64,000 bases of DNA from Beroe forskalii (taxonomy: Eukaryota; Ctenophora; Nuda; Beroida; Beroidae): NCBI GenBank assembly GCA_011033025.1, contig WFMF01000030.1, positions 744,001 to 808,000 on the forward strand, written 5' to 3'. This document shows positions 1 to 64,000 of the stretch, piece after piece. Under the pieces are notes generated by a model. That model was given only the letters and a program-made list of their open reading frames with translations. It ran no database searches and had not been told where the DNA came from. Positions within the stretch are counted from its first letter, which is position 1; the number at the start of each line of letters is the position of its first letter. The translations under genes were made by a program, and so were the position numbers.

Positions 1-451
1 TCGCCCAGAACGTGGGAGTTCTCACGCTCTCGCTCACTCAGTAATTGTCCCCATCCTCGGAGATTGTCCCCTTCTTGTAAACGGGATGATTCAAATTTAA
101 ATATATGATGAATCAAGCATCAATACAGATTTAATCGAGTTATAGATTAATCAAGTATTGTGAATCGACTATTGCTTAAGTGTGACCCAATTGCAATGCT
201 ATTTCTATAGAAGTATATATGTAAGCTCAGTAGGCTCTGTTAGAGCTTAGTTGATACTAGACATCGCAGACAGTGTCACCCCCGTCATTGGATAAGGTAT
301 AGCTACAAGTTCATCCAAGATATAATTTTGACTCAGATGAGATGGGCTTAGCAATACCGGCTTCTGATGCGGCTGGTATTCAAATTTTATCCCCAACCCC
401 ATAATATTTTTTAAACCGTCATTTTACCGTCCTTTGAGCGAATTATTGCAG
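1..451. other. upstream flank, no gene recognised
   Basis: AT-rich sequence with stops in all frames and no recognisable exon. It ends at an acceptor-like TTATTGCAG at 443-451 that would open the candidate exon at 452. It is probably intron of the gene ending at 3438, but nothing here proves that. Confidence 0.4.
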
Positions 452-3438
452 GAGTCCCCTGGGGGTCCTGCGGCAGTTATACCACGCGGGAGAACCTATG
501 GAGCTATGAGGTAGGTACGGGTCCGAGTAATATGGTTGTATGGGTAGATGAGTATAGCGTCAGTGTATACGTGTATGGGTACTGGTAGATGAGTGTAGTG
601 AAATGTATGGTAGATGAGTGCATGAGTAAAGGGTAGATGGATGTAGCATGAGTTTATGGCAGATGAGTGTAGCGTGAGTGTATGGGTAGATATATAGCGT
701 GAGCTCCTGGGTAGATTCCGCATGAGTGTATGGGTAGATGGATGCAGCATGAATGTATGGGTAGATGAGTGTAGCGTGAGTGTATGGGAAGATGAGGGGT
801 AGCGTGCGGGTAGATGAGTGAACTTGAGTGTATGGGTAGATGGAGTGCGCGTGAGTGTATGTGATTGGGTGAGGTAAGGGTAGATGGATGTAGCATGAGT
901 CCAGATGGTAGACATGTAAGTGAGTGTATGGGCAGATGAGTGTAGTGAGTGTATGGGCAGATGAGTATGTATGTTAGATGGATGTAGCGTGAGTGTGGGG
1001 TAGATGAGTGTAGCATGAGTGTATGGGTAGATGGATGTAGCATGAGTTTATGGGTAGATGAGTGTAGCGTGAGTGTATCGTGAGTGTATGGGTAGATGAG
1101 TGTAGCATGAGTGTATGGGTAGATGGATGCAGCATGAATGTATGGGTAGATGAGTGTAGCGTGAGTGTATGGGTAGATGAGTGTAGCGTGAGTGTATGGG
1201 AAGATGAGTGTAGCGTGAGTGTATGGGTAGATGAGTGTAGCGTGAGTGTATGGGTAGATGGATGTAGCGTGAGTGTATGGGTAGATGAGTGTAGCGTGAG
1301 TGTATGGGTAGATGGATGTAGCATGAGTTTATGGGTAGATGAGTGTAGCGTGAGTGTATGGGTAGATGAGTGTAGCATGATCAGTTTATGGGTAGATGGA
1401 TGTAGCGTGAGTGTATGGGTAGATGGATGCAGCGTGAATGTATGGGAGTATGGGTAGATGAGTGTAGCATGAGTGTATGGGTAGATGGATGTAGCATAAG
1501 TTTATGGGTAGATGAGTGTAGCGTGAGTGTATGGGTAGATGAGTATAGCGTGAGTGTATGGGTAGATGAGTGTAGCATGAGTGTAGCATGAGTGTATGGG
1601 TAGATGGATGCAGCATGAATGTATGTGTAGATGAGTGTAGCGTGAGTCTTAGGAGTCTATGGGTAGATGAGTGTAGCGTGAGTGTATGGGAAGATGAGTG
1701 TAGCGTGAGTGTATGGGTAGATGAGTGTAGCGTGAGTGTATGGGTAGATGGATATAGCGTGAGTGTATGGGTAGATGAGTGTAGCGTGAGTGTATGGGTA
1801 GATGAGTGTAGCATGAGTGTATGGGTAGATAAGTGTTGCGTGAGTGTATGAGTAGATGGATGTAGCGTGAGTGTATGGGTAGATGAGTGTAGCGTGAGTC
1901 TATGGGTAGATGAGTGTAGCGTGAGTGTATGGGAAGATGAGTGTAGCGTGAGTGTATGGGTAGATGAGTGTAGCGTGAGTGTATGGGTAGATGGATGTAG
2001 CGTGAGTGTATGGGTAGATGAGTGTAGCGTGAGTGTATGGGTAGATGAGTGTAGCATGAGTGTATGGGTAGATGAGTGTTGCGTGAGTGTATGGGTAGAT
2101 GGATGTAGCGTGAGTGTATGGGTAGATGAGTGTAGCGTGAGTGTATGGGTAGATGGATGTAGCATGAGTTTATGGGTAGATGAGTGTAGCGTGAGTGTAT
2201 GGGTAGATGAGTGTAGCGTGAGTGTATGGGTAGATGAGTGTAGCGTGAGTGTATGGGTAGATGAGTGTAGCGTGAGTGTATGGGTAGATGGATGTAGCGT
2301 GAGTGTATGGGTAGATGGATGTAGCATGAGTGTATGTGTATATGAGTGTAGCATGAGTGTATGGGTAGATGAGTGTAGCGTGAGTGTATGGGTAGATGAG
2401 TGTAGCGTGAGTGTATAATGTATATGAGTAGATGGATGTAGCGTGAGTGTATGGGTAGATGAGTGTAGCGTGAGTGTATGGGTAGATGAGTGTAGCATGA
2501 GTGTATGGGTAGATGAGTGTATGGGTAGATGAGTGTTGCGTGAGTGTATGGGTAGATGGATGTAGCGTGAGTGTATGGGTAAATGAGTGTAGCGTGAGTG
2601 TATGGGTAGATGGATGTAGCGTGAGTGTATGGGTAGATGAGTGTAGCGTGAGTGTATGGGTAGATGGATGTAGCGTGAGTGTATGGGTAGACGGATGCAG
2701 CGTGATCAGTGTATGGGTAGATGAGTGTAGCGTGAGTGTATGGGAAGATGGATGTAGCGTGAGTGTATGGGTAGATGAGTGTAGCGTGATCAGTGTATGG
2801 GTAGATGAGTGTAGAGTGAGTGTATGGGAAGATGGATGTAGCGTGAGTGTATGGGTAGATGGATGTAGCGTGAGTGTATGGGTAGATGTGTGTAGCGTGA
2901 GTCAGAGTGTATGGGTAGATGGATGTAGCGTGATCAGTGTATGGGTAGATGGATAAAGCGTGATCATGTAGGATATCCGAACCCTGTTAGTGCCGCTGAC
3001 ATACCTGAAGTTCTAAGCCTGAATAAGCTCTCAGATCACATTTCATCCTGTCAGTAACGAGCACTGAACTTATGCCTATGGTTACCTCGAGGTTTCTCCC
3101 TCATCACCTCCCGTAACTGCCTGCCCCTCCACCTCCGATGACGTACTGACCATCAATATCATCCCCTGCAGATGCTGCTCCCCTTGCAGTTGAGCTGAGC
3201 TTCCGGGACAGCTCAGCCTCAACCCGCGCCTTCACCCGTCTTCAAACTTCTACGGGTAAGACGAAGTTGAGCATTGATGATGCTTCCTTCCACTAGTTCA
3301 GGAAGAACCAGAACGGAACAGTGCAGTGCTCTTCCGCTGTTTGAAGAAGAAGTGATGTACAGCCTCCTTCACCCTGACAGAGTGACAGCAAACCTGGAGC
3401 GAATCATTCGCAGTAACCTTACTCACAAGAATCATTAA
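452..3438 (+). CDS. C-terminal exons of an unrecognised gene
   Basis: I do not recognise the product. Three exons fit together by splice signal and phase. The first is 452-514 (acceptor TTATTGCAG, donor gtacgg; an alternative donor is at 511), reading VPWGSCGSYTTRENLWSYEV. The second is 3172-3255 (acceptor ccctgcag, donor gtaaga), containing LAVELSFRDSSASTRAF. The third is 3302-3438 (acceptor ctagttcag), containing ALPLFEEEVMYSLLHPDRV and ending SNLTHKNH with a TAA stop. The last two exons join in phase 1 with no stop and have protein-like composition; the first is less certain. A 2.4 kb minisatellite fills the intron between 514 and 3172. A polyadenylation hexamer lies 320 bp past the stop. 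The 5' part of the gene is off the left edge. Confidence 0.5.
520..2965. repeat. 27-bp minisatellite, about 90 units
   Basis: The unit is 27 bp and opens with GTGAGTGTATGGGTAGATGA; copies differ by a few substitutions, by aTG versus gTG before AGT, and by occasional 3-4 bp insertions such as 'atca'. Because 27 is divisible by 3, every frame without a stop gives a long false ORF with a 9-residue repeat (SVWVDECSV on +, THTLTLHSS on -). The left 400 bp is the most degenerate and the middle the most uniform. It lies a few bases past the donor of the candidate exon 452-514. Confidence 0.95.
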
Positions 3439-3759
3439 TTTTGAGTGTTATTTATGTTATGTGTGCTTGCGACAAATCTACAAATTCCCTGGTTACATCC
3501 GACCTACGGCTACACAAGTCTAACAGTTACACACCGACACTACACAGTACACACGGGAGTACAATGTACATTGTCCCCTAGTGAGCAGGATTGTCCCCTG
3601 TCGTTCTACATGCACAGCAGCATATCATACTGGTCCTGTCATTTGCTTCATCCCACCCCAATAGCCCATACTATGTCGATCAGTTTATCAAATGCTCAGC
3701 ATCATCACCACTTCACCCTCATTAACATTCGGTCATTCGGAGCTAGTGTGTGATATTTC

Positions 3760-3765
3760 AATAAA
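3760..3765 (+). other. polyadenylation signal AATAAA
   Basis: AATAAA about 320 bp after the TAA stop at 3436-3438. It is the first such hexamer downstream of that gene on the + strand, so it is the likely 3' end signal. Confidence 0.45.
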
Positions 3766-4233
3766 CACGGCCTTCCGCCTTTGTTGTAAACTATATTTGA
3801 AAATTCCTTGAAATAACGGTCAAGTACACCCTACTTCGATCTAGCAAATATCGGTCAAATACACCCTACTTCGATCTATATCTCGCGGAACTGCAGCAGA
3901 ATCTTGCGCGCGCGGATATAAGCGCGCGCGTAGAATCCGCGGATGGTCACGCCATACCGCGCCTTCCATACAAGTATGGCCGACACAAATCGTCAACGCT
4001 CCAGGGGTTCCCGGGGTCCAATTTCAAAAAACCGGATATCCTCGGTCTTGTCTCACCGAGATCTATCGCTCAGGGGTTGAGCACCAAAAATTTAATTTTT
4101 TTGGTGCACCCTACTCAAAAAGTCGAAATGATAGCGACGTAATTCTCACGTTTAATGCATGAAAGTTCTTGCAGTAGCAATTATCACAACTTGAACTGAT
4201 TGTCGTACGTTTTATGCCAAAAAAGAGTGATAT
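3766..4233. other. intergenic, short repeats and hairpins
   Basis: No coding exon seen. Contents: a 27-bp direct repeat at 3817-3843 and 3852-3878 (core TACACCCTACTTCGATCTA), a GCGCGCGC-flanked hairpin near 3905-3930, and an A/T hairpin around 4080-4107 with arms GCACCAAAAA and TTTTTGGTGC. Confidence 0.5.
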
Positions 4234-4898
4234 GGATAGCCAAAAACAATTGAAAATTGTTTGGGTTACGCAGCCACTCCAGTACCTAAAATTATACGAT
4301 TAAAACTATAATTGATATGAGTTTAAATCGCAGCCTGTCCGTGGCGGTGTGCTTTGGTTACTAAGAAATATCTTGGTCACGCATATGATGTGAGCTTATT
4401 ACACAGTACACCCGTAACAACTTTCTACTTCATTCTTGTCGAATATCTTCACAATCGCGATGTTGTAACTCCAACCATAATAAGTGTGACTTCGACCTTC
4501 GTGTTTCCTAACGGCATTATTAAAGAAGTGGACTCATTTTTTACATTGCAATCGCCCTCAGAGTCGCTAAAGATGACGATTTCAATCATCAAATAGGGAT
4601 TAACGTACGATTAATTAAAAGGCATGCGTTCAAGCCTATTCACGTGAAAACACACTTAAAATAATGTTAGAAATTATAGATACTTTCTTTACGCGTCCGC
4701 ACTCACGATTAGGTAACTGAAGGAGATTCAAACGGCAGTGAGTTGATAAATGTAAAGTTCTGCTTATTTCTTAGTAACCAAAGCACACCGCCACGGACAG
4801 GCTGCGATTTAAACTCATATCAATAGTTTTAATCGTATAATTTTAGGTACTGGAGTGGCTGCGTAACCCAAACAATTTTCAATTGTTTTTGGCTATCC
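4234..4898. mobile_element. MITE with ~130-bp terminal inverted repeats
   Basis: The left arm starts GGATAGCCAAAAACAATTG and runs through TGGTTACTAAGAAATA near 4370. Its reverse complement starts near 4765 and ends CAATTGTTTTTGGCTATCC at 4898. The arms are about 130 bp with one or two small indels. Both sides are flanked by TAT (4231-4233 and 4899-4901), a possible 3-bp target duplication, although the right side is itself TA-rich. The interior of about 400 bp has no transposase. The superfamily is undetermined. Confidence 0.8.
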
Positions 4899-5085
<187 letters not shown>

Positions 5086-5159
5086 GGCTGGCGATTCGTT
5101 TTCACGTTAGCATCAAAATTATATCTTAATCGTGTTGCAAGATAGTTACAATGAATCAG

Positions 5160-5725
5160 AAAAATATAGAAAAATTTTTGTGGTCACCCTGAGGGTCACG
5201 GTGGCCACGCCCTTTTTTTTCGCAAAATTTAAAGTTCCGAATTTTTTCAAAATTCTTTCTTCGCCGAGTTGCTTATGATGAACAAAAATTTTGAGAAATT
5301 TGTCCGCAATATTGGGTCACTCTGAGGGGCGTGGGGGCCACGCCCTTTTTTTCCGCAAAATTTAAAGTTCTGAATTTTTTCAAAATTCTTTCTTCGCCGA
5401 GTTGCTTATGATGAACAAAAATTTTGAGAATTTTGTCCGCAATATTGGGTCACTCTGAGGGGCGTGGGGGCCACGCCCTTTTTTTCGCAAAATTCAAAGT
5501 TCCGAATTTTTTCAAAATTCCCTCTTCACCGAGTTGCTTATGATGAATAAAAATTTTGACAATTTTGTCCGCAATATTGGGTCACCCTGAGGGGCGTGGG
5601 GGGCCACGCCCTTTTTTTTCGCAAAATTCAAAGTTCCGAATTTTTTCAAAATTCCCTCTTCACCGAGTTGCTTATGATGAATAAAAATTTTGAGAATTTT
5701 TTTCCGCAATATTGGGCCACCCTTC
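5160..5725. repeat. 133-bp tandem repeat, about four units
   Basis: The landmark GGCCACGCCC followed by a T-run recurs at 5206, 5339, 5472 and 5605, exactly 133 bp apart. Each unit also carries TCGCCGAGTTGCTTATGATG (or TCACC variant), a run of AAAATTTT motifs, and GTCACTCTGAGGGGCGTGG. The first copy is the most diverged and the last is truncated. No coding function is suggested. Confidence 0.92.
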
Positions 5726-6597
5726 ACCATAATTTAGCTTGACCTCATTTTGAATAGCAAAATTGTTACTAACCAGCCCAAATTGATGCATAGGATAGCT
5801 ATAGTGATGGTTTGATGTCAGAGGAAGAATAGAGACGATGGAAAGAGATGTTAGGTGATGTTAGGTGATGTAGTATTATATCATGGGTTATGATGACGAA
5901 TGTAGCTAAATGATGGCAGTTTCGAGACTGGTGCTGTAAAAGGATATGCTGACATAGGTAATATATGGTAGAGTAGTAGGTAATCCAGCATAAATGTCCT
6001 AGAATAGGTAATCAATACGATTTTTAATTATATTATATTATTTTGTATTTTAGATGTAGTGAATTCAATGTCATATCTACTTTCTGATGTATTCTAGATG
6101 TTATATTCCTATGAGTATAAAGAAAATCATGAAAGCATTACCCCCACGGCGATTATTATCATGATTCTAATATCAGTGGCAGACTCAGGTTCTAACTTAA
6201 TTAAGCTGATTTTTGACTGCAAATATATTAAAATTTCTATTAAAAAACTTGATTAAAGATTTTTCCATTACAATTATAATCTTCTTTATCAAAACAATCA
6301 CGGCCATTTTGCTGTTGGTTGGGTGGAGATGTGACAACGGTTGCCCTCCAAGTACTAAACAGTGGGTGACCTTCGACACATGTCTCCATGCAACTGATCG
6401 ATATCGATCGGGCTGTGACATGGAAATTAAACTTTGTGTACAAATGTCAAAAACCTGATCTATACTCCATTCATGAGTCTGACACAATTATGAACTTGTT
6501 AACTAGGTGTAATCTATGAATGGTGGGTGGGATATAAAATATAAATTGATTTTGTCGAAAATGATAAAATTTTAGTTTGATTGAAAAAAAATTTTAG
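5726..6597. other. no gene seen upstream of the Helitron repeat exon
   Basis: AT-rich sequence with a short GATGTTAGGT duplication near 5850. The 5' end of the autonomous Helitron should lie here or further left, but I could not find the TC terminus shared by the other copies. Confidence 0.4.
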
Positions 6598-7540
6598 TTT
6601 GATTGAAGAGTTTCTTACTGAAACTACCGAGGAGCGCCGCTTGAGGTTGGAATGGAAACGTGAATCGCTTAAGGAGGAATCTCCACATGCGAAATCAAAT
6701 AGACTGAAACGTAAATCAGCAGCAGAGAAAGAACGGCATCAACAAGAATCTGCTGAGGAGAGATCTAGAAGACTTCACAAGAAATCTGAATCACAAGCAG
6801 AAAGGTTAGAGCAAGAGTCTGCTGAGGAGAGAACTAGAAGACTTAACCAGGTCTCTGCATCACAAGCGAAAAGGCTAGAGCAAGAATCTGCAGATGAGAG
6901 AACTAGAAGACTTAACCAGGTCTCTGCATCACAAGCGAAAAGGCTAGAGCAAGAATCTGCAGATGAGAGAACTAGAAGACTTAACCAGGTCTCTGCATCA
7001 CAAGAAAAAAGGCTAGAGCAAGAATCTGCAGATGAGAGAACTAGAAGACTTAACCAGGTCTCTGCATCACAAGCAAAAAGGCTAGAGCAAGAATCTGCAG
7101 ATGAGAGAACTAGAAGACTTAGCCAGGTCTCTGCATCACAAGCAGAAAGGTTAGAGCAAGAATCTGCAGATGAAAGAACTAGAAGACTTAAGCAGGTCTC
7201 TGCATCACAAGCAAAAAGGCTAGAGCAAGAATCTGCAGATGAGAGAACTAGAAGACTTAACCAGGTCTCTGCATCACAAGCAAAAAGGCTAGAGCAAGAA
7301 TCTGCAGATGAGAGATCAGAACGACTTGATCGCCTTTCTTCTAATCAGATAAGGAGGATTGCGAACGAATCTCCCGAAAGCAGGGCGGAACGAATGAACA
7401 TTTTATCCACCGCACAAGCTCACAGACTAACCTGTGAAACACCAGATGTCCGAAAAACGAGGTTGCTTGATTGTGCTGTTAGATATGATGATGACAGGCA
7501 TTCTCCAGCTTCAAGTGCCGGTTCGTTAAGTTATTTTTGA
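6598..7540 (+). CDS. Helitron N-terminal exon with 23-residue repeats
   Basis: An open frame entered through an acceptor-like AAAATTTTAG; no ATG is near the start, so it is likely an internal exon or the start is further upstream. Six to eight 69-bp units between about 6745 and 7320 encode a 23-residue Glu/Arg repeat, core KRLEQESADERTRRLNQ, predicted to be helical and highly charged. Flanking less regular units (RRLRLEWKRES, RSERLDRLSS, SRAERMNILS) extend the array. Charged repeats of this kind commonly precede the Helitron-like N domain in invertebrate Helitron proteins. The near-identity of the central units indicates recent expansion or gene conversion. Confidence 0.6.
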
Positions 7541-8169
7541 GCATGACTATTTTTAAGCATACCTAAGTTCTTTTAACCATACATAATATAAATCAATGTG
7601 TTTTAACATTCTAAGATGTTGAGATAGCTTCACTTTCACATTGTCAAAATCTTAACTTTTTCAGCCTGTCGCCGGTCGCTGTACCCCTTCCCGGAAGATA
7701 CTGCAAGTGGGACTCCTTACCAACCAAGGCAGCTGTTTTCCCGTGATCTGCCAGATGGTAAGGCACTATAAACTCACTTACGCAATCGACGACAGTATAT
7801 TGAGAAGTTCATAAATTCCAGCTATGGCCAATTTATGTCCTCCTTTTTTACAATCTTTATATGTAAAACTGTACATTTATTTTCAGTAATTGTTCACCGA
7901 CATGACGAACAGCCAGGCTCTGCTGCTCCGAATCCTACCAGCCCTGGACCAATTCAAGCTCCACTCTGCCCTTCGAATGTACAAGACACTGATCTACACT
8001 CAACGTCCATCCCACTATTGCTTACATCAGGTAATTGGTAGTGGTACATTTGGGTGCTTGGGAAGCCTAGAATACTTTTTTCGTTATAAAGTATGATAAC
8101 GATTGTGGCGGAAGCACGTCATACTCATATTGAAATAATTTTGATGACATCATAACATCATATTATATT

Positions 8170-8980
8170 TTCTACAGAGGACTCCCCTCAACCTGGCCCT
8201 TCTCGAACACCAGCAACTCAAGGACGTGGGAGGAGAGGGAGACCTAGAGGCAGAACGAACCCTGGACCAACTCCTTCAGCACCTGGACATAGATCAACAG
8301 GTTGGTATCGGATAGGTGGGGCTTTAATCTCAATCATATGGTTGTTCGTCAGGGGGCAAAACTTAGGGTAGGGGAGCAATAGTTGGCATATGAGCATCTT
8401 GCAATTGGCGTCGATTTCAAGGTGCTCATATGCCTCAAAAGTTGACCATAATTCCAATTTCAGATGCCACTGAATTTGATGATGGGGCGACACAGCAGCC
8501 AGACTCCCCTCAACCTGGCCCTTCTCGAACACCAGCAACTCAAGGACGTGGGAGGAGAAGGAGACCTAGAGGCAGAACGGACCCTGGACCACGGACACGT
8601 TCTCCGACATTAGGTAAAGTATGTTTTAGTTTTTATAGTGTATATTATATCTCTGATTATGAAACAGTATGATTTTAAAAAATTGTCAAATGCATTACAA
8701 AATTACAAAATTTGCAAAATTAATGCTTATTGTTTCAGGGTCCATTCCCGTTGATCCTCCTGAACAGCCACGAGGACGTCCAGTAAATGCGAGAGGGAAT
8801 GCAAGGGCGCGCAGAGATAGAGAACCCAGTAGAAGAAACCCCCGTGCTGCGCCTGCTCGCCGTGGTGGTCGCCCAACCAGACGCCGTGGTGGTCGCCCAA
8901 CCAGACGCCGTGGTGGTCGCCCAACCAGACGCCGTGGTGCCCATGCTACACGTGGTTTGGACCCTCGGAGGTTTAGAGGA
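8170..8980 (+). pseudogene. Helitron Arg/Pro-rich linker segments, one duplicated
   Basis: Three basic, proline-rich segments lie between the repeat exon and the Rep domain. A stretch encoding DSPQPGPSRTPATQGRGRR occurs twice, at 8179-8273 and 8501-8592, about 322 bp apart and nearly identical in DNA, so it is a tandem segment duplication. A third segment at 8740-8980 has three exact 24-bp repeats encoding RRGGRPTR. Exon boundaries were not resolved. The frame changes at about 8970 relative to the downstream Rep frame. Confidence 0.5.
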
Positions 8981-11645
8981 AAAACATTGGCAGAGCAACT
9001 GATGTTAATGACTTTCTTGAACGTGACATACCGGAACAATTCCTCACAGAATTCCATGCTCATTTCGCCCCTTTTGTTTGCCCCCACTGCAATGCATACC
9101 TTTGGGAAAAAGAAAACAAGAACACGTGTTGCATGGGGGGCAAAGTGAGACTCCCTAGCCTGCCACCTCCACCTGATGAACTGTTGCCCATTTTTGATGC
9201 CAGAGGCTCACATTTTCTCAAGAACGTTAGGGCTTACAACAACCTTTTTGCTATGGCATCCCTTGGATGTAGTGAAGTGAGGCAACAAGGCTTCAGCCCC
9301 ACATTTACCATTCAAGGAAAGATGTATCACAGAATTGGTGCCCTGCTACCCGCTCCTGGAGAGAGCCCAAAATTCGCCCAGTTATATTTCCATGACACGG
9401 AAAATCGAGTCAGCAATAGATTGGATATCCTAGATGGGTTGGACCATGCGACTGTAATGCTGATTGAGGATGCTATCGCAAGACATAATCCCTATGTTTC
9501 TTCTCTCAAATATGGACTTGAACTAATGCAACAGTCACCTGATTTACGCTTGGTAATGCACGCTGACGCCAATAAGCGCCCTTCTGATGCACACTCTCGG
9601 ACTTACAACCTGCCGACTGCATCAGAAGTTGGGGCGCTTCTTCCAGGGCAAAATGCTGCAAATCTTGATGTTATCCTACATTCTCGAGATGGCCCTTTGC
9701 AGCGTATCAACACTGTTCACCGATCATATGACCCGCTGCATTATGTCCTCATGTTTCCCAGAGGGGAGGATGGTTTCCAATTAGGCCTCAAAACAAGCCA
9801 TGGAAAAACCCTTACAGCCCTTAATTTTTATAACTATAGGCTCCGGTCTCGGGAAAATGAATGGAACATTGTCATGCGGTGTCGAAGGTTAACTCAACAG
9901 TATGCTGTTGATAGTTGGGCGAAGATAGAAGGAGGACGTCTCGATTGGGTGAGGCGAAACCAGTCTGAGATAAAGGCAGATAAGTACAATGGGCTACTTG
10001 ATGCTCAGGCGGAAGGGGACTTGCCAAATGCCGGCCGGAGAGTAATACTTCCACCAACAATCTATGGCTCTCCTCGATTTTACAGCGAAGCTTTCCAAGA
10101 TGCAATGTGTGGTGTTCGTAAATGTGGGAAGCCTCACCTTTTTTTGACTCCTACCTGCAATCCTAAATGGGACGAAATAGTTAATAACCTTAATGAAGGT
10201 GAAACTCCAGCTGACAGGCCAGATTTGTGTGCAAGGGTCTTTAAAATCAAAATTGACCAGATTCTTACTGACATCACACAGAATCACATTTTTGGTGAGA
10301 TTGTAGCTTATACTGCAGTCGTGGAGTTTCAGAAAAGAGGTCTACCCCATGTTCATATTGTTGTTACCCTAGCAAACAATGCAAGGCCAAGGACACCTGA
10401 AGAGGTTGACAGAATTGTGTCAGCTGAAATTCCAGACAGGGCTTCAAATCCTAGATTGTACGATATTGTAACAAGCAACAATCTTCATGGCCCATGTGGA
10501 AATGTTAACAGGGGGAGTGTGTGTATGGTAGGGGAGGGGCAAGATAGGAAATGTTCTAAGAGTTTCCCTAAACCACTTTGTGCACAAACTGTTTTGTCTG
10601 AACGTAACTACCCACAGTACCGACGCTGTAGCCCCCAGGATGGAGGAAACATCTACCAGAAGAACATCGGTACAGCAGCTCATCCAAATATATTTGACAT
10701 GGATAATAGCTGGGTCGTCCCTTATACTTTATAGCCCATATCTTTCTTTAAGGTATAACTGTCACATCAACGTTGAGATTGTTTACTCTGTTCAGTGTGT
10801 CAAATATTTGTTTAAATACATCACCAAGGGACAAGACCGAGTGGTATTTGATCTCAGTAGTACAAATGAAGTAGAGAACTATGTGAATGCAAGGTACATC
10901 TCTGCAAGTGAGGCGTTCTGGAGAATGTATGGTTTTCCTTTGCACCACAGGTCTCCACTGCCACCTCCCTGGCGAGCAGGTAGAGTTTTTTACTGATGGT
11001 CAGGAACAGGATGTGTTAGACAGAGGTCCACGCTTTACCAAACTGGAAGCCTACTTCCAAACCAATGTAACAGATCCCCTTGCACGAACCATTTTGTACC
11101 CAGACTTTCCTGACCACTACACCTGGGACAGTGGGCAGAGAAAATGGAAAAGACGGTTGAGAGGCAAATCGATGGGGAGGATTCCTATCATTAACCTCAA
11201 TCCCCACACGGCTGAAGTTTTCTATCTAAGAATGTTGCTTCACAATAAGTCTGGCGCTACATCGTTTCAAGACCTGAGGACCATTGGTGGAGTTGAGGCT
11301 CCCACGTTTCAAGAAGCCTGCGTTAGACTTGGGCTGTTGGAGTCCGACGATAACCTTGACAGAGTCATGGAGGAGGCAGCTTCTATAAGATTTGGAGACC
11401 AGCTAAGGGATGTGTTTGCTAACCTGCTCATCTACAATCGACCATCAGATCCATCCTCTTTCTGGAGTCGACATTGCAGTAACTTAGTTGAGGACTATGT
11501 TAGGCAAGCTGGCGTTGCCTCTCCAACTCAGGCGATGTACAACCGGGCACTGCAATATCTAAGTGACAGATTTGATCTTGATGACCTCCGATATGAGAGT
11601 TTCCACTTACCTCCTCTTATCACAGATCCAAATGGTCCAGCAGCT
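8968..11645 (+). pseudogene. Helitron Rep region (Helitron-like N domain), frameshifted
   Basis: The first frame runs from about 8968 to 10734. It begins with a Cys/His cluster (VCPHCNAYLWEKENKNTCC) upstream of the first ATG at 9133. It continues with the Helitron-like N domain, Rep motif 1 (HLFLTPTCNPKWDEI) and the two-His motif (RGLPHVHIVV). The frame breaks near 10725, where a near-duplicated 7-nt CTTTAT segment leads to a stop, and resumes in the next frame with CHINVEI and the catalytic-Tyr motif YLFKYITKG at about 10806-10832. A second shift near 10960 moves to the third frame (CHLPGEQVEFF), which is open to 11645, where the MULE insertion starts. All Rep motifs are present, so decay is recent. 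Confidence 0.88.
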
Positions 11646-11875
11646 GGGAACCGGACACGAGGTCGGGGGACACGAGGTCGGTGGACGCTAGGTCGGCGAC
11701 GGAAAACCAGGGTGGACGTTAGGTCGGCAAATCCCCACAGGGTGGACACGAGGTCGGCAGCAGCTAATTACTTATCCAAGTCATCAAGAGACCTGGTTCC
11801 AGGTCTCAGGAGGAAAGCGTGCCCGTCTGCCGCTGACTCCGCTGACCCTCTCAAAGTAGCCAAGGAAGGGCATCC

Positions 11876-12334
11876 TCAGGAGGGAGGTGGACCAGTCACA
11901 GCACAGTAGATCTGATGATTGGTAGTGGTGGTTGTGGCAGCCATCTGCTTGATCTTGGAGCGGGCCTCAGCAGCATTGGAGTCTGCGGCGTCAGCAGGGT
12001 GGGAGTGGGGTTTGCCAAGGGAGTGGAAGGCATCATTGAGACTGTAGAGGCGTCCAGGGCAGGCATTCCGCTGGACACGCCTCCAGGACTGTCTGCCGTC
12101 TGTCAGGAGCTTGCCGTCTCTGGAGTAGCGGTAGCCAGCATGAAGAAGGACTCTAGAGGTGAGGGTTCTGCCTTGGATGATCATGATGGATGTGCTGTAG
12201 GAGGAGGAGGGGTTGGTTGAGAGGAGGAGGAGGGGTTGGTGGAAGGAGCAGGGTGGAGAGGGGGAGGAGGAGGGTATGAGGACTGCGTTGGCTGCAGCTA
12301 GATGTTCAAAGGTTCTTTGTAGTGTAGAAGACAT
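11876..12334 (-). CDS. FLYWCH-like zinc-finger protein of the MULE element
   Basis: A 152-aa open frame on the minus strand between the two TIR arms. Residues ~55-115 resemble a FLYWCH finger: LLHAGYRYSRDGK, then SWRRVQRNACPGRLYS, then a HSH pair in LGKPHSHPADA. FLYWCH fingers are typical DNA-binding domains at the N-terminus of animal MULE transposases. The usual W-x-C cysteine is replaced (SWRR), so the metal site may be incomplete unless the next Cys substitutes. The C-terminal ~40 residues are low complexity and the catalytic domain is absent. It could be a TIR-binding repressor or simply a deletion remnant. Confidence 0.55.
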   Translation of the reverse strand: MSSTLQRTFEHLAAANAVLIPSSSPSPPCSFHQPLLLLSTNPSSSYSTSIMIIQGRTLTSRVLLHAGYRYSRDGKLLTDGRQSWRRVQRNACPGRLYSLNDAFHSLGKPHSHPADAADSNAAEARSKIKQMAATTTTTNHQIYCAVTGPPPS

Positions 12335-12773
12335 GTTGTTGGATACATCTCTGGTTCTGTTTCAGTATATATACTGCAGACTGCATGAGATCTCGTTACC
12401 TAAGTGGGACGATATCCTGACGAATTAGCACGGGGTCACATTCACATAGAATTCTCCAATCACGCATCTGCATCAAACTCATGTGATACGACCCAATCAA
12501 GCAAGGATCACATAGACACTGTATATTGTGATGCGCTTGTGTCAGAAGTGATCAGAGGAACAGCAGGAACACTGGATCACATTGCCACATCCCACTAACT
12601 CCACCGTACCCTGATAATCATAATGTTATACCGAGTGATCTACTGTATGAGCAACACAGTAAAGGGAAGAAATAAAATAGGAAAGGGCTGCCGACCTCGT
12701 GTCCACCCTGTGGGGATTTGCCGACCTAACGTCCACCCTGGTTTTCCGTCGCCGACCTAGCGTCCACCGACCT

Positions 12774-14974
12774 AGAATAGAATAGAATAGAATAGTATTT
12801 ACAGTAACCTATTAGGAAAAATCTTTATAATCACGGAGGGTTAATTTGAAAACTATAATGTTCATGCTAATATGAGAGTGTCTATGTTGCCTAGGTCTGA
12901 AAATGCTGATGCCGAGATTCTGGGAAATCTTTAAGTTCCTTTTGCTGTCAGTTCTTTAGCGCCTTGTCCATCAGAGGAAGGTCGAGGGAAGCGGATGCTC
13001 ATCAGTCTGTGCACAAATTTCCCAAAAGGTACCATGCATGGTTTTTGGAATAACCCCTGAAGTCGACTGGGTTCCCAGGACAGTAATGCAGACTTAGGGA
13101 ATCTCTTCCAAATCAAGCCTTTGTGGGTGGTAGGCAGGCAGCTGACTAGGGAAGTGCTGCTCGTCTTCAATGATGGGGTCGAAAAGCGGCAGCTGGGCTA
13201 ATTCCTCTGCAGCTGGTCCAGAGCAGACTTTTGCAGCATTTCCTCCATACATTGGGAGCACTACGGAAGCTGGCTCAGCTTTAGAGTCTCCTGGAGATGC
13301 TTTCTTTGGCTGAATAAGGTATCGACCTGTCTCACAGTTGAGGTTGTGGTTGCTAGCTCTGAGCCTGCACAGAGCCTTTCCTCTCATATTGATGCATAGT
13401 CTGCCCTCTAATGGGTTGGTGTTGCTGAGCATGTTAAGGGCAATCTTGATTTCCAGAAAGCGACTGTGCCAGGGTAATGCAAGCTCACGCTGTTCGATGA
13501 AAGCATGACCAGCTAGCGTTTCAGCTTCATTTGACGACAGGTTTTCAAGTCGCTTAGCATAGTCAAGTGCTTGTTTTGCTACATGTACTGCTTGAGGAAA
13601 TCTACCTGTCTCTCCCCAGCATACAAGATTAGTGGCTTTGGATGACAACCCTAGTGTCCACTTTAGAAACTTGAGATGGAGGTTCTCCATGGGGTCGTTA
13701 GATAGCTTGGTTAAAGATGCCCTAGGATTGGATTGTAGGGTTCCATTGGTGATCATCTTGAAAATATTAGTTTCAAACAGCCAGACTTGACATCCATAGG
13801 TGACTACTGGTGTTATAAGGGCATCATACAGACGGAGGTGTGATTTAACTGTCAGGCTTTTGGTGTCAACCATGCGTTTGAGAGAGAAATATGCTCTTAG
13901 ACCTTTGTATCGTAGTTCCTTCTGTGCTTTGCTGAAACTGCCATTAAGCATGAAGGTGATTCCAAGATAACAATACTCTTTTGCCGACTGTACCCTAACA
14001 GCTCCATAGCGTAGACCAAATCCCACTTTGAGTTGCCTACCTGCCTTGTTGAAAACCAGTGTTGCGGTCTTAGTCATGTTGACAGTGAGCCCCCAGCAAG
14101 AACAGAATTCATGCACTGTGTTAAGAAGTCTTTGGAGAGATTCTTTGTTCAGGGCGAGTAGCACAAGATCGTCGGCCCAGAGGAGATGGGTTACTATTTG
14201 AGTGTTGATGAGTGGTGATTCAACATGAGGCGTATTGTCCAGGTCTTCTGAGAGCTCCAAAAGGTATATCTTGAATAGCTCAGGGCTCATTGGATGTCCT
14301 TGCTCTGTGCCAATCAAAACATCAATGGCATCTGAAACTTTGTTGATGAGCTTGATTTTGGCTTTAGAGTGAGTGTACATATGTTCAAGACATTTGAAGA
14401 ATTTTCCCCGCACACCAAGATGGAAAAGCTTGAAAAGGAGTGCCTCTCTGCAGACGGTATCGAAGGCTTTTCTGAGGTCGATATTCACCTTTTTGGAGCT
14501 GCTTTTGGATGCATGTGTTAAGGACGAAAATGTGGTCGCTAGTTTGGGCATTACTGCAGAACCCAAGCTGGTTTATGGGATCTGGGCAGCGCTGGTTCCT
14601 AAATTAGTTGATCAACCTCTCAAGCAAGATGTTAGCAAAGAGTTTGCCCAGATTACTGCCAACAGCAATGGCACGATAGTTGTCTGGGTCGTACTTGTCA
14701 CCCTTTTTGTGTAATGGTGTGATAAGTGCCACATTCCAGGGGTAGACACCCTCATCGAGGCAAGCATTGAAGACCTTAACTATGCATTTAAGGAGAAGGG
14801 TCCTACTATTTTTGAGGAGTTCGTTCGTCAAGCAGTCTTCTGCAGATGCTTTTCCTAATTTGAGCTTTTTTATACATGATGTGAGTTCTTCAAGGGAGAT
14901 GCTTCTGTTTATTAGGTCATTGAGCCTTCCTGTAGGTTGCTGGCTAGTGTCATGACCACCATAGGACTTTTTTA
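12774..14974 (-). mobile_element. 5'-truncated LINE inside the MULE right TIR
   Basis: A non-LTR reverse transcriptase on the minus strand. Downstream to upstream on the + axis it has a (CTATT)n 3' tail at 12774-12796, a ~490-aa RT/C-terminal frame at 13094-14566, and the N-terminal RT part at 14604-14900. Visible motifs: PLHKKGDKYDPDNYRAIAV, IDLRKAFDTV, GTEQGHPMSP and WADDLVLL in place of the more usual YADD/FADD. A stop at about 14615 and a frameshift near 14500 disable it. No apurinic endonuclease is present, so the copy is 5' truncated. It interrupts the MULE TIR between ...CCGACCT and GTGTCC.... The clade is not assigned. Confidence 0.85.
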
Positions 14975-15011
14975 GTGTCCCCCGACCTCGTGTCCTATAC
15001 CCCCAGCAGCT

Positions 15012-16480
15012 ATTCCAAGAGTCTTACGAGAGGAAACCTCTTATAACACAGCCCAACTCGCTGCATCATTACCTGACAGAATTGCGACTCTCAATGCCGA
15101 ACAGCGAGCGATATATGATGAGGTTCTGCACTCCGTCCATAACCAGCAGGGGAGGTTGTTTGCTCTTCAGGCATCAGGGGGGACTGGCAAAACCTACACA
15201 CTGAACTTAGTGCTGGACACACTCCGTTCTGAGGGCCTCATAGCATTGGGGACTGCTTTATCTGGCATTGCTGCAACACTGCTAAATAATGGCCGTACTC
15301 TCCACAGTCGCTGCAAGATCCCCCTCAAAGTTGACAGAGACACTCATGCTAATTTCACTAAGCGTGATGCAACTGGCAAACTGATGCAGCAAGCTAAAAT
15401 ACTAATCATTGATGAAGTGGGGATGGGAAACAAGCATGTATTCGAGTCACTTGACAGGACACTACGGTATGTTCGTGACGATTCAAGAATATTTGGTGGT
15501 CTACTGTGCTCCTTGCAGCTGATTGGAGGCAGGGTTTACCTATCGTACCTAAAGGCAGTAGGGGCCAAATAGTTAATGCATGCTTACGCTCATCTTATAT
15601 CTGGGATAGTACAGAAGTATTTCGGTTAGACACGAATATGAGGATATTGATCAATGGGGAAGCCAGGCAATTCGCAACTTACCTGATAAGCTGTGGTGAT
15701 GGCGAATTGCCTGTCAAGGAAGAACTTGGGGAGTTCAAGGTAGAGGTCCCTGAAGAAATTCGTTTTATCGGGGACATAGATGCCCTCATAGACTGGGTTT
15801 TTCCAGACATCGCAACTAACTCCGATAATCCCCAGTGGGCTGCAAGTCGTGGAGTTATCTGCCCTACCAACGTAACTGTAGATTACATCAATAGCCGTGT
15901 TATGGGTCGGTTTCCCGGTTCAGAGACAGTATACAGCTCATTTGACTCTGTTGGTGAGGGGGAGGCTCACCTCTACCCTGTGGAATTTCTGAACACCCTT
16001 TGCCCCAGTGGGATGCCACCACACAAGCTTTCTCTCAAGGTGGGCTCCCCCATAATGTTGATGAGAAACCTCGAGCCCAGTAAGGGACATTGTAATGGGT
16101 CAAAGTATTATGTTACCAGGCTTCATGATAACATAATTGAGGCGCAGGTCGCTATGGGTGCATTTCAGGGTAATACTATCTTTATTCCCCGCATACCTCT
16201 CAAACCCTCTGACAGCACCTACCCGTTTGAACTGACCCGGAAACAATTCCCCGTGAGACCATCGTTCGCAATCACTTCAAACAAGGCGCAAGGACAGACT
16301 CTGCAGTGTGTGGGCATATACCTTGACAGGGACTTCTTTTCACATGGACAGTATTACGTAGCACAGAGTCGTGTTGGACAGCCAGATGCTCTGAAGGTTT
16401 TGGTTTTGTCCCAAGCACATCGTGGTTCTGTATACACCAATAATGTTGTATACAAGGAGGTCCTTGATATTGTTCCGTAA
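15012..16480 (+). pseudogene. Helitron helicase domain (PIF1/RecD-like), one frameshift
   Basis: Continuation of the Helitron protein after the MULE insertion, in the same frame as the part ending at 11645. Motif I (Walker A) is ASGGTGKTYTLN and motif II is ILIIDEVGM. The frame shifts by one base near 15520, then continues with the AADWRQGLPIVPKGSRGQIV segment. The downstream motifs include KLSLKVGSPIMLMRNL, FAITSNKAQGQTLQCVGIYL and YYVAQSR, the C-terminal helicase motifs shared with PIF1-type Helitron helicases. It stops at 16480. Apart from the one shift and the upstream insertion this half is intact. Confidence 0.92.
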
Positions 16481-17115
16481 ATTATTATATGATATTTATT
16501 TCTCTTTTTTAACATTTCTAACAATTTCAGTTTTTGTAATGCTATTTATCGCTTTTATATGAACAGGTTTTAGATATTTATTGAGCAATATCGTGGTGTA
16601 TACTTGATACATAACAGTGTCATTTTGTCGGTCTCTGTTCGACTATTTTGTTTTTGTTTATAATACATGGCTGTCGTCAGCAATTGTTGTTTGTGTTGCT
16701 TAATGTGGCGACAATTTTAATTGGTAACTTATTAGCCAACATCTTTTTCAAATTTTAACATTGCTCTACTGATTTTCATTATACTGGGTTATATGATTGC
16801 CACATCTCTAATATAATTTCGCAACCTCTGTACTATTTTGTATGTAGTAACGTCTTTTGTCCTTTTGTAGACACATTTTGAAGTGTGCACGTGCAGTATG
16901 GATATATGCGCGCGCGTTGCTATGGTTACATATTGAGCGCGCGCGTTCATTTCTGTTAAATGCTGTTTTGAATACGTTGATCCGTAATAACTTTTGATCT
17001 GATTGGAATTTTTTGATGTGGTAAAAAGTATTGAGTTGATTTGCATTTTGCGAACGAGGTGCTGCGTAGCAGCGCCGAGTGAGCTTTGTATTTGCAGGCC
17101 TAACGGGCCTGCTAG
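16481..17115 (+). other. Helitron 3' non-coding tail
   Basis: Non-coding end of the Helitron. From about 16870 it aligns with the 33445, 59085 and 59885 elements: a GCACGTGCAG motif, alternating GCGCGCGC blocks, TTTTTTGATG near 17010, then GCGAACGAGGTGCTGCGTAG, the terminal hairpin and CTAG. This shared tail is the likely cis signal recognised by the transposase. Confidence 0.75.
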
Positions 17116-19837
17116 TCTTAATTATAATTTCGTAAGAGCACGTGAATAATGTTTGTGCTTCCGCACCGAATTAAATTTGAGCTTGCCAAGAAAATATCAA
17201 GGAAAACGAATACAAACGGGAGAAAGGAGGTGCTGTTGCTATGGAAACCAATTTTAGTGCACGTGCAGATAATGATCAGTTCTATGCGAGGGCTTTCTAA
17301 CACGCCTCTACTGTTAAATGCTGTACTGTAGATTTTGGAAATTTGACGTTTTCTTTACTTCAAGTTCAAGATCTCAAGATGTACATAACTTGAATAACGG
17401 AGGATATTTCATATGGATTGTTATCATAAAACTGTGGCAGAGTTCGGTCTATAATCAATGCTTAGTCGATGATAACAGTAATAACTGTAATTTTGAAATT
17501 GAACGCTTAGAGCAATCTAAGGTTTACAAAAGTGTACAATTTATTCGAGTTGAATATAGGTGAAGCAGATTACCAAGAATTGATCCTGGCCCGGGTCAAT
17601 ATGAAAAAAATTGTCCAATGTCAGTAATCAGTATGGGAATCAGTTGTCAGATTTAACATCATCCTGCGGAACAAAAACGGAACAAAAGTCACATGATTTA
17701 GCACAATTACTGAGACTAATCGTCGAACTATTTTTTCACCCTGCTCCTTCATAAAATTCGTTGCGTATAACTATTGATCTGATTGCAATTTTTTGATGCG
17801 GTAAAAATTATCCAATCAATTTGAATCAAGACTAATCCAAAGTTCTTTTACTCATATGCTAAATCATTCTCCAAGGTTCAGCATAGCATTTCAGCCCTCC
17901 TGAACAAAGACGAGGAGCTAGTTACTGAACGCAAAGAGCTTGCTAACATCTTGCAGCAGCAGTTCTGTTCTGTATTTAGTGACCCAAACTGTCCCAAAAA
18001 ATCAGATCCTGCTTTCACCGTACCACCGCTGATCAGTAACGATACAGAGCTTGTGGTTACACTAGACAATATAGTGGAAGCTATATCGAGATAAAGCTCG
18101 ACTCTGCTCCAGGGCCTGATGGGATACCTGCCGTTCTACTTAAGAAGTGTGCTTCTAGTTTGAGTGTCCCTATCCACCTTCTATGGTCAGAATCCATGTC
18201 CACTGGTAAAGTACCGAGCTTCTACAAGAAAGGGCTGGTTACACCACACTTTAAGAAAGGTAGTAGATGTGAAGCTGCCAACTACAGGCCTGTAACTCTG
18301 ACGTCACATGTGGTGAAAGTGTATGAGAGAGTGGTCAGAAAACACATGGTACACCATCTTGAATCTAACAACCTGTTAACTGAGAAGCAACACGGTTTTA
18401 GATCAAACAGAAGCTGTCTCACTCAAATGCTTGACCATTTCGATGGTATATTCGAAGGGCTAACAAATGGTAAAGACACAGATTCCATCTACCTGGACTA
18501 TGCAAAAGCGTTTGATAAGGTTGACTTGGAACTTCTTATCTCTAAGCTTAAGAGATATGGGTTTCACAAGAAGCTTATAGAATGGATCCAGTCGTTCCTC
18601 ACTGATCGAGATCAAGTGGTGGTTCTGAATGGTGTTCACTCAGACCTCGCTAAGGTTTTGAGCGGTGTTCCTCAAGGAAGCGTGCTAGGGCCACTCCTGT
18701 TCATATTGTTCATTAATGACCTAGAACAAGTGGTGGCTTCATCTAAGGTCAGCTTCTTTGCCGACGATACTAGAGTTTCTAAACAGATTGGCTGCCTTGA
18801 AGACTGCTTGCTGCTTCAAGATGATCTGTACAGAATTCTTCAATGGTCACAGGGAAACAACATGGAGCTCCATGAACAAAAAGTTCGAGCTATTGAATCA
18901 CCTACACTCCAGTAAAAGCTCAAACTTCGAACTCCCTTTTGTTGCCGGAAACTTTGTGCTACAAAGTTTCCGATGAGGTACTACTCAGTCCAGTTGAGCA
19001 CGTCAGAGATCTCGGAGTTCGTGTATCAAGTGATCTCAGCTGGTCTAGGCACATTGGGAATATAGTGTCAAAAGCCAGAAGCTCTTTGTCTTGGGTTTTT
19101 CAGTGTTTTTAAAACTCGTGACAGAACTGTCATGTTGACTCTCTACAAGTCGCTAGTTAGGGAGCACTCTGGAGTACTGTTGCCCACTGTGGGACCCACG
19201 CAAAGTTACTGAAATCCAGCTCTTAGAGGGGGGTACAAAGAACATTCACTAGTCGAATTGGTGGTCTACAGCATCTCAACTATTGGGAAAGGCTTGCTGA
19301 ACTGAAACTCATGTCACTGCAGCGCAGACGGGAACGCTATGTCATCTTGATGATGTGGAAGATCCTCCACAACGTTGTCCCAAACTGTTGTGGCATCACA
19401 TTTAAAACGACACCAAGACATGGTTCTGTAGCTATTATTCCTCCACTGTCAAAGTCAAGCTCGTCAGGAAATCAGACGCTGTATGACAGGTTCTTCTCAG
19501 TTCAAGGACCGAAACTGTGGAACAAGGTGCCGGCTGATGTTAAAGCTACAAAATCGTTTGAATCGTTCAAAATCGCACTGTCGAAATTCGTTGCTTTGAT
19601 ACCAGACCACCCTCCGGTCTCTGGTTACAGCTGCAGCTGGTCGAACTCATTGGTAGACTACACGCCATCGACCTCGAGGTGGTCGGACATCTGATGGCCC
19701 TTCTGACTGACGGATAAACTTCACCAAGTTACCAAGTTAGTTGAATGGTAGTGTTCAATATTTGCAAACGAGGTGCTGCGTAGCAGAGTAGCAGCGCCGA
19801 GTGAGCTGTGTGTCTGCAGGCCCAACGGGCCTGCTAG
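17116..19837 (+). mobile_element. non-autonomous Helitron (~800 bp) carrying a LINE
   Basis: Starts TCTTAATTATAATTTCG immediately after the CTAG of the preceding Helitron, so the two are tandem with no spacer. It ends with hairpin GCAGGCCcaacGGGCCTGC and CTAG at 19834-19837, followed by T. Without the LINE at 17827-19740 the element is about 802 bp, matching the 800-bp copy at 59085-59884 in length and sequence. No transposase is encoded. Confidence 0.88.
17827..19740 (+). mobile_element. 5'-truncated CR1/L2-like LINE
   Basis: Flanked by TTGAAT (17821-17826 and 19741-19746), a plausible 6-bp target duplication within the host Helitron. It encodes a reverse transcriptase: LDYAKAFDKVDLELLISKLK, GVPQGSVLGPLLFILFINDL, and SFFADDTRVS. 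A downstream frame (19311-19694) carries the usual C-terminal region with PADVKATKSFESFK. Stops and shifts before 18160 and after 18915 mark it as dead. The 3' end is a short CCAAGTTA repeat. No endonuclease domain is present. Confidence 0.9.
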
Positions 19838-21094
19838 TTTATTTATAATTTCATATTATGTACTGCTTTATACGTCAGTGGGGAGAAGTAGCCCAGATTT
19901 TTAATATATATTATTCCCAATGTCATACGGTGATACTATTTCATGATATTTTGTTATTGAATTCCTAAAATATGATCTGTTCATGCCAATAGAAACTTTT
20001 CTAATACTGCTTCCTCTTGCCCCTCTGCCACGTGACATTCATGTGGCAATGTCACGTGATAGAAGCAACAGCCTATGATGGTGCCGATACATATCACATC
20101 GCGGATAATATTTATGCTACATATCCAAGCCGCAGAGGACTATCAATAATCGGGTTACTGGAAGTACCTTATCCGGAACTATGATGGTGCCAGATTTGCA
20201 TCACGTTGGCGGATGCAACGTGATACATATGCTAAATATGCAAGCCGCAAGGACACAAATCCGAAGAATGTTACGGGTTAATGGTAATTCGGTGGAACGA
20301 AACTCATATCTAATAGGAGGGATGGGAAAGTATAAATAAACTATTAAAAACCTTTCAAAACACGGATGTAAATAATCTAATAATGGGTCGATCTGATTTA
20401 AGTTACATTCCTGGAGCGAAGCGAGTGGAAAATAGGCGTTTTGTATTCATGGGTACATTTATGAGGAGAGTGTTGATTCCGCGGAATTGAATCGGCTATC
20501 TTAAGTATAGGTACCTACTTGAGAAACAACAAAACAAAACAAAAACTGTAGTAGTTATCATCCATACAAAAGTGTTACCTGGGTGTTGTTGAACGCAAAT
20601 TAAGAGGTACATAATTTAATGAATGAATGCTCGAAATGCAAACACAGAATCATTGTGGGCGGATGATCTTCAATTATGAAATTGCCATCACAAAATAATA
20701 TGCAAAATAAAATAATCAATTCAGTAGTTAAAAACATGTTAATGACCTCATTTCAAACGCTTTTTTGTGTAAGAACCAACCAGACAAAAGTACACGCGTC
20801 CCATACCTGAATCTCGAAACAAGTCTCAGTTAGGATTGATAATCTTAACTGAATGACTTATTAACTAAATAATAGGCAAACTGAATGACAAGTCGTGAAG
20901 CCACAGTCGTTATTGAGTGCAGTATCGTGGATCAACTCATAATTATCAAATTCAAACAAATAATTCCAGATGTAAATGCAATAGCCGCTTCATCAATGGG
21001 TAATGATTTGCGAGTTACGAAGAAGGAACAAAATATTAACTGTGAACTATAAAATGACGCGCATCTTGCAAGTATGTTAATCGAATACCGGAGC
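19838..21094. other. non-coding; diverged ~110-bp duplication
   Basis: No exon recognised. There is a CACGTGACATT...AATGTCACGTG inverted pair near 20030-20060. A diverged direct repeat begins TATGATGGTGCC at about 20074 and again at 20181, both containing AAGCCGCA. Confidence 0.4.
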
Positions 21095-21096
21095 TA

Positions 21097-23392
21097 CCCA
21101 GCCGGCCAAAAAGCGTTTAAAATACGTTTATTCAACGTTTTTTGGGAAACCTTAACGAAACGAAATAACGTTTAATAAACGTTTATTAAACGTTTTTTCG
21201 CGTAACGTTTTAAAGCATACATTCGGTTTAAAATTTACGTTTCATAAACGTTTCTAGGGAAACGTTTAATAAACGTCAAACAGAAACGGTTATTAAACGG
21301 AAAATCACTCGAAAAAATAGTTCCTGCGGTTTTGTTTATTTATGGTTTATAAATCGTTTTCAAAAAAACGTTTCTGATTGGTATCCTCGAAACTATAAAT
21401 AAACCAATCGATTAACCATTTCATCACTAAATTATTTCTTACTGTCCTAGACCCCTAGGACAATCTCGACTTGGACTATAGTGAGTCCTCCGTCGACCAT
21501 GAGTATACAGTATGAGTACACACATGGTTTTAACAAAAGTAATAGAACTGGGTTATTAACCACAGTATTTGCCTTGCAAGGCACAATTTACAGACTGAAG
21601 CAGGACGGGGGATATAATTGTAAGGGTAAAAGGTTTCCTTGTGTTTCTATGATAAGGTTTATTTTTGGTTTATTTTTGGTTTATTTTCGTTTATTTCTTA
21701 TTCATTCGCTATCTATCAGTTTTTTGTGCGTGTTGATTAAGCAATTTTCTAATCAACAAATTGCAGCGTATTTGCACAATATAGCACAAGCCTTTGTCCA
21801 CAGCTGGCACGAGTTCACGCCCTGGGCAAGGCGGTAAATCGCAGAAAGATAGAGAGTAGAACCATGTTTAAAATGTTATTTTGCGCCATTTTGAACATCT
21901 ATAACTAAATCAGTTTTTATCGGATAATGTTTTAAATTGGTAAGTTGCTTATATTGTTCCTTAAGATTTAGCTATAAAACAATTTTCAGGGCAATCAGGT
22001 GTTAAATGCGGCCTCTGGAAGCCTCTAAAATTGAGCTGCAAAATGATTAAAATAGGTTTTGGCGAAAAACGTTCTGCTGCCGCACTTAGTGATGCTATAG
22101 TGACCTTTTCATGGTGTCCTGTTGCCTGTTAGTAAAAAATGATGGAAAATAGGAGATGAAATTGTGCTGCACGTGAGTTCACGCGGAAGTTTTGTAGAAA
22201 TTAGGGCATTTCATGAAATCAATATAAACATGGGATTTTCGACTTGATTTTGTTAAAACAAGTTCAAATACGATTAATGTGCGTGAAATTAGGTTCCAAT
22301 GCTACAATTTTGCACGTGAGTTAGCACGAACGTTTTGTAGAACTCATTGAAATCGCTACTTTTGATTTATTCAGGCATTAAACGTTACGATATGATGAGT
22401 TACGTGAACCCAAAGTGTGTGTTCGGAGGAGTCGCATGGGTTTGAACGGCCTCATCCAATTTTAAGGAGATAATTCAGCGACGACTCTTTTGCGGTTTTG
22501 GGGCCTTATATAGTTATAGTTATATAGTGTACAAAGATCACGCATTAAATTCTCGCTAGAAAATCTGCACAGTGTGGCGAAGGAAATGAACTTTCAATGC
22601 TGTGTTTGGTGAAAAGTGGGAGGAGGTCAACTGTACTGCAAGACGACAGTGATGAAGTTTGACAAGTCTAGTCTACTCAGTCAAATTTGGTTTTGACAGC
22701 TGTCCGCGGTTTTCTTGTCAAGAGAGCAAGAGCAGAGTCAGCAGCTGGATCGATTCATCAGTTGAGGCAGTTCCGATCAAAAAAATCAGGAAACTCGGTT
22801 ACAGCAGAGTAAATGTGAGCAATTCAAGAGTGAGTTTGAGGAGTGTAAGTGATGCGGTCAAGCATGAGCTGGGGTATGAAGAAAGAAAAGAGAGCTGAAG
22901 TTGTGCGGGTGAAGTGGAGAAGAGCCTGCAGTGGACATATCTGCAACAGAGCGAGCCATCAGTCCGTGACTGCTATGGGGTGAATTTCTAATAACCTGAA
23001 CAGCCGGATCAAGTTTGATTTTAAAGCCCTTGTGGGTGCTACATAGGGTTTGTGATAAACAGGTTTTCGTGAACGAAAAATACACATTTTTTAAAAGTTT
23101 ACTTGAGGTTTCTATGGAACGAAACTTCAATCCACAAATTAGTTTTCTGTAAACCATAAATAAACGTTCCACATACGTTTATTTATGGTTTTGTAGAAAA
23201 CGTTATATATAAACCAAAAATAAACGTATCAGAAACGTTTAATTTTGGTTTTGGTGTAAACGTTTCTACAGATCCGTCTATTAAACGTATCAAAAACGTT
23301 TAGAAATAACGTTTGACGAAAACCAAAATTAAACCAAAGAAAAACGTTTTTCATTGGTTTATTTTTGGTTTGGTTTCTTTGTGCCGGCTGGG
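21097..23392. mobile_element. TIR element with AACGTTT-rich subterminal regions
   Basis: Termini CCCAGCCGGC (21097) and its inverse GCCGGCTGGG (ending 23392) are each bordered by TA, consistent with a TA target duplication. The first ~200 bp and last ~250 bp are packed with AACGTTT/AAACGTTTATT and TTTATTTTTGGTTT motifs in both orientations, a subterminal repeat pattern. The interior (21481-21837 and others) has open frames without recognisable transposase motifs. The stretch at 21840-22480 is related to 35260-35880. Class unknown. Confidence 0.6.
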
Positions 23393-23394
23393 TA

Positions 23395-25136
23395 TTGCAG
23401 GCGTAATTATTGTAGGCGTAATTATTGTGTGAAGTTCTCCAACACTTAATGTGATAGGGATATCGTGACGCCCTATGCCACGTCACTGAAACACTAACCA
23501 AAGAGAGAAGCGGAATTTGGTCCTCTGCTTGTCACGTTTTGTCCCAGTGACTAGACCGTGACGGATCATACTGATCGCTCATTCGCTTGTGCGGCACTCA
23601 CCGCTATCACGTGACCCTAACCACCTTAAAACGAGCGGTTTTCGCATCAAAACTTATCTGGTTCTGTTCCTCCCTAATAGTGGTTGCAGTATTAGTACGT
23701 AATACGGTTCGTAATAATGGCTCGCCCCTTCGGGGCTCGACATTATTACTCACCATATTACTACACTAATTCTCTCATTGCTTCAAATTCTCCAATCATT
23801 TAACCATTTCAAAAAACGGATGCAAAAAACATCATTATTGCTGCAAACTCGCATACTCAGTGACCACTTTCAAATGGACTTTCAAATGTGTCTTCAGTCA
23901 TCAAGTCCAACCGTCCGTAGGACGGGTACACACCTAGTCCTTATAAAGTGTATGTGAGAGACGCTAGATATCAAGGGATGTAATTCGCAGAGGATCTATG
24001 TTAAATGTGCGTGAGACTATTATAAATATATAAGCTTTAAAACCAGAACGCCCATACTTTATGGCATTTAAAAGCCGAGGACCGCTGGTCCAAGGCTTTC
24101 AAATGTGATTTATTCACGAACGTAAGTGATTGCATAAATTATGGAATAACATACAACCGTGGCCGCGCAAGTATGTAAGTATGTTATTTCCGTCATTTTT
24201 ACCGAAGATCAGTTGCACCTTGAAGATCGATTAGTACTCTTACTTTTCGTGAAACTTAGAGTTGGGAACCATCGCAGTTTTACTTTGTACCTCATAGTAA
24301 GTATGTTATTTCATACTGGGGGGGGGGGATGAAGCCCAAAAAAACCAAGCCCCACCCTACTTTTCCGATTCTGGGCTAGGTTTTTTTTTTGGTTTTTTTA
24401 GGTTTTTTTTTGGTTTTTTTGGGTTACATTTTAGTAATTTCTAGCACCTTTCCAAACGATTTTTAGGTGAAAATTCGATTGTTTTATGATGTCTACCATG
24501 TGACTGTAGATCCACAGGAGCTTGGTATGTAGCATAAACGACCTATAATTGTGTAATTTACTGAATATATTTGAATATTCTTACTCATGTATTCATTCTG
24601 AAATTGGTCCAATTATCCAAAATTCACGTTCATGACTGTTTTGTTGATTTCCAAGAAGACATTTTATCATTGTTGGGATGTTAATACTAAAACTCCTCTG
24701 TTATTAAGACACTTGCAGAGTTTCTATCAAGTATATAAGTATATAAGATGATTTTCAATAAGTACCTATACTTTTTCCTATAGGTTTTAACTGCATTCTT
24801 AGGTATTCACTTCTTAGTCAAGTAAAAGCATCCATTTATATATTAGTGCTGATCATGGGGCCCTAAATGAACCCCAAGTTACCTGTTGCGGGTCTCTCAG
24901 GGGTGTCCCCTTGTCCCTACTGACCCCTATTTGACTTCCTAGTAACCTTTCAAGGCTGATCCCTTCTTGTCAACATTGAATGACCCTACCTGGCACCTCA
25001 CATTAACAACTTTAGTGATGAACTTTTATAAATGTTTTGATGTTGACATTTGAACAGCTTCAATAAAATTTCAATGACCCATAAAAAGACCCATTGATAA
25101 AGTGCACACAGAAAGGTCTAATAAATTATAATAAGA
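23395..25136. other. non-coding, low-complexity patches
   Basis: No exon recognised. Notable: an imperfect palindrome around 23712-23755 (GTAATAATG arms, CGCCCCttcGGGGC core), a CCGTCCgtaGGACGG hairpin at ~23909 followed by CTAGT, a G10 run near 24320 and T/G-rich runs at 24375-24425. Confidence 0.4.
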
Positions 25137-26610
25137 CTAGAAGGCCCGTTGGGCCTTCTAGGTCACAGGAAAAGACATAGCAATGTAGCAAAGTGTAATG
25201 ATTTGTAGTTTTTGTTTGCACATGTTCATTTGCGTGTGTTGGAAAATAGTTTCATATAAGAGGATTTAGCCTATAAACATCCTAATGGACCATTATAGTT
25301 ACCGCCAATCACGTGATTTATCAACTGGCAATACACTCGGACGTACCTCTTTCGTTGGCATATTTTTTTTTAATTTTTGATTTTTTTAATAATTTATCAG
25401 TAATGTTTGAAAGTTATTTACAATAAAATAATACATATTATGGAAATAATTTAGAAATAGTAAGGTTAATCATAATATTGTAGTAAGTTATAACATAGTG
25501 GTCAGAGGACTGCTACCTTGCAGTGGTATTTTACCTTAAATAGGTTATTTACATAAGTTATTTAAAAATGACAATACAGTATTCACAATAAGTTAGTTGA
25601 AATTTTGACAATGTTGGCATGAAATGATGAGATTGAATTAATAAGTTATGATGATAAATTCGTTATATGCATTGATAAAACGTGAAATGTGCGATAATGC
25701 AGGATTTTGAATAGAATGATGTTATAAATTTTTAATTATAATCAGTTTAGTGATAGTACACCGAAACACCATTACGGCTGCATGCATCTACCACCTCAAT
25801 TATGTATTGGTATGTTTATGGGATCATTTAAGTGAAACAGTTACGACATAACAACAGATAAGGGAAATAATTATCGCATAAATCAAGTTGATATCACATT
25901 ATAATGAATTATATCATTAATTTAATATAAGAAAATTGGTGAATTTTATAGTGCAATGAAATTATTTCACGTTGTACACAATATTTAATGTTTGACCCAC
26001 GTTCATAGATACATTTGAATACTGACGTGGAGTATTGTCAATTTGAACATGGATACTATTGAAACTTTTGGCCCTGGAGAACGCCACATACAATTGACCG
26101 TGGGAAAAAACAGGAGAAGGAAGGTAAATCCCAACGGTATTAAATTCTTGCCCCTGACTTTTATTTATTGTTAGACAAAAGGCAAGTTTTATAGGAAACT
26201 GTAATCTTTCAAATTTGAATGGCAAAGAGGAGTCAGAAGGGATTAATTTAATCCTGGGAATGAAAACTTTAGTACCTATGAAATTTTGTGAACCTGAAAT
26301 CACCTCTGCTTCAATACTTCTGAATCCCAATGACTTTACAATTAACCTGGTGCCATTGCACAGACCGTGCTTTTGATCCAAATTTCTGATGAGCATTATA
26401 GGGCAGCCTACTTTAAGTTTTAAGGTATGGGGAGGGAAGCCACTCGGTACAATAGAATTAAGGAACTCGGTGGTAATGTGCGTCACCTCACTTTCCTCAG
26501 TTTCAATGAGGGTATCAACACTGTAAATGTAATAACTCCTAGCCATGACATCAGGTTGAAATTTGTCAATAACTTGGTTATTAAGTGCGTCTGCATCATC
26601 ATTGAGCCCA
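25137..26610 (-). mobile_element. 3' fragment of a second Helitron lineage
   Basis: Read on the minus strand it ends with hairpin AAGGCCcaacGGGCCTT and CTAG at 25137-25140, next base T. The hairpin is related to, but not the same as, the main family. The upstream ~800 bp is AT-rich tail and the rest encodes the helicase C-terminus. The 5' portion, including Rep and the Walker motifs, is missing beyond about 26610. Confidence 0.8.
25962..26607 (-). pseudogene. Helitron helicase C-terminal fragment
   Basis: Open frame from about 26607 to the stop at 25962. It shows DADALNNQVIDKF, TLKLKVGCPIMLIRNLD, FCLTINKSQGQEFNTVGIYL and GQLYVAFSRAKSF, the final helicase motifs of a PIF1-like Helitron protein. 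Compared with the 15012-16480 helicase it has NKSQGQ versus NKAQGQ and only moderate overall identity, so it is a different lineage. Motifs I and II are lost by 5' truncation. Confidence 0.88.
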
Positions 26611-28139
26611 TATCCAAAAAATAAAAAATTTCCCCCGAACCAGAAATTTTTGCCAATTTTGCAGCCCGCTCGCTTCGCTCGCGAAATTGACTATACTTTG
26701 TGAGCAAAGCAAGCAGTTGGCAAAATTTGCTTCTTTTTTAATATTTCATAAGCCAAAGTAATTATTCTAATATATTAGAAGTTAAAAAGGCTCTCATTCT
26801 GAAGCTAATCTAGAACAGGGAATTATTCATTGCTTATGGAATTATTGCTTAGGGAATTATTCATTGCTTATGGATCCAGCCCAGAATTTTTGGGGGCGTG
26901 CAAATTTATGCCCTCGCGGCGCTTCTTTTGCAAAAATTACGTTTTCTGAATGTAAAAATAATTCAAGTATGTATTAGCGCTAGCAGGGTCTGGGGGCGGC
27001 AGCCCCGAAGCTAGAGGTCTGGGTGTAAAGAAATGTCCTCAATAAGATCTTTGCACTGTTTTTATCTCAAAGCTCCATCTTTTTTTTGTACATAATTTCA
27101 CTAAATATTAATTATCAAAAAAAAGAACAACAGGGGTTTGGGGCGGCAGAAAATAAGGTGTGGAGTGTCAAGAATTGTCAGTTCAATAGGGTTTTGCATT
27201 GTTTCATCTCAACAGCTCCATCCCTTTTGTTGTGCATAATTTCACTTACAGTAATATATTTAAAATGCAGAGAAAAGAAAAAAAGCAGGGGTGTGAAGGC
27301 AGCCCCCGTAGCTGAGGGTAATTGATGCTATCGATACTTCGACAAATAAGACTATTAATGCTTTCTTGGAATTGATTTCACGGATCGGGTCGTTGAATAA
27401 GAGTCACAAGATTACAATTGATGAGTAATTTATTTATTCTCGTTTGACTCAATGGTACAGAGCACAAAGTAACGATGTGGTTTCTTTTTAAAATTGATTT
27501 CGTCGTTCTACGACATCTTCAGGTCTCAAAATTTGATTCAACAAAGTAGTGACAAAAAGAACAAATTGATTGTCATTTCTTGAACCACAAAACTTACATT
27601 TTGTATCTGTGCCATTTATTTTCATAACTTTTCGATTCCATTTTTGGACTTATTTCTGGAATTTCAAAACTTGGATTTAAATAAAATTTTGATTTTCATA
27701 GCCAGAGCACGTCCATTTTGGACTTTTCTTTCAATTCTAATGTTGATTTGATCCAAATTTTTGCTACATCCTATCACTGAAAACTGTTAGTTAGTAGGAG
27801 TAACGATTTGAATTTTCTTTCATTTTTTAAAATTTATTTCAAAAATATAATTCCGGGTAAAACATAGTGATTTTTGGTGTTAAATCAAATTTTCTGTACT
27901 TGGTTTTAATTAAAAATTTCCTCCAACTTCCCCAAAATTTCCCCGGCTCAAAATTTCCCCGGAACCAGGGTTTGCAGGTTCATGGCTTTTTGATATGGGT
28001 CATTGGAGGTGTCACAATGACGTCATTAATTCTACTGGAAGTGAAGAGGAAAATATCATTTACTATCTGTGGTTGGGAAGATTGAATTCAATTAATTATT
28101 TCAAATAAAATTAAAAGGATTTTTTTTATCAAATTTTTA
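26611..28139. other. no gene recognised
   Basis: AT-rich sequence with a CTCGCTTCGCTCGCG inverted motif near 26670, a direct repeat TTATTCATTGCTTATGGA near 26825-26870, and scattered G-rich bits (GGGGCGGCAG at ~26993 and ~27142). The last ~50 bp resemble a partial unit of the adjacent satellite. Confidence 0.35.
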
Positions 28140-29990
28140 TTTTATCAATATCTGATAAGTATTATAAGTTTCATCAATTTCTAAGTGCCAGTTTTTGAAT
28201 TATTCGACTTTTCGATTTTTGCACGGTATACATTTTGAAAACTTTCCTTGCGTTTAAATAAAAACGGCTCCGTTGATTTTCATAAACTCCACAGGAATGT
28301 TTATCATGTCTGATAAGTAAATTTGGCAAGTTTCATCAATTTCTAAGTGCCAGTTTTGAATTATTCGACTTTTCGATTTTTGATTTTTGAAAACTTTCCT
28401 TGTGTTTAAAATGAAAACGGCTCCGTTGATTTTATAAAACTCCGCAGGAATGTTTATCAATGTCTGATAAGTAATTTGAAAGTTTATCAATTTCTAAGCG
28501 CCAGTTTTTGAATTATTCGACTTTTTCGATTTTTTGCACGGTATACATTTTTGAAAACTTTCCTTGCGTTTAAAATAAAACGGCTCCGTTGATTTTCATA
28601 AAACTCCACAGGAATGTTTATCAAGTCTGATAAGAAATTTGCAAGTTTCATCAATTTCATGCCAGTTTTTGAATTATTCGACTTTATCGATTTTGATTTT
28701 TGAAAACTTTCCTTGTGTTTAAAATGAAAACGGCTCCGTTGATTTTATAAAACTCCGCAGGAATGTTTATCAATGTCTGATAAGTAAATTTGGAAAGTTT
28801 TATCAATTTCTAAGTGCCAGTTTTGAATTATTCGATTTTCGATTTTGCACGGTATACATTTTTGAAAATTTTCCTTGCGTTTAAAATAAAAACGGCTCCG
28901 TTGATTTTATAAAACTCCCCAGGAATGTTTATCAATATCTGATAAATTTGGCAAGTTTCATCAATTTCTAAGTGCCAGTTTTTGAATTATTCGACTTTTT
29001 CGATTTTTGCACGGTATACATTTTGAAAACTTCCTTGTGTTTAAAATGAAAACGGCTCCGTTGATTTTATAAAACCCCAGGAATGTTTATCAATATGTGA
29101 TAAGCAATTTGGCAAGTTTCATCAATTTCTAAGTGCCAGTTTTTGAATTATTCGACTTTTTCGATTTTTTGCACGGTATACATTTTTGAAAACTTTCCTT
29201 GCGTTTAAAATAAAAACGGCTTCGTTGATTTTCATAAAACTCTACAGGAATGTTCATCAATGTCTCATAAGTAAATTTGGCAAGTTTCATCAATTTCTAA
29301 GAGCCAGTTTTTGAATTATTCGACTTTTCGATTTTTTTGCACGGTATACATTTTTTGAAAACTTTCCTTGCGTTTAAAATAAAAAACGGCTCCGTTGATT
29401 TTCATAAAACTCCATAGGAATGTTCTTCAATGTCTGATAAGTAAATTTGGCAAGTTTCATCAATTTCTAAGTGCCAGTTTTTGAATTATTCGACTTTTTC
29501 GATTTTTGATTTTTGAAAACTTTCCTTGTGTTTAAAATGAAAACGGCTCCGTTGATTTTTATAAAACTCCGCAGGAATGTTTATCAATGTCTAATAAGTA
29601 AATTTGGAAAGTTTTATCAATTTCTAAGTGCCAGTTTTTGAATTATTCGACTTTTTCAATTTTTTGCACGGTATACATTTTGAAAACTTTCCTTGCATTT
29701 AAAATAAAAACGGCTCCGTTGATTTTCATAAAACTCCACAGGAATGTTTATCAATGTCTGATAAGTAAATTTGGCAAGTTTCATCAATTTCTAAGTGCCA
29801 GTTTTTGAATTATTCGACTTTTTCGATTTTGATTTTTGAAAACTTTCCTTGTGTTTAAAATGAAAACGGCTCCGTTGATTTCTATAAAACTCCTCAGGGA
29901 TGTTTCTCTATGTCTAATAAGTAAATTTGGCAAGTTTCATCAATTTCTAAGTGCCAGTTTTTGAATTATTCGACTTTTTCGTTTTTTTGC
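28140..29990. repeat. ~160-bp satellite array, 12 units, two alternating monomers
   Basis: Marker CTAAGTGCCAG (or close variant) recurs at about 28181, 28343, 28494, 28653, 28810, 28968, 29129, 29297, 29467, 29624, 29791 and 29947, spacing 151-170 bp. Type A units contain TTTGCACGGTATACATTTT, CCTTGCGTTT and CCACAGG. Type B units replace that with TTTTTGATTTTTG, CCTTGTGTTT, AATGAAAAC and CCGCAGG. Order is A B A B A hybrid A A B A B A. No coding capacity. Confidence 0.93.
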
Positions 29991-30382
29991 ACGGCCGTGC
30001 AAAACGTGCAAGAAAGTCCAACTCCTATTTGTGCCACAAAATGTCCCACAAGTAACAACGACATTGAAATTAGACTTTTCGATTCCCTTACAGAACCCCC
30101 CCCCCCCCCCCAGAAAAAATCCTTCCCCCCTAGTAAAAGTAAAAACTGTAACCCAAACCATATTACCCTAACAGTAGCCATTGACCTTGCCTAAACCCTG
30201 CTCTAACAAAAACTGACGCACATGTAGATGCTTTGGGGGCGGGGAGGGCTTTTTTCCGGAGGGGGAGGGATTTTGTTCGCTCACCAACCTCTTATGATAT
30301 ATCCATATATTTTTTAGCTAAATATCGAAACATATTTTTTCATGATTTATGGATCAATCACCATAATATGGGTGTGATAAGT

Positions 30383-30560
30383 AGCCAAAATAAACTCATT
30401 AAAAGAGTGCTCAAACTGGCATGTGTTCTGGGTTGCTCATAAATCGAAAGCAAAAGGGCGTCCATGTTTCCCTGGACGCCCTTTTGTTTCGACTTATGAG
30501 CACGCAACACTCATACCAGTTTGACAACCCTTTTCCTTTTAACGAGTGTTTATTTCGGCT
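30383..30560. repeat. foldback element, near-perfect long hairpin
   Basis: Left arm begins AGCCAAAATAAACTC at 30383 and reaches CAAAAGGGCGTCCA at 30463; the right arm is its inverse, ending GAGTGTTTATTTCGGCT at 30560. The loop is only about 8 nt (TGTTTCCC). The inner 28 bp is almost perfect and the outer part has a few mismatches. A related sequence lies at 57961-58060. It could be a MITE end-to-end dimer or a foldback transposon. Just upstream is a C14 run near 30100. Confidence 0.75.
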
Positions 30561-31544
30561 GCATTGAAATTAGAATGCTTTAGAACTTTCATGGTAGCGT
30601 TAGCCGTTATTGCCTGTTGGACTTCTCTTCATTTCAGGAATAGCTGAAATGACTTTTAATAACTATTTGTGATTATTATGTAGATAACTTTTACTATAGT
30701 AAACTGTTTCATCTGAAATAGGTATTGTTGAGTGGTGCAGAAAAGTCATTTCCTGATTTCTCACATGTACCACTATTTCTCATGCTAATTCAATGAGTGC
30801 GCGTGCATTTTACATTGAACGGACAATAAATTTTCAGCAGTCACTGTAACTAATGGGAGCTTCTAATTAATAGATCTTCAGATCAACCTATCTTGAATTA
30901 CGACAGATTTCATGATGCTTGGATAGTCACTATTTGGAAGGACGGTTTAGTTTCACGTATTCTGGGGCCTGAGAGTGAATAGTGAAGTTCTTTGGGAACA
31001 GATAGCGATTTGCTGTTATTTGAACAGTTAAACAAAAAATAAGTACCCCAAAAATTAAATTGCACACACCAAACTACCAAAATTCATGCAATATTTGCGT
31101 ACATGAATACGGCTTTCTGTGCTTCATGAAGGTCTACACCATAATTTAGGAATGGAAATTTAATTACTCCCCAAGGAAAACGAGCGCAAGTATTGTTACA
31201 GTATGATTAATTTGCTAAGATCCTAGGAGCTTAGGTTTTCAGTAAGTTTTTCTTTAGCAATTAGGAATTGAGAAATGAGAACTAGAGAAAATGGAATGGA
31301 ACGAGAAAGAAATGGTTATTATATAAATCCAGCGCTATTCAAATGTTCATACGCTTCCATCACAATTCCATCAATACCCCTGTAACTTTGTAATCATTGA
31401 AAACCATTTTAAAAAGTAATGTTTATCAATCATCAAAAACTTAAATGCTTACACCTGATATCCCTGACATGAATTACAGCCAAAATGACCATGAATTAGT
31501 AATTCTGACAAATCGTTTTGCAACAAGAATCAGTCTCCTCCCGC
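30561..31544. other. non-coding, downstream of GPCR
   Basis: AT-rich, no exon recognised. Probably contains the 3' UTR of the minus-strand GPCR just below 31545. Confidence 0.35.
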
Positions 31545-32654
31545 TTACTGATCACGTCCGCCGCTTAATTGAGAACTTCCATCAAATGACTCCCGGATTT
31601 CTGAATGAGTCATCTGTCTGGATGAAGACAACTGATAAGAGGACCTTTGCCGGGTCAGACCTGCCTGTTTACTTATAGGAACGGGAAGCTTAACAAGCGA
31701 TCCGGTCAGCCACTGGTACAAAAACCTCGACCTGACAAATGCCCTAAAACTCTCGATTGAAACATAGTAAACACACGCGTTAAACGTGAAATTGATGAAA
31801 AGTGCAAATAACGCAAAGCAATAAAGGTGGAGTTCAAGGTACTTTTTAGCCTTTGGGGGCAGTGAAACCATGTCATGCACAGCAACGTAAACCAGTGCGG
31901 GAACAAATGACACGAGGTAGACAAACCCTACGTAGAGCGTGGTGAGGAGCCCCTGAGAGTTGTTGCCCCTCTGCCCTCGCTTCATCATGCAGAGCAGCGC
32001 CACTGAGGTTGCCACCACAATCAGGAGGGGCACGGCCCCGATCATCAGACACAGGGGCACCAGCAGCTTCTTCCAGATGGGGGCCCGGTACGAGTACACG
32101 CACCTGAACACCCGTGGGTCGTACGAGATGTCGTGCTGGTCGACTATCAGCTGCACTAGGGAGGGTACGCAGGACAGTGTCCAGACGGAGAAGCTGATGC
32201 GGTGGGCAGCCCGCTTAGAGCGGCTCAGAGCCCGCAGGGGCGTGAGCAGGGTCGTTATCTTACTGAGGTGCAGGGCGCATATCAGGTATATGGAGGAAAG
32301 GATGATAGCGATTTGAAGGTAGTGAGATACGTGGCAGAGAGTTGTTCCGTAGGGCCACCCGTTACAGATGAGAGAAGAAAAGCAAGGGATAACTGTGACG
32401 AAGGTGAAGGCCAAGTCGCTTATGGCAATGTTCTTAATGAGCGTGACGCTGATACGGTCCAGCTTGATCGCCTTATGACTGATTATGGAATAGAGGATGG
32501 TAATGTTTCCAGTCAAGCTGAAGAGCAGCACGAACCCGCTCCATGCTATAAGCGCATGCCGGCTTTCTTCTGACAGCGGCAAGTAATCGATGGGATCCAC
32601 CGGAAGCATTCCCCTGTGTTCTTTTATCTGTTTTAAGTTCTTTCCTGACACCAA
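31545..32654 (-). CDS. class A (rhodopsin-like) GPCR, orphan
   Basis: An intronless 369-aa receptor. Seven hydrophobic segments at about residues 36-58, 70-92, 107-130, 153-171, 196-222, 238-258 and 276-299. Family marks: GN in TM1 (LTGNITILY), a Asp in TM2 (NIAISDLAF), Cys107 at the top of TM3 and Cys185 in loop 2 (FRCVYSY) for the usual disulfide, and FNACVYY in TM7 where NPxxY normally sits. The DRY position reads HLSKIT, so both the DRY and NPxxY motifs are strongly altered. The C-tail is Ser/Arg-rich with likely phosphorylation sites. The start at Met1 is followed by a second Met at 16; either could be used. The ligand cannot be inferred. Confidence 0.85.
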   Translation of the reverse strand: MVSGKNLKQIKEHRGMLPVDPIDYLPLSEESRHALIAWSGFVLLFSLTGNITILYSIISHKAIKLDRISVTLIKNIAISDLAFTFVTVIPCFSSLICNGWPYGTTLCHVSHYLQIAIILSSIYLICALHLSKITTLLTPLRALSRSKRAAHRISFSVWTLSCVPSLVQLIVDQHDISYDPRVFRCVYSYRAPIWKKLLVPLCLMIGAVPLLIVVATSVALLCMMKRGQRGNNSQGLLTTLYVGFVYLVSFVPALVYVAVHDMVSLPPKAKKYLELHLYCFALFALFINFTFNACVYYVSIESFRAFVRSRFLYQWLTGSLVKLPVPISKQAGLTRQRSSYQLSSSRQMTHSEIRESFDGSSQLSGGRDQ

Positions 32655-33444
32655 CGAAGAAATGAAGAATTATAGCAAAAGTAGATGTTCGAAACCAGAC
32701 CAGATAGTGATTAGAAAAGCTCGAAAGTTTGAATGAGAGATTATTATGAAAACCGCATAAGTGAAATATTGGAAGCCGCAGTATTGCTTACTATTGAGAT
32801 GTGCTACGTGATAGCTCATTATAGCTCATGATTCGAAATGATTAGCTATCAAGAGCTCCAAAAATTCGAAAAGCTTTTTGAAGAGTATAAGTAAAGATCA
32901 ATAGAAATACTGGGTACCTACCATCATATTTCACGAGTTAATTCTGCTGCCGAAGAAATAAAGAAAAAACGAATCCTGGAATTTATTTAGATATTATATA
33001 ATACCGACTAACTCTCTACGAACAATGACTAGTGAGAAAATCATGAGGGACCTGCCATGTGTTATAATCAAACATTTTTAATGATACTAGGTTATATGCT
33101 CGAAGACTTCCATTAGGTTACTTAAAACATAATATTTCTATATCTATTTCTAAATATATTGCAGATATGATAGTCTACCCTAAAGCGTTTTAAATATGTT
33201 ATTTTATTCCACTACATGCCAGCAACTACTCCTATATAGCAGTACTACATATTTAACCTGCCGTTTTATGTGTTAAGGGGGCCGGGGGTGCGAGGCAGAT
33301 TTTTGGTTTTTGTTGTTTCTGATAGAGGAGAACGCCAGCTACCAATATCCGAAGGTATAATGAATTCAGTAGATTTTCGTAGCATTAGATACTTAGACAG
33401 TACTGTCTTACAGCTCACTATAATATACTATATAAATACTTAAA
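32655..33444. other. non-coding upstream of GPCR
   Basis: AT-rich, no exon recognised. A short stretch near 33300-33350 (GTTTCTGATAGAGGAGAACGCC) resembles 46810-46845 (GTTCCTGACAGAGGAGAACGCC), so it is a piece of a dispersed repeat. Confidence 0.35.
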
Positions 33445-33802
33445 TCTTAATAATAAAGTAAATTCACACGTGAATAATGTTTGTGCGGGCGCACACCATT
33501 AAATTAGAGCTTGCCAAGGAAATATCAAGAAAAAGAAAGGCTAAGCCGGGATAAGCCGGGCTTAGTCGCACCGTTGCTATGGATACAGATATTCTGCACG
33601 TGCAGATTAATCGCGCGCGCGTTCTTTACGGTTTAATGCTGTTTTGATTTCGGAGCTTTATAACTTTTGGTGTGATTAGAATTTTTTGATGCGGTTAAAA
33701 TAATTTAGTTGATTTGAGTTGCGGGGTTTGAAATTTTCGAACGAGGTGCTGCGTAGCAGCGCCGAGTGAGCTCTGTGTATGCAGGCCCCACGGGCCTGCT
33801 AG
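33445..33802 (+). mobile_element. short non-autonomous Helitron (358 bp)
   Basis: Starts A|TCTTAATAATAAAGTAAATT, ends hairpin GCAGGCCccacGGGCCTGC and CTAG|T. Contains the shared GCACGTGCAG, GCGCGCGC and GCGTAGCAGCGCCGAGTGAG blocks. Closely related to the 351-bp copy at 59885-60235. No coding capacity. Confidence 0.93.
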
Positions 33803-34610
33803 TATATTACATAATATCATTAAAGAATTAAAAAGTTTGAATAATATGAAATTCATGATTCCTACTTTCCAAGATACAATAAAACGATATAAAGCAATAT
33901 TGCATAATATAGAAATAAACGAGTCAATGAACAATTATGAACAAAGTCTGACATTCTGGTGACATACTATACACATATAACATTTAATTGATTAATTAAC
34001 ATATTATCTGTAGAATGATTGATGGCATCGAAAATAACATCGAAACTTGGTGAATGATAATTCTAACTCATAGCAGGCAATAATTTACAGTAAATTTACA
34101 GAAAAACTCATAATTTGAACAGTAAATCCGGGTTAACCCTTGAGCAATTCATTTTGAAACTGGTTACAACTTACAACCAGCCTATCAACTAACACCAGCG
34201 CGTTTTCCACACCATGTTAGACGGGCCTCAAACCAGCATCAAGCCGAAGTGCTAGATGCCAATAGCAATCTAAAGCCTCTAAAGTACATGAATGAACCAA
34301 TACAAAAACGTTATCATTTACAACTTAATATAAAATAGGCCATTAATAATAATTAATTTCAGCAGTACTTATTATGTAGTGAACATTGAATAAATAGCAT
34401 TTTAAGTTTAATAAGATCAGAAAGGATGCTACAAAAATAACTGGCGCTTAATACCTAGTGCATCATGATCAGCTATCAGAAAAATAATATTGTTTCAGAG
34501 TTATGATGTACGGTAATAAAAATTTACATATTAATTATCATATTCGATGAATTATATATCATAAGAACATACATATACAAATATTAATAATTCAAGCATT
34601 GATTAAATTC
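33803..34610. other. no gene recognised
   Basis: AT-rich intergenic sequence without repeats or exon-like segments that I can support. Confidence 0.35.
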
Positions 34611-36084
34611 CCGCCCTGGCCAGGGCGGTAACCCCCCCGCGGTAAAAAAAAGACTGGCCAGGGGTATAAGTTAGAGATTTGAGTGTCACAGGGTGATAGA
34701 TGATATATATAGCATCATGATAATTGGGAGCAAATTTGGAAAGCCGAGATGTCAAGAACGGGAAATGGTAGAGCCATGATCGAGGTCACGTTTTGTTGAT
34801 CTAAGATGGGAAAATGTTATAGGCTATAAGAGAAGTTCTGGTGACGTCATTATCACGTCACTATGACGTCATCAACTTTGCGAAATTTTCTTGCTTTTTT
34901 AGCGAAAATAGGCCATTTTCAAGCGCATTTTTTCACCAAGAAGAAAAAAGGAGATAGCTGTCTAATTTTTCCGAATGATTTTAGCAAATTTAAAGAGCTT
35001 TCAGAAAATCATATGGATCATCGGGCTATCTCGATTTTTCATCGAGATATACGCGATTTTCTAAGGTACAGTGAAAAATCGATTTCCAAATTATAGGACA
35101 AAACTTAAACGAGTGATATGGCAAGAACTGTGACTTATCTTGAGATGAGACCGGTCAAAGTATGTTGTACTAAGGTGGAAGTGTCTTATAGGCTATATGG
35201 GAAGTTGGTTTGATCCTAATTGGGTGCTGTGATGACGTCATCAAAATCGCGTAAAACCACTAAAATAGAGTATTTTGCGAAAGAACATTATTTTGCGCTA
35301 CTTTGGAGATCGCCAACTCAAAGAGTTTTCATCGGATTATGTTTTATTTTCATGTGCTGCTTTTAGACCTTGTTATTCAGATATAAAACGAGTTTCAGGG
35401 CGATTGGTCAAAGATTGTTGTCGTGATAGGCTTCTAAAAATTGAATTGCAAACTGATTGAAATTATGTTTATAACAAAAATTTGTACTGTAGTCCTATTC
35501 TGTGATACGATGGTGAACTTATAATGGTTTCTCCATGTCTTGCAGTGAATAGGGATGGGAAATATACAATGGACAAGTGAAGCACGTGAGTCTACGCGGA
35601 CGTTTTGTAGAAATTAGGGATTTGAAGAAATTGATATTTTTACGCGATTTTCGACTTGATTATGTTGAACTGAGTTCAAATACGACTAATGCACGTGAAT
35701 TAGATCTGGTTGCTATATTTAAGCACGTGTGAGTTCACGTGGACGATTTGTAGAAATTAAGAAATTTATCAATTCTAGTAATTCCAAGTTAGAATAACGT
35801 AGTTTTGGACTTCGTCAGGGTGAGTTAAGTGAGTTCGGCTTGCGTGTGGACTATTACGTGGGTTCAGACTACGTGAGGGGGCATGGGTCCAAACTGCTTT
35901 GGAGTAACATTCAAACCCAACATGGTTTCAAGGGGGCATACACCACCAAAACCATTGGACGGTTGGTCTAGTAACCCCCCGCGGGTTTGGATGTGACAAC
36001 GGAACCTGAAAAGAGGCAAAATGGGCTGATCACATCCAAACCAGCGGGGGGTTACTAGACCAACCGTCCAACGGTTTTGGTGGT
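34611..36084. repeat. composite palindrome-rich dispersed repeat
   Basis: Begins with the perfect palindrome CCGCCCTGGCCAGGGCGG and GTAACCCCCCCGCGG. Two diverged direct units follow (about 34740-35090 and 35105-35460); each has TATAGGCTATA, AAGTT and one or more TGACGTCA sites, then a GCG-AAA block. The segment 35260-35880 is homologous to 21840-22480 (shared: ACGCGGACGTTTTGTAGAAATTAGG, TTTTCGACTTGATT). Ends in the long hairpin at 35942-36084. No transposase recognised. Confidence 0.5.
35942..36084. repeat. inverted repeat, 53-bp arms, ~35-bp loop
   Basis: The left arm ACCACCAAAACC...GTTTGGATGTGA (35942-35996) and right arm (36031-36084) are nearly perfect inverses, including GGTTGGTCTAGTAACCCCCC. 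The GTAACCCCCC(C)GCGG motif also appears at 34627-34641, so the hairpin may mark one end of the larger element. Confidence 0.8.
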
Positions 36085-37391
36085 TATATTTTAATTACTT
36101 GGCACTATGTTGGGAAGAAGGTGGCAGTAAGATGAAAAATACGTTGATTGGTTAAATCCATGAGCATTTAAAGGACTGATGGACTTATCTAAATTTGATT
36201 ATATTTTATTTATGATAATCTTTAACTTTGTGTTATGACTTATGAGGGTTTGTGTGAAAGACTTCCATTCTTGTTAAGTTGTTATAAAATAATGAAAAGT
36301 GCACGGCACGCTTATTCTACAGGTAAGAAGACAGTTGATTTATGAAGCTGAAAATGACGTTGCCATACACAATTAAATACCTATAGGTACTATAGAACAC
36401 TGCACCATACTTACTTACAATTTCAACACATTCACTCACAACATTCGTTCAATATTCATGCATTAGAAATTAATCGTAACCTCCCTACGGTTCGTTACTG
36501 CCGAAGTATCAACAAATAATGCTCAGTGCTCCACAGGCTGTGTTCCAAAGTACAGTTGTATATAAATCATATCGTTTTATCACCAAGATTCATAGTAATA
36601 AAGTTAAAACACATATGAATATCAATGACATAGCTACTATATTGTGCACATAAACGTATAAACTTATAAACAGACAAAAAAATTGATATCTACTTTTCTA
36701 CTGTATCAGTGTATCATCATATTATTATTATCATGTTTATTGAAAACACCTTATGAAGGCATGGACTTATGGATCTTCAATTTTTCAAAGCTCATCCTTT
36801 AACAGACACACATCTATAGTAAGTAATATACTGAGCACTATAAGAGGAAGATGATAAGGGTATAAGTCCTCATCATAGAAAATCTCGGCTTTATTCGCGC
36901 TCTTATAATGTCTATCTATTTGTCTATTTAATAAGAATTGGATAGACTTTTCGTTCCTCTCGGCTCCTATCATCAATGCATATTAAGTTTGGGAGTGCTC
37001 CGAGAACCACTATAAGAGTATAAGTATTTACTTACATAGCAACCGAAATTAAATTAAGAGAACTAAGCAATCATAAGCAGAAGCTACCTTACGGAACCAG
37101 GCCCGAACTTTTGAACCAACCAGCTTTTCATTTTTTAAATTATAACCAGGCTGTGTTAAAGTGTTAAGTGTTCACTGCCTGAGAGAAGTTAAGCTCCTAG
37201 GAATATTAAAAGCTAAATTTCTCCATGAATCGCATTACCTAGATAGGTACATTACCAAGATACATAATTCCACCGACAAACAAATTATAACCTGCTCTAT
37301 GGGCAGCAATCTGAGTCCAATACAATTTTTCGACAACTCACATCTGAATTTCAATCTATTAGAACTTGAACACCTCCTTCAATTCGTCCTG
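36085..37391. other. downstream of the GH31 gene, no gene seen
   Basis: AT-rich; 3' UTR of the minus-strand GH31 gene would lie just below 37392. No exon-like segment recognised. Confidence 0.35.
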
Positions 37392-40300
37392 TCAGCTGGA
37401 GTAAGATAACTTGAAGGCCTCAACCACGGGGATATCGAGCGCTTTGACACTCAAAACGGCCTTTTCAAAGTGTGATCGGTCAGATCTGACTTCAACTTAC
37501 CGCAATGAATAACTTAAACGCCCTTCGAGCGAGAAAGTCTCATTTAAGCATTTAGTCATTTCAAGCCAAATGGAATTGCAGGAGTCCGCTAAACTTAAAA
37601 TAGGGCTCAATCAGAATCCTAAATACTTTCTCAGCGGTAGAATAAAGACAGATCTCCTTACCTCAAAGGTAAAATCTTTCTGTTCAGTATCCTTGAGAAC
37701 GACTTGGGTGGGTTTAGCTTTGAGTCCCCTAACGTTTATCTGCTGAATCTTGTTGGTGTTGTGGTGACCAGGATACCGCAGTGTTACTTCTGATCTGATG
37801 TCGGTCTGAGAGAGCGACGATCAACGATTACAGGCGGTATGATCTATATTCATAATGGCTACATATGGGGAGCATCGATCTCATTTCAATTTGGATCGCT
37901 TAGATCCACACTGAAACTTACCATAGTGGCATTGAAGGTGACGTACAGGAACTCAGCATGGGATATGGTGTGTAAGGAGGTGCCGTCGTCCGTATACAGC
38001 TCACCGAACGCTGAGCCGTCCAGGCTGAGGTAGACGTCCACTACGTAGTCCCCTTTCTCATTCCTGCCGGGGAGTGAGTGGGACGTGAGGGGGAGTGAGT
38101 GGGACTTTAGGAGGGGGAGTGAGTGGAACTTGAGGAGGGGGAGTGAGTGGAACTTGAGGAAGGGGAGTGAGTGGGAAATGAGGAGGGTGAGTGGATTGGA
38201 CTTTAGGAGGGGGAGTAAGTGGGACTTGAGGAGGGGGAGTGAGCGGGACTTGAGGAGGGGGAGTGAGCGGGACTTGAGGAGGGGGAGTGAGCGGGACTTG
38301 AGGAGGGGAATGAGTGGGACTTGAGGAGGGGAATGAGTGGGACTTGAGGAGGGGAATGAGTGGGACTTGAGGAAGGGGGTGGATGGGACTTGAGGAGGGG
38401 GAGTGAGCGGGACTTGAGGAGGCGGGGAGTAAGTGGGACTTGAGGAGGGGGAGTGAGCGGGACTTGAGGAGGGGAATGAGTGGGATTTGAGGAGGGGGAG
38501 TGAGCGGGACTTGAGGAGGCGGGGAGTAAGTGGGACTTGAGGAGGGTGGGTGGGACTTGAGGAGGGGGGTGGATGGGACTTGAGGAGGGGGGTGGATGGG
38601 ACTTGAGGAGGGGGGTGGATGGGACTTGAGGAGGGGGAGTAAGTGGGACTTGAGGAGGGGGAGTGAGCGGGACTTGAGGAGGGGGAGTGAGCGGGACTTG
38701 AGGAGGCGGGGAGTAAGTGGGACTTGAGAAGGTGGGTGGGACTTGAGGAGGGGACTGTGAGCGGGATTTGAGGGGGAGTGAGTGGGACTTGAGGAGGGTG
38801 AGTGAGGGAGACTTTAGGAGGGGGAGTGAGTGGGATTTGAGGGAAGGTGAGTGGGACTTGAGGAGGGGACTGTGAGTGGGACTTGAGGAGGGGAGTGAGC
38901 GGGACTTGAGGAGGGGAGTGAGGGAGACTTTAGGAGGGGGAGTGAGTGGGATTTGAGGGAAAGTGAGTGGGACTTGAGGAGGGGACTGTGAGTGGGATTT
39001 GAGGGGGAGTGAGTGGAATTTGAGGAAGGGGAGTGAGTGGGAAATGAGGAGGGCAGTGAGTAGGACTTTAGGAGGGTGAGTGGATGGGACTTTAGGAGGG
39101 GAGTGAGTGGGACTTGAGGAGGCGAGTTAATGGGACTTTAGGGGGGGGTGAATGGAACTTGAAGATAGCAACTCAGACTAATTCAACTTATGAATATGAT
39201 GAACATTTCGAGAGCGAAGCGAGTGGACCGCAAAAAATGCAGGAGAAATGCAGGTCTGTAGCCAGGAAGGAGCCCCCAAAAACAATCTGGAGTACCCAAT
39301 TTTTGAAATTTTTCCGGCACTTCGTCCTAAACTCCTGCCGTAGCTTGTTAACTCAACAGCGTCTTACCCGGAAAAAGTCCTGGCTACGGGCTCGGAGAAA
39401 TGGGGTATTGGGCCGAGCACCCTTGAGGAGACGGGAGTGAGTTGGACAGGGTGGGACTCAAGGATTAATTTACTTATTAAGTGCTCTAGTCGTTACTATT
39501 TTACTTATGCTTCTTATTAAATGGCGAACGCGAAAGAGGGTAGATCTATAAGAGTTATAAGAGTTACAACATAAAACATTATATTATGTGACATTTATCA
39601 TCGCAAATTTAAGTTGGCTTTCAGAGAAAATTGAAAACTATTCAAAGAATGAAATTGTGCTCCCATTTTTCGAAATAGATGAACATTTATGAAAATCAAT
39701 GGTGTAAAGCCGTTCATTATTTAGGCTAGCCCCAGGCACTCAATAGCGTCTGGGACAAAGTTCTAAAGTAGTCCAAATTTCACTTTTATTAATTCCTGTA
39801 GATTTTGATGGTGCCAATACTTTCCAATATTTTTCCGTTTCGTAAAGCTTTTCTGGTAGCTACGATGCTCCTCTATCATTTCTAGCCAAAACCTCCATTT
39901 TGGCAATCGACACTCCGAAGACCCCCCTGCCCCCTTAACAATCAGGTGTTAATCTTAATAACTCACGTTTCTTTGGTATTATTGGCCGTGTTGAGATGAG
40001 ACATGACTATGTGACCTCCACGGACATAGTAAGTTTGACTGTCCATGTTTACCACCTGACTAATATAACCTGAGGTGGGGAAATCCAGTATTATATTATG
40101 GGTAAAAAGTGTGTTCAAAACTTCCGAAATATTGGGAGTGAAAGAGGAAATTAGAGTAGATACATTCAGAAACAGAAAGGGAAAAAGTGGAAATGCATAC
40201 GTCAGCTGATGCCCAATTCAACTCTGAAAACTAATAGGATATGAAACTGACCAGGAGCGGAGATGGTGTTGGAGGGGTCAAGGTAGTCGTACCACAGATC

Positions 40301-43300
40301 ATCAGGGAAATACACATGATTTGTACTAACACCCTGTAAAAATAGATGTGAGTAATTTAAAGTTGTCTGATACTAGTACATTGGTGTCAGTAACGGACAA
40401 CGGCGTCAGTAACGGACAACGGTGTCAGTAACGGACGTCGGACAACGCTGTCAGTGACGGCCAACGGTGTCAGTAACGGCGTCAGTAACGGTGTCAGTTA
40501 CGGTTTCAGGTGCCAGAAACAGTGCCAGTAACGGTCCTGTCGAAGACTCTGATTTTACACTCACCGGTTTCAAGACGGGAGCTACCATGATACTATCCCC
40601 AAACATGAACTGAGTCTCTATGGACAGGGTGGTGGAGTCGGTGAGGTAGTCAAAGAAGAGAGGTCTCACCACCGGCAAACCTGGTATGAGATAAGAATTT
40701 TACAACTAAGAGATAACAGGGACTGTTTAATTTCCTGGAGTTTGCAGTATTTATTCCTTGTTTCATTTAACAGATCAATGCATTAACTTATCTGCACGAT
40801 GCACTTTTAACCATATGCACGAGGACCGTTGCCATTTGTCGTATATTTCGTTCATGGTTAAATGCCATCTCATTCCATGTTTTATTCTCCCAACCTTTGG
40901 TGTGGGCGTTGTAGAATAGTGTGTAGAGGGTGGGTAGCATCTTGTATCGTAGCTCTATAGCTGCTTGTATCTGCTTCACTGCCCGCTCACTGAACGTAGA
41001 CAACACGCTGGTTTCCTGGGAATATTAGCAGGTGATGTCACCATAAGCTTGTTTACCTAACGAGACATATTAGCATATTCAAGAAGTGTGGAATGTGGAC
41101 CAAAAAATTCGAAAAATTTCGTATCCCATAAAATTTCAGTACGATATCAATACCACTGCCACTACTCCATTTCCCTCGAAATATACCACTCTCTGGAATC
41201 TACGAGACCCAAGACCTTCAGTTAAATATTCACGTTATAATCATGTACACTAATTGTGTCATTACTTCGTTATGTGTTCATAATATAGAGCTAGCATTAG
41301 ATAATTAAGTCCGATCGTTGTTTACCACAATCTAAGATTTTGTGTATTTTGGTATTTCCTACATTCTACAAATCAATGCACACGATATAAGTGCCAGATA
41401 GAGCTAAGTATGTCGGTTAGTAGAAAGCACTTCACTAACTGCATAATTGCAGTGAATCTCTTTACATTCTACATTATTCCATCATCAGAATACGGGCTAA
41501 TCAAGTAGTTTCGAACAACAGTAGATTAAACTATTTAAGAAGGTCGGAGTTAGATGATCCAGTCGGAATTTTTGAAGGAAATGTTTTATATGTGGTTGTT
41601 TGTAACAGAGTTTTTCATTCCATTTTTATGGGATGCCATTCCCAGTTCTCCACAATCCATACTTCCATATCCATTGAAAATGGATTGATCATATAACAGC
41701 ACTTCTTTACCGTGGTTTGTACATATTAAATAGTTTTCGAATGATTACTCGTATTATAGCTTTATAGTAAACTTGATTAGCAGGTAGGGGTTAAAACGGC
41801 CAAAAAAAGCCACATAAAAAAAACCTAATTCCTAATATAAGCCCACCTGGGAAGGGTAACGCTTCATGAAGGGATAGAACACAGCCAGCTGATGCCATCT
41901 CACACACAGCTCTTCTGCAGCTGTAACGAGAAGTAGGATTAGTAATAGAATTAGTAGTAGAATTAATAGTCCTCAAATCAAAGTGGTATGAACTGCGAGA
42001 TTCGTGAAATACTTTAACCAAAGTGGATTCATAGGTAGTCAAGAAATCAGGTTTGGAAAAGCAGAAAATCCTCCTAGGTATATCAAAAGAGGATTTTATG
42101 GGCGAAATTTTGTTTTGTCTCTCCAAACAAACCGTTCATGCACTTACTTGAATCCTGTGGGTCGCTATAGTAACCACAGATATTTGCACCGACGAATGGG
42201 ATTCCGTAAAGGTTGTAGTTCAGCATAACTGAAAAGTGAAAATATAACATACGCTTAAATTGCATGAAACAAAAACTTATCGGAAAACGGAATATTTTAC
42301 TGTAGTATGCTGGGTAGATCAACCTCCATACTTCCTTAATATTAAGAAGTTAAAACAGTGAGATGCATCATATTCAGGAGAAACCACGGAACGTAAGTAC
42401 AGAGTACAAGATACTTAAGCTGACCCCCGATGGAGTCACCCATTTTCCCAGCTTACCCCCGATGGAGTTACCCATTTCCTCCCATACTTATCCCCGGCGG
42501 AGTAACCCAGATGGAGTCGCTCATTTCCCAAGCTTGCCCCCGATGGGGTTGCCCATAATTCCTCCCACACTTACCCCCGATGGAGTTGCCCATTCCCCCC
42601 CCCGCTTACCCCCGATGGAATTGCCCATTTCCCTCCCACGCTTACCCCTGATGGAGTTGCCCATTTCCTCCACGCTTACCCCCGATGGATTTGCCCATTT
42701 CCCCCCCGCTTACCCCCGATGGAATTGCCCATTCCCCCCCCCCCGCTTACCCCCGATGGAATTGCCCATTTCCTCCACGCTTACCCCCGATGGAGTTGCC
42801 CATTTCCTCCACGCTTACCCCCGATGGAGTTGCCCATTTCCTCCACGCTTACCCCCGATGGAGTTGCCCATTTCCCCCCACGCTTACCCCCGATGGAGTT
42901 GCCCATTCCCCCCACGCTTACCCCCGATGGAGTTGCCCATTTCCTCCCACACTTACCCCCGATGGAGTTGCCCATTTCCTCCCACGCTTACCCCCGATGG
43001 AGTTGCCCATTTCCTCCCACGAGGCGGTGTTCTCCTTGACGAAGTGCCCGGCCACGGTCCCGGAGCCCAGATAACTGGACCTGCTCATCAGCAGCGTTCT
43101 CTTGTCCGTTATGACTTGGGACAGGACCCTGGAGCACAGAGAATATGAGAGCAATCCTTTCTTGTGTAACAATTTATTGAAACTTGACCAGAAATTAATC
43201 CTTACCTCATTAACTAATTAATAATTATAATTGATATCAGAACTCCCATTCATTATAATAATTTATAAGAGCAAAAACAGTTCTGAATTTTTCCTTTCTT

Positions 43301-46300
43301 CTTTTCTCCGATCTGTCATTTTACCAGCGGCTAGGTATTCAGATTTCAGAGTGCATTGTACGGAGTAGGTATGCCTTTTTTTACTTATTTATGTGCGTGT
43401 CTTACCGCTTTGTAACCTCAGAACTCTTCCAACCGTAGATATTATGAACATCATAGTGTTTCAATCCACCATAATGCTGGGCACTAGGACATATCGTTGC
43501 AGTCTTCAACTTTGGAATGTTTTCTAGAGGAAAATGAAATCATCGATCATAATTTTAATGATACGTAATTCCATGTCAGTATGCTGATACTGAATACAGA
43601 ACCAACATGGGTATTTTTAACTCAAGAGGCTTGTTAGCGCTGGAAATGATCACTCATTACTAGGAATGTATCTCGAGGATTTACCCCTCTCTTACTCAGC
43701 GTATAGGCGGGGTAATCCAGATCGTCGTTCAGCGAGCACCCCGTCACACTGCCGTTGGAGACTGTCGTCGGTTCGTTCTCCTCCAACGCCAGACCATCGA
43801 ACTGAACAGAGGACCGGAGGTTGGCGAGAGCGTCCTTCAGCCAGAGTTCCGTGGAAGGGTGGAAGTAGTCGAGGAGAGCCGCTGCCCCACCCTCAACCTG
43901 GGACATGAGCGGGAAGTTTTTTAGAAAAATCTAGGGCAGATTACAGAAACCAGAATCACCTTTGTAAAAAAGTTTCGCTCAGGAGATTTATGAAGAAATC
44001 AGAATTTAAAAAATAAAAAGCTCCATCCAATGATGAAGTCAAATTAATAGAATTTTAACTCCTCAATAGGATTTTCTAATTATCAAAAACATTCTATTTT
44101 TGAGGATTGGTAACTTGATACACGTAACACATGCTTCTTACTTTCTTACTTGATAAACAAGTTTTCGGCGCGTGGAAACCTATAATATGAGTACATTATC
44201 GATTGCTGAGCTCACCTCGACAGTAAGGGTCTTGTTGGAGTAGTCTCTGATGAAATTGGGCGTGGTTTCCTTGTAGAGCGAACTGTTTTTCTGAGGAGCA
44301 GTAAGCATGATTATAATATAAGTGGCGTTTTAAACTACCCGTAGGATCCATGACATGGACCAATCACCAGTAAAAGAGAAACAGAAAATTTTCAGTGAAA
44401 TATAAAATTTATAAATTCATCATAAATCAAATCATAAATGGATATGGTTGTTAAATAAAACATGAAAATCGAGCAAAATACGGCGTATTTGTTCCTGAGC
44501 TCATGGAGAAAAATAATAGTGTTTTTTCACAAAAATGGGCGACAAGAAATAAAATACTTGAATAGGGGTTGTTGAATACGCGAAAAAATAAGCGCGCAGC
44601 TGAATAAAATTTTGAATAACATGAATCACATTTAGAGTGCGCGCGGGACGTTTTTGCACACATGGCAATGCAAATTTATCATGAAAGTTGAACGATGCAT
44701 TTTGGCTGCTTATTGCAATATTGCATTCCAAAAAACGGCAATTTTCAGAAAAAAATGTGTATCGAATTTTTTGGCGTATTCAAAAATATACGTTAATGGA
44801 ATATCACAGCTATTTTGACAATAAAATTGTATGTTTTGAAGTGAGAAAAGTTACTACCTAAGTTAGTTAAAAGTTTAGGCATTTTTCTAAAGCTCTAAGC
44901 GCTGATGAAGGAGATCTAATACATCAGTTTCATAACAGATCTCACCAGTACAGCAGGTCGGGTATCAGTGAGGAACCACATGTCATTGTCGTGTAGAGAC
45001 GACACTGCCGTGTCTATATCCGTAAACAGGAGGTTAGTGGCGTATTGTTCCTTGTCCTTGAGCAGAGACTTCCCAGCCCATACTCCGTCCTGGATACAAG
45101 GATGTGATAATTCAGATATATATTACTTCAGTGGAACTTAATATAATTCGGTGCTACAGCCTACATTCGAAGATTTGAGCTTTTAAAAATAATTGTATTT
45201 TCCACTGAAATATGATAGTTATAAAACCCAACTGTTATTCAGGCCTGAACACAATAATATAATCTACTATAAGAATTATTTCTTCACAAGAATCTTTTAT
45301 TGATCCCCAAACTCCCAAACACGTGTTTGAGTAGCACTCCTCAACTTACCAAGGGAAAGGGTGCAGCAAGGAGTTCTGTTACGTTGATGTCACTGGTAGT
45401 CCGGTAGTTCTCACTCCCAAAGTGGTACCCTAGTGCCCAGAGGGGTGGTAGGAAGGGGTTCCCGATCTGAGTTGGGGAACCAGGTAAGTAATATTATTAA
45501 AGTATTAAGATTATTTTCAAAACTTGACTAAGCTGTCAGCTGAGGAAGGTTCAGGGAATACGAGTCTTCCGGTCCTTAGGCCCTTCTCTGTTATTAAGAA
45601 AATATTCACGAATTCGTGGTTCGCGTACTTTGTCACAATCATAATTATTACAACAATTGATGAAGGTATTTTAATCTCTTCCAGAAACGCACAAGTTGGG
45701 GAAAACGATAGACTGAAATGTTGATTAATTTGAAAATTCCATCCTCCGGAAATTAGAGGCATTGGCTGGCCGTGAGTAATTTAAATTACATTTGACGTAG
45801 ATAAGACAGTCATGGATTTATCTGAACTTTAAAATATGAGTTTTATATGATAAGGCATCAAAGAATGTTGAAAATATTTAGATGAATTTATTGGGCAAAA
45901 TTTCTTCTAATTTTCTAATTGATCACGTATATGAGTATATGATTTCAAAGCCTGATTTAAACTTCGCAGTTCATGACTGTTACATGAATTCTAAATATTT
46001 AATTTTCATGACAGGACCTTCAAAAAGCCCAGCACATAATGGCCACCGCATGATTTCTTATCCGTGATTTAATTAAATGCTGATATTTTACACATGACGA
46101 GAGTGTAATTGTAAACTGTCAAGAGGTCAAGCATCAGATAACGATAAAACATGTTGAATTATAATGGCTAGATGAAAGTCTGACGTCATAAGATAATATA
46201 AGCACTCATGATACAAGGTTACATTACATTTCTTCATACCTAGTCAGTGCATGGGTGCTGAAATATGATTACAAAATACATAGACACGCTAACATACCTT

Positions 46301-49300
46301 GTGAGCGAATTGAGATATCACATCGGCAGGGTTGGGTCCCAGGAAAATGTAGAAGTCGAGGATACCCCCAGTAGTGCGGAATGTTATAGCAGGGTTAGGG
46401 TTCAGGATGATATCTGGAAATTGAAAATGAATTAAAGACTGGTTAATAGTTAATACGGTGCGCACAGAAATCAGAAATCTGAACAAGGATTCATCCACTT
46501 GAAATGGTTTACTGTGCTCACCCATGGCGTTGGAGTTCTGGAGCAGGAAGCCACTAGCATGCCCGTCATTCTCCACGTGCAATAAGAAGGGGTGCGCGCC
46601 ATGTCTCTTCCCCCCGGCGGAACACCACAAGCTCTCGTAGGTGTACTCCATGCGCCGTAACAAGCCGTCCTGATGGTCGCCTCCCAGTCCGTACACGTTA
46701 CTGGGATAGGGTTCATGTATGAAAGGAGGGCATCAGAAACTGGTAAATAATTGCGGATTATTGGATGATTGAACTTAGTAAGGGGCCAAGGTTTTCGTGT
46801 TTGGTTTTCTGAGTTTTGTTCCTGACAGAGGAGAACGCCTTCAACCAGTAGGCTTTCACCACATGAAGGAAAATCGTTTTCAGCCGAAGTTATGATTTTT
46901 AAAATCGCAATTTGCCGAAAATCAACTTTAAATCTTCAACATGGACAACCTATAACTGAGTTACGTAGGTCATTTCCTTGAAACTTCACAGTTAGGCTCC
47001 GATAAGTTAACTAGCATCTTGGCTAGCAATTTATGAATAAAAAAACCTCGATGAGAGCCTCATATTGAGCTGCAGAAACTGGTCTGAGAACATCAGTCCT
47101 TCCATGGTAGTGTTGAAGATGGTCGAAGTTGCTTCATGAGTTCGAGACACAGCAAAGCCAAACAAATCCTGCGTTATTGTCAGGATGTACTGCATTCGGT
47201 GTCCTGTTTTTGAGTGAACTGAGTTCATTGGAACCTGAAATTCATTCTGTTGCAATTCAGTTTGAATTTGGGAGGAAAAAACGAAAACCTCAAATAACGT
47301 GTCTAGTATGTAATCTAAGTTAATTGAATAAGTTCAGTAAGTTCAGTAAGTTCCAATAAGACAATCAAATTTGAGAATTGAAAATAATAGGTACTGTAAA
47401 CATAGAAAATAATCATGACTAAAACCTCGTAGCGATCAGGTGAGTTAAAACAGAGAAAATAATGATAACTCAAACCTCGTAGCGATCTGGTGAGTTGGGG
47501 TCGAATATCTTAACCCTCAGACGACTATCAGTCTCATAGGATATAATGCATTTGAGTTTATCTGCTTCACTTTCAAACAGTTTTTCCAGTGTATCTATAC
47601 GTTCTAAATCAATCTCCATTCCCCACAGTTTTACAGTGCTATTTGTGACTTTATAACCTGAATTTTATCAAGAAATGGAAAACAAATTCAAAAAATTAAG
47701 CTTGAATCAATCAGCAGGTTCATAAACTTAAAGAGATGGTAAAATTAAAGAGATGATATGCCAGCAATAAAATACCTATTCTAATATTCTATGTAGATCT
47801 ATCATACCACACTGAAAAGACAAGTTTGAAAAAGGCTTAGAATTGTGATGAATGATACCTCTGAGATTTGTGAAAGGATAGTAGCACTTTGGTGCATTTC
47901 CAATAGCTGAACCATCCCAACACCCTCCCCAAGTCAGACAATGTGTTTTAGAAGAAGCAATACCAAAACCAGCATCTATCCGAGAAGACTTGTCCAGTGA
48001 TTCACACCTCTAAAATTTTGAATTATGATACAAGGAATACCTAGTTTGAAGATAGGCTACATACCTACAACCTCAACTTACTGACAAGAAACATAAGCAA
48101 TACACAAACAATTTGAAACTTGGTTAAAAAAGAAATAGCGTCATGCCATTTAATATCTTATACAACAGTACTGTAGTTAATTTACCATTGATAATAATTT
48201 GATTTCACATTAATTATTCCTTAATGAGAAGTCTTCAAACATGTTTTCAATCTGACTAGTTCCTTGCTCTCATCACAACCTAGATGCCAGATGGTACATT
48301 GTAATTCTAGAGCAGTAAAAAGTTATAATTGAATTTACATACCTTTAAATGTTCTCTGAATGGTTTTTGTTGTTTCTCTATGCTAGCATATACAATTGAA
48401 ATCACTGACAGAACAACCAATGCTGAAATGAAAGTTCTTTAAAACTTCTTAAGAGCTGAAATATTATGAATATAAACTATGAGCTAGAAAATAAATAATA
48501 TTTTTTGTTTGCTCAATAGTACTTGATAATAAATAACAGTTTTATACATTTTATCAATTTTACCTGTCTGGTATGGTTGTTATCAATATCATACTGAACA
48601 ATTTGTACTGGTACTATTGAGTCAAAAGAGAACAATTAGATTACTCGCTAATTGATAGAATAATCAGTTTAAGCATATATTTTATTTAAAAATTAATCAT
48701 AATTAGGCCTTTCACTGAAGAGCATCACACAATGTAAAAGCAAATTCTCAATTCAATAGTTTATATTTACTTACCCACAGCTAATATCAAGGTGACTTTC
48801 TTCTCTTTTGTCATTGAATGAAACTTTTCTTTTAACTTTCGTTTCCGCCCATGAGATGTGACATGATCAGCCTGAAAAATCAGGAATATCGTGATTAAGA
48901 CAGGGCTTACATTATAGAGAATCACACATCAAACCATGATCACATCAAAACATAGTGAAATTCAATGATTTATGCTGAGGAATATATCATAATTCAACAT
49001 AATATCAACAATGCTGTCAGGTTCTTCTTTAAACTTCATGGTAAAAGTGAATGGTCATCAATCAAGCAAAACAAACTTTTCAAGAACTGAACCAGCTTTT
49101 CAATAAACTAGTATAGTGGACCTAAATCTTTGAATAGTTTGTCTTATTCAATGAGGTATTCCTGAACTTAGGGATTTTTAGAAACACTTGAAAACATTCA
49201 CTTTGAAGAAGCTTTTATTAAGGGGATTGATTTATTGTATTGATCTTCAATGGCCATCAGTTAACCCATAGTCTTTTAGTACCATCTTTGTTTTGATAAC

Positions 49301-49906
49301 CTTTTTTCTTAATAACTAAGTTTTTAGCTACCCTTTTCCTGTCACACCTAAATGGCTAAAATATTTCACCAATGATCCTAACTAACATATAATATTATAA
49401 TAATTACTCCACATATTCAACTGAATGGTTAGATGTTTAGAAAACAACTTTAACTTTAAGATTAACAATATCAAGGTAAGTAATGAATCATTATCAGGAA
49501 CTCCAAAGAAGTATTAGATAACAATATCAATTAAGCAAGCTAAAACAATTTTATTCAATAAGACTGCTCATTTTGTAAAAGTCAAAATAACCAACATTGA
49601 TTCAAGCCTATGACAACAACACCACACTATCTAATAATAGTTTCGAAAATGACTTATAGAAAACATAACTCAAAATTCGTCTTCAGGATCTCCGTGCAGT
49701 AAGCATCCTCAAATTTGATTGTATAGTGTTGTAAAGTTTAAAACTCTTTTGTCATAAAACAATTTTGTCATAGAAATGGAAAATATACTCACATTCAAAG
49801 ATGTGTGATTAGAAGTACCATGAGGATCTTGCTCCTCATCTTCAGATGGTTCATCATCAAAATTAGCATATGGCAATGTTGTTAATTGATGAATATTATC
49901 TCCCAT
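37392..49906 (-). CDS. membrane-anchored trefoil/GH31 glucosidase-like protein, probable pseudoenzyme
   Basis: Exons read off the minus strand: 49906-49793, 48871-48775, 48422-48343, 48009-47859, 47657-47476, 47234-47047, 46700-46522, 46413-46298, 45466-45350, 45089-44946, 44290-44216, 43897-43685, 43509-43406, 43128-42992, 42228-42148, 41920-41847, 41015-40895, 40680-40565, 40333-40252, 40069-39967, 38063-37922, 37805-37662, and a last exon ending at stop 37392-37394. Phases agree through exon 22. The protein is about 950 aa: acidic cytoplasmic tail (YANFDDEPSEDEEQD), one TM (VTLILAVALVVLSVISIVY), a trefoil domain (exon 4) and a GH31 domain with the family C-terminus (LDGSAFGELYTDDGTSL). Canonical FDGxWIDMNEP reads FDGLALEENEP, and GRYAGHWTGD reads GTVAGHFVKE. 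Both catalytic Asp are therefore Glu, and the RNHN site reads KRYP. Homologues act as alpha-glucosidases; this one is probably inactive or altered. The last exon's acceptor is unresolved. Confidence 0.85.
38075..39165. repeat. ~24-bp minisatellite in intron 20 of the GH31 gene
   Basis: Units built around GGGACTTGAGGAGGGGGAGT GAGT, 18-26 bp, with many length variants. It starts within about 10 bp of the exon 21 acceptor (sense ...CACTCACTCCCCGGCAG|GAATG). In the sense strand it is pyrimidine-rich, so it extends the polypyrimidine tract of that acceptor by roughly 1 kb. Confidence 0.93.
40384..40515. repeat. short GTCAGTAACGG repeat in intron 18
   Basis: About seven irregular 12-20 bp units of GGTGTCAGTAACGGACAAC lying about 50 bp past the exon 18 donor (sense direction). 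Too short and irregular to say more. Confidence 0.8.
42424..43017. repeat. 34-36-bp array made of an exon end plus its splice donor
   Basis: Seventeen copies in the + strand form TTACCCCCGATGGAGTTGCC, then CATTTCCTCCCACGC. In sense orientation each copy is the last bases of GH31 exon 14 (ATGGGCAACTCCATCGGGG) followed by GTAAGCG, i.e. a complete 5' splice site. The copy at the exon itself is the right-most one. Distal copies (below about 42540) are more diverged; several keep the GTAAGC donor exactly. Because 35 bp is not a multiple of 3, use of a different donor would shift the frame unless three units are added. Confidence 0.92.
47401..47500. repeat. 50-bp tandem duplication spanning the exon 5 donor
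   Basis: Two copies, 47401-47450 and 47451-47500, about 86% identical, each with CCTCGTAGCGATC and GGTGAGTT. In sense this duplicates the end of GH31 exon 5 (CCAGATCGCTACGAG) plus its donor GTTTGAG; the downstream copy has GTTTTAG. The same kind of event as the intron 14 array, but with only two units. Confidence 0.85.
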
Positions 49907-51695
49907 CTTTGCATTTCTCTATATCATAAATTAGCCATGATTTAAACAAAATACCTGGAAATATAGATTTGTGAGACAATGGTTATAATGATCCTCAATC
50001 TTCAATTACCCAAAAATCCAATGAGTTGGTGAAACTCTGCAATAATATAAAATGAATGATAATCATTCTAAGTCTAACCCTCACACAACCACCCAGTGGA
50101 GCATTGATACAAGCAGGAAATGGTTGAATTATGCCGAAACAAGCCAAAACAAGCAGAAGAAACCAAAACTACCCCAAACCAGCCCAAAAACTGCTCCAAA
50201 TCAAGCTAGAATGATCAATCAAAACAAGCAAATGAGAAAGAAATCTGAATCAACTCAAATCAACCCACACCCTAACCCTAGATCAAGTTGATTCCGGTTG
50301 ATCTGCTTGTTTTGAGTTGTTTGGATTGTTAAAGTAAAATAAAGTGAAGTAAGTATAATGTATGATTAACAAACGAATGGGAGTGTGATATCGAAAATTA
50401 TCACATGAAGCGTCAGCCGAGTTTGACAATTTTCGATATCACACGATCCCTGAGTTTGTTAATTGTATTATTACCCGACAAAACAGTACTCCCTCCCACT
50501 CGGGTCTGACGACCCTCGTTTGAATTCAACGTTTTTATAGATTTTGAGTGCTCCTTCATAAAATCAACAATTTATTAAACGATATTCTGCTCTATTATTC
50601 CGCCACTGTACAGTAGTTCTATAAAGGAGTCATATATCGATAATTATCACACTGGAGTTTGAGCCACGGGAGGGTAATAATGGTATTTAAACATCTCTAA
50701 TCTTATACCCAATTGATCAATATCAAATGCTAAAAATTATTTAGCACCTTTTCACTTCGGTGCCCATTCCATATACAAAGTAACATAAATAAAAAGCAAT
50801 TTTACAATGAACTAATAATAACATCTAAATATAGAAATAGAAATAGAATAAATTATGGTATTAAACCATCACGCTTCCTTTCATTATATCAAAACATTAG
50901 CTTCCACTAAAAAACACACCTTTTAACCCAGGTGTCCATTTATTCAATTTTCAAGAACATTTAAAACAAATAACAGAATTAATCTAGAACTGTTGATAGT
51001 TTTATGAGATAGTGAATTAAAAAAACTTCATGCAGACCCTGTGATAACCAAATAAATAAAACATCAAAGACAAAAATATACATACACAGTGTGATAAAGA
51101 GTAAATAAGCCTAGTTAACGACATAATGCAGCGAGCAGACCATTTGTGTGCGATGAACTCATCAGGCATTGACCTCCAGGCTGAATGGTAAGTTGACTTG
51201 GTATTCTCTTCTGATTGAGGGAGAACTCAATGAATTTTGAGTAATTGGGTAAGCTTTTTTGTTTTACATTTTGTAATACAGATTCAATAGTAAGTGCGGT
51301 CTGGAGAATGCAGGGTATGGTAAAGCAGTGACTATTAAAATGCTCGTTTTTCATCGTGGTGCTTTTCATCCTGGTTTCGCCTGATTTAATTCCCCGAGAA
51401 AGCTTTCCTTTTTGAGGCAGACTAGTTAATCTCAGTAAGAAGTGGTGATCTCTTGGACACAATATGAACACCTTATTTGATGTCCAATCAAAATGAAATT
51501 ATAAACACCTTTAGTTATTTAAATCAACCTGCGTGCTCAAATTTGCTAATTAATATTCTTGAATTAATTTCCTGTCGTGTAGTTAATGTGTTGGATGGTT
51601 GATGGAACAGCGAGGTTTAATTGCAGGCATTTAAAAACGCGAATCGAAGTTCGTTGATTTGTACTTAACCAGTTTGAGTGAACGCAGTAGTTCAG
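49907..51695. other. region between divergent genes
   Basis: It holds the 5' flank of the GH31 gene (minus) and, presumably, upstream exons of the + strand gene at 51696. A hairpin with 20-bp arms lies at 50383-50446 (GTGTGATATCGAAAATTATC and its inverse), with a partial relative near 50630. No TATA or other promoter element could be assigned with confidence. Confidence 0.4.
51115..51471 (-). CDS. hypothetical protein or last exon, uncertain
   Basis: A 118-aa open frame on the minus strand, not recognised. The C-terminal half (SLPNYSKFIEFSLNQKRIPS, QLTIQPGGQCLMSSSHTNG) has ordinary protein composition, unlike the low-complexity frames nearby. No signal peptide or TM segment is evident. It could be a terminal exon or chance. 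Confidence 0.25.
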   Translation of the reverse strand: MFILCPRDHHFLLRLTSLPQKGKLSRGIKSGETRMKSTTMKNEHFNSHCFTIPCILQTALTIESVLQNVKQKSLPNYSKFIEFSLNQKRIPSQLTIQPGGQCLMSSSHTNGLLAALCR

Positions 51696-53584
51696 AGGTG
51701 TAAATATGTTATTCCAGTGATATGGGAAGATGGGCGATACGCGAGAATGGGTCTTGTGTGTATCCCAAGGTGGGACGGGGGCAGAGAAAGGGGCGGAACC
51801 CCAGTAAGGGACAAGGGCAGAACCTCAGTTAGGGAAAGGGGCAGAACCTCAGTTAGGGACAGGGGCGGAACCTCAGTTAGGGACAGGGGCAGATCCTCAG
51901 TTAGGGACAGGGGCAGAACCCCAGTGAGGGACAGGGGCAGAACCCCAGTGAGGGACAGGGACAGAACCTCAGTGAGGAACAGGGGCAGAACCTCAGTGAG
52001 GGACAGGGGCAGAACCTCAGTGAGGGACAGGGACAGAACCTCAGTGAGGAACAGGGACAGAACCTCAGTTAGGAACAGGGGCGGAACCTCAGTGAGGGAC
52101 AGGGGCAGAACCTCAGTTAGGGACAGGGGCAGAACCTCAGTTAGGGACAGGGGCAGAACCTCAGTTAGGGACAGGGGCAGAATCTCAGTTAGGGACAGGG
52201 GCAGAACCTCAGTGAGGGACAGGGGCAGAACCTCAGTTAGGGACAAGGGCAGAACCTCAGTGAGGGACAGGGGCAGAACCTCAGTTAGGGACAAGGGCAG
52301 AACCTCAGTTAGGGACAGGGGCAGAACCTCAGTTAGGGACAGGGGCAAGAATCTCAGTTAGGGACAGGGGCAGAACCTCAGTGAGGACAGGGCAGAACCT
52401 CAGTTAGGGACAAGGGCAGAACCTCAGTGAGGGACAGGGGCAGAACCTCAGTTAGGGACAAGGGCAGAACCTCAGTTAGGGACAGGGGCAGAACCTCAGT
52501 TAGGGACAGGGGCAGAATCTCAGTTAGGGACAGGGGCAGAACCTCAGTGAGGGACAGGGGCAGAACCTCAGTTAGGGACAAGGGCAGAACCTCAGTGAGG
52601 GACAGGGGCAGAACCTCAGTTAGGGACAGGGGCAGAACCTCAGTTAGGGACAGGGGCAGAACCTCAGTTAGGGACAGGAGCAGAACCTCAGTTAGAGACA
52701 GGGGCAGAACCCCAGTCAAAAAAACTACGCTATTACGTCGAAGTATGGTAAATTTCGTCAGAAATTGCTCCCAACTATCGTTCTCCCCAAATACCCATCA
52801 GCTAACCATCTGCCACGTTATTATATGATTAATATGAACTGGAACCCAGAGTCAAGATTTACGTAGCTTAAATTTATATAAGAAAATGGACCGTGAAGTA
52901 GTCAGGTTTTATGTCTAATCTAAACGGTTAAGAAGTTGAAGGACACATGCTCTTTAAGACGTTGATTAAAACATGCTAACTGTTCAGTGCTCACCATTCG
53001 CCTTCCTCGTGTCGTGCTAGAAGTGATTTGATATTGGTTCATTGCATTCCATGCTGTGGGTAACTTAATAAATCATGTTTTTCATGGGGATATCTTGATT
53101 CAAATGTCAGATTGCTGTTGGGGTTTGCGAAACCAGCTTTAATTGGTAACGAACCGCTTAACGACAAGCCTTCGAACCTATATGCTTAAACTGAGAGAAT
53201 TAAACTGTTATAGGATTAAGGCTTAAATTAAACCAATTGCTGGACCTCAAGAATTTGAGGCTTGAATTTAAACTATGCATAGGAATTTCCGTAATTTTAA
53301 CTGCACTATTTCAGGCTACGAATACTCCAGCAAATCTACCCGTACACTCTACCGCTCTTTACATCCCTGCCAGAGAGCAAAGAGTTGAGCGTGTGCAGGG
53401 AATTCTTCACGAAGCACAAGGACATTCTCAGGCAAGTTGTTCCTTCTTAAATAATGATTGTCTTGGTTTTGGAAAATGGTAATATCGGTGGAGGCCAATT
53501 TTGGGCAATCGTGTCCAGGTTACACTTATTTTCAGGGAATTGGACAAAATTTTGTTGCCCAAAGATATTATAACCTCGCTCTGA
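51696..53584 (+). CDS. C-terminal exons of an unrecognised gene
   Basis: Three exons join in phase. The first is 51696-51769 (acceptor GTAGTTCAG, donor GTGGGA), reading RCKYVIPVIWEDGRYARMGL. The second is 53315-53431 (acceptor ACTATTTCAG), containing RILQQIYPYTLPLFTSL and ELSVCREFFTKHKDIL. The third is 53536-53584 (acceptor TTATTTTCAG), reading RELDKILLPKDIITSL with a TGA stop. The intron between exons two and three uses a GC donor (CTCAG|GCAAGT), a known minor splice class, and is only 104 bp. The first intron contains a 24-bp minisatellite. The last ~80 residues are soluble and helical-looking. I do not recognise the family. Upstream exons were not found. Confidence 0.6.
51776..52715. repeat. 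24-bp minisatellite, about 39 units
   Basis: Unit GGGACAGGGGCAGAACCTCA GTTA (24 bp) with GTTA/GTGA, GGGG/AGGG and A/G variants. One 23-bp and two shortened units near 52350-52395 shift the frame. It begins about 6 bp after the donor of the exon at 51696-51769. Length divisible by 3 explains the false 8-residue repeats (RTSVRDRG on +, LPLSLTEV on -). Confidence 0.95.
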
Positions 53585-54444
53585 TCACTGATCAGAGAAC
53601 AAAATGCTCATCAAAGTGTCTACTTTTGACTGACTCAGGAATCCTCTTCCCTAACTACTGACACCACTTTTCTTGTTTATGTTATTAGTGATATTGTATT
53701 TGATTATCCCGTCACCTGATCACTCACACCCACCACCCATCCCCCACTCCCTGACACCACTCATTTCATTTATAAGCATCCTCTCACCTTCCATCTTCAG
53801 CTGACGACGATAATCACATGATTTTCGAAAGCTCCTGATTTAAAGTTTATCGTATCATTTAAACGTTTTAACTTGCTCTCTAAGTCTACTTTTGATATAG
53901 CTTCGGGACCATTTTCGGCTGTTTTCGTCTCTTATTGGGTACTATAAATATGCCTTTATTTGGTAAATTGGTAAAGTTGTCATTTCTGGTCAATTCAGCT
54001 CGGGATATTGACTTATTTCCGTACATTCCACTTATATTTGGGGGTTTTCAGGTTTTCAACTGGACTCTGCCTCGGAAAGTACCATAATAGGAAGTAATTG
54101 AGCTTAATTGGGTAAACTTGTAACTTCCGTGTTTTAGGTCATTATCAGTCAGAACTTTCATTAAACCATGCAGTTTCTACGGGTTTATGGGTTTTTGAAG
54201 GTTTTGAACGTCTCAGACCCAGCCAAGTACCGAGCTAGTTGGCCTTAATTAGGAAAGAAAATATTCCAAATTTTGTCCAATCATGTCCAAAGTTACCCTG
54301 TTTTTTTGATTGTCCAAGATTGGACTTGCCCACCTTCCCCCCCCCCCTGTGTTCACATTTCTCTGTTAAATGTTGTATCTTGCCTACTTTGGATCGTTAG
54401 ATCTCCCCCCCCCCCTTGCCCCCCTCCTTGTCCCCCCCACTAAC
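53585..54444. other. intergenic, poly-C tracts
   Basis: 3' flank of the + strand gene. Poly-C runs at about 54340 and 54405. No exon seen. Confidence 0.35.
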
Positions 54445-54606
54445 CACAGGATTCCCACAGGAGCCCGGCATTAGAGTGAAGTGTGCTGGTGACGACTCTA
54501 AGGCAGAAAACAGGATGATAGCTATAAACGAGATTAATAACAAGATGCCCTTCTGAATCTCATTTGCAATATGATATCTCGACAGTGGGACTGTAGGAGA
54601 ATTCAT
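54445..54606 (-). CDS. candidate first exon with signal-anchor
   Basis: ATG at 54606 on the minus strand opens a 54-codon exon ending at a donor GTTAGT (54439-54444). Residues ~20-36 form one hydrophobic segment (ILLLISFIAIILFSAL) after a short polar start, fitting a signal peptide or type II anchor, followed by SSPAHFTLMPGSCGNPV. No partner exon was found downstream, so this is tentative. Confidence 0.3.
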
Positions 54607-55509
54607 CGTACTTTGAGGCAACTTCGCTCAGAGTTTTTTTATGGTTGTAAAATATACCAATAATGATATGATAACATATAATGCTACCTATGACTTTAAA
54701 ATTTAAAACTTTGTGGCAATGTTGAACCTCATTAGTCATTATATATCCATGATGGTTACCATTGAGTTTGTATCAAAGTGGCGACCTTGATAATACATTG
54801 TAATCAGTTTTGGTATGAAATTCAAATAGTGTTGTAAAATGATAAGTTCGATGTGAGCAGCGAAACTTTTCTAAACTTAAAAGTTATTTTTCAATTTTCT
54901 TATACTTCATAGAAAAAAGAAATTGTAGTGCATATGTGTGTGTGTAATTTGTGTGTTTATTACACTGTTGATGAGTTAAACTTAAACAGCAATGACGTAT
55001 CTAAAGTTTGACTTGTTTTCGGGTTTCTCAACTAGAGCCAAAACAGGGGTCGAGACATCAACAAATAAGAAATGAGAATGATTCTGGAACCTACCAGTTG
55101 TGCGGCGCAGTATGCATGAAAATACTGTCAGAAGTTATTGTCAAGTCAGTTACAGTAGTTTAATTTATGCTAAAAATTTGCCACATACGTACACGTGGAA
55201 ATTACAGAATTATTCTCGAAGGTTGCAGTTGTGTATTTTTCATTCTGGATGAGAGATTAAATTTTGCAACAGCAATTGCAAGATCGTATCTGTAGTTATT
55301 GTTCTTCGAATAAATAATAGTTTTACTTTTAGTGAGATAAAACGCACGGAAATGGACAAACGAAAAGGTTTTACTTTTAGTCAGATGATGTTGAAAATGT
55401 TGTAGTTTTTGTAAAAGCAACTTTTAACCCTCATTCATATTTTTTGAAAACTCAGGGAAAGGTTTAAGAGAGAGTTCAACAGTTCTGTTTACTGTTAGTG
55501 TTAGTGTTT
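54607..55509. other. no gene recognised
   Basis: AT-rich, with no repeat or exon I can support. Confidence 0.35.
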
Positions 55510-55716
55510 ACTGGCGCAACGCCGACTTTCATTCGACGGACTTAAGGCGGACTCACCCTAACCATAATTCTATCTGTTGTCCTAAACATAACCCTTACAC
55601 TTACCCCAACCCTAACCATTATTCCAATCATAATCTTTCCCTGATTAGGTTCTCTAAAGGTCCGATAAAGCGAGTCCGCCTTAGGTCCGCCCTGATGAAA
55701 GTCGGCGTTCCTCCGG
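55510..55716. mobile_element. MITE with ~36-bp TIRs
   Basis: Left AACGCCGACTTTCAT...ACGGACTTAAGGCGGACTC (55517-55555) is inverted at 55673-55712 (GAGTCCGCCTTAGGTCCGCC...GAAAGTCGGCGTT). The interior of ~115 bp contains several CCCTAACC-like pieces, which look telomere-like but are irregular. No clear target duplication was seen. Confidence 0.7.
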
Positions 55717-56449
55717 ACGGCCCTACTTTTATAGTGATTTCATTTTCTGTCGATTTCGGCTATGTCTCCCATATCATTGTGGCTAAGTGACGTCAAAGGT
55801 CCATACTGATAATGATATTTATCGGTTAATGTACCTTGCACATTTTATTTATGTTTCTTGAATTTGAAGCCCCTGGAAGTGGATCTTTTTCCTCAGGGAG
55901 TTCAATTTGAATAATTATATGGCGTCTAAAATAATTACATGGCGTCCAAAATTGTTCACCATTGGTTTTCTGTTGTGACGTTAACAATGAATTTCCGATT
56001 TGAGAGCACGTTCTCCAATTTCTAGTTAAAAGGGATTAAATTTAAATTTAATTACTGTTAGTTGGACATCAACTTGATCGACAATTATGTATACTTTTCA
56101 AGTTGTTTTAAGATTTTTCATACTATTTATTTCACAAATATTTCACAACAATCAAAAGTTGTGAAGTGTTTTGTAAATAATATGATTTTAAAATAATCCA
56201 CTCTTTGTAATTGTAAAAGCATTCAAATTTGAATTTGGATTTGTTAAATTACTTCAAAACCCATTTTACCCAATTCTAAATAAAATTGGCTTTCTTTTTC
56301 ATTCTCAATGACATAAAGTTTAACGCATATGTCAATGTGTAGAGGCTGCAGATCGCCGAACATTGTGCTATTATGTGCTCTTGCTTTACGGTTACCAAAC
56401 ACTGAACACGTATATCCCTTATCAGACGTTGTCTGACCATTATTTCCCG
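55717..56449. other. no gene recognised
   Basis: AT-rich. A minus-strand frame at 56244-56513 is open but without features that would support it. Confidence 0.3.
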
Positions 56450-56800
56450 TTCCGCCAATTCGGCGGACGCGCGCGCGAGGGTAGGGTAACAGGTAACATC
56501 CTACGATGCGCAACGCGGCTTCCTAATTTAATATAAGGTGTGTGTACGCGCCCGCGCGCTTCCCTACGGAAGAGAATGCGTGTTTAGCAAGGCCCGCTGA
56601 TGCAGCCGGCGCGTCGCTCGAAAGGGTATATCATATCACCAATATTTTCTTTGCCCTCACCAGCGCCCTGTTCTGCGCGCGCGGCGCGCCGTCGTTCCTC
56701 CTCAAAACAGGCGGAGCCGTCGTTCCCCCTCAGAACAGGCCGCACGCGTGAGCACCTGTCCCGTAGGGATGCGCGGCGCGCGCACGCACACCTATGCGGG
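56450..56800. other. GC-rich, CpG-rich patch
   Basis: Unlike its surroundings this ~350 bp is rich in CG dinucleotides (GGCGGACGCGCGCGCGAG, CGCGCCCGCGCGC, GCGCGCGGCGCGCC). It could be an unmethylated CpG island or promoter, or part of a repeat. Frames here are short and Arg/Ala/Pro-rich and are not called. Confidence 0.45.
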
Positions 56801-57960
56801 TTTAGGAAGGTGAAATATTTTCCTAACCAGAAAAATGGGACTCAAAAAGTGAATTGGGATAGGAAAATTTGGGGCAACTCTGATTTGGGACAAATGTGAC
56901 ATTTGAAACAGAGATAAATGGGACTCAAATGGTTGTGTTTGTGAGCAGCATTTTAGCATTATTTTCTTCACAATGCGTTGAACTTGATTGCTTATAGCAT
57001 TGACTGAGGGGGACTCCATTGTGAAACACTAAAACTGCAATAATGGATTCAAATTAGATTTACTTTTCACCACTGATTTACTGCCAGTTTCAAGAATACA
57101 ACATATGATATAATGAAAAAGAACATGGCAGTTAGTGGAGACGCTTAGGGACATAAAAAGCAAAATGTAAAATTTTTTCTAAAATCGACAATTTTGGTAC
57201 CAAAAGAAAGCTCTTGTTGAGTAGATTACGAGATCGACTAGACGCAAGCGTGATTCCCTTTCTATGAGTCACAATACCTTCCGAAAGGTTTTCACACTTT
57301 TGCCCATAACTCGTGATGCTTTCGGCCAATCGTAAAAACTTTGATACCTACGGAAGCAGAATTTTAAGCGGAATCCGATGCAATTCTTAAATTTATGATT
57401 AAACGCTAATTTGTTATCGTTATCGCCGATTTAAAAAATCGACGCGCATTCATACAATGCTGACAAAATGTGAAGACCTCTTAAGAGCTGCGTCGTTTGG
57501 CGCGCGCGTTCGGCGCCACTTTATTGATTTTGTGACATGCGCGTTACAAATTTTACGAGTTGAGTGACGAAGGTAGTTTCAGCACATGCATGATTGCGGG
57601 GATAATAAACGTGGAAAACACCACGGAGAAGTCACAGATAAGGAAAAGGAATAATATTGTGCATCATTGCACAGTACAACGTGAGAACATTAGTACAATG
57701 TAATCCAGCCATTAGTTCCCACTTGCCAGGGATGGTGGCAACAGAATTTGAATGAGGAGTGGTAGTTTGAATACGCTTCGTGGCAATAACAAGGAGAATA
57801 ATAAGCTTTATTTTGATTTGATCAAAACAATTCAAATAATGATAAAATGAGAAGCAATATCACAATTCACAATAGGTACTATCAAAGTATTCCTATCATG
57901 TTTTCTGTTATACATTATATGATCTATATTTAAATTTCGATATCAAAACAAATAATACTT
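56801..57960. other. no gene recognised
   Basis: AT-rich with one GGCGCGCGCGTTCGGCGCC patch near 57498. No exon recognised. Confidence 0.35.
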
Positions 57961-58205
57961 TTTGATTATCTAAGGATCAATCATCATGTATGTATGATAA
58001 TCAGCCGAAATAAACTGGTTAAAAGAGTAGTCAAACTGGGAGGTATGTGGTGACTGGTGTTGCTGGGGAGTAAAACATTGTTTCATATGATAGATTACGA
58101 TAAAAAGCAGTACAAAAAGCAGTACAAAAAGCAGTACAAAAAGCAGTACAAAAAGCAGTACGAAAAGCAGTACAAAAAGCAGCAAATTATTCAACCGATT
58201 ACGAC
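57961..58205. repeat. relative of the 30.4 kb foldback, with 12-bp tandem repeat
   Basis: GGATCAATCA, GATAATCAGCCGAAATAAAC and GAGTAGTCAAACTGG match the left arm and flank of the foldback at 30340-30420. It is followed at about 58098-58184 by seven units of AAAAAGCAGTAC. No inverted second arm is present, so it is a partial or half copy. Confidence 0.65.
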
Positions 58206-59084
58206 CCTTTTCTATACGGTTTTACTTTTATGAATTTTCTGTATTGTATAATTCAAAGTGTTGCTTTCGAGTGAGCTAATGTATACGTAAATCATGAATT
58301 GTGACACTTTTTAACTCGTGCCTTGTACTTAGTAAGTAATTCATCTCACGGCCTCACCCGATACCACAAGCAGCGTTTTGAAATTTTGACGGGATTTCAA
58401 CATGCGCCATAATCGATGATTATAAGTAAACACTGTCTGGCGTGTAGCACACTATGAACAAATAAGGGACCGAAGTCTCAGTTCGTTGAAATCCTTTACA
58501 AGACGTAGATGTGATATCTCCTGTATACTGAAGATGTAGAATGTAGATCATGGCAGATGGCATGGTTTCGAGTGGAGCTATTTCAAGAAGTTGTCCAAAA
58601 AGTTCCTATTGGCCCGTCTTCCTTTGAATGGGGCAATATAACTGAATCGTACCAGCTGCTAGTCCTTCCTGAATGAGGGATGAGAAGTTTGGGAGGGTGT
58701 GGCTGTAGCTGTGTATCTACAGATAATCATATTCATATCTCAGATAATCGGAAATAAACTTTAATTATGAACCTTTCAGCAGATTTACGCATAGTATTTA
58801 AAATCCCTTCAATAGGCACCAGTGTACCGTTCGTTAGATTATAACGCACTGCAGTGCCAAAATCCCGATTTATCACGCGCTGTAGTTCATGAAAATTTAC
58901 TATGGTGAGTGGAACAGTACGTTATGACGGGGGGTATCTTGGACTAAGTGTACTGTGCAAGACAGTAAGACAGGAGGTCGGGTGTGTGCGTGGTGTTTGG
59001 GCATTGGCGAAATCATTTAATCCACAATACTAACTGAGGTGGCCAACTTACGGGAAATCATATTGACTTGGTCAAAATTGCACA
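58206..59084. other. no gene recognised
   Basis: AT-rich sequence upstream of the tandem Helitron pair; no exon or repeat recognised. Confidence 0.35.
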
Positions 59085-59884
59085 TCTTTAATATAAAGTA
59101 AAGTCACACGTGAATAATGTTTGTATGTGCCGCCGTCCACAATTAAATTTGAGCTTGCCAAGAAAATATCAAGAGAAACGAATGCAAAAGGGAGAAATGA
59201 GGCGCCGTTGCTATGGAAACTGATTTTGTGCACGTGCAGATTATAATCAGTTCAATGCGAGTGCTTTCTATTACGCTACTACTGTTAAATGCTGTGCTGA
59301 AGTTTTTTGAAAATTTGGCGTTTTCTTTATGCTTCGAAGTCAAGATCTCATGATGGAGATTGGACAAAACTTGAATAACGTAGGATATTTCAGATGGATT
59401 GTTTTCATAAAACTGTGGCAGAGGTTTCTCGATGATCAATAATGATAACAGAAGTAATTGTAGTTGAAAAATTTACCGTTAAGAGCAATTCAAAGTTTAC
59501 GAACGTGTTCAATCTTATCGAGTCGAATATAGCTGGAGCAGATAACGAAGAATTGATCCTGGCCCGGAACAATGTGAAAGCAATAAAATTGTCCATGGTT
59601 ACTATGAGAATCAGTTGTCAGAATTGAAATCATCTTGCAATAAAAACGGAACAAAATTCACATGGTTTACCACGACTAAGAGTTACTGACGAAGTTCTTT
59701 TTTCCAACCTGCTCCTTCATAAAATTTAATATTTGATTTATTTGATCTGATAAGAATATTTTGATGCGGTAGAATTAAAAACTATCCAATCAATTTGAAT
59801 GGTAGTGTTTAAAATTTGCGAAAGAGGTCCTGCATAGTAGCGCCGGGTTAGCTGTGTGTTAGCAGGTCCAACGGGCCTTGCTAG
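59085..59884 (+). mobile_element. non-autonomous Helitron (800 bp)
   Basis: Starts A|TCTTTAATATAAAGTAAAG and ends with hairpin GCAGGTCcaacGGGCCTTGC and CTAG at 59881-59884. It matches the 17116 element without its LINE. The terminal hairpin has one extra base on its 3' arm and the GCGTAG block is mutated (CCTGCATAGTAGCG), so this copy is older than its neighbour. Confidence 0.9.
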
Positions 59885-60235
59885 TCTTAATAATAAAGTA
59901 AATTCACACGTGAATAATGTTTGTGCGGGCGCACACCATTAAATTAGAGCTTGCCAAGGAAATATCAAGAAAAGAAAGGCTAACCCGGGCTTAATCGCGC
60001 CGTTGCCATGGATACAGATATTCTGCGTGCAAGATTAATCGCGCGTTGCCTTTACGGTTTAATGCTGTTCTGATTTCGGAGCTTTAATTCTTTTGGTGTG
60101 ATTAGAATTTTTCGATGCGGTAAAAATAATTTAGTTGATTTGAGTTGCGGGGTCATTTGAAATTTGCGAACGAGGTGCTGCGTAGCAGCTACCGAGTGAG
60201 TTTGGCATGTATGAAAGGCCCAACGGGCCTGCTAG
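59885..60235 (+). mobile_element. short non-autonomous Helitron (351 bp), tandem with previous
   Basis: Begins TCTTAATAATAAAG directly after the CTAG of the 800-bp copy, with no base between. Ends AAGGCCcaacGGGCCTGCTAG|T at 60235. About as similar to the 33445 copy as two recent siblings would be, apart from a damaged left hairpin arm. Confidence 0.92.
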
Positions 60236-62290
60236 TTTTTCCATATTTACGTTATAATATCGTTAGTACATGGGACAAACTGCAGTTGTATGCTCATTTT
60301 GAGATCTCTCAAATGTTCCAAATAAAACATGATAAAATGGTCGATCGATTCCATTACATGGGACAATCTACCACAGCGTCCCTTTAAATGAGCAATAGGT
60401 TGTGCTGCGGTACCAAAATTTTTATGTACGTACGTACGTCAAATGGGAAAATCTGACGCTCCCTTTATAATTCACTCGCTAACCAATTTAGCTTGGTGTG
60501 GTCTCTACAAATGATTTTTAAAAAAATCATCATGTGTATTTCAATTCTAGTTCAATTTGAAAAATCACAATTGATTCTTTTGAAAAATTCACCATTCTTC
60601 AATCTTGTTCTTTTGTAATCATAGAGCCATGCTTTTCACGTTATTGAAAAACACTGCGGTCTGTCATCCAAACTTTCATTTTCAGGCAAAACTGAATTCT
60701 CTAATAGTAAGGATCACGTTTTTTTAAGTTGAAAAACACTAATTAATGAGCATTTAAAAACCATCTGACTCTGTGGCTCCAACTGTGAGTTACAAAACTT
60801 TTCATAAAAAAAACTGAATGTTTCTTACAGAAAAAATTATGCAATTTGGCATAATTAGGATAAAATGATCAATGGATTATTTAAACACAAACATGTTTGG
60901 CATAATTCAGTTTACTTTGCGCAAAACTCAAAAGGGAAACAACGAATGAACGCCTCTTTCACTGACATCACGGTGTTCAAATTTGCACCATAAATCGTTA
61001 CTAAACCCTTCATTAGCTGATCATTAACCACATTTACGTACCTTTTGGTATCTCATAATTAATTAAAAACCAGCAAAATTATTGTATTTTACAAATTACA
61101 AGACAATTGTCGTAGCATGTTCAGTTTAATAACAGCCCAGGGAAAGTAAAACCTCATGCAATAAAACCTCGGCCTACAGGCGCAATTCTTTTTTATATAT
61201 TTATTTTAAACACTCGTTAGTCCGGGACAAACTTCTGAACGGATATGCACATTTTAAGATGAATCCCTAACAAAAAGATAAAAATTCATTATTACATGGA
61301 CTTTATGCTCATTTCAGGGCACGGTACAAATAGTGGTAATACTGATTTATATATGGGAAAACTTTCTTAGTGTTTACAAATGCTAATTTTGTCGTTTGAG
61401 ATCTCTTCTCAAGTCAAAATACTCTAGTAAAAATATGATAAATGACAATTATTTTGAACTTGTCATGGTTGGGTTTTGTAAAATATGCAGTGGGAGGCGG
61501 GGTGAAATCTGCGGTCTGTCATCCACCTTCATTTTGACACCACCTCTCAATAGAAAGGTCCTGATTTTAAATGGCATTACATAATGGTTTTGTTATCAAC
61601 TGGGTTCCCTTTTTGGAAAAAACAGATAACTGAATGATCGGATCACCGCATGCTGATACTGATTAATGACAGTTTAAATAACCATCATTAATCAGTACTT
61701 TGGAAAAGGTTTTATGCACAATGGAAAACGGCACTGCATAAACCTTGAACGTGCACCATAGAATTATGCATGGTTAAACCAGTTGTGCCTTCATAAAGTG
61801 CAAATAAAAATGCCAATAATTCTATTTTAAGATTTTACAATAAAACCATAATTTGGCAGTTTAATAACTCGTAAAAAGTACAAACGTCTGCAATAAAACC
61901 TCGGCCTTCGACCTCGGTTTCTAATGCGATAACACTCGGGCCTCCGGCCAGATCACTTGCACTTTAAAGTTTAAAGATACTAAACCCTTCATTATTAACT
62001 TTATATTACCTACCTTAGGAGGTCAACATTTATATGGAGTAAATTTTGGTGTTTACAAATTTGGTAGGTTGTAATTTGGGGATCTTTCTCAAGTCATTAC
62101 TCTAGTAAACATATATGATAATCATTTTTAGAACTTGTGGTGGGTAAAAATATGGGCATTTTTCCGAAAATCTAAAACTGCAACCTCATATAAATACCTC
62201 TAAGGTATAAGTACTGATTTTAAACTTTTACTCTTTTACATCTGCTTCTTCATGGTTCTTCTGAACAGATAGGGAACAGTGAAAGATGCA
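60236..62290. repeat. diverged ~0.8-kb repeat units
   Basis: Three diverged copies in the same order. Markers: GTACATGGGACAAAC / GTCCGGGACAAAC; CTCAAGTCAAAATACTCTAG / CTCAAGTCATTACTCTAG; GCGGTCTGTCATCCA (60657 and 61510); GCAATAAAACCTCGGCC (61160 and 61892). The last unit is shortened and ends near 62290. CG-rich palindromes such as CGGGCCTCCGGCC near 61938 are scattered through it. No coding function apparent. Confidence 0.6.
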
Positions 62291-62439
62291 ATAATACCTA
62301 TAACATCAAGATTCAAGAGGTGATACACTATACACTATACAGTATACAATATACATTATACATCGCTTCAGGGCGCGGCAACTGCCTGCTGTGTAAAAAT
62401 ACTGAAGGTATTGCGTATATAGATAGACTCCGGTCTTAC

Positions 62440-63464
62440 CTGGCTACTTGCCAAAGATCGTGCTGTCCAATTCAAGTGCTCTCTACAAGCTCTATACACC
62501 ATCCTGCAAGACAAAGAAAGAGTTGATTTGAAATTTTGAACAGTATTGGGAACAGACATTTGACTACATGACACTTCATCTTCTCAAAAGTTAGGGTCAC
62601 GGACAGGGCAGAGAGATAAAGTGGCATGAAGTCAATTGTAATACTAATGAAAAGTTTGGTTCCTGTGGGGATTCTTCAGCAAGAAATAAACTGAACTGAA
62701 AAAAGATAAAATATACAATTAGAAATAGCGATAAGGGATCGTTCACATATTACGTAATCATCTAGATGGAGGGGGTTTCAAATGATTACGTTTGATTACG
62801 GGGAGGCCGGAGGGGTTTTGATTACGTAATCAAAATATCCAAAAATTCTCGGTACTTTTCGGCAAAATCTTCAGAAAATCTCAAAAATAACATTTTAAGC
62901 AAAATTTTTTCAAATCTTTCCTCGATATTTTCATCAAAATTTTCAAAATGGAAACCTTATCAATATCAAAGTATTTACTCCTTTAATTTTTCTCATTGGG
63001 TACTCAACTAGGTTGGGGGTAAGCCATGATTACGTAATATTCTCCTCAAGAGGAGGGGGTTGGGCTTTGATAACGTTTGATTACGAGGGAGGAGGGGGTT
63101 GAAAATGGCCAAAAATTGATTACGTATGTGAACGATCTCTAATGTCGCCCGCATTTTGATTGATCATGATCAATGATCATAATGATACTGAGTTTCAGTA
63201 AATTATAAATGTAACAGATGGGGAACAGTTTTTCAACTCCTACCCCGCATACGATAGGGTCTGGGCAAGTTTATATATGGTCGACAGAGAAAAGATGAGA
63301 TAGTAAGATGTGAGATGAAAGTCAAACATTAAATTATTTCGTGAACCCAATTTGCAATTGCAAATAAAGATAGGTGCCAAAGCATCGCTTCATGACGCAT
63401 CACACGTATTTGCTTACCTCAAGCTCTCCGGGCTGAGGTGCAGGATCCCCATCGCATATCCCAT
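62440..63464 (-). CDS. candidate gene start, two exons
   Basis: Exon 1 is 63464-63418: ATG in context TAAAATGG, reading MGYAMGILHLSPESL, donor GTAAGC. Exon 2 is 62503-62440: strong acceptor TTTCTTTGTCTTGCAG, reading RMVYRACREHLNWTARSL then ASSQ, donor GTAAGA. The exons join in phase 2 without a stop and exon 2 ends in phase 0. The product is not recognised, and a third exon was not found. A 405-bp MITE lies in the intron. Confidence 0.45.
62735..63139. mobile_element. MITE, TAA target duplication
   Basis: The left end GGGATCGTTCACATATTACG and inverted right end GAGATCGTTCACATACG are bordered by TAA on both sides (62732-62734, 63140-63142). ATTACGT motifs repeat inside both ends. A 3-bp TWA-type duplication fits PIF/Harbinger, but no transposase is present and the assignment is tentative. 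Confidence 0.8.
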
Positions 63465-64000
63465 TTTAATTCATGGTGTTGATTGTTGATGTTCGAACTG
63501 GTTTCATGCGGTTTCCGGTACCAATTTAGGCAGTGAAGAGGGAATTGACCATTCGGAAGAAGAAGAATAGCGTTACAATGTCACGCATACTCTGAGTGAA
63601 AAGATTTGGTTGTTAGGGGGATTGTGCCAAGTTACGAGTTATTTACCAGTCTCATTTCAATATTTCATATTATATATGAACTAGCGTTTGCCGCAGTTCG
63701 CGGAAACAATCAATCTGATACCTTTAACTGTCTTGTCCAGCAGCCAACAGCTACTTGCTTCATGACCTCATCTTGGAATGTGTAAAGTGATTGGATCACC
63801 GCTACCGCTTACCGTAAGGGATTATAATTTTATACTTTGTAATTTGAATCACCTTCGCAGAAATATAGGTACCGCACAACATACTTTGTAACTTTAGGGT
63901 CAGGGGATAAACCCAAAATTTCTTTGATATTTATGCGTTAGGCCTGTCAGTTAGGCGGAAATGACCTAGAACAGCATATATATTAGCGTTAGTAAACGCA
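63465..64000. other. upstream flank, no gene recognised
   Basis: 5' flank of the candidate minus-strand gene. No promoter element or exon could be supported. Confidence 0.35.

Follow-up and report, generated by a model that had tools for sequence, protein, structure and literature searches.

A seventeen-copy minisatellite of an exon end and its 5' splice site in a GH31 homologue of Beroe forskalii, with one donor readable by frame

We describe here a minisatellite in the ctenophore Beroe forskalii that repeats the end of an exon of a GH31 homologue, together with its 5' splice site, to 17 copies, of which only the first, exon-side donor gives a full-length reading frame. We propose, with a probability of roughly 0.7, that this is an exon-edge minisatellite of the kind called 'mirage', born by slippage and tolerated since splicing uses the exon-side donor. 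The window is the whole 64,000-nucleotide stretch analysed, bases 744001-808000 of contig C359 in a 216-Mb genome, and the following features of it, in window positions, are needed for the argument.

37922..47234, minus strand: GH31 gene as far as modelled, with 15 placed exons (open-frame joining)
42992..43128, minus strand: GH31 exon, 137 nt, its last 30 nt being the exonic part of unit 1; acceptor CTCCAG/GGTCC (Pfam PF01055, PDB)
42419..43020, minus strand: 17-unit array, unit length 32-37 nt with a single 46-nt exception, GGGG/GTAAG intact in 14 (Tandem Repeats Finder and hand-cut units)
42986..42991, minus strand: donor 1, GTAAGC, the sole donor with a full-length frame (frame test)
42951..42956, minus strand: donor 2, GTAAGT, +35 nt, frameshift and stop; U1 pairing -12.2 vs -9.2 for donor 1
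42916..42921, minus strand: donor 3, GTAAGC, which adds 70 nt and shifts the frame; the TAA within it (42920-42918) stops all later sites in frame
42229..42991, minus strand: array-containing intron, 763 nt, ending CTTTTCAG
42148..42228, minus strand: next exon, 81 nt, VMLNYNLYGIPFVGANICGYYSDPQDS
38069..39162, no strand assigned: second minisatellite of the gene, 24-nt unit, about 47 copies, pyrimidine-rich on the minus strand (Tandem Repeats Finder)

The original prediction of about 17 tandem 5' splice sites at one exon end is borne out. Run on the window, Tandem Repeats Finder reports 42419-43021 with period 34, 17.0 copies and a score of 782, and 17 units cut by hand, when joined, are exactly the minus strand of 43020-42419. 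The repeat copies the exon end with its donor, as had also been claimed, the unit being the exon's final 30 nt plus GTAAG; a random intron repeat is rejected, since the units copy the exon end and the exon's WEEMGNSIG is recovered in later units by tblastn. Copy 1 still forms the end of the exon, the remaining copies are intronic, and the acceptor lies outside the repeat. Unit lengths are mostly 34-37 nt (in order 35, 35, 35, 34, 35, 34, 34, 34, 37, 34, 34, 36, 35, 37, 46, 35 and 32 nt), so that the predicted steps of 34-36 nt come near most units but miss the actual range of 32-37 nt and the one damaged unit of 46 nt. The donor GGGG/GTAAG is intact in 14 of the 17 units (13 of the 16 extra copies); the three imperfect donors have GC (42537), no GT (42491) and GTCAG (42424). 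Unit 3 is identical to unit 1 and units 2-8 are 94-100% like it, with units 9-17 at 59 to 94%, a distribution suggestive of recent turnover on the side nearest the exon. We give almost no credence to an assembly artefact or a chance repeat: the array is known from one assembly and tandem repeats are difficult to assemble, but substitutions and indels distinguish the units, an independent contig carries a like architecture in another gene (SIN3, below), and the repeat score itself speaks against chance. A search of this one 216-Mb assembly, with simple repeats skipped, gave one matching place and no second locus or haplotype of the array.

The array-bearing exon is the ninth of the 15 modelled GH31 exons. 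Ten of these (A-J) join into one open frame and five (K-O) into another; one more exon between J and K is visible in translation and stands outside the placed set, and the model excludes the 5' end of the gene. Joined to the next exon, the array exon matches PF01055 (the Pfam GH31 TIM-barrel) with an E-value of 5.3e-17 and 62.6 bits against a curated cut-off of 23.5, which places it in the family. The junction matches maltase-glucoamylase in the PDB (E 5.5e-32), and maltase-glucoamylase and sucrase-isomaltase are the best solved relatives. At the positions that we take to be those of the catalytic Asp residues, the alignment sets the nucleophile motif IDMNE against LEENE here and the acid/base motif LGDN against VKEN here, so that Glu stands at both (LALEENEP and HFVKENTASW, window 43696-43897 and 42992-43128). 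The gene does not therefore have the residues of a catalytically active GH31 glycosidase; its product is probably an altered or inactive enzyme, and because both Asp are replaced we speak of a GH31 homologue rather than of an active enzyme. The same replacement may point to weak constraint on the gene. Five other GH31 loci, at least, are found in the genome (on C780, C995 and C224, with two on C207), of which that on C224 has an in-frame stop. All five align across the position of the array intron without interruption, and this intron would thus be private to one gene among six GH31 loci; its gain is possible, and loss in the others is equally allowed.

These observations bear on a second reading, in which the GH31 gene is decaying and the accuracy of splicing at the locus no longer matters. 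Glu at both catalytic positions and the presence of at least five other GH31 loci speak for it; ten exons forming one open frame, and a like array in the conserved SIN3 gene, speak against it, and we regard it as improbable.

Further repeats lie in and around the gene. The minisatellite at 38069-39162 fills its intron to within 6 nt of the acceptor that precedes exon 38063-37922, small arrays (12-45-nt) at 40383-40509 lie a short way past the donor that closes exon 40680-40565, and large minisatellites at 584-2951 (27/54-nt units) and 51789-52716 (24-nt units) have no link to an exon here. Across the modelled gene, 2 of 30 exon edges fall within 10 nt of an array, no more than expected when arrays cover about 12% of the sequence, and thus no preference of arrays for exon edges is shown.

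We now consider which of the donors could give a readable protein. First of all, donor 1 (42991) joined to exon 42228-42148 yields a seamless GH31 protein, WEEMGNSIG-VMLNYNLYGIPFVGANICGYY, which reads WEEMGNSIG/VMLNYNLYGIPF across the junction and aligns without a gap to maltase-glucoamylase and sucrase-isomaltase; exon 43128-42992 does end in the repeated motif, a point on which the original prediction depended. Second, all 16 other sites (16/16) lead to a premature stop. Use of donor 2 (+35 nt) or donor 3 (+70 nt) would put the next exon out of frame, with a stop inside it, and every site from 4 onward reads the in-frame TAA within donor 3's own GTAAGC (42920-42918). The expectation that the frame would change except at every third step is wrong: the extensions of sites 7, 10, 13 and 17 are divisible by three, yet each still carries the donor 3 TAA. 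Because every site but donor 1 meets a stop, only one productive transcript is possible from the array, and alternative donors would give truncated products and not protein variants. That alternative donors supply protein variants between alleles or tissues, a reading in line with the suggestion of splicing that varies between alleles, is accordingly very improbable. Fourteen intact donors are present, the units seen in another array gene (TRIP12-like HECT, below) have lengths of 30 or 36 nt in most cases, so that many donors there would keep frame, and human exon-intron boundary repeats are reported with alternative splicing (PMC2812944); in GH31, however, in-frame variation is rejected, since all sites except donor 1 reach a stop. 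The companion suggestion, that some rule must favour the proximal donor, is the one that the frames uphold.

Third, neither splice-site strength nor accessibility singles out donor 1. Duplex energies, calculated with what we take to be the 5' end sequence of U1, are -9.2 kcal/mol for donor 1 and most other intact donors, and donors 2 and 13 (GTAAGT) reach -12.2; selection of donor 1 for U1 strength is rejected, as these two pair better. Predicted 9-nt accessibility is 0.0033 at donor 1, above donors 16 and 17 and below donors 2-13 (0.012-0.12), and selection for accessibility is likewise rejected, donors 2-13 being more accessible. If the GH31 gene is functional, position would thus have to decide the choice of donor, the use of donor 1 being something that we infer solely from the reading frame.

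The same donors could also be read as a regulatory device, in which the extra sites compete, part of the transcripts become stop-containing, degraded mRNA, and copy number tunes expression. Thirteen extra intact GTAAG donors, all of them unproductive, and the better U1 pairing of donors 2 and 13 would fit such a device. Similar arrays in unrelated genes instead suggest a by-product of a minisatellite-rich genome, and amphioxus mirages are reported without disturbance of splicing; we consider regulation unlikely.

Returning to tolerance by exon-side splicing, we envisage that a tandem duplication took in the exon's final 30 nt along with the first donor bases, and that slippage or unequal exchange then raised this to 17 copies. 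With the boundary itself duplicated, copy 1 would stay on the exon and later copies would become intronic, an arrangement harmless only with use of the exon-side donor, and it is through such use that the array would be tolerated. Exon definition perhaps helps, the exon being 137 nt with donor 1 vs up to 704 nt with later sites, and the dense G-runs between the donors perhaps also help donor 1. Stray use of a later donor would lead to a stop and to removal by nonsense-mediated decay, and the array is taken to be largely neutral for the protein. It is a guess that a short match between donor and exon seeded the first duplication, since the bases after donor 1 are themselves copies; for the same reason the shared letters give no exact position for the duplication junction.

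G-runs number 45 in 567 nt of array (7.9 per 100 nt) vs 15 in 4726 nt (0.3 per 100 nt) of 12 other introns of the GH31 gene, the intron with the second array being left out of the comparison. The array exon is itself rich in G-runs, at 4.4 per 100 nt (6 in 137 nt), which tells against such a helper, the other exons have 1.0, and a strict G-quadruplex pattern occurs at 4 places in the array. In human reporters, an element inserted between two competing sites usually suppressed the 5' site on the intron side (27/32 by a refined count); the G-triplet element of that study was assayed in human cells, at 3' sites (PMC1877881). By analogy, positional choice need not be strict: downstream units are used in human IFI6, and human boundary repeats often come with alternative transcripts.

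Comparable architecture is found elsewhere in the genome. In a sample of 20 contig starts (200 kb) and two window flanks (20 kb), which with the window makes 284 kb, tandem arrays cover 11.9% of the contig starts and flanks and 12.7% of the window, where contig starts may be repeat-richer than the rest. One of these contig starts (L017, on C650) carries a SIN3 gene with an array from 5981 to 5448: the array exon matches SIN3B (E 5.8e-19), Pfam returns no family for this exon alone, and the next exon matches Sin3_corepress (E 2.1e-23). The 86-nt unit of the array consists of the exon's last part and CAG/GTAAGA, giving seven tandem donors (six CAG/GTAAGA and one CAG/GTACGA), and the exonic start of the unit, AAGAG, equals positions +3 to +7 of the donor (GTAAGAG). 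Of the seven, the first donor (5981) alone continues the frame of the conserved next exon. Splicing from donor 2 would bring a TGA of that exon into frame, and transcripts from donors 3-7 would include the second unit and meet a stop within it; for two of them the stop was located by position, and in both it is the TAA of donor 2 itself. Judged by translation, the rule that only donor 1 is readable holds for two genes, GH31 and SIN3. The SIN3 intron has a second minisatellite as well (4978-5355, 14-nt unit), which ends about 7 nt from the acceptor.

Six further arrays (L041-L046), all five listed for the donor motif CAGGTRAG and one of those for its reverse, were inspected for exons. Three of the six (L043 on C1, L045 on C77 and L041 on C2) have an exon-like open frame with splice signals running into the first unit; L042, L044 and L046 have no such frame. 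L043 (C1:310566-311228) is TRIP12-like HECT by a weak PDB match only (E 0.017), with the units seen, by eye, mostly of 30 or 36 nt and one of 43 nt, and part of this array might itself be coding. Pfam found no family in the exon-like frames of L041, L043 or L045, and no PDB chain matched L041; L041 and L045 are candidate exons by their frame and splice signals. A Pfam set of ten peptides, nine picked by eye from 119 flank frames plus a TGF-beta peptide, gave two above the family cut-off (Enhancer of rudimentary and Sin3_corepress).

Other array types were seen alongside. An array at L013 1878-2070 repeats the last codons of an Enhancer-of-rudimentary gene (PF01133) together with its stop codon, the array being seeded here by the close of a coding frame, and at L010 3535-6624 a 117-nt array, whose unit contains GTGGTAAGT, begins at the stop codon of a C-terminus that we take to be TGF-beta-like, its Pfam match lying below cut-off. 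A 38-nt unit at L016 6734-6880 holds TTTCAG, three bases and GTAAGT, that is, acceptor and donor together. In two arrays on C248 (G000:C248:400078-401127 and 412219-414958) the units can be read as ...CEGGDLHTWLSA followed by the donor GTAAGT, presumably reminiscent of a NEK kinase exon end.

Genome-wide, we counted triples of CAGGTRAG (CAG/GTRAG) with gaps of 8-38 nt, the unit being matches and not arrays, such that one long array contributes dozens. There are 2320 such triples (1352 + 968) vs 130 (68 + 62) for the reversed motif, and another scrambled motif and its reverse give 226 (124 + 102) and 60 (58 + 2); CAGGTAAGT gives 132 matches (101 + 31) vs 13 (3 + 10). Donor motifs are present in more copies than scrambled motifs as match counts, a statement about copies and not about the number of arrays. 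Among the matches listed, those of CAGGTRAG (C1 to part of C77) fall into 5 arrays and those of the reversed motif into 4 in C1-C77, with no array in C1-C77 for the other scrambled motif and its reverse; control arrays listed for the reversed motif on C217, C246 and C692 hold, by eye, the donor. Within the arrays of the 284-kb sample, donor-like 6-mers occur in 13 of 82 vs 8.9 +- 2.6 after shuffling (27 of 300 shuffles reach 13), and in 8 of the 27 arrays of at least about 300 nt vs 4.1 +- 1.6 (7 of 300 reach 8). CAGGTRAG itself has 7 copies inside the sampled arrays, a number that 3 of 60 permuted motifs reach. We advance only tentatively, as doubtful on balance, the broader idea that boundaries in this genome repeatedly seed minisatellites, so that many genes would carry arrays of perfect 5' splice sites, natural competitions in which the exon-side site is chosen regardless of U1 strength, and that the donor motif may promote the first duplication.

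Splice-site choice is a long-studied question, and tandem, near-identical donors separate position from sequence strength. If it is true that donor 1 beats a stronger donor 35 nt downstream, and likewise in SIN3 and others, the rule could be read from natural arrays, which would vary in unit length, copy number and frame. Such arrays would also have a built-in safety stop, TAA in GTAAG and TGA in GTGAG, so that, where the unit length is not a multiple of three, read-through would tend to end soon.

The closest known systems are the amphioxus 'mirages' of Adh3, troponin C, the globins BflGb6 and BflGb9, and PGBD5, described as minisatellite-like tandem duplications over an exon/intron boundary with AG/GT signals in many units, affecting both 5' and 3' boundaries, with units of 10 to 160 bp; their RT-PCR is taken by the authors to suggest regular splicing (PMC3087553, PMC3902484). 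The GH31 array has minisatellite-like repeats over an exon/intron boundary and keeps the splice signal in many units (14/17), and in structure, as read from its letters, it is a mirage. It differs from those described in having 17 units and 14 intact donors of which one is usable by frame, and in being known from one genome sequence, whereas splicing and haplotype variation were examined in amphioxus. Intron gain through duplication of an AG/GT segment, discussed in the first of these papers (PMC3087553), likewise starts from a local tandem duplication with a splice signal; the GH31 repeat, unlike it, excludes the acceptor. In human IFI6 (6-16/G1P3; Turri et al. 1995), according to a later account, a minisatellite also supplies multiple donors at an exon end, and two of its downstream units act as splice donors, so that three mRNA species arise (PMC4526556), whereas the later donors of the GH31 array would all be unproductive. 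Human paralogs in segmental duplications reportedly carry minisatellite-type repeats at exon-intron boundaries, with units of 30 bp on average and about 4 copies vs 17 in the GH31 array; these can change splicing, often with alternative transcripts, may be retained in transcripts or removed by splicing, and can give rise to new introns, with 27 intron modifications (PMC2812944). Open-access literature, covered by titles and the beginnings of abstracts, gave no other such array beyond these named systems, which is no proof of absence. Boundary-spanning minisatellites are therefore known, and to these the present case adds its count of intact donors, a frame test by which a single donor is productive, and the recurrence of the architecture within one genome.
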